This document shows, one piece after another, positions 1-21,579 of a stretch of DNA of 21,579 nucleotides. The stretch covers positions 1 through 21,579 of IMG/VR virus record IMGVR_UViG_3300042197_003282; one strand, written 5' to 3'. Source of the DNA: a virus. The position numbers were made by a program, and so were the translations under genes. Within the stretch, counting starts at the first letter, position 1. Each line of letters starts with the position of its first letter. The notes beneath the pieces were generated by a model that had not been told where the DNA came from, ran no database searches, and was given only the letters and a program-made list of their open reading frames with translations.

Positions 1-424
1 GCCAGGGCTGTATGACGATGCCGTGATCAGCTTGGATCATGCCCCAATGCTGTGAGTCTAGGCCATCATGGTTGGCATATTCACCTTCGTTCCAGAAAAT
101 ACTGTTGATGCTGTAGCGTAACCAGCGCGTATTGATATCGGCGAATTTGAAACAACTGCCATCAATGGGCATGATTTTATGCCCCGACGCTTGTTGGTAA
201 TCCACAAGTGTTTGACGAAAATGTATGTGTGGGCCACCGCCTGCGTGGCTACACCAACCAATCATTACGGCCAGCCGTGCCGGTATAGGCTGCCGTGCTG
301 TGACAATGCTGACTGAAGCGCCTGCGGCTCCGGCACCAGCAGCAAAGGCCTGCATGACCTGTTGCTTGACGCTGTGATTAGCTATCTTTGGTAAGGTTCC
401 AAGATATACAGCAACGTCATGCAT
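1..424 (-). CDS. Putative glycosyltransferase-like protein, N-terminal part (3' end off the window)
   Basis: The frame stays open from an ATG at 424 down to the window edge, giving at least 141 residues and no stop, so the C-terminus is missing. The start overlaps the end of the upstream 554-aa gene by 8 nt, as expected for a coupled operon. Visible segments are VAVYLGTLPKI near the N-terminus, an Ala/Gly-rich helix, a central LAVMIGW strand and WLRYSINSIFWNEGEYAN near residues 100-120. The last segment resembles the first domain of KpsC/KpsS-like capsule glycosyltransferases seen in environmental T4-like phages, and the two sugar genes just upstream appear related. The sugar donor and acceptor are unknown. 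The coding call is firm; the family call is by resemblance only. Confidence 0.68.
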   Translation of the reverse strand, partial: MHDVAVYLGTLPKIANHSVKQQVMQAFAAGAGAAGASVSIVTARQPIPARLAVMIGWCSHAGGGPHIHFRQTLVDYQQASGHKIMPIDGSCFKFADINTRWLRYSINSIFWNEGEYANHDGLDSQHWGMIQADHGIVIQPW

Positions 425-2081
425 TCAATAACCGCCATGCAGTACCGTCTCTCATTTCGGTATTGGTGAATTGCTGGTATGACAGATTCTTGCACAGCAG
501 CCTGACCTCGTCAACTGAAGGCATGAACGGATCATCGATGTTGTGCAGATCGCGATTGGCCATGGGCGAGGCTGCATTGGGGCCAAGAGTAAACACCGGC
601 TTGCCCAGCATCAGGGCTTCAATGGCAGCTATGCTGTTGAATGTCACCAAGCAATGTATATCTTTGGTAAGGGCTATTTCTAGACTGTCTCCAGTGACTC
701 GGTCTCGACGCGCTGGCTTGGTGCGCACAACTATCTCTCTATCGGTAACGGTTTGTATTTTAGACACAACGTCTTTTAACCATTGATCGAGATCTAAGTG
801 CCAAAACATCATGGCTTTGTCGCTGGGTGGGCATATCAATACTCGACTGCCCGGCCGATGCGGTTGTATAGACAAAGCCAGTGCCCGCCATCGATCGTCG
901 GGACAATCTTCTCGCAGCGCGCCTGCAAATTGTAGATTGTTTTTGGTCACACGATGATAGGCTTTGGCTTTGCCGTTGCCAAAATATCCAGTATCGATAT
1001 AAAAATAGTCTCGACCGCGGCGTTCACAATCATGTATTATCTTGCGCTTGGTTATGCCTCTAATCACCAAGGGCACTGTGGTCTTGGCAACCACAGGGTC
1101 ACAATAGTCGCCCACTGCGCCGCCGCACCCAAAAATAAAGTTGTCTAATACTGGATCCACGTCTACTTTATCCTCTGCTGACAATGTATTGATCCCGTCA
1201 GTGACCACACCCACAGCCGAGGGCGGTGCTGAAAAATCCTGGTCTCTCCATGCTAGTTTTTTAGCGATTGGATCAGGATCATTGGACCACCATCGATCAC
1301 CGGGATCTCGAACTGACTGTAAAAAATTCACGACTTCTTGGCGTGCTTGGCTGCTCATTGAAACGCGATCTAGACCAATCAACTCTCTTGTACTGGCGAC
1401 AACATTCTGCATCTGATCTCGGGTTTGGGTCCATATATCTGCGAATTCGCAGTTTTTAGTCTGTTCAAACCAAGGTCCGCCTTCGGTGTAATGCAGCAGT
1501 GAAGGCTTACCGTCTCTGTGTAATCTATACCACCCCACCAACCAATTCCATGCCAAAGGCAGTTCACCGATGTGTTTGTCTTGCAACCACTCAAATCTAT
1601 GCAAATGCGCAGGTGTGGCTTGATTAACGTAGTCTGGTGTCAGCACACGATTGGCTGCATGTCCGCAGTTCCACAATATCACGCTGCTCCAGTTCTTCTT
1701 GGGGTAGGTGTATTGTTGCTTACCATCCATCTTGAGCCCTTCTGCGGGTCTGTAGTCGTGCTGTACCACACTGACTGCGTGTTTGGGATCAGCCATTGCG
1801 ATTAGATCTCGGACATCGTCCAACCACAGTGTATCGCAGTCCACAAAAACTGCCCAGCCCCGGAAGGCATTGAAATAAGGCACCAAGAATCTAGTAAAAG
1901 TAAATTCCGTGCTGGCCATGTTGTCCACGGGCCTTGTGTATATCCGCGCGTCTCGGAGATCTTGTTGTTTGATATACACCGGATTGACCGGCACGGATGC
2001 GGTATCAATTAGGCTGTACTTACAGACGTCGGCTGCTATGGGTTCGCGGCTATCCCAGCCAATATAAATGTTTGTTGTCAT
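417..2081 (-). CDS. Two-domain glycosyltransferase: GT-A-type N-terminus fused to KpsC/KpsS-like C-terminus
   Basis: 554 aa. Residues 1 to about 220 look like a GT-A nucleotide-sugar transferase related to family GT8: an opening IYIGWDSRE strand and a metal-binding DxD motif (D81-C-D83) in VFVDCDTLW. Residues about 300-554 resemble the capsule polysaccharide/Kdo transferase (KpsC/KpsS-like) fold, with the strong signature LVTFNSIAAIEALMLGKP from residue 478, typical of the nucleotide-sugar-binding half of GT-B enzymes. The protein may therefore add two different sugars, or one domain may be non-catalytic. The ATG at 2081 overlaps the stop of the cytidylyltransferase-cupin gene as ATGA, so translation is probably coupled. 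The neighbours at 1-424 and 2864-3652 appear to be diverged relatives of the C-terminal domain. The acceptor glycan is unknown. The fold calls are fairly secure; the substrate is open. Confidence 0.8.
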   Translation of the reverse strand: MTTNIYIGWDSREPIAADVCKYSLIDTASVPVNPVYIKQQDLRDARIYTRPVDNMASTEFTFTRFLVPYFNAFRGWAVFVDCDTLWLDDVRDLIAMADPKHAVSVVQHDYRPAEGLKMDGKQQYTYPKKNWSSVILWNCGHAANRVLTPDYVNQATPAHLHRFEWLQDKHIGELPLAWNWLVGWYRLHRDGKPSLLHYTEGGPWFEQTKNCEFADIWTQTRDQMQNVVASTRELIGLDRVSMSSQARQEVVNFLQSVRDPGDRWWSNDPDPIAKKLAWRDQDFSAPPSAVGVVTDGINTLSAEDKVDVDPVLDNFIFGCGGAVGDYCDPVVAKTTVPLVIRGITKRKIIHDCERRGRDYFYIDTGYFGNGKAKAYHRVTKNNLQFAGALREDCPDDRWRALALSIQPHRPGSRVLICPPSDKAMMFWHLDLDQWLKDVVSKIQTVTDREIVVRTKPARRDRVTGDSLEIALTKDIHCLVTFNSIAAIEALMLGKPVFTLGPNAASPMANRDLHNIDDPFMPSVDEVRLLCKNLSYQQFTNTEMRDGTAWRLLNA

Positions 2082-2845
2082 CGGCGTTGTATATCTTCTT
2101 CAATGCATTGGCGACCATACTGTATTTCAACCACATGTAAAGGCGTATCGCCCTCGTTGACCAATTGGTGCCATTGATTGGGCTTGATGTGAGTGTTGTC
2201 GTGCAAATCCAGTTCTGCAAACAGTTCGCTGTCTGTGGTAGTTGGATCTATAGTATACACTGTGGCCTTGCCCTGGCTCACGAACCAATGTTCCGCTCGG
2301 TCTTGGTGACGTTGCATACTGAGACGCGCACCTGGATTTACCACTAGTTCTTTTACCTTGACTTGTTCACCGTCTTCGTGCAAGACTCGATAATAGCCCC
2401 ATGGCCTTTCAGTTTTAGGATGTTTCCATTCTTCCAAGATCCAACTACTGCTGTTGATTTTGTTGATGCCGCCTATGCCAAACACAAACTCAAGGTTGTC
2501 GTCTTGGATGTCCATCTCGGGAATGTTATCACTGGTACGATCTCCCCCGTTGGCAAAAACTATTCTGGCCATGGGATAACTGGCTCTTACCATGCGTATG
2601 GCTTCTCGAGCCGACCCGTCGGAATCATCGAAGCCCATGGCAAAGTCCACGGTGCGTATGTTGTGAAGTATATTTCTGCGTTCAGCAAAAGGCATGAAGG
2701 CTCTACCTTTTTTACGCTGCAACCAAGCGTCACTGTTGACGCCTACTATTAATCTAGTGCCAAGTTTTTTAGCGTGATTAAGGTATTCAATATGACCACT
2801 GTGAATAGGGTCAAATCCGCCGGTTACCAGTACGATTTTTTCCAT
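2078..2845 (-). CDS. Cytidylyltransferase (HldE-C/TagD-like) fused to mannose-6-phosphate isomerase type II-like cupin
   Basis: 255 aa in two parts. Residues 1 to about 140 are a nucleotidyltransferase: GGFDPIHSGHIEYL carries the HxGH motif (H15-S-G-H18), and GGDRTSDNIPE near residues 100-110 matches the second nucleotide-binding motif. Residues about 146-250 are a cupin like the C-terminus of AlgA/ManC. RPWGYYRVL, PGARLSMQRH, RAEHWFV and H226 supply the usual Q178/H180/E185/H226 metal site. The GDP-mannose pyrophosphorylase domain normally joined to this cupin is absent. In the cell such domains activate sugar phosphates (CDP- or ADP-linked) and isomerise mannose-6-P/fructose-6-P; the pairing suggests synthesis of a nucleotide sugar for the adjacent glycosyltransferases. 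The start is fixed because residues 5-18 form the catalytic fold. No Shine-Dalgarno is visible; instead CATAAATA lies 5 nt before the ATG. Confidence 0.85.
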   Translation of the reverse strand: MEKIVLVTGGFDPIHSGHIEYLNHAKKLGTRLIVGVNSDAWLQRKKGRAFMPFAERRNILHNIRTVDFAMGFDDSDGSAREAIRMVRASYPMARIVFANGGDRTSDNIPEMDIQDDNLEFVFGIGGINKINSSSWILEEWKHPKTERPWGYYRVLHEDGEQVKVKELVVNPGARLSMQRHQDRAEHWFVSQGKATVYTIDPTTTDSELFAELDLHDNTHIKPNQWHQLVNEGDTPLHVVEIQYGRQCIEEDIQRR

Positions 2846-2850
2846 ACCGG

Positions 2851-2858
2851 TATTTATG
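2851..2858 (-). promoter_or_regulatory. T4-type late promoter box CATAAATA abutting a start codon
   Basis: The minus strand reads CATAAATA, seven of eight bases of the T4 late consensus TATAAATA. It sits in the 18-nt gap between two genes, 5 nt before the ATG at 2845. T4 late transcripts start about 6 nt after this box, which would place +1 on the A of the ATG and give a leaderless message. No Shine-Dalgarno is present. Confidence 0.55.
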
Positions 2859-2863
2859 TAGAG

Positions 2864-3652
2864 TTAATGACTCAAGACTTGATATTGTTCTATGAGATCT
2901 ACCATGTCTGGAGTGTTGAATTCCACGCGATTGAATTGACTCCAACAGATGTGTTCCCACCAAGACGTTCTGTCGGGCTTGGGTGGGCTTGCAAGATTCT
3001 CTAGACCTCCCACCAACAGTGTGCTCATGCTGACATCCACAGTGAACCCTGGAACGCCCAACAAACAACTTTCCACGCAGGCCATGGTGCGTTCGCCCAC
3101 CACAGCATGAGCCCTTTGTAACTGTTCTACAAAAGTGGCAAATCTAGGATGTTTGGCTCCAATCTTGCGCCGCCAAACTACAGGACCAGACCAATAGGGT
3201 TTTATCGCGGACTCGATCCTGGCATGGAATTCTGCCATGGATTCCCCGGTGCGTTCAGTGAGGATAACCTCCACAGGCTCAATCCCAACTACATATTCTC
3301 CCGGCGTTGTTCGCCAGGGTTGATGCGCAGGCACAGGAAAAAGATCAGCTCGGCTGTAGGGCGCCGGTATCATGCGAAGATTGTGGTGGCCGCAATATGT
3401 TACTCTACGAGTCTCCCGCCGCGGAGTATCTGGTCCCCAGTATCCATATTCTATTTCTAACCAGGGCCTGCCCTCGGCGATCCATGAACGCAAGGGCTCC
3501 CTCCAAGGAGCATGGTGACTGGCAATCAGTAGGTAATTGTCAGGCACATCAGCAGCGCGGTCGAAAAACTCAAGCCCACGCTGTCGCCATGGATTCAAAG
3601 TCCATTTGGCGTGTTCACCTGGCATGTCTCGAGCAAACGCATACCGGATCAC
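2864..3652 (-). CDS. Putative KpsC/KpsS-like glycosyltransferase domain protein
   Basis: 262 aa. It resembles the C-terminal half of the 554-aa protein: an IEYGYWGPDTPR segment, a central NLRMIPAPYSR segment and a C-terminal VVGERTMACVESCLLGVPGFT segment that aligns in position and character with that protein's VTFNSIAAIEALMLGKP. It is followed by a WWEHICWSQFNRVEF tail typical of the same phage families. The expected role is transfer of a sugar to a surface polysaccharide. The likely start is a GTG at 3652 that overlaps the uvsY stop as GTGA; the first in-frame ATG is ten codons in (MPGEHAK). The shared fold is well supported by eye; the exact donor and acceptor are not known. Confidence 0.72.
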   Translation of the reverse strand: MIRYAFARDMPGEHAKWTLNPWRQRGLEFFDRAADVPDNYLLIASHHAPWREPLRSWIAEGRPWLEIEYGYWGPDTPRRETRRVTYCGHHNLRMIPAPYSRADLFPVPAHQPWRTTPGEYVVGIEPVEVILTERTGESMAEFHARIESAIKPYWSGPVVWRRKIGAKHPRFATFVEQLQRAHAVVGERTMACVESCLLGVPGFTVDVSMSTLLVGGLENLASPPKPDRTSWWEHICWSQFNRVEFNTPDMVDLIEQYQVLSH

Positions 3653-4101
3653 AATGACACATCTTCCATGCCTGCTGTGCGCAGTTTAACCACGTGTCCC
3701 GACATCCACTGCTTGCTGTCCAGTCCCTTCATGATGCCCAACCATTTGTTGCGCATCAGGGCCACTTCGTTGATCAAGGTTTCAAAGTCAATGACTTCAT
3801 CTTCGCCGTCGACATACTTTTCGGCATCACGGCTGGTAAGACTACGAGCATAGCCTTCCAGATATTTCTGGAAATGTCTGCGGCGTATCTTTCTTAACTG
3901 GATGTTGAGGTAGTTTAGCACCGCTTCTATCTCTTGTAACTGATTAAAGCGAGTTTCGGTGATGCCCGGCAAGTCTTTGATGTTGCGCTCCACCACACCG
4001 GCCAATCTACAGTCCCGACGTGCTGCTTCCAGTTCCTGCTCATAATAAGCAAGGAAGTCGGGGATCACTGACAAATCAGCAACGATACGGTTGTACCACA
4101 T
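3649..4101 (-). CDS. uvsY: Probable UvsY-like recombination mediator
   Basis: 150 aa, close to the T4 UvsY length (137 aa). UvsY helps load the UvsX recombinase on gp32-coated single-stranded DNA. The protein is rich in charged helices (residues 12-80), including IQLRKIRRRHFQKYLEGYAR, and ends with a conserved-looking helix LINEVALMRNKWLGIMKGLDSKQW followed by a short tail. This matches the C-terminal pattern of phage UvsY proteins, which end in a helix plus a W-containing segment. Position supports the call: it is the second gene downstream of uvsX in the same operon, three nt after the 83-aa gene. Direct sequence similarity to T4 UvsY is weak by eye, so the name rests partly on context. Confidence 0.66.
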   Translation of the reverse strand: MWYNRIVADLSVIPDFLAYYEQELEAARRDCRLAGVVERNIKDLPGITETRFNQLQEIEAVLNYLNIQLRKIRRRHFQKYLEGYARSLTSRDAEKYVDGEDEVIDFETLINEVALMRNKWLGIMKGLDSKQWMSGHVVKLRTAGMEDVSL

Positions 4102-4104
4102 GTA

Positions 4105-4356
4105 TCAATAGTCCTCGTCGTCGAAAGTTTCCTCGTAATCTTCTTCGTCATCTTCGTCCTCAACGGTGTCGTCGAGATAGTTCTGCAGAGCACGTTTCAA
4201 GTGAACATCACGCTTGAATTCCTCTCGGATGTCCTCAGGCGCAAAGTTATTGTCGATCAAGACATCCAGCAAAGATTCAGCTGCCTCAAAGCGATCTGCC
4301 TCAGGCAAGTGTCTTTTGACTTCTGTCCAAACATCGTTTACAAGGTCAAGGCTCAT
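4105..4356 (-). CDS. Small acidic-tailed protein between uvsX and uvsY
   Basis: 83 aa of unknown function. Residues 1-60 look like a compact helical domain (SLDLVNDVWTEVKRHL, then RFEAAESLLDVLIDNN and FKRDVHLKRALQNYL). Residues 62-83 are almost entirely Asp, Glu and Tyr. A good Shine-Dalgarno (AGGAG, 8 nt spacing) precedes the ATG, so the gene is certainly expressed as a separate product. I recall similar short proteins next to uvsX/uvsY in aquatic T4-like phages. The acidic tail could mimic DNA or contact basic surfaces of UvsX, UvsY or gp32, as the acidic C-terminus of gp32 does in T4; that is inference. Confidence 0.8.
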   Translation of the reverse strand: MSLDLVNDVWTEVKRHLPEADRFEAAESLLDVLIDNNFAPEDIREEFKRDVHLKRALQNYLDDTVEDEDDEEDYEETFDDEDY

Positions 4357-4382
4357 TTTTTTCTCCTGCTAGGTGTTATATA

Positions 4383-5438
4383 TCATTCTTCCACAGCAGA
4401 AGTATCAGTAGTTGTCACATCTACTTTCAAAAAATCTCGCATGAGCTTGTCAAGGCAGCCATCCTCGTTGCTTTCCCAGCCCTTGCGGAAATGTTTGATG
4501 ATTTCGCCTTCTGAAGTCACGAACATGAGACGATTGCCATCCTTCTTTAAGATGTTTTTCTTCTCTGCAAGATCAGTGAGACCCGAGTAGGGATTCATGC
4601 CAGTTTCATAAGGGATTTTGACCTGCACTCCCTCAAAGGGTTTAGCATAGCGTGTTTTCATGACTTTGCAGGCCGAGCGTATGCCCATGACATCTGAAAT
4701 CTTGTTGCCGTCCTCGTCTTCCTTGAGCTTGAGTTTCTTCATGGCAACAACGATGCTGGAAGCATAGATAAAGCCCTGGCCACCTGAGATCTTGTCATCG
4801 GGATCAAACATGTCCTGGCTGGCATAGGTATGGTTGGTACACACCAGTCCCACGTTGTAAGCGCCAAACATGTTGACGCAGTTGCGCACCAGAGCAGTGA
4901 GACTCTTGGCTTTGCGACCAAGATCGCCTTTCATGTCACCGGCCTCAAACTGATTGACATCAGTGGGAGTAAGCAACATGCCCACGGAATCAATCACAAA
5001 CAACACTTTGGGGCGATCCTCTGCGGTCAGAGCTTTGTAGTCGGCCATGAACGTAGATATAGTTTTAGCCACGTCATCGATCATGGCCATGCTGAGTTTC
5101 AGCAGTTTGCTTTCACTGGTATCCACGCCCAGAGCATGTAACCATGTTTCGTCCAAGGCGTTTTCTGTGTCGATCAACACCACAAAAATGCCTTGCTGCT
5201 GCGCATGTTTCACAATGTTGCCTGAGCAAATATAGCTTTTGCCAGCACCCGATTCGCCTGCAAACACAGTTACTTTGCCCAGGGGGATGCCCTTGTCAAA
5301 ATCTCCCGATATGAGATAGTTTAGAGCATAGTTTCCGGTGCTGATCCAGTCTGTGGGGTCATTGAATCCCACAGAGAGACCGTCAATGGATTTAGTGATT
5401 TCCTTGCGGAACTTTGAAACGTCGAAGGGTTTTGCCAT
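4383..5438 (-). CDS. uvsX: UvsX, RecA-like strand-exchange recombinase
   Basis: 351 aa, slightly shorter than T4 UvsX (391 aa). UvsX forms ATP-dependent filaments on single-stranded DNA and drives recombination-dependent replication and repair with UvsY and gp32. Visible motifs are Walker A GESGAGKS (residues 61-68), a LIDTEN segment (88-93) carrying the RecA-type catalytic acid region, and Walker B KVLFVIDSVGML (144-155). A Gln/Asn-rich stretch NQFEAGDMKGDLGRKAK lies near residues 160-176, and the ISGGQGFIYAS region probably corresponds to DNA-binding loop L2. The ATG at 5438 has a Shine-Dalgarno (AGGAAAA). The upstream gene ends 13 nt away, so uvsX is likely co-transcribed with the AT-rich island and perhaps with the promoter at 6317-6345. 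Confidence 0.96.
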   Translation of the reverse strand: MAKPFDVSKFRKEITKSIDGLSVGFNDPTDWISTGNYALNYLISGDFDKGIPLGKVTVFAGESGAGKSYICSGNIVKHAQQQGIFVVLIDTENALDETWLHALGVDTSESKLLKLSMAMIDDVAKTISTFMADYKALTAEDRPKVLFVIDSVGMLLTPTDVNQFEAGDMKGDLGRKAKSLTALVRNCVNMFGAYNVGLVCTNHTYASQDMFDPDDKISGGQGFIYASSIVVAMKKLKLKEDEDGNKISDVMGIRSACKVMKTRYAKPFEGVQVKIPYETGMNPYSGLTDLAEKKNILKKDGNRLMFVTSEGEIIKHFRKGWESNEDGCLDKLMRDFLKVDVTTTDTSAVEE

Positions 5439-5451
5439 TGTAATTTTCCTG

Positions 5452-6261
5452 TTAAAAATGAAGTGACATATATTTCTTGTAAAAAAAACTGATCAATTCT
5501 GGAGAAAAATCTGTTAGACTAAAGTTTTCGTAGAGATTTTTCATCGAGTTTAAAAATGCCTCTGTATCAAAGTAGCTTTGGTCTACATCATATATTATAA
5601 CTTGATTCTGTATTAAATGTACACGATAAAATTGTCCAATTTCTTCAACTATGCTTTGATCCAATGCATCAAACTCGGTTACATCATAGCCATGCCGTTG
5701 GAATTCTTCCCAATCAGGCCAGCTTGAACCTCGCAACATGTTGTATTTTTCCACACAATAGTCTCGGCATAACCTAGGGGGGTTGTGCCTAGGAGGATCT
5801 GGTTGTTTTTTACGCAAGCATATGTCTTGGAACTTGCGAGAATTTATCAAACGAACCACTGTGGCGTTTGGCCAAACCTGGCATAAACTAAGTGGTTCCA
5901 TGGTATGATCGGTTATCAAAAAACGCATCGTTGAATAACATAATTTTTTCGTTATGTCGTTGAGGTTGCCCTTGATACCTTGGGGCCAGGCGTTCCAGTA
6001 AATGTCTTCACCATAAAGTTGTCCATCCCCGTGTTCAAAGTTACGCCAGAGATGCATCTTATCGCGCGGTGGTAAGGTCTTTAACACAATCTGTAATCTA
6101 TAGTCATAATCTGTGGGATTTTTTAACAAATGTTCAGCTGCCACGGGATCTTGGGGACAAAAATCTTTACTGAGTGATAAGCAGTTGCCTAAGAATTTAC
6201 CACCTGAAAATGGCAGAAACGACATGATCACGGCGTTTGTTGAATTAAAGCTATCAATCAT
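5452..6261 (-). CDS. Unknown protein, copy B of a duplicated family; sulfotransferase-like N-terminal loop
   Basis: 269 aa, a clear paralog of the protein at 7967-8782: well over half of aligned residues look identical. Shared landmarks are NAVIMSFLPFxGGxFLGNC near the N-terminus, LSLSKDFCPQ, a MHLW segment, NATVVRLINSR in the middle, WPDWExFQRHGYD, and VIIYDVDQSYFD before the C-terminal LFYKKYxSLHx. The N-terminal beta-strand/Gly-loop/helix, followed by the NATVVRLINSR strand, recalls the PAPS-binding loop and 3'-phosphate site of sulfotransferases. I cannot confirm a sulfotransferase fold from the sequence alone. The gene is AT-rich compared with flanking regions. A sigma70-like promoter lies about 55 nt upstream of its ATG. 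Context suggests a role in modifying surface carbohydrate. Confidence 0.85.
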   Translation of the reverse strand: MIDSFNSTNAVIMSFLPFSGGKFLGNCLSLSKDFCPQDPVAAEHLLKNPTDYDYRLQIVLKTLPPRDKMHLWRNFEHGDGQLYGEDIYWNAWPQGIKGNLNDITKKLCYSTMRFLITDHTMEPLSLCQVWPNATVVRLINSRKFQDICLRKKQPDPPRHNPPRLCRDYCVEKYNMLRGSSWPDWEEFQRHGYDVTEFDALDQSIVEEIGQFYRVHLIQNQVIIYDVDQSYFDTEAFLNSMKNLYENFSLTDFSPELISFFYKKYMSLHF

Positions 6262-6411
6262 TGGACTTTAATGTGGATATAGTTTTGGACATGTAAATGT
6301 CCTCTGTAATTAGAATATTGTAAACGACTTAAGAAAATTTTGCAATATATTCCGAATAATGTTGACTTCCAAAATGTCATCGCGATATCCGTGTTATATA
6401 CCGTGTATTCA
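6262..6411. other. AT-rich intergenic region with a short hairpin and direct repeats
   Basis: This is a gap of 150 nt in a genome where most gaps are under 20 nt. It holds the candidate promoter described separately and a perfect 6-bp hairpin GGACAT-loop-ATGTCC at 6287-6302 without a T-run on the minus strand, so it is not a terminator. On the minus strand, just after the upstream stop, it also has two adjacent near-copies of ACACGGTATA/ACACGGATAT. No convincing gene is present. Confidence 0.5.
6317..6345 (-). promoter_or_regulatory. Candidate sigma70-like promoter upstream of the 269-aa gene and uvsX
   Basis: The minus strand reads TTGCAA, 17 nt, TACAAT: four of six bases match the -35 consensus and five of six the -10, at the optimal spacing. 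It lies in the 150-nt intergenic gap 6262-6411, the largest in the window, about 55 nt before an ATG. An early/middle-type host promoter here could drive the paralog B gene and uvsX-uvsY. Because the gap is AT-rich, a chance match is possible. Confidence 0.4.
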
Positions 6412-7215
6412 TTACATTAGTAATTTCTGGAATTTAAGTGCAGATTGCTCCAAACTTTCGACCTCTTTTTGTCGTGTAAAAAAGTTGTCAAAACTCCCAC
6501 ACAGCACGTGTTTGGTAAACAGATAATGCACATAACTGCCCGGATGAGATCTGTATCTATCATGAAACCAACTTAGGTCTTCGAGACAAGCGTAACCGAT
6601 GAGTCCAGGTAGATAGATTCCATCTAACTCCACGGGAACAGTATCACACAAAATATTTTCAATTAGTTTTGTTGAAGTGCATTCAGCTTTGGTAAGCTCG
6701 CCGGAATTCAGTTGTGTTTCTGTCACTGATAGGATTGGACTTTCAAACAAAATGTAGTAGCTCCAATTTTTAGATTTGCACACCCCTTGAAACCATTGTA
6801 CCATCATCAGGGTCTCAAAGGCTTGATAAGTCATGCTGAAATAGTTTTCTTTGTAATGTTCTTTCCATAACGGGAAATGCGAACCCGTACACCAAAATCC
6901 ATGTGCGTCATTCTCGTCCAAAAACAATATCGGATGTTTTTCTTTTCTCAATGCGTCTACGATCAATGGATTTTCTACATACCAGTCCCATTTGTCTATG
7001 GATGTCAATTGTAATATAATCAAGGGAGGTTTATCACATGCAAGTGCTGCTTTTATGGCTTTCAAAATGATGGCTTTGTTCCCAAGGCCTTTGACACTTA
7101 AATTTCTCACGTTGGTCAATCCATACAATTCTATGATCCACGTGGCCCAAGTAGGCCAGACCATGTCATTAGTGATACTGGATCCAGAGATAATTATGGG
7201 ATTATTTTTTTCCAT
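6412..7215 (-). CDS. SGNH/GDSL-hydrolase-like protein (first type)
   Basis: 267 aa. An N-terminal IIISGSSITND strand-turn places a candidate nucleophile Ser at residue 12, as in SGNH block I. NLSVKGLGNKAI supplies the Gly and Asn of the oxyanion hole, LIILQLTSIDKWDWY resembles block III, and SHPGSYVHYLF near residues 223-233 supplies a late His (H224) like block V. The segment WCTGSHFPLWKEHY in the middle is distinctive and is shared, as I recall, with proteins of uncultured marine phages. SGNH enzymes often add or remove O-acetyl groups on polysaccharides, and the neighbouring sugar genes fit that role, though activity is not shown. The start overlaps the upstream SGNH gene by 14 nt. The gene is AT-rich: one sampled 60-nt line has 21 G/C. 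Confidence 0.75.
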   Translation of the reverse strand: MEKNNPIIISGSSITNDMVWPTWATWIIELYGLTNVRNLSVKGLGNKAIILKAIKAALACDKPPLIILQLTSIDKWDWYVENPLIVDALRKEKHPILFLDENDAHGFWCTGSHFPLWKEHYKENYFSMTYQAFETLMMVQWFQGVCKSKNWSYYILFESPILSVTETQLNSGELTKAECTSTKLIENILCDTVPVELDGIYLPGLIGYACLEDLSWFHDRYRSHPGSYVHYLFTKHVLCGSFDNFFTRQKEVESLEQSALKFQKLLM

Positions 7216-7816
7216 CTATCACAGACTGTATGATATCAAATACCAACTTATTACCTGCGTCGCTGAGATGGTTGTGGATGCCCGGATGAGCCAGTTGTAC
7301 TCCAGATAGGTCAACAAAATCTTTTACTTTGGGATCAGATGTCACTGGACAAATAAAATTGTTTACTTGTATACATCTAATATTTTTTAGTCGATCATGT
7401 ATGGAATTTACCAGCAACCTATACATTTCTTCTTGATAATCACCGTCGAAATGATCTTGAAAAAATCTATTGGCCGACCAAAGAGATCTGTTGAATATTG
7501 ACTTTGGTCTACTGGCATGATATCCAATATCCCCCATCGATAAATCTGCATTGGCATGCAGAGAATCTTGATGATGTACCGGGTGTCGTCTGGTATGCAC
7601 ACGGTAGGGACTTGTGTGGGATATTATCACAATGTCAAATGAGTCAATGTTGTTTTGTTGTTGGACCTGCTGATATATCTTGTACTCTCCCACTCCAGCC
7701 TGAGCAACATTGGTCACATCGTAATGTTCCGCCAGCAGATTTACCCAACCTTTACCCAAAGGGTATTTGACCGTCCAATCTGCAGCAAAACTATCACCGG
7801 TTATTAATATTTTCAT
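7202..7816 (-). CDS. SGNH-hydrolase-like protein (second type)
   Basis: 204 aa from the ATG at 7816; a TTG directly before it is a less likely start. The N-terminus MKILITGDSFAADW is a textbook GDS block I with nucleophile Ser9. NVAQAGVGEYKIYQQV gives the oxyanion Gly. IVIISHTSPYRV fits block III with the usual Asn replaced (SHTSP). HNHLSDAGNKLV near residues 181-192 gives the catalytic His (H183) and a following Asp. Such proteins act as esterases or acyltransferases on carbohydrates. It lies next to another SGNH-like gene but the two are not close relatives by eye. Upstream is a 147-nt AT-rich gap; only a poor ribosome-binding site (AAAGG, 3 nt) is visible. Confidence 0.8.
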   Translation of the reverse strand: MKILITGDSFAADWTVKYPLGKGWVNLLAEHYDVTNVAQAGVGEYKIYQQVQQQNNIDSFDIVIISHTSPYRVHTRRHPVHHQDSLHANADLSMGDIGYHASRPKSIFNRSLWSANRFFQDHFDGDYQEEMYRLLVNSIHDRLKNIRCIQVNNFICPVTSDPKVKDFVDLSGVQLAHPGIHNHLSDAGNKLVFDIIQSVIDGKK

Positions 7817-7819
7817 CAA

Positions 7820-7966
7820 CCTTTGTTCACGTGCTCTTGGATATACCTACACAAAACCGCATGTTCTGTCGTTGGAATTATCGTTGTGTTATAGAAATTT
7901 ATCTATAAATTTACCATCAAACCGTAAGAATCTGCAACCTACTAAAAAATCACTTGACATATTCAC
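7820..7966. other. AT-rich intergenic region with an inverted repeat
   Basis: 147 nt without a convincing gene. It contains a perfect 8-bp inverted repeat AAATTTAT-CT-ATAAATTT at 7895-7912, which could be a regulatory site or simply reflect AT-richness. A 23-codon minus-strand ORF (7960-7889) was considered and rejected. I see no good sigma70 or late promoter here. Confidence 0.4.
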
Positions 7967-8782
7967 TTACAAATGCAGAGATATATATTTCTTATAGAAC
8001 AAACTGATCAAGTCACGAGAAAAATCTGTCAGACCAAAGCTTTCATAAAGACTTTTCACCGATGTTAAAAATGCATCAATGTCAAAATAGCTTTGATCTA
8101 CATCATAAATTATGACTCGATTTTGCAATGTATGGCAACGATAATGTTGCCCAATTTCGTTGATAGTATCCTGGTATAACGCCCCGCATTTGGTCGCATC
8201 ATAGCCATGCCGTTGGAATACTTCCCAATCGGGCCAATTTGGGCCTCGTAATCTGTTGTATTTTTCCAGCATGTAGTTTCCGTTGAAGTACAATGGGTCG
8301 TCGGTTCGAACTGTTACATCAGCTGGTTCTTTTTTATCCAACGATATACTTTGGAAATTGCGAGAATTTATCAAGCGAACCACCGTGGCGTTTGACCAAA
8401 CCTTGCATAAACCAAACGGTTCCATTGAGTGGTCATTCAACAAAAAACGCATGCCTGACGCACATATTTGCCTTGTGATGTCGTTGGGTTGTTTATTGGA
8501 GCCTGCTATCCATAAGTGAAAACAACCTCGGCCATAAAGGTGTTGATCTTTGTTCTCAAAATACTGCCAAAGATGCATCTGATCTGGCGGTGGCAAGGTT
8601 TTTAAAACCGTTACTAATCTATAGTCATAGTCTGTGGGTTTTTTCAAAAGATATTCAGCTGCAATCGAATTTTGCGGACAAAAATCTTTGCTGAGTGATA
8701 AGCAATTGCCTAAAAATCTTCCCCCGGCAAATGGCAGGAAGCTCATGATCACTGCATTATTGGAACTCCAGACATCCATCAT
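7967..8782 (-). CDS. Unknown protein, copy A of a duplicated family; sulfotransferase-like N-terminal loop
   Basis: 271 aa, paralog of the protein at 5452-6261, with the same order of conserved blocks: NAVIMSFLPFAGGRFLGNC, LSLSKDFCPQ, TDYDYRL, NATVVRLINSR, NWPDWEVFQRHGYD, VIIYDVDQSYFD and a C-terminal LFYKKYISLHL. The least conserved part is residues about 155-180, where the two copies differ almost completely, suggesting a specificity loop. The ATG at 8782 overlaps the stop of the 316-aa gene (ATGA). Function is unknown; a nucleotide- or PAPS-binding transferase is a reasonable guess from the Gly-rich first loop. The two copies bracket the pair of SGNH-like genes, so the unit A-SGNH-SGNH-B may have arisen by duplication. 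Confidence 0.85.
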   Translation of the reverse strand: MMDVWSSNNAVIMSFLPFAGGRFLGNCLSLSKDFCPQNSIAAEYLLKKPTDYDYRLVTVLKTLPPPDQMHLWQYFENKDQHLYGRGCFHLWIAGSNKQPNDITRQICASGMRFLLNDHSMEPFGLCKVWSNATVVRLINSRNFQSISLDKKEPADVTVRTDDPLYFNGNYMLEKYNRLRGPNWPDWEVFQRHGYDATKCGALYQDTINEIGQHYRCHTLQNRVIIYDVDQSYFDIDAFLTSVKSLYESFGLTDFSRDLISLFYKKYISLHL

Positions 8783-9729
8783 TGCTGTTGGTAATAATTG
8801 ATATACTTGCCACTAAAATAATGATCGTGATTATGTTCAATAGTGTCGTATTCCATTTCATACAAATCACGCCGATCATCAGAGCTCAGCACAGAAAATT
8901 TTGAGATCATCGATATTAGCTCTACCAATCTCTCTACGGGATTCACTATGGCATCAAAACTATAATCAAATATACGATTGTACTGACGGAAACCCCAATA
9001 GCGTTCAAGGTGATCATGCCAGCCAGGCTGCGCATAGGCCAAAAACAAACCTCGCGTGACCACGCTGTATAAAAACTTTTCTGTGACGAAAGGATGATAG
9101 CTGGTGGCTAGGGTTTCGCTCACTAGATGCAGAAAACTCTTGGTGAGCTGGTGCTGGAGACCGTAGATGTTCTGGGCATGATTATATTGCACATGTCCAA
9201 AGCTATAGATACGGTTGAAAAATTCTTGGCTGTCAGCGCCTATGAAAAATCGTTTATAAAATCTGTGTCGATCGAGATCCAGATAGTCGCCAAGATGCCC
9301 ATCAAGTTCATCTGTGGTGTATCGAAAGTTTTTGCTACAAGTCTCTGGATCAAAATACCCCCATCTTTGAAGCGCTGACACCAACAGCTTTCTGCTGACA
9401 TGTGGAGACCCGTTGAAACTGCAGAGAAAATTCTTGTATTCTAGTTCAGGATGATATCGATAGTCAACAAACGAATCGAACAACTTTCGGGTGCTATCAT
9501 CCCATGTGCGGAAAAAATCAAGATTAGGGTAGAATTTTTGTACAGAGTCGGTAATTATCCCAGCATAATGTATTTGTATCTTTCGACGTCGTTCATAACA
9601 ATATCGATCTATTTGTGTCAATAATGGATTATGATAGCGTTGATCAAATCCACCTATGTGGTCAACGAGGCAGATCTGATCCGGTAATTCTTCGGGTATG
9701 CCAAGCGCAGATATGCAGAGCGTCAACAT
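8779..9729 (-). CDS. Putative glycosyltransferase (GT10/fucosyltransferase-like C-terminus)
   Basis: 316 aa. Residues about 99-130 read NFLCSFNGSPHVSRKLLVSAL, the kind of 'short conserved strand, then Arg, then helix' seen in uncharacterised phage glycosyltransferases. The second half has SFLHLVSETLATSYHPFVTEKFLYSVVTRGLFLAYAQPGWHDHL followed by YWGFRQYNRIFDYSFD and NPVERLVEL, which follows the GT10-like pattern 'VSET...TEK...PG....L...GF..F....D......ER'. (The long segment is split here as LVSET, FVTEK, AQPGW and GFRQYN.) The usual Lys-rich nucleotide contact TEKTFKPI is changed to TEKFLYSV, so donor binding may differ. The ATG at 9729 overlaps the amidinotransferase stop by 7 nt; a late-type box lies 46 nt upstream. 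The fold is a moderate-confidence call. Confidence 0.7.
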   Translation of the reverse strand: MLTLCISALGIPEELPDQICLVDHIGGFDQRYHNPLLTQIDRYCYERRRKIQIHYAGIITDSVQKFYPNLDFFRTWDDSTRKLFDSFVDYRYHPELEYKNFLCSFNGSPHVSRKLLVSALQRWGYFDPETCSKNFRYTTDELDGHLGDYLDLDRHRFYKRFFIGADSQEFFNRIYSFGHVQYNHAQNIYGLQHQLTKSFLHLVSETLATSYHPFVTEKFLYSVVTRGLFLAYAQPGWHDHLERYWGFRQYNRIFDYSFDAIVNPVERLVELISMISKFSVLSSDDRRDLYEMEYDTIEHNHDHYFSGKYINYYQQQ

Positions 9730-10859
9730 CGGTCGAGATCATTAGTAACGCAGTGTATACCACAATCCCAAAAATATTTATGACGAAACGGACTTACATG
9801 TACCGTGATTCCATGTCTAGCACAGGCTCGTTCTACTTGTTCGTTGTAAGTGCTGACTATGATATTTTTTGGATCTACGATGAGTATGTTCACGTCAAAC
9901 ACAGTTTCGCTGACCTGGCCCACCCATTCATCAAAGTAATAATCAACCGAATGTTGTAGATCAAGATCATGCTCGAAGCCCGGTATAAACCAACGGCCTT
10001 TGTTGCGTTTCATGGAAAATTCAAACTCTCGCATGTGAGCATAGTTGCTGGGTGGCAAATATATTACTTCCCAGCCCGGAAAGGTGTCGGCGTAGGTAGG
10101 CACATCATTTAGACTGATTATGAGTCCAGGAGTAACCGGGCAATACACTGAATCTCCATGCCCACCTGCATTGACGACCCGATTCTGAGTATCGGGAAAT
10201 AAGTCATTGACTTGGTCAAGTATGGATTGTTTATCGTCGTAATAGGTCTGTGTGGCGAAATATAATTTCTCACCGATCCGGCTTACAAAACATCCATTGA
10301 TAAAATCAAGATCTGTGTACACAACATCACTGCCACTGTGTTTGATCTCATCAAAAACATGGGAATAAAATTTCAGTTTGGCATCAAGATGTTGTTGATC
10401 TTTGTTTTGGAATATGCTAAATTTTTCTTTGATGTCTTGGGAATATTCTGGCCATGATTCATAAAAGTCAGCGGGCCTAACATAATCCGGCCACCATGAT
10501 TGTTTGTTCTGTCTATAAAATACCGACCAAGCATGGCTGGCATTGGGCACCCGGGGAACCCAAAACTTGTTTCGAATCATGACAAAATAATCTCTAGGCG
10601 CTGTTGGTGGTTGCACCCATTTGCCATCTATATAGAGATCATCGAAGTCATTGGGAAACTCAGGACGCAAAACTCTAACACCAAATTGATTTTGCAATAA
10701 TGCTATGAGGTTTTGATAATCTTCCTCGGTTTCCATGGCCATTTTTTCAAAACGGCTTCTGGTCTTGGGATTCTTGATCCAATGATAAAATTCTGGCGGA
10801 TAGGTTTTTCCTACCAGACAAACTTTTAGTGGGTCCCAGTGTTGATAGACGGAATACAT
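9723..10859 (-). CDS. Amidinotransferase / dimethylargininase-superfamily enzyme
   Basis: 378 aa, the usual length of glycine or inosamine-phosphate amidinotransferases. The family forms a five-bladed beta-propeller with a catalytic Cys, His and acidic residue. Visible here are TAPRDYFVMIRNKF (residues 86-99) near the start, VYTDLDFINGC (about 180-190) with candidate acids D183/D185, NAGGHGDSVYCPVTPGLIIS with catalytic His234, and FWDCGIHCVTNDLDR with the catalytic Cys370 close to the C-terminus. These enzymes move an amidino group from arginine to an amine. The neighbouring sugar genes suggest a guanidino-modified amino sugar as product, but free amino acid substrates are equally possible. 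The gene begins just after the gp32 terminator, with only a weak ribosome-binding site. Confidence 0.85.
   Translation of the reverse strand: MYSVYQHWDPLKVCLVGKTYPPEFYHWIKNPKTRSRFEKMAMETEEDYQNLIALLQNQFGVRVLRPEFPNDFDDLYIDGKWVQPPTAPRDYFVMIRNKFWVPRVPNASHAWSVFYRQNKQSWWPDYVRPADFYESWPEYSQDIKEKFSIFQNKDQQHLDAKLKFYSHVFDEIKHSGSDVVYTDLDFINGCFVSRIGEKLYFATQTYYDDKQSILDQVNDLFPDTQNRVVNAGGHGDSVYCPVTPGLIISLNDVPTYADTFPGWEVIYLPPSNYAHMREFEFSMKRNKGRWFIPGFEHDLDLQHSVDYYFDEWVGQVSETVFDVNILIVDPKNIIVSTYNEQVERACARHGITVHVSPFRHKYFWDCGIHCVTNDLDRC
9775..9782 (-). promoter_or_regulatory. T4-type late promoter box CATAAATA inside the amidinotransferase gene
   Basis: CATAAATA on the minus strand, within the last 60 nt of the amidinotransferase gene and 45 nt before the ATG of the 316-aa gene. 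If used, the message would have a leader of about 40 nt. Being inside coding sequence, it is the least certain of the six boxes. Confidence 0.35.
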
Positions 10860-10870
10860 CTTTGATAAGG

Positions 10871-10904
10871 AAAAGTCAGTGGGCAGGAACTCCCACCCAC
10901 TGAC
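10871..10904 (-). terminator. Rho-independent terminator after gp32
   Basis: Seven nt after the gp32 stop, the minus strand has GTCAGTGGG pairing perfectly with CCCACTGAC. The inner bases extend the stem by two wobble and two G-C pairs to an AGTT loop, and TTTT follows. This is the strongest terminator in the window. It isolates gp32 from the accessory island downstream, much as T4 gene 32 has its own terminators. Confidence 0.82.
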
Positions 10905-10910
10905 ACTTAC

Positions 10911-11894
10911 TTACTTCTGCTGACGAGCCCGGATCATGGCCAGGATGTCCTCGGCCTTCTGTGTGGGCGCCTTGGCTGCTGCTACCGGAGCAGCGGCAAC
11001 CGCGGTTTCTTCTTCATCATCAAACTGACTGGCTGCGGCTGGTGCTGCCTTGACCACTGCCGGCGCTGCTTTGACAGCAGGTGCTTCTTCAGTGGTACCA
11101 GCAGGAGCTGCTACACCCGCGGGACGGAAGTACTGCCCCCATCGCGCCGGATCATAGCTCTCACCATTCACGCTGGCTTCAAACATTTCCTGCATGACCT
11201 TCATCTCCACATCCGTGGGACGCTTGGGCAGGAACGCCGAAAGATCAAACAATCCAAACTTTTGGATGGCTTCGGCTTCGGCTTCAGTGAGCGGGCTTTC
11301 CTTGCGGGCCCACTTGCTGGTTGAATAGTCAGCGTATCCACCCTTGCTGGTCTTGGTCACACGGAAGTCCAAGCCTGCTGCAAAGTCAGTGGGCAATTCC
11401 TCCATGTCGGGATCCATGAGAGCCGACTTGATGGTCTGGAAAATCTGTGGACCAATGATAAAGCGCCGGATGGGATTGTCAGGAGTGGTGTCATCACCAA
11501 TGGGATTCTCACGCACAAAGCCCTGGAACACGTAGCTGCGCTTCTTCCAATATCTACGACCTTGGTCTTCCAGGCTCTTGTCTTTGAACCAAGTGCGCAC
11601 CTCATTGAGGATAGGACAGCTTTCTCCCCACATTTCCACGCAGGGTACCTGTACCATGGTGGGCTTGACGTCAGTCTCGCCGCGTATGCCCACAAAGGGC
11701 AGTTTGATCATGGCGCGTTCTACCCAGAAGAATGTGTTTTTGGAGTTGCCATCGGGAAGGAATCGCAGTACAGCTGACTGCCCTTCGCCCATGTTCCAGT
11801 GTGGATAAATTGCTCGATCGCCGCCGGAGTTGTTGCCGCTTTGCTTGGACTCTGCGGCCTGGAGTCGTGCGCGGATTTCTGCTAAAGATGCCAT
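10911..11894 (-). CDS. 32: gp32 single-stranded DNA-binding protein
   Basis: 327 aa, close to T4 gp32 (301 aa). It coats single-stranded DNA during replication and recombination and works with UvsX and UvsY. The OB-fold core is recognisable: IYPHWNMGEGQSAVLRFLPDG (residues about 29-49), FFWVERAMIKLPF, VQVPCVEMWGESCPIL, YVFQGFVRENP and RRFIIGPQIFQTIKSAL. Of the T4 zinc ligands only two Cys (C85, C93) are visible, so zinc binding may be altered or lost. The C-terminal region is Ala/Pro-rich with a short acidic patch FDDEEE and ends AEDILAMIRARQQK, which likely contacts partner proteins. The start has a good Shine-Dalgarno (AGAGGAAA). The leader carries a late promoter, a hairpin and three repeats (separate entries). 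Confidence 0.93.
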   Translation of the reverse strand: MASLAEIRARLQAAESKQSGNNSGGDRAIYPHWNMGEGQSAVLRFLPDGNSKNTFFWVERAMIKLPFVGIRGETDVKPTMVQVPCVEMWGESCPILNEVRTWFKDKSLEDQGRRYWKKRSYVFQGFVRENPIGDDTTPDNPIRRFIIGPQIFQTIKSALMDPDMEELPTDFAAGLDFRVTKTSKGGYADYSTSKWARKESPLTEAEAEAIQKFGLFDLSAFLPKRPTDVEMKVMQEMFEASVNGESYDPARWGQYFRPAGVAAPAGTTEEAPAVKAAPAVVKAAPAAASQFDDEEETAVAAAPVAAAKAPTQKAEDILAMIRARQQK

Positions 11895-11905
11895 AGTTGT
11901 TTCCT

Positions 11906-11938
11906 CTTGTTGCCTATGTTATGCCTAGTATATGCCTA
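11906..11938 (-). repeat. Three tandem 11-nt repeats in the gp32 leader (core TAGGCA)
   Basis: On the minus strand the leader reads TAGGCATATAC, TAGGCATAACA, TAGGCAACAAG, three contiguous 11-nt units sharing TAGGCA. The last one runs into the Shine-Dalgarno of gp32. In T4, gp32 represses its own translation by binding cooperatively to an unstructured leader downstream of a structured 5' element; these repeats occupy the equivalent position. Confidence 0.75.
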
Positions 11939-11941
11939 AGT

Positions 11942-11966
11942 GCATACACTGACCTGCAGTGTACGC
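11942..11966 (-). promoter_or_regulatory. Hairpin at the predicted 5' end of the gp32 mRNA
   Basis: The minus strand has GCGTACACTG, loop CAGGT, CAGTGTATGC: a 10-bp stem with one G-T pair. With the late promoter at 11972-11979, the predicted +1 falls on the first base of this stem. It may nucleate gp32 binding, as the T4 pseudoknot does, or protect the message. No downstream sequence complementary to the loop is seen, so a pseudoknot is not supported. Confidence 0.6.
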
Positions 11967-11971
11967 GAAAG

Positions 11972-11979
11972 TATTTATC
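11972..11979 (-). promoter_or_regulatory. T4-type late promoter box GATAAATA upstream of gp32
   Basis: GATAAATA on the minus strand in the 113-nt gap before gp32, 77 nt before the ATG. Seven of eight bases match TATAAATA. It is the only late-type box of the six followed by a long, structured leader. Confidence 0.6.
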
Positions 11980-12007
11980 AAGTCAAATAGTTTGAGCGGA
12001 AAAACTG

Positions 12008-13378
12008 TTAAATTTTTGCCAAATAGCGCAGGCGGTCTATGCTTTCGCTGCTCATGTTGCTCTGCTTGGTCATCATGACACCGTCGGTGTCGAGATTTTC
12101 CGGAAGGTCATTGGTGATGGTGCGATCCATGATGCCACCGCCGGTGGGTGCGCCTTGAAGGCTTTCCTGAGTGCGACGTACCAGGCCGCGCATGCGACGC
12201 AACACAGATTTGTTTTTCCAGATATTGATGTCGGGATCTCGTGCTGCCAGGCGATCAAACATGGCAAACAGTTGCGGATCGGGTAGTATGTCCGATAAAG
12301 CCTGTTTGGCGTTTATCGCGTCGGGGCCAACCAGCAGGGGAGACTGCATGAGATTGTGTAGCTTCTTGCGCTGTCCCATGGTCATGCCTTGGGCGTTTTC
12401 CGACACTGAATCTACCCAATTGCTGAACTCGTTGAGTTCGTTGCTGGCTGCAGCCACGGTCATGGGAGCCATGCGAGCCAGAATAGGCAGAGCTTCTTCT
12501 ATCCTGTGATCCACTCGCTTTTCGGTAAAGATATCGCGTATTTCATCAACTATGAGTTCGTGACCGTGTATGGTCATGGGATCAAACGACTTGAGCTCTT
12601 GCATGTAGCCCGAATGCCCACTCATGCGCTTGACACGTTCCTTTAACTGGCGATGATGTTGCTGTGCTGCAGACACCATAGCATTGCCTTGCTCACCAAA
12701 ATCCTTGCCGCGTGATGCTCTCAGAAATCTGGACAGCGTGGCCAGTTCGGTCATGAGTTGATTCACATGCACGCCAAAAGCATCGTAGGGATTGCCGCCT
12801 TCCTTGACATGTCGTGCTAGGATACGTCCATGCGTGAGACTGCGGCTAGGCACGCGGAATCTTTCGCCCGAATCGGTTTCCACAAACAGGCTTTCGATAC
12901 AGCGATAGCGTGGCTCACCTTCAGACAAGGGCCTGCGATGCTTGATCATGAGCCGGGTCTGGCGCGGTGGTCCATTGTAGCTGACATCCCGGCGTCCGCG
13001 GAAGCTCTCAAACAGGCTTTCGCTCAGGGCAGCTATGCCCTGCAGATTGTATTTGAGTTGGCTGATGTCTTTGAGATCGAATTTTTTGAAATCGTTGCGG
13101 GTGCTGAAATTTTTCAGCTGTTCTAGGAACTCATACCAGCGTTTGCGGTCTTCGCTTTCCATGCCGCGTCCCAGGTTATCGCCGTAGTACACAGCCATGC
13201 TGCGGTCCGCACCCAGCATTATGACCACGCTGCCGTAGTTTTGATTTTCGGTGCGCCAATCAAATTTGAACATGATGGCCTTGTCCGGGCTGCTGGGCTT
13301 GTAGTTCTTGTCCAGTGCCTCGGGCTCAAGATTTCGAGTCACCAAGATGTTAAAAAGCTGCTGGGATTGGTTTTGCAT
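12008..13378 (-). CDS. Conserved-looking hypothetical protein between gp17 and gp32
   Basis: 456 aa that I do not recognise from T4. The N-terminal third mixes strands and turns (FKFDWRTENQNYGSVVIMLGADRSMAVYYGD, here abbreviated to FDWRTEN...SVVIMLG...VYYGD), with IKHRRPLSEGEPRYRCIESLFVE around residue 150-175. The middle and C-terminal two thirds are predicted to be mostly helical and charged, with RRMRGLVRRTQESLQ near residue 390, and the protein ends SIDRLRYLAKI. No signal peptide, membrane segment or nucleotide-binding loop is visible. Its size and place directly after the packaging motor suggest a head, neck or replication-associated role. The ATG at 13378 has no Shine-Dalgarno; a GCTAAATA box ends 5 nt before it. 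Confidence 0.85.
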   Translation of the reverse strand: MQNQSQQLFNILVTRNLEPEALDKNYKPSSPDKAIMFKFDWRTENQNYGSVVIMLGADRSMAVYYGDNLGRGMESEDRKRWYEFLEQLKNFSTRNDFKKFDLKDISQLKYNLQGIAALSESLFESFRGRRDVSYNGPPRQTRLMIKHRRPLSEGEPRYRCIESLFVETDSGERFRVPSRSLTHGRILARHVKEGGNPYDAFGVHVNQLMTELATLSRFLRASRGKDFGEQGNAMVSAAQQHHRQLKERVKRMSGHSGYMQELKSFDPMTIHGHELIVDEIRDIFTEKRVDHRIEEALPILARMAPMTVAAASNELNEFSNWVDSVSENAQGMTMGQRKKLHNLMQSPLLVGPDAINAKQALSDILPDPQLFAMFDRLAARDPDINIWKNKSVLRRMRGLVRRTQESLQGAPTGGGIMDRTITNDLPENLDTDGVMMTKQSNMSSESIDRLRYLAKI

Positions 13379-13383
13379 GCATT

Positions 13384-13391
13384 TATTTAGC
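13384..13391 (-). promoter_or_regulatory. Late-type promoter box GCTAAATA abutting the 456-aa gene
   Basis: GCTAAATA on the minus strand fills the 18-nt gap between gp17 and the next gene, 5 nt before the ATG at 13378. Six of eight bases match the T4 late consensus, including all of TAAATA. The predicted +1 coincides with the A of the ATG. Confidence 0.48.
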
Positions 13392-13396
13392 GCTGA

Positions 13397-14962
13397 TCAA
13401 CTGTTCATGACCATGACAAACGGTAGGGGTTCTATCATTGTATCGCCGTGATCGCGCATGCGAGAGTCAAGATCGCTGTGATAGCTCTGCAATACCTGCA
13501 GCATGCGCACCACCAGCAGCGTGGCCATGACTAGGTCATCGGTTTCCCCGGGCTTGGCAGCGTAGCCTGCGCCCGATGCCACGAAGTTTTTGAGTTCGCT
13601 GACCAAGGGTGCGCTGTTTATTATCATTTTGGCGCTTTCCACTAGATGTTTAAGCTTGGCACAGGCAGCCAATTTGGGTTTGTTGGTGGTGTTGAATCCT
13701 TTGCGACGGCTCTTGACCGCACCGGGTTCGCTGAGAAAATATCCCTGGATGTTTTCTTCGCCTAGCTCAGCGATGCTGATCAGGGCAGCTTCGCCTATGG
13801 TGTTGTTTTCTACGGTGTAATAAATGTTTTTAGGATCTTTCACGGTTTCGTTGATGTGCGATATGATGGCCTGCAGCGTGCGTATTTGTGTGGGTATGTC
13901 AGTACGGTTATGTCGCCACTCTGCGACTTGAGTGCAGGTATTGGCTTCAAACACTTCTATGGCAGCAGGGTCTCCACCAGTGCCCAGGCTGGGATCCAAG
14001 GCCACGCAGTAGATGCGATCTCGTTGTGGACGCTGGTACCAGCGCACTTCGCCGGTCTTGTAGAGGACCTGCTGGGATTCCAGATCCATGAGCTTGGTGG
14101 GTGCGATCAAAGTCTCGTCTGCGGTCACGAACTCACAGTCCATCTCACGTCGGAAGCGGTCCACGCCCAGGGCCGCGCGTTGTTGCTGTGCCCATGTTTC
14201 GTCACGATCAGGATGTTCGTGCCAAAAACTGCGGAATGCACGGAAGCCATTCTGTCCCACTTCAGTGGGATTACCATATTCATCCACGCAACGATTGGCA
14301 CCTTTCCACAGCATGGCAAACTGATCTTCGTCTGAGTTTGGTGTTGATGTGATGATGGCCTTACCACCCGTGGCCAGCGTGGGTGATATCGAAGTCCAAA
14401 ATTCCACAGCTATGGTGGGCCTCACAAACGCAAATTCGTCTGCATACAACAGCGATATACTCATACCACGACCAGTGTTTTCAGTTGTGGTAGCCGACAC
14501 TATGCGGCTGCCATTGTCAAATGTGATGCTGCCTTTGTTGTAATCCACAGCACCTGCGCGTATGTGATCCGGTACTGACTCGTAGCCATATCGGATACGC
14601 TGCATTATTTCTTGAGACCCTGTGTATTTGTGTGCTGCCACCAGTATGGTGCTGTCGGGCACAAACATAGCATACCACAAGAGATAACCTGCGGCCGATG
14701 TTGACTTACCGGTCTGTCTAGGCATCATGGATATAACGAATCTATAGTCGTGATAGGTTTCAATCAGTCGGCGCTGATACTCAAAAGGATGATACAACAT
14801 CCTGCCATGTACAGGATGTTGGATGTAAAAAAAGTTGTCCAAAAAATACATGAAACCGGTAACGGGATCGGCACATCGAGCAAACTCTTGTATTTGCTCA
14901 TCGCTGTACATGCTCCTTGAATAGGGAGACTTGATCAGCGCGGGTTCGGTTGATTTGGCCAT
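13397..14962 (-). CDS. 17: Terminase large subunit gp17 (DNA-packaging ATPase/nuclease)
   Basis: 521 aa from the ATG at 14962; a TTG two codons upstream is unlikely. gp17 is the motor that pumps DNA into the prohead and cuts the concatemer at headful. ATPase motifs are Walker A MPRQTGKST (residues 80-88), Walker B LLYADE (171-176) with catalytic Glu176, and the coupling motif TSTPNS (205-210). The C-terminal RNase H-like nuclease shows its three acidic positions: D323 in CVALDPSLGTGGD, E385 in YYTVENNTIGE and D475/D476 in PGETDDLVMATLLV. The length is shorter than T4 gp17 (610 aa), as is usual in T4-like phages of aquatic bacteria. No small terminase gene was recognised in the window. No Shine-Dalgarno is seen; CGTAAATA lies 7 nt before the ATG. 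Confidence 0.96.
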   Translation of the reverse strand: MAKSTEPALIKSPYSRSMYSDEQIQEFARCADPVTGFMYFLDNFFYIQHPVHGRMLYHPFEYQRRLIETYHDYRFVISMMPRQTGKSTSAAGYLLWYAMFVPDSTILVAAHKYTGSQEIMQRIRYGYESVPDHIRAGAVDYNKGSITFDNGSRIVSATTTENTGRGMSISLLYADEFAFVRPTIAVEFWTSISPTLATGGKAIITSTPNSDEDQFAMLWKGANRCVDEYGNPTEVGQNGFRAFRSFWHEHPDRDETWAQQQRAALGVDRFRREMDCEFVTADETLIAPTKLMDLESQQVLYKTGEVRWYQRPQRDRIYCVALDPSLGTGGDPAAIEVFEANTCTQVAEWRHNRTDIPTQIRTLQAIISHINETVKDPKNIYYTVENNTIGEAALISIAELGEENIQGYFLSEPGAVKSRRKGFNTTNKPKLAACAKLKHLVESAKMIINSAPLVSELKNFVASGAGYAAKPGETDDLVMATLLVVRMLQVLQSYHSDLDSRMRDHGDTMIEPLPFVMVMNS

Positions 14963-14969
14963 GACCAAC

Positions 14970-14977
14970 TATTTACG
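14970..14977 (-). promoter_or_regulatory. Late-type promoter box CGTAAATA abutting gp17
   Basis: CGTAAATA on the minus strand, in the 18-nt gap between the 73-aa gene and gp17, 7 nt before the gp17 ATG. It matches the TAAATA core of T4 late promoters. The predicted +1 is 2 nt before the ATG. Confidence 0.48.
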
Positions 14978-14980
14978 TGT

Positions 14981-15202
14981 CTAGGATCCGCCAATGGGCT
15001 TTTCGCCAGTGAGATAAGGCAGGCTGAACCACAGCTGGAACCATTCGGGTGTACCGGGTTCAATATTGTGCTTCTTCTGAAGTTGTGCTTTTTCAGTGCC
15101 TGTGATAGATATGTTGCTGCCTTCAGCAGTGCGGCGCAGGCTATTACCGTAACCTGCCCGGCGAATGCCAGCTAGGCGCTGAAGATCTTCTACTGACACC
15201 AC
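14981..15202 (-). CDS. Small conserved-looking protein upstream of gp17 (GTG start)
   Basis: 73 aa. An N-terminal VEDLQRLAGI motif (residues 4-13) recurs in two other proteins of this window. The C-terminal half, NIEPGTPEWFQLWFSLPYL followed by TGEKP, is a Trp/Pro-rich module I recall from small proteins of environmental T4-like phages. The start must be GTG at 15202 or 15199: going upstream an in-frame TAA occurs after 14 codons with no ATG between. It overlaps the end of the thermonuclease gene by 13 nt. The function is unknown; the location just before the terminase makes a packaging or head role possible, but it does not look like a gp16 small terminase. Confidence 0.8.
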   Translation of the reverse strand: MVSVEDLQRLAGIRRAGYGNSLRRTAEGSNISITGTEKAQLQKKHNIEPGTPEWFQLWFSLPYLTGEKPIGGS

Positions 15203-15636
15203 GACGCTTTCTTTTCGCCAAAGTACGCACGAGCATGTCCATTCTTAATCAACAGTTCTGATAGACGCGTTCCATCTAGGATCACATCTCCCAACACACG
15301 ACCGCCAAACTTGTCATGATCTTTGATTTCAAACTGCACGGTCTTGGCCTTGGCCACAGCATCCTTGGCGAAGGCGCTGGCTGCTTGAGCCTTGGCATTT
15401 TCTTGCGGACATTGGGCTCGGCCACCTTTTTCTGGAGTATCTACTCCCAACACGCGCAGAGACAGCACAGGTTTAAGTCCAAGATATTGCTGCATGAACG
15501 GTGCTTCAAATTGGACAGTGTCACCGTCGGTAACCTTGACCACTCGATAAGAATAAAGTTGCTGAGCTAGACCTTCATTGATCCAAAAGCCCAACGCAAA
15601 ACCTATGATTAATCCTAACTTGGTACCATTTCTCAT
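15190..15636 (-). CDS. Exported staphylococcal-nuclease-like thermonuclease
   Basis: 148 aa. Residues 1-25 form a signal peptide: positively charged start, hydrophobic LGLIIGFALGFWI, and a likely signal peptidase I site GLA-QQ. The mature part is a compact SNase/TNase domain that hydrolyses DNA or RNA with calcium: VVKVTDGDTV (D38, D40), LRVLGVDTPEKG (R61, E69) and KFGGRVLGDVILDG (R113) supply the metal site, catalytic Glu and the two Arg. Three Cys (C76, C147 and none between) allow at most one disulfide in the periplasm. A strong Shine-Dalgarno (AAGGAG) precedes the ATG 14 nt after the endolysin gene. Export suggests it degrades DNA outside the cytoplasm, for instance at lysis. Confidence 0.93.
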   Translation of the reverse strand: MRNGTKLGLIIGFALGFWINEGLAQQLYSYRVVKVTDGDTVQFEAPFMQQYLGLKPVLSLRVLGVDTPEKGGRAQCPQENAKAQAASAFAKDAVAKAKTVQFEIKDHDKFGGRVLGDVILDGTRLSELLIKNGHARAYFGEKKASWCQ

Positions 15637-15650
15637 ATCAATCTCCTTGG

Positions 15651-16805
15651 TCAGGACACAAAGCCTGGCTTGTAAACTGTTTTACCCTTTTCCATAACAG
15701 CAGTTAATTTTTGCTTACGGTTCGCACCTTCAGCATAACTTGCGTGTACCCAGCCCGAGTTTGGTCCTTCTTTGGGATCATAAAACTCAAGTATGATCTG
15801 ATCAAACTCGCAATTCTCACTAACCCACTTTGCTAGTTCAGGATTGGCAAGTCCGTCAATTTCAAAGTCGACTGCCTGTCCATTGCAATGTTGTGATTTG
15901 CTGGATCCGCCAACAGCGGAATTAAGAGCAGGACCACGATAGCCGCTATTAATACGAACTGGTTTTTGAAAGTGGTTACGAACTGGTTCAAGTATTTTCT
16001 CACAGACTTTTTTGAGATTTGCTGCATGTGCTGGCCCCGGTGTGTTGTCGATTCTTTTTCTAATTGCTGTGTCACTTTTTGTAAATTCATTTAGTTTGAA
16101 ATGTGGGCTAAGTTGCATGTCCGGCGTTACCACCAAAGCAGGAGCTGCTTGTTGTGGTGTTGCTGCCGGCGCTGATGCTTGTGGGGCTGCACCAGCGGTC
16201 CACATGAAATATTTCTTGGTTTTTTCAGTGCGGTCCGCCAGTCCGTGGGTGCCGCCGTTTATCTTTTTGGTCAATGCCAGTATGGCACTGTCCTTGATGC
16301 CTTGATCACAGATGGCCCAAAGTTTGTTTCTTTCAAAGAAAAACATCGCGCTTTCAAATGCAAGCTCAGTGGCCACAATGTCGGGATTGCTCATGACATC
16401 AGGACGATTACAATACTTTGCAAAGGCAGCGTAATTGTCTTTGCCGGTCAACTGCAGAGCGCCACGACCACGATAGCGCCAACCATCGCCGCTGCTTTCG
16501 GGACCATTGCCCATGCGGTTGGCATAGATTCGATTGGCTATCTTTTGTGGATTGCGTCCATAGGCGTTGGCTTCATTCAACGTGGGAAAATACTTTTTCC
16601 ACATGGACGCCAACGCGGCGGCATTGTAGTTGAGATTCTCACTGAAGGCTTTGAAACCGCCGGTTTCGTGTGCGGTCTGCCCAAAGAAATGCGCAGCTCT
16701 AGCCGGCGACAACTTATAATAGGCCATGGCAGCACGGAATGTGCCAGGTCCCCATGCGCCGTCTGGTGTGACCCCGATCTTGGCCTGTAGGCTTTTTAGG
16801 CTCAT
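15651..16805 (-). CDS. Bifunctional endolysin: GH19 muramidase/chitinase-like plus M15 peptidase
   Basis: 384 aa from the ATG at 16805, which overlaps the holin stop by one base (TGATG). Residues 1 to about 200 are a GH19 lysozyme/chitinase domain: AHETGGF with catalytic Glu47, SENLNY with the second acid (E56), and YRGRGALQLTG in the substrate cleft. Residues about 202-230 are an Ala/Pro/Gln linker. Residues about 233-370 are an M15 zinc peptidase: SGYRGPALNSAVGG, SQHCNGQAVDFEI giving H306 and D313, and WVHASY giving H354. One domain would cut glycan strands and the other the peptide. There is no signal peptide, so release through the adjacent holin is expected. Endolysins with two catalytic domains are uncommon in phages of Gram-negative hosts. 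Confidence 0.94.
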   Translation of the reverse strand: MSLKSLQAKIGVTPDGAWGPGTFRAAMAYYKLSPARAAHFFGQTAHETGGFKAFSENLNYNAAALASMWKKYFPTLNEANAYGRNPQKIANRIYANRMGNGPESSGDGWRYRGRGALQLTGKDNYAAFAKYCNRPDVMSNPDIVATELAFESAMFFFERNKLWAICDQGIKDSAILALTKKINGGTHGLADRTEKTKKYFMWTAGAAPQASAPAATPQQAAPALVVTPDMQLSPHFKLNEFTKSDTAIRKRIDNTPGPAHAANLKKVCEKILEPVRNHFQKPVRINSGYRGPALNSAVGGSSKSQHCNGQAVDFEIDGLANPELAKWVSENCEFDQIILEFYDPKEGPNSGWVHASYAEGANRKQKLTAVMEKGKTVYKPGFVS

Positions 16806-17119
16806 CAAGCGATCTCGTCTTCGTCCAGCTCCATGGGCTCTTTGGCTGGTCCTAGCTCAGGCTCTTCTTTCTTTTCTGGTGCTTCATTGCTCTTGCCCAA
16901 CATGATACCCGACAATATGCCAGTCAAGAATGTTGCTATGGGTGTAATAAGTTTAAAGAATTCTGCATCATTGGGTGACTGATAACCAATGGGCTGGGTT
17001 ACAAATATCAAGGAATACAAAATCACAAAAACGATGCCTACTAAGCAAAATGCCAAGGCTAATCCAATCGTGACTTTCATTCTCACCATCAATTCTGCTT
17101 CGGTATATTTTTGTGACAT
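16805..17119 (-). CDS. Probable holin, two transmembrane segments
   Basis: 104 aa. Two hydrophobic segments are visible: about residues 16-40 (VTIGLALAFCLVGIVFVIL and following) and about 56-75 (LITPIATFLTGILSGIMLG). They are followed by a long charged tail rich in Glu, Pro and Lys ending MELDEDEIA. Both termini would be cytoplasmic, the class II holin arrangement. Its stop overlaps the endolysin start, and it has a Shine-Dalgarno (AGAGG). Holins have little sequence conservation, so the call rests on size, topology and position immediately before the lysin. An alternative is a general membrane protein of the lysis cassette. Confidence 0.8.
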   Translation of the reverse strand: MSQKYTEAELMVRMKVTIGLALAFCLVGIVFVILYSLIFVTQPIGYQSPNDAEFFKLITPIATFLTGILSGIMLGKSNEAPEKKEEPELGPAKEPMELDEDEIA

Positions 17120-17129
17120 AAAAAACCTC

Positions 17130-17588
17130 TTATCTCGTGGCAGCGTTGTGTGCTGCTGTGTCTACCACTGTGTTCATGGTCAGTGGCTGCTCTTCTGATT
17201 GCGCAGCATCGTCAATGATTTCGGTATCTACATCCCCAGTATCTGGCTTGGGCGACTGTATGATATAGTTTTTGACCCCAAATTTTCTGGGTTCTTCGCC
17301 CTTGCCCGAATACATAGAGACCTCAGCAGCAGCCGGCACACACTCTGTATTGTTTATCTCCGTTTGCTCCAATGCCTCAGAGTTTTCTTCCGAGCTTGGG
17401 ATCTCTGCGTCTTCAAGCGTGCCGGACTTGGCCAACACTGCTGCGGTGCAGGTTCCTTCGGCCTTGCATACTTCATTGTTGCATTCAATTTTGCCCCAAT
17501 TCGCAGGATCTTGACAAGGATAGCGGTAATGGCCTTCGCATGCAGTTAAAAAAAACACCAGCGGTGCTAATAGCAATGTGTTTCTCAT
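17130..17588 (-). CDS. Predicted outer-membrane lipoprotein in the lysis cassette
   Basis: 152 aa from the ATG at 17588, chosen because GGAGAGAAG lies directly before it; an upstream TTG (17606) would hide that site inside the gene. Residues 1-17 are a lipoprotein signal with lipobox LTAC (Cys17). Glu at the next position, rather than Asp, predicts sorting to the outer membrane. The mature N-terminus has five more Cys in HYRYPCQDPANWGKIEC, VCKAEGTC and later TEC, suggesting disulfides in the periplasm. The remainder is acidic and low-complexity. I recall HYRYPCQDP-type lipoproteins in aquatic T4-like phages, function unknown. There is no C-terminal membrane helix, so it is not a unimolecular spanin; it could be one spanin subunit, an exclusion protein or a lysis regulator. 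Confidence 0.85.
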   Translation of the reverse strand: MRNTLLLAPLVFFLTACEGHYRYPCQDPANWGKIECNNEVCKAEGTCTAAVLAKSGTLEDAEIPSSEENSEALEQTEINNTECVPAAAEVSMYSGKGEEPRKFGVKNYIIQSPKPDTGDVDTEIIDDAAQSEEQPLTMNTVVDTAAHNAATR

Positions 17589-17602
17589 TCTTCTCTCCCA
17601 GT

Positions 17603-18238
17603 TCAAACTTGTACCACAGTGACTATGACGCTGGGCACCACGGGGCCTGGGCCTTCACTGGCTAGTGCCACGATATCAATCCCCGCAAAACTACTCCACC
17701 AGGCCAACTTTACATAGTCACCGGCTGCCAGGGGCTCCACGTAGTTCCAGCCAACAACTAATTTGTTATTGTTGCCCACAAAAGTTGTCACTCCACCGGA
17801 ATCTGGCACAGTGTTGCCATTTTTTTCCAGCCATATCTCCATGTTGTGTGTGCCGCCGCCAGTTTGTAGGAATTGTGCGCTGAATTGGATGTCATAAACA
17901 CCAGCAAAATCCACGGTGATTTCGTCGCCGTTGACTATACTGACATGATTGTTGCTAGAGGTTGTGCCCAACTGCATGTAGTTGACATTGCCTGTATCGT
18001 TGTTTTGACTGGTGGTGTCATAGAATGACCCGTAGAACTTTGTAGCATTGGCATTGGCCAGCAAAACCAGATTGCCGTTATTGTCACCAGCATACAAGTT
18101 GAGGTTGTTTTGTTCTACCACCAATTCAGCAGGTCTTGCCGTGCCGTCATACTGCTGCGCAGAGATCTGTGCGTTGTCCTTCATGGCCGCGCGGCTGATA
18201 CCAGTGATGTTTGAATATGGTGGTGGAGGAATTGCCAT
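17603..18238 (-). CDS. Virion protein with TNF/C1q-like beta-sandwich
   Basis: 211 aa. The start MAIPPPPYSNITGISRAAMKD resembles N-termini of small phage virion proteins (and the 49-aa neighbour). Residues about 65-211 are rich in Asn, Thr, Gly and hydrophobic strands: NYMQLGTTSSNN, EITVDFAGVYDIQFSAQFLQ, HNMEIWLEKNGN, VVGWNYVEPLAAGDYVKLAWW and VVPSVIVTVVQV. This alternating pattern, especially 'GVYDIQFSAQF...MEIWLEKNG...LAAGDYVKLAWW', is typical of C1q/TNF-like jelly-roll domains in phage tail or capsid-decoration proteins. It may form trimers on the virion surface and bind host glycans. No Shine-Dalgarno is visible; the upstream gene ends 12 nt before. Confidence 0.8.
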   Translation of the reverse strand: MAIPPPPYSNITGISRAAMKDNAQISAQQYDGTARPAELVVEQNNLNLYAGDNNGNLVLLANANATKFYGSFYDTTSQNNDTGNVNYMQLGTTSSNNHVSIVNGDEITVDFAGVYDIQFSAQFLQTGGGTHNMEIWLEKNGNTVPDSGGVTTFVGNNNKLVVGWNYVEPLAAGDYVKLAWWSSFAGIDIVALASEGPGPVVPSVIVTVVQV

Positions 18239-18250
18239 TAGATATTACCG

Positions 18251-18400
18251 TTAATTGGTGAGTTCCTGCCAGCCAAATTTATACAGCACATCGCCGTTGG
18301 TTCGAACAAATACTTGCCCCGTGGCTTGATTTAGTTCCAGTGCCTGCGTGATATTACGCAGGTACCATGGTGCTACTTTAGTGGGTTGTGGAACAGCCAT
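18251..18400 (-). CDS. 49-aa small virion-like protein
   Basis: A short gene running from the ATG at 18400 to a TAA at 18251. The product starts MAVPQPTKVAPWYLRNI and continues ITQALELNQATGQVFVRT to end YKFGWQELTN. It has the MA[IV]P start of the following 211-aa protein and the composition of T4-like virion or fiber-associated small proteins. Coding is supported by its tight fit between neighbours (12 nt to the next ATG), clean codon use and lack of any other explanation for the gap. A GCTAAATA late box lies 6 nt before the ATG and no Shine-Dalgarno is seen. Confidence 0.78.
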   Translation of the reverse strand: MAVPQPTKVAPWYLRNITQALELNQATGQVFVRTNGDVLYKFGWQELTN

Positions 18401-18406
18401 ACACAG

Positions 18407-18414
18407 TATTTAGC
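18407..18414 (-). promoter_or_regulatory. Late-type promoter box GCTAAATA abutting the 49-aa gene
   Basis: GCTAAATA on the minus strand in the 41-nt gap after the 128-aa gene, 6 nt before the ATG at 18400. The predicted +1 is 1 nt before the ATG. It would drive the 49-aa and 211-aa proteins and possibly the lysis cassette at late times. Confidence 0.5.
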
Positions 18415-18441
18415 TGATATATGGAAGGGAAATCGCTGGAG

Positions 18442-18828
18442 CTATCTGGGGTAGCCCTTGAAAGGTCGAACCACGCTGTTGACGTTGGTATCAGAAGGCT
18501 CTTGGCTTTCATTATCAGGATTGGGCTTGAGAACATCGTCCCACTCCACTCCTGCGGCCTTATATGCGTGTTTGAGCATGTTGGCTTCTACTTTGCTGTA
18601 GGGGTGAGCTGTGTTGTTTTTGTTAAACCATGACTCAGGACCCAGCTTGGGAACATTTTCACCATCGGCCATGGCAGCGGCCATCATGACACGATTTAAA
18701 TCATAATGACGATCTTGTGTGCCTCCAACCCTGTGCGCACTCGGCATAGTTTCTATGTGATCACGGTGTATGGCGCCACGCTGTTTGGCCGTGCTCACTG
18801 ACTCAAGCACAAATTCCCGGGCTCTCAT
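18442..18828 (-). CDS. Putative internal head protein, paralog 2 (capsid-targeting-like N-terminus)
   Basis: 128 aa. The N-terminus MRAREFVLE-S matches the T4 capsid-targeting sequence pattern (MKTYQEFIAE-A), with a VLE-S site that fits the general form of sites cut by the gp21 prohead protease. The body has a YDLNRVMMAAAMADG helix, a SWFNKNNTAHPYSKVE segment, MLKHAYKAAGV, and ends DTNVNSVVRPFKGYPR. The 122-aa protein directly upstream has the same layout and end, so the two are tandem paralogs. The start overlaps the upstream stop (ATGA). In T4 such internal proteins are packaged in the head and injected with the DNA; that this protein is packaged is inference. Similar proteins occur, as I recall, in other aquatic T4-like phages. 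Confidence 0.82.
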   Translation of the reverse strand: MRAREFVLESVSTAKQRGAIHRDHIETMPSAHRVGGTQDRHYDLNRVMMAAAMADGENVPKLGPESWFNKNNTAHPYSKVEANMLKHAYKAAGVEWDDVLKPNPDNESQEPSDTNVNSVVRPFKGYPR

Positions 18829-19193
18829 TTTTCGTAGCCCCGAAAGGCCACCACAGGACTTTGCTTGTTGGTATCTTTGGGCTCGTGACTGCCCGGCGAT
18901 GTGAGATTGGTACCGCGTATGCCCAGCTCACGAAAAGCCTGTGTAATTTTTTCACGATCTATGTCTGTGTAGGCACCAAAATACGCTCGATTGTTTAGCC
19001 AGCTGGCGGCGTCCACAGGTTCAAATGTGGCAGGGGCTCGTCCCATTAGCATGCCAGCACGATACATGTCGTAGTAACGATCCATGTCGATGCCTGTGAT
19101 AGCACCGGGATTGGCGCGATCGTAGTGATCAGGGAGCTCGCCGTCGGGTCTTGACTTGCGCGCGGATTCGGTGATAAAGTCTGTAGCCTTCAT
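18825..19193 (-). CDS. Putative internal head protein, paralog 1 (capsid-targeting-like N-terminus)
   Basis: 122 aa. MKATDFITE-S at the N-terminus closely follows the T4 capsid-targeting pattern and contains an I-x-E cleavage site as used by T4 gp21. The body parallels the downstream 128-aa protein: RYYDMYRAGMLMGR against RHYDLNRVMMAAAM, ASWLNNRAYFGAYTD against ESWFNKNNTAHPYS, and EPKDTNKQSPVVAFRGYEK against EPSDTNVNSVVRPFKGYPR. Divergence is considerable, so the duplication is old or diversifying. It is mostly helical and charged, with no cysteine. The biochemical role is unknown. Confidence 0.82.
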   Translation of the reverse strand: MKATDFITESARKSRPDGELPDHYDRANPGAITGIDMDRYYDMYRAGMLMGRAPATFEPVDAASWLNNRAYFGAYTDIDREKITQAFRELGIRGTNLTSPGSHEPKDTNKQSPVVAFRGYEK

Positions 19194-19208
19194 GCTGCTA
19201 CCAACGGA

Positions 19209-19508
19209 TCAGCGCAGTATTACAGCATTATTGGCGCTTTGTACGCCGAGCTGACCAGAACTGCGTGTGCCTATTTCTTGTGCTGTGTAGTTGCTGCCCG
19301 AGATAGTGATCTTGTTACCTACACCCACATAGACATCCTGCAGACTTTGTGGAGGTATCTGCGATGCCGCGGAAAATAAGTTGCCTGCGGCACTGGGGTA
19401 GATAAGGTTGACATTGTAAGTCACAGCCGTGGCGCCGGTGCTGATCCTGCACTTGTCAGTGTACCAGGTTTGGTCCGATACCGTGGTGTATACGTTTGCT
19501 TGTGCCAT
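19209..19508 (-). CDS. Small beta-rich structural-like protein
   Basis: 99 aa. The composition is Ala, Ser, Thr, Val and Asn with alternating hydrophobic residues (TAVTYNVNLIYPSAAGN, QDVYVGVGNKITISGSNYTAQEIG) and no catalytic-looking motif, typical of small virion decoration or tail-associated proteins of T4-like phages. It starts MAQANVYTTVSDQTWYTD and ends GVQSANNAVILR. A good Shine-Dalgarno (GAGG) precedes the ATG 12 nt after the end of the 446-aa gene. The exact position in the particle cannot be told. Confidence 0.75.
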   Translation of the reverse strand: MAQANVYTTVSDQTWYTDKCRISTGATAVTYNVNLIYPSAAGNLFSAASQIPPQSLQDVYVGVGNKITISGSNYTAQEIGTRSSGQLGVQSANNAVILR

Positions 19509-19520
19509 GTGTTTACCTCA

Positions 19521-20861
19521 TTACCATTTGCGACAGCTCCAGTAGCGTGCCTTGGTTCTTGGTCCCGGATTGTCGCAGTTGTGTCTAGCACGAAAGCTCT
19601 TGCGACGCGCAGGATTAGACTTCTTGATGCGCATGGTTTTGTCGCCAAAGTTTACTTTCTTGACATTGCCAGTCTTGGGATCCCGGACGTAGACCTTGAA
19701 TTTCTTGACATCTCCCTGCATGGGCTTGCCCAGGGGAACATCGCGACCTTGATATTCGGCTTCATCTAAATCATCAAAGCGTTTGTCATCTGCATCCTGA
19801 TCAGGTTCTACAGGTTCGTCACCTGAACCGGCTTCAGACATTTTGTTGTGTGACGCCAGCTCTTGTTCTACTCGGCGAACCCAAGCCGAAACATCACTGC
19901 TGCCAATTTCTTCCACCTTGCCCACCGAGCTGGCCACGTGATCAACAGCATCGCCTACGCGCTCGGGACCATACTTGCTCAACAGGTCGGTGCGCTGAGA
20001 GATGATCCTACGCACTATGGCCTGAGCCACGGGAGACTCCGCTTCGTTGAGATCACCTTCAAAGGCCTTGGCTGCTGCTGATCCTGGCTCCGCAGGCACC
20101 GAACTCTGTGGTTCAGCAGCCACGCTGCCTTGCTGCGGCATGGGTTCTTCCTCTGTGGGATCTTCCATGATGCCAGCATGGCGACGCAGTTTTGATAATT
20201 CGTATTCTTCCGCTGTGGTTTGTTTGTTGTCCTTGGGAGGTTTGTCGCCAGGGCGTATCTTTCTTTGTGCTGCTGGTGTTGCGGGATCGCCGGGTGCGCG
20301 GAACTTTGTTGCTGCGCTGGCTGATCCCATGCTTTTCTCGTACTCGGCCTTGCGCTGATGTGCTGGCCGGTCGATGTCTCGGCCCATCCATGGTGCAGCT
20401 TCCACCACATTGGCCAGCTGTTTCAAGCGCTCAAGTAAGTCATCTGCCTCCATGGCAGGCACAGCAGCATCGTCAATGGCCTTGCTCAACAAGGGATCAT
20501 TGTGATTGGCATCGGGAGGAGTGGGTAGTTCTTCGGCCAGGGCACCTTGTCCACCCACTTGACCGTTTTCGATGCGATCCAAGTGGTCACCGGGACCCAT
20601 GTCAGCATCTTCGTTCTGTGAGTATCCCATGCCAGGGCTGTTGCCCACGGCACCGTAGCGTTGTATGGCTTCCAGCTGGAAACCCTCCAGTTGCAGCAAG
20701 GCATCTGCTTGTGCATCGCTTTCAATCACCACGCCATCTTCAAGTATTTCTACTATGGTGGATTCCACTAACTCGCCGTCGTCGGATTCAAAAACGAATC
20801 CATCGCCCACCTGCGGTTGATCGGTCTCGACTTCTGTGAGATACTGTGTGAATTTTTTCAT
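19521..20861 (-). CDS. Virion-associated or packaged protein with conserved Cys/Trp C-terminal domain
   Basis: 446 aa. MKKFTQYLTE-V at the N-terminus aligns residue by residue with the T4 capsid-targeting sequence. Residues about 15-60 form a small acidic beta domain (VGDGFVFESDDGELVES, GVVIESDAQADALLQLEGFQLE). Residues 80-380 are low-complexity, acidic and Pro/Ala-rich, likely disordered, with an LSKLRRHAGI motif (222-231) and a helical domain near 272-340. Residues 384-446 form a basic domain: VKKVNFGDKTMRIKK, RRKSFRARHNCDNPGP and KARYWSCRKW with two conserved-looking Cys and Trp residues. I recall this module at the C-termini of several proteins of uncultured aquatic phages. Its start overlaps the upstream stop (ATGA). 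Function is unknown. Confidence 0.85.
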   Translation of the reverse strand: MKKFTQYLTEVETDQPQVGDGFVFESDDGELVESTIVEILEDGVVIESDAQADALLQLEGFQLEAIQRYGAVGNSPGMGYSQNEDADMGPGDHLDRIENGQVGGQGALAEELPTPPDANHNDPLLSKAIDDAAVPAMEADDLLERLKQLANVVEAAPWMGRDIDRPAHQRKAEYEKSMGSASAATKFRAPGDPATPAAQRKIRPGDKPPKDNKQTTAEEYELSKLRRHAGIMEDPTEEEPMPQQGSVAAEPQSSVPAEPGSAAAKAFEGDLNEAESPVAQAIVRRIISQRTDLLSKYGPERVGDAVDHVASSVGKVEEIGSSDVSAWVRRVEQELASHNKMSEAGSGDEPVEPDQDADDKRFDDLDEAEYQGRDVPLGKPMQGDVKKFKVYVRDPKTGNVKKVNFGDKTMRIKKSNPARRKSFRARHNCDNPGPRTKARYWSCRKW

Positions 20862-21579
20862 GTTCTGTACCGTTTGTAAAGCTCGCGAAGCCCACGCTCC
20901 ACTTCCTCATTGATCTCTTTTTCATCCTTTTGGATGCCAAGATTGAGAGTGGGCGAACTGTGCTGGCCCAGTCTTGACATGGCAATGGGATTGTCGCCAG
21001 GATTGTTGGGGTTGCTCTGCTGCTTGGGTCCGTTGAGGCCGCCCGACAATCCGTTTACCATCATGTCTGAGTTGGCTGTGACAACTTCTGGGCTGTTGCC
21101 GTAGTCGCCTTCGCTCACAGCTTCGCATCCGCATTCAGCTTGTCCACATGCTTCGCAGGCTGGTTTGAAGCTGTGTGCCTGCTCCATGCCTGCCAAGCGT
21201 ATGATCTGCGCCAAGCGATCAGCATCTTCATCAGTGGCTGTGAGCGTAAGATTCTTACGGCCATCTTCGCCCACGCTGAGATTCATGCTCATGCCCTCGG
21301 AGAGAATATTTTTTAGCTTGGCGTCAAAGCTTTCTTTGAGTTGATTCTCATAGATGCCCTTGCCAAACTGTATAGCACCCTTCTTTTTCTTGGGTGCGTC
21401 TGCAGCTACAGCTGGTGCCACTGATCCCGCTACAGTGGTTTCTTCAACTTCTTCCTTGGTTTTCTTCTTGTCTTTTTTCTTGGCCATCTTAGTGGCAGTG
21501 GCGTACATGACTTCTTCGCCGCGTTCGCCATAGCGTTTCTCAAAGTCAGGCTTGGATTTTTTCATGGACTTGACAAATT
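20858..21579 (-). CDS. Lysine-rich protein with Cys cluster; 5' end probably off the window
   Basis: The frame has an ATG at 21565 (235 aa) but stays open to the window edge (FVKS before it), and the first residues read like the middle of a domain, so the true start may lie beyond. Visible parts, numbered from that Met, are DFEKRYGERGEEVMYATATKMA (4-28, a module I recall in many aquatic phage proteins), a Lys/Glu-rich stretch (29-62), and an amphipathic segment with LAQIIRLAGM (118-127). A four-Cys cluster C137-x2-C140-x4-C145-x-C147 could bind zinc. DMMVNGLSGGLNGPK and NPGDNPIAM follow. The C-terminal helix ERGLRELYKRYRT precedes a TGA overlapping the next ATG. It is probably virion-associated; function unknown. 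Confidence 0.8.
   Translation of the reverse strand, partial: FVKSMKKSKPDFEKRYGERGEEVMYATATKMAKKKDKKKTKEEVEETTVAGSVAPAVAADAPKKKKGAIQFGKGIYENQLKESFDAKLKNILSEGMSMNLSVGEDGRKNLTLTATDEDADRLAQIIRLAGMEQAHSFKPACEACGQAECGCEAVSEGDYGNSPEVVTANSDMMVNGLSGGLNGPKQQSNPNNPGDNPIAMSRLGQHSSPTLNLGIQKDEKEINEEVERGLRELYKRYRT

Follow-up and report, generated by a model that had tools for sequence, protein, structure and literature searches.

The gp32 leader described here is, with roughly even confidence on our part, a candidate autogenous translational operator that would be T4-like in action but is built from other sequences. We favor this reading because the elements of the leader are conserved and nearly exclusive to gp32, its hairpin covaries, the downstream protein is predicted to have the gp32 fold, and repeats also occur in the leaders of T4 and some other gp32 lineages. 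The window analyzed is an entire IMG/VR record of 21,579 bases, and the leader lies on its minus strand between the stop of a 456-aa gene at 12008 and the start of gp32 at 11894. Direct reading confirmed the late box, the 10-bp hairpin at the predicted +1, and the three 11-nt TAGGCA units running into the Shine-Dalgarno that the initial annotation had listed, and located a sigma-70-like promoter absent from it (TTGACT, 17 nt, TACACT; 9/12 match):

11981..11986, minus strand: sigma-70-like -35, TTGACT (read from sequence)
11972..11979, minus strand: late-promoter-like box, GATAAATA (read from sequence)
11942..11966, minus strand: 10-bp hairpin (fold, shuffles, covariation in relatives)
11966-11957, minus strand: hairpin left arm, GCGTACACTG
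11958..11963, minus strand: sigma-70-like -10, TACACT, inside the hairpin left arm
11956-11952, minus strand: hairpin loop, CAGGT
11951-11942, minus strand: hairpin right arm, CAGTGTATGC
11938-11933, 11927-11922, 11916-11911, minus strand: three TAGGCA units, spacing 11
11902..11907, minus strand: Shine-Dalgarno AGAGGA, a few bases before the ATG
from 11894, minus strand: gp32 ATG
10911..11894, minus strand: gp32, single-stranded-DNA-binding protein, 327 aa (PHROG and structure match)

T4-type late transcription starts 6 nt after the late box, and this predicted +1 is the first base of the window hairpin (11966), whose 10 pairs include one G-U. Dinucleotide shuffles of the 85-nt leader gave a hairpin of at least 10 bp in 20 of 5000 cases and at least three TAGGCA in 4 of 20,000, while any 6-mer appeared three times in 174 of 20,000. 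The predicted RNA fold had a z of -2.63, with 3 of 200 shuffles equally stable, and a test for exact 5-mer repeats, applied to the final 60 nt, gave p = 0.0025. TAGGCA occurs 13 times on the two strands of the window, and the gp32 leader is its sole cluster. Rfam returned no match for the window, none for 11800-12050 up to an E-value of 1, and none for 7 other loci, the T4 gene 32 region among them; a search of the open-access literature found no description of this AGGCA leader. By itself, the window leader is modest evidence, and the relatives carry the weight.

The protein encoded downstream matched PHROG 1192 (5.5e-68) and PHROG 224 (1.5e-10); the Pfam gp32 profile scored 20.1 bits, below its cut-off of 26.8, and a PDB sequence search gave no match. 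Its AlphaFold2 model (34 sequences, mean pLDDT 71.1, pTM 0.62) aligned with the gp32 cores of RB69 (2a1k; Z 14.0, 2.8 A, 195 aligned) and T4 (1gpc; Z 13.9, 2.7 A, 192 aligned), the best non-gp32 structure reaching only Z 4.0, and Foldseek gave 2.0e-07. As modeled, the window protein has the T4/RB69 gp32 core fold, and since the model matches both cores, a comparison with T4 is fair despite the lack of a PDB sequence match. The 456-aa gene upstream belongs to a phage structural family (PHROG 13484, 2.1e-11). Directly after the gp32 stop lies a strong terminator-like hairpin (10875-10904, minus strand; 13 pairs, 8 of them G-C, with a T-rich tail), and gp32 is therefore probably a single-gene transcript. 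Some 5.4 kb of ORFs (5452-10859) separate gp32 from uvsX (4383-5438); among 11 named phage records, 8 annotate the gene that follows gp32 as RecA/UvsX-like or as a recombination protein. This interval includes a clearly paralogous pair of ORFs (5452-6261 and 7967-8782, minus strand) that flanks two others, both members having NAVIMSFLPF.GG.FLGNCLSLSKDFCPQ near their start.

Near relatives were represented by 80 IMG/VR loci with gp32 identities of 67-74%, which gave 81 leaders including the window; 8 were dropped because they had no ATG at the match start or fewer than 110 nt, and of the 73 left, 66 were unique. AGGCA was present in all 66, in 177 copies (one copy in 3 leaders, two in 17, three in 44, and four in 2); the density was 26.8 per kb over the 100 nt preceding the ATG and 0-6.2 per kb in all remaining 100-nt bins of these loci. 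Its complement occurred a single time in the last 100 nt of these leaders. A separate count over the last 80 nt gave 290 copies on the mRNA strand vs. 1 on the complement. In many leaders, the final copy doubles as the Shine-Dalgarno (GAAAGGCAAC). Loss of both hairpin and repeats in close relatives, which the initial annotation took as evidence against an operator, was seen in none of the 66. The regular phasing that it expected to be conserved did not hold up, since only 6 of 111 spacings were 11 nt; spacings varied between 9 and 54 nt, clustering around 13-14 and 26-29, and we rejected 11-nt phasing as a functional feature. In predicted folds, AGGCA was no more open than other G/C bases (0.479 vs. 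0.496; more open in 44 of 100).

To what extent the array belongs to gp32 was assessed in four long relatives, using 514 leaders that had 25 or more intergenic nt and genes called by a simple ORF rule. At least two AGGCA copies were found in 4/4 gp32 leaders vs. 2/510 other leaders, the latter preceding a 110-aa ORF of unknown family and a DNA polymerase gene. The polymerase gene (L113:13355-15058, minus strand, in G005; PHROG 405, 1.4e-63) has three AGGCA in its leader. A replication regulon was rejected, the G005 polymerase being a single case with no second homologue among the fetched loci, and so was a genome-wide AGGCA leader code, the motif occurring at 1.1-2.2 per kb in leaders of the four long relatives. 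An IMG/VR scan for three AGGCAAC in a row found at least 120 stretches; of the 80 loci fetched, 32 lay directly before gp32, 42 within ORFs, and 6 elsewhere, and none was in an evident leader of another gene. By these comparisons, the AGGCA leader array is almost exclusive to gp32.

Pairing of the hairpin is likewise maintained, as the initial annotation had anticipated. Rows dropped before counting were L031 and L266 of 26 (A1), L316 of 24 (A2), and 23 of 42 (A3). The AGGCA class included 89 leaders with TAAATA. Measured from their predicted late +1, the best stem started at -1 or 0 in 16 (19 when the range is widened to -4 to 0) and at +9 to +18 in 64, and 6 had no stem. There are therefore two leader layouts, the window having the first. 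When the window stem was laid on 24 first-layout leaders, 79.8% of cells were paired (slid versions, 51.9% at most), double changes occurred in 6/10 pairs and 16 cells (shuffled, 9.7; 4/500 as high), and G-U pairs were kept. In the ATGGCA sister clade (23 rows), where the hairpin usually begins 10-11 nt past the -10 (8-12 at the extremes, under one -10 assignment), 90.6% of cells were paired, with double changes in 7/8 pairs and 27 cells vs. 10.0 (0/500). The hairpin thus covaries in the gp32 leaders of these relatives. Second-layout stems are often followed by a T run and are terminator-like, and 44/87 AGGCA leaders with a promoter have TTTT within the right arm or directly behind it; the window hairpin has no T run. 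Leaders such as L003 place the gp32 promoter within a terminator-like stem that has a T run, an arrangement that would block read-through from the structural gene yet let gp32's own promoter fire.

The two promoters of the window overlap, and both are common in related leaders. A sigma-70-like promoter with at least 9/12 matches was present in 58 of 68 leaders (23.5% of shuffles), and one with at least 10/12 in 47 of 68 (3.7% of shuffles); TAAATA was present in 59 of 68 (15.5% of shuffles). Among 352 leaders of four relatives, TAAATA was found 88 times on the gene strand and 32 times on the other, while counts over whole genomes were uninformative (185 vs. 159). Sigma-70 transcription starts 7 nt after the -10, and in the window this predicted start, at about 11951, coincides with the opening base of the hairpin's right arm. 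Among the 87 leaders with a promoter, 84 had the -10 within an inverted repeat (stem or loop) and 84 had the start in the loop or right arm, an outcome favored by a stem search that was anchored at the -10. Given a -10 within the left arm, the early (sigma-70) mRNA should, judging from the predicted start positions, lack the hairpin, while late mRNA would begin with the left arm. A hairpin-nucleated operator would therefore act only on late or read-through mRNA.

Adding PA5oct- and Atu_ph07-type queries extended the set to 145 unique leaders (10 of 229 were dropped), many of them closely related, so that the counts are of non-independent events. Two or more AGGCA were present in 99 of the 145. 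Other gp32 leaders carried ACATGGCA, (GG)CTAAYA, CTAAYAT-centered 10-nt units (L264), or AGCACAATT units (Atu_ph07 and L133). The most regular array seen was that of L264, with five 10- to 11-nt CTAAYAT units running into the Shine-Dalgarno; 2 gp32 leaders had no array. A k-mer score allowing mismatches was weak (13/145 at four or more copies vs. 1.7% of shuffles), and exact 5-mers were used instead. This test gave p < 0.05 in 48/100 AGGCA, 5/6 CTAAYA, 5/24 ATGGCA, 1/13 far, and 0/2 other leaders, against a baseline of 23/452 leaders of other genes; T4's own gp32 leader scored 0.014. Repeats are thus common but not universal in gp32 leaders. On the gp32 tree, the 5 motif classes required 5 changes, so that motif class is inherited with gp32; the classes were defined from the motifs themselves, and the agreement reflects inheritance rather than independent proof. 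Of the 24 ATGGCA-clade leaders (L270-L346), 22 have GGCA in the -35/-10 spacer, immediately ahead of the -10, and in many the -35 lies within the inverted repeat TGTAAAAAAGT/ACTTTTTTACA; this may be a DNA-level signal.

The closest known system is the T4 gene 32 operator. PMC535899 and PMC3014915 describe T4 gp32 as binding to a pseudoknot and spreading across UUAAA repeats as far as the ribosome site, and RB69 gp32 as acting in the same way on its own leader; the two sources disagree on whether RB49 retains such an element. How gp32 discriminates its own mRNA from other single strands is called unclear in PMC535899. The window shares with T4 and RB69 a structured 5' element followed by short repeats through the gp32 ribosome site and the same predicted protein fold, and the repeats of both T4 and the window exceed shuffles in the same test. 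However, the T4 operator has a pseudoknot, UUAAA/UAAA repeats, and an A/U-rich leader, whereas the window has a predicted simple hairpin, TAGGCA units, and a sigma-70 -10 inside the hairpin's left arm. The minimum-free-energy fold of the window leader is a plain hairpin, as drawn by a program that cannot represent pseudoknots. By eye, AGGU of the loop might pair with the ACUU that directly follows the stem; a pseudoknot is nonetheless unlikely because there is no linker to cross the 10-bp stem. Considering that UUAAA/UAAA repeats were not found in the window leader and that a pseudoknot is not established, we class it as a candidate operator that is T4-like in layout and not as a member of that group. 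The T4 gene 43 (DNA polymerase) operator is also autogenous and also serves a replication gene, and its structure is a plain hairpin, but it involves another protein, and the passages of PMC3014915 that describe it mention no repeat array. M13 gp5 is a single-stranded-DNA-binding protein that represses translation of a specific mRNA, that of gene 2 (PMC535899), but its target is another gene and the phage is unrelated. STAXI (PMC2864571) is located close to SSB genes, but it consists of a repeated pseudoknot and was set aside. The proposal of a lineage-specific, T4-like operator in the initial annotation thus retains its conserved and nearly gp32-specific leader, its covarying hairpin, and the existence of own repeats in some lineages including T4, and loses the 11-nt phasing.

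Under this proposal, we infer gp32 to be the reader, RNA the site of action, and translational repression the result. Free gp32, once it exceeds the available single-stranded DNA, would bind the AGGCA-bearing leader and spread cooperatively up to the Shine-Dalgarno, limiting its own synthesis; on late mRNA, the 5'-terminal hairpin would be its starting point, the counterpart of the T4 pseudoknot. Counted against this are that the repeats are not universal, that the motif is predicted to be no more open than other G/C bases, and that the sigma-70 transcript should lack the hairpin. In addition, gp32 is generally regarded as binding single strands irrespective of their sequence, and a strict G-containing motif is unusual for such a protein. 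A strict, short, one-orientation motif that reaches the ribosome site would suit a dedicated sequence-specific RNA-binding protein, and the array could be the RNA site of another phage or host regulator of gp32 translation, such as a small RNA or a protein of the RegA or CsrA type. We consider this unlikely: a general regulator should have more targets than the two other leaders found among 510, and the motif class shifts with the gp32 lineage, though plain descent explains that too.

A transcription factor might instead read the DNA and silence or activate the sigma-70 promoter by binding to the GGCA repeats and to the inverted repeat that covers the -10. The position of the -10 in the inverted repeat (partly by construction of the search) and the spacer GGCA of the ATGGCA sister clade fit such a DNA operator, but G-U pairs are retained in the stem, AGGCA lies downstream of the predicted +1 in 157 copies vs. 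13 upstream (leaders with a promoter of at least 9/12), only 7/87 AGGCA leaders have GGCA in the spacer, and AGGCA spacing is variable; we regard it as improbable. Two ordinary parts could also simply adjoin, the hairpin being a 5' mRNA stabilizer (or a terminator that insulates gp32 from the upstream gene, where relatives have a T run) and AGGCA a ribosome stand-by or Shine-Dalgarno-like booster of translation. This agrees with the TTTT of about half the leaders and with the final AGGCA that serves as Shine-Dalgarno in many, but the window hairpin lacks a T run, AGGCA pairs poorly with the anti-Shine-Dalgarno past AGG, and boosters would be expected at other genes also, where arrays are nearly absent (2/510), which leaves it a rather doubtful explanation. 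Chance or neutral sequence, despite the not very rare triple 6-mers of the shuffles, is hardly credible given AGGCA in 66/66 leaders and the covariation of the hairpin.

If the leader is an autogenous operator, its promoters could further constitute a switch, with gp32 free early and autoregulated late, and with RNA specificity residing in a short motif (AGGCA; elsewhere CTAAYA or ACATGGCA) that is exchanged between gp32 lineages; we put this forward only tentatively. The overlapping promoters suggest a simple route to separate control of early and late mRNA, and with 145 leaders that carry lineage-specific motifs beside their own gp32, self-recognition of the mRNA becomes testable by swaps of leader and protein.

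Follow-up and report, generated by a model that had tools for sequence, protein, structure and literature searches.

Three closely spaced genes in a 21.6-kb virus fragment encode proteins that begin much like the internal proteins of phage T4, which raises the question of whether they are sent into the phage head and trimmed there. The whole fragment, hereafter the window, was analyzed, and 28 genes are called in it (Table 1). An earlier reading of this DNA, made from its sequence only, gave the ORF positions and N-termini of the three genes correctly; the start codons are backed by homologs beginning at the same Met, and the 446- and 128-aa ORFs have start/stop overlaps with their upstream genes. 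The same reading described a cassette of near neighbors, and the three leader genes do lie close together, but a 99-aa gene without a leader interrupts them (its counterpart, of 96 aa, takes the equivalent position in two relatives, G003 and G004). We regard it as fairly probable that the products of these genes reside inside the head of a large T4-type phage, with leaders that would target them there and would be cut by an S77 protease; sequence conservation and co-occurrence are observed, and from these we infer packaging, cleavage, and a position in the core.

Table 1. Leader-bearing genes of the window, their parts, and neighboring features.
Feature	Position	Strand	Basis
456-aa protein like phrog_13484, virion structural protein	12008..13378	-	E 2.1e-11
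Terminase large subunit (gp17)	13397..14968	-	Sequence matches
128-aa protein, predicted leader MRAREFVLE/S10	18442..18828	-	ORF, homologs
Predicted leader of 128-aa protein	18802..18828	-	ORF, family alignment
122-aa protein, predicted leader MKATDFITE/S10, paralog of 128-aa protein	18825..19193	-	ORF, alignment
Predicted leader of 122-aa protein	19167..19193	-	ORF, family alignment
99-aa protein without leader, between 446-aa and 122-aa genes	19209..19508	-	ORF list
446-aa protein: leader 1-10, acidic 11-367, basic C-terminal domain 368-446 (phrog_7595)	19521..20861	-	ORF and profile match
Basic 79-aa domain (AEYQGR...SCRKW and stop), predicted release at LDE/A368	19521..19760	-	Junction in homologs
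Leader MKKFTQYLTE of 446-aa protein, predicted cut LTE/V11	20832..20861	-	T4 IPIII register
235-aa part of larger protein, truncated by contig end	20858..21565	-	Frame open to contig end; no leader seen

The window terminase is of the T4 type (52% identity to the terminase of Pseudomonas phage PA5oct), and its sequence puts the window among large phages of the T4 type, close to PA5oct, Phosso, and Atu_ph07. Of two further T4-type genes, gp32 has a weak match, and UvsX was assigned by eye and from a RecA-like protein in the equivalent position in Phosso. The 235-aa piece aligns over residues 59-234 with a 617-aa protein of G003 (35.7% identity, E 1.6e-26). Gene order in both G003 and G004 is tail sheath, tube, a 202-aa protein, a 617/618-aa protein, the 446-type protein, the 96-aa protein, and the 122/128 pair; terminase, gp32, and UvsX come next in G003, as in the window, and G004 stops before those genes. 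The 202-aa gene is a fourth leader gene in these two relatives. No S77 (gp21-type) protease was found in the window, which is a fragment, but one is present in each of three contigs with genes of the 122/128 family, G001, G003, and G004; since the larger relatives with shared gene order have S77, the fragmentary state of the window would explain the missing protease. The sequence-only reading had proposed a search for the N-terminal motif and a gp21-like protease in the rest of the genome, and both are carried by the relatives, whereas the window has neither a further leader gene nor S77.

Other window genes include a lysin (15651-17606; matches to Peptidase_M15_3 and GH19); genes for a small membrane protein and a lipoprotein-like protein are transcribed ahead of it, and the three may form a lysis group. 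Two similar proteins of 269 and 271 aa (5452-6261 and 7967-8782; MSFLPFxGGxFLGNCLSLSKDFCPQ) are encoded in a low-GC part, and a 378-aa protein (9723-10859) is by eye amidinotransferase-like.

In T4, the first 10 residues of the internal protein IPIII are enough for packaging, with targeting dependent on residues 4 and 7 and cutting on residues 8 and 10, and the protease gp21 cuts after L/I-x-E (PMC9026906). Targeting without cutting has been reported for IPIII with Asp at residue 10, and a review of T4 head assembly regards the capsid-targeting sequence as maybe a general head-loading route in T4-like phages (PMC9026906). The leader of the 446-aa protein has F4/Y7 where IPIII (MKTYQEFIAE) has Y4/F7, and thus carries both targeting residues (aromatic 4, F/Y 7); it fits at positions 4, 7, 8, and 10, and has in common with the leaders of IPI, IPII, and IPIII its length of 10 residues, K2, aromatic 4, Y/F7, aliphatic 8, and E10. 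The leaders of the 122- and 128-aa proteins are 9-mers in which F6 corresponds to residue 7 and Ala3 stands where T4 has aromatic 4, and they fit T4 positions 7, 8 (Val in the 128-aa protein), and 10. The site that ends the leader is of the L/I-x-E form in the 446- and 122-aa proteins (LTE and ITE); the VLE of the 128-aa protein is a relaxed form that occurs in 9 of 58 family members. The T4 likeness claimed earlier for all three holds at all four positions for the 446-aa protein and partially for the other two, whose Ala and, in the 128-aa protein, VLE count against the leader interpretation. Small orphan bodies follow the leader in the 122/128 pair, as in the T4 internal proteins, although the window bodies are unrelated to those of T4 and packaging here is predicted. 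The starts of T4 gp24 (MAKINELLRE/S) and Alt (MELITELFDE) are likewise short and contain Glu, similar to MKINEIIxE in relatives, but these are other proteins with other locations in the head. In sum, the leader genes described here would be a variation on the T4 internal-protein system, and not a separate kind.

The strict leader pattern, ^M[KR]x(0-3)x[EQKDTNSRH][FYILV][ILVM]xE, was written after the peptides had been seen, and in the window it occurs in 3 of 28 genes, exactly those of the 446-, 122-, and 128-aa proteins, and at none of 121 internal methionines; 0.04 matches are expected by chance (residues 2-15 shuffled). These rare starts uphold the cluster of leader proteins, but not three independent examples, a count that was dropped: the 122- and 128-aa proteins align as paralogs over their full length (28% identity, E 8e-15), so the window alone provides two independent cases, and the main weight of the leader case lies with the relatives. 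Among the 268 ORFs of T4, the pattern picks out ipII, ipIII, and gene 61.1 (none of 766 internal methionines). Gene 61.1 (NC_000866, 18966-19130) encodes 54 aa, starts MKTFKEFIKE/D, and is a full pattern match; it is a candidate T4 internal protein, and no paper was found that says so.

Across 129 IMG/VR-derived loci, the pattern occurs at 108 of 1531 gene starts versus 26 of 6879 internal methionines. With the three large families set aside, the pattern still marks 30 genes, spread over 21 families, where chance predicts 3.2; among these are a Pol-beta nucleotidyltransferase, a GNAT acetyltransferase, and an NT5C nucleotidase. Genomes and contigs with S77 have the start in 24 of their 1887 genes (3.6 expected), as compared with 0 of 466 genes in seven S77-lacking phages (0.6 expected), in a comparison where the S77-lacking set is small and several S77 genomes were found via the leader families themselves; two phages with S77, HTVC008M and Melnitz-3, have no gene that fits the strict pattern. 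The co-occurrence is consistent with a cleavable leader, as support and not as proof. A broader pattern was rejected as too loose (71 matches versus 23 expected in S77 genomes, 8 versus 4.7 in S77-lacking ones). The MCPs of relatives and of PA5oct have LxE-type sites where expected (YLRE/N, LLAE/S, FLVE/N). It is improbable, in our estimation, that the N-terminal stretch is simply an ordinary first helix or an uncut docking helix that resembles T4 by amphipathic convergence, since many unrelated families bear the same stretch and it is missing in the seven phages that lack S77.

Additional leader-like starts were seen in individual genomes. Near the major capsid gene of G001, a 138-aa leader protein (L133:6037-6453; MKITEIVVE) has Cys, His, and Asp residues that by eye suggest a small papain-type enzyme, with no Pfam match. 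In Phage C48C1 (L165, 1665-8249), four close genes have MxxFKxYLxE-like leaders; these encode a 407-aa protein (by eye DUF6267-like), a basic 123-aa protein, a 90-aa protein (by eye DUF5824-like), and a phrog_7595 protein. Several genes of Flavobacterium phage immuto (L163, L243-L250) have other repeated N-termini, MKKSxLxxLIKEE and MKKQILSEQF(K/R)RMQ.

Three PA5oct genes match the pattern, and two of these (EST35_0150 and EST35_0238) are annotated as virion-found by ESI-MS/MS, which is suggestive only, given that roughly one in five PA5oct genes has an annotation of this kind. The same annotation is found on the syntenic EST35_0202 and EST35_0203. In PA5oct and Phosso, members of the 202-aa family retain F4/Y7 and are missing the Glu, and the PA5oct member is found in virions; this would fit targeting without cutting, by analogy to IPIII with Asp10. 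Cleavability is thus not universal among these leaders, and the missing Glu also favors the view that the stretch is a first helix. Alternatively, the proteins may be structural (neck, tail, or capsid surface), with leaders that steer assembly outside the head interior: in relatives the genes sit between the tail sheath/tube genes and the terminase, and the annotation of the PA5oct homologs is structural only. This is very unlikely, however, as the closest T4 parallels to the leaders are internal proteins, the neighboring 202-aa protein (phrog_14802) is filed under head and packaging, and T4-type cleavage takes place in the prohead (PMC9026906).

The family of the 122- and 128-aa proteins allows the predicted leader to be examined residue by residue. 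IMG/VR yields 42 relatives of the 128-aa protein, often encoded in tandem pairs, and a single-protein scan with the 122-aa query returned no relative. In an alignment of 58 family sequences, residues 1-9 (M[RK]AxEFIxE) are nearly fixed: K/R at position 2 (58/58), E/D at 5 (57/57), I/V/L at 7 (58/58), and E at 9 (57/58), with mostly A at 3, F/I at 6, and variable residues at 4 and 8. From residue 10 on, the alignment is gapped and hypervariable. Such an arrangement, in which the Glu and the aliphatic residue two positions ahead of it are fixed while the intervening residue and the stretch behind are free to vary, would be predicted for a leader that is cut off, and the invariant Glu, the free position 8, and the gaps directly after argue against a first helix. 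An AlphaFold2 model of the 128-aa protein is of moderate confidence (pLDDT 70); its helix at residues 3-12 favors the first-helix alternative, whereas the low pLDDT of the leader itself (about 60) counts against it.

The bodies of these proteins were described earlier as uncharacterized; the 122/128 family has no Pfam, PHROG, or PDB-sequence match, and the C-terminus of the 446-aa protein belongs to phrog_7595. Nothing significant was found in the PDB with the 128-aa model, and its sole significant hit in structure comparison is to part of A0A6J7WL65, a cytidyltransferase-like phage protein (BFVD; Foldseek E 5.3e-4, 32% identity), although the window proteins are without the transferase domain. 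Four longer proteins have the 122/128 domain at their C-terminal end (A0A6J7WL65-type fusions occur in L104/L105), and in two of the four (L107 and L110) MRAxEF is kept inside the chain, where it could be part of the domain fold or an internal cleavage site. This retention supports the first-helix alternative and, of all the observations, weighs most against a pure leader. The 122/128 pair stays a candidate internal protein. The interpretation of the N-termini as capsid-targeting leaders, put forward in the sequence-only reading, is supported as a prediction by the conserved leader and hypervariable stretch, the unrelated carriers, the S77 co-occurrence, and the detection in PA5oct virions.

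The 446-aa protein appears to have a second site. Its residues 366-446 match phrog_7595 (E 4.8e-12, profile 6-96 of 96); there is no Pfam match, the only other PHROGs match is a weak one to phrog_32953, and no sequence similarity to known core or scaffold families was found in Pfam or PHROGs. The charge is -42 over the 357 residues after the leader and +17 over the C-terminal 79. The junction between these regions has the form [LIVM]-x-E/A in 61 of 61 IMG/VR homologs, with varying flanking residues, although the domains are about 83% alike, such that the junction is partly simple conservation and the lineages are not independent. Diverged S77 phages keep the junction form (LEE/A in HTVC008M, LTE/A in C48C1, MME/S in Melnitz-3, LDE/G in immuto), with the exception of G003, where it is TDE/A and off consensus. 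In ten phages with the phrog_7595 domain and S77 undetected, the acidic extension is absent, and in most of these the protein starts MA(K/T)YxG(R/K), or MA and a few residues, at or near the predicted cut; the domain is thus alone in most S77-lacking phages. With G003 excepted, the junction accompanies S77 in the phages compared, and the extension is absent from the ten in which S77 is undetected. An AlphaFold2 model of the basic domain (pLDDT 40) was not used.

In its long acidic region and its nine L/I-x-E sites, the 446-aa protein is like the T4 prohead core proteins gp22, gp67, and gp68; in contrast, no sequence similarity to these was found, and the 446-aa protein adds a basic C-terminal domain. 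Elsewhere, phrog_7595 occurs alone (HTVC026P, Kolga, CRP-901) or fused to an XkdF protease (CRP-6), whereas here it lies behind an acidic pro-region and a leader. In gp55 of Roseobacter phage CRP-6 (L168:544-1233), the domain is N-terminal to an XkdF-type head protease (Peptidase_S78_2), and proteins of Aeromonas phage 2L372X and Vibrio phage P018-4 align over both the phrog_7595 and protease parts. Gene 18 of Melnitz-3 (L164:6336-8288) encodes 650 aa that start MKKFSEIIE/A and include cytidyltransferase, DUF5824, and phrog_7595 domains; hydrophobic-x-Glu sites lie between the domains, and this is possibly a processed polyprotein.

By these features, the 446-aa protein is most likely a head-core pro-protein that is cut twice. 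The sequence-only reading had counted it among candidate injected effectors, and the junction analysis, together with the protease-linked basic domain in CRP-6, led us to downgrade that role. For the three proteins together, a function as injected anti-defense effectors is compatible with a location inside the head: T4 IPI and IPIII, which have such leaders, counter host defenses (PMC9391042, PMC3012670), the orphan 122/128 family frequently occurs in duplicate, and enzymes are among the leader-bearing genes elsewhere. We nevertheless consider it somewhat unlikely, as the 446-aa protein resembles a core component, the 122/128 genes, in the window as in G003 and G004, keep a conserved place beside structural genes and do not behave as variable accessory genes, and nothing points to a host target.

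For head-internal proteins of this kind, the first 9-10 residues would bring each precursor into the prohead core, where the phage gp21-type (S77) protease would remove the leader after hydrophobic-x-Glu. In the 446-aa protein, the same protease probably cuts again at LDE/A368; the acidic 357-residue middle would act like the T4 core/scaffold proteins and be degraded or otherwise lost, whereas the basic 79-aa domain would remain in the head with the DNA. The 122- and 128-aa proteins would end up in the head in mature forms of 113 and 119 residues, and would possibly be injected with the DNA.

No paper applying the capsid-targeting sequence to large environmental phages was found in the literature searched. 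With its predicted second site, the 446-aa protein would be an acid/base pro-protein whose maturation in the head can be tested, and this would tie the widespread phrog_7595 domain to head maturation. Because the tag recurs on many unrelated proteins in relatives, it is a practical guide to packaged, and perhaps injected, proteins, and if the leader is real, these could be picked from sequence alone, even in phages that cannot be cultivated. The chances are about even, in our judgment, that in large T4-type phages of water environments one short cleavable leader serves as a general address label, trimmed by S77, on many unrelated proteins including enzymes and two-site pro-proteins, and that it would read out the packaged, possibly injected, set for each phage.
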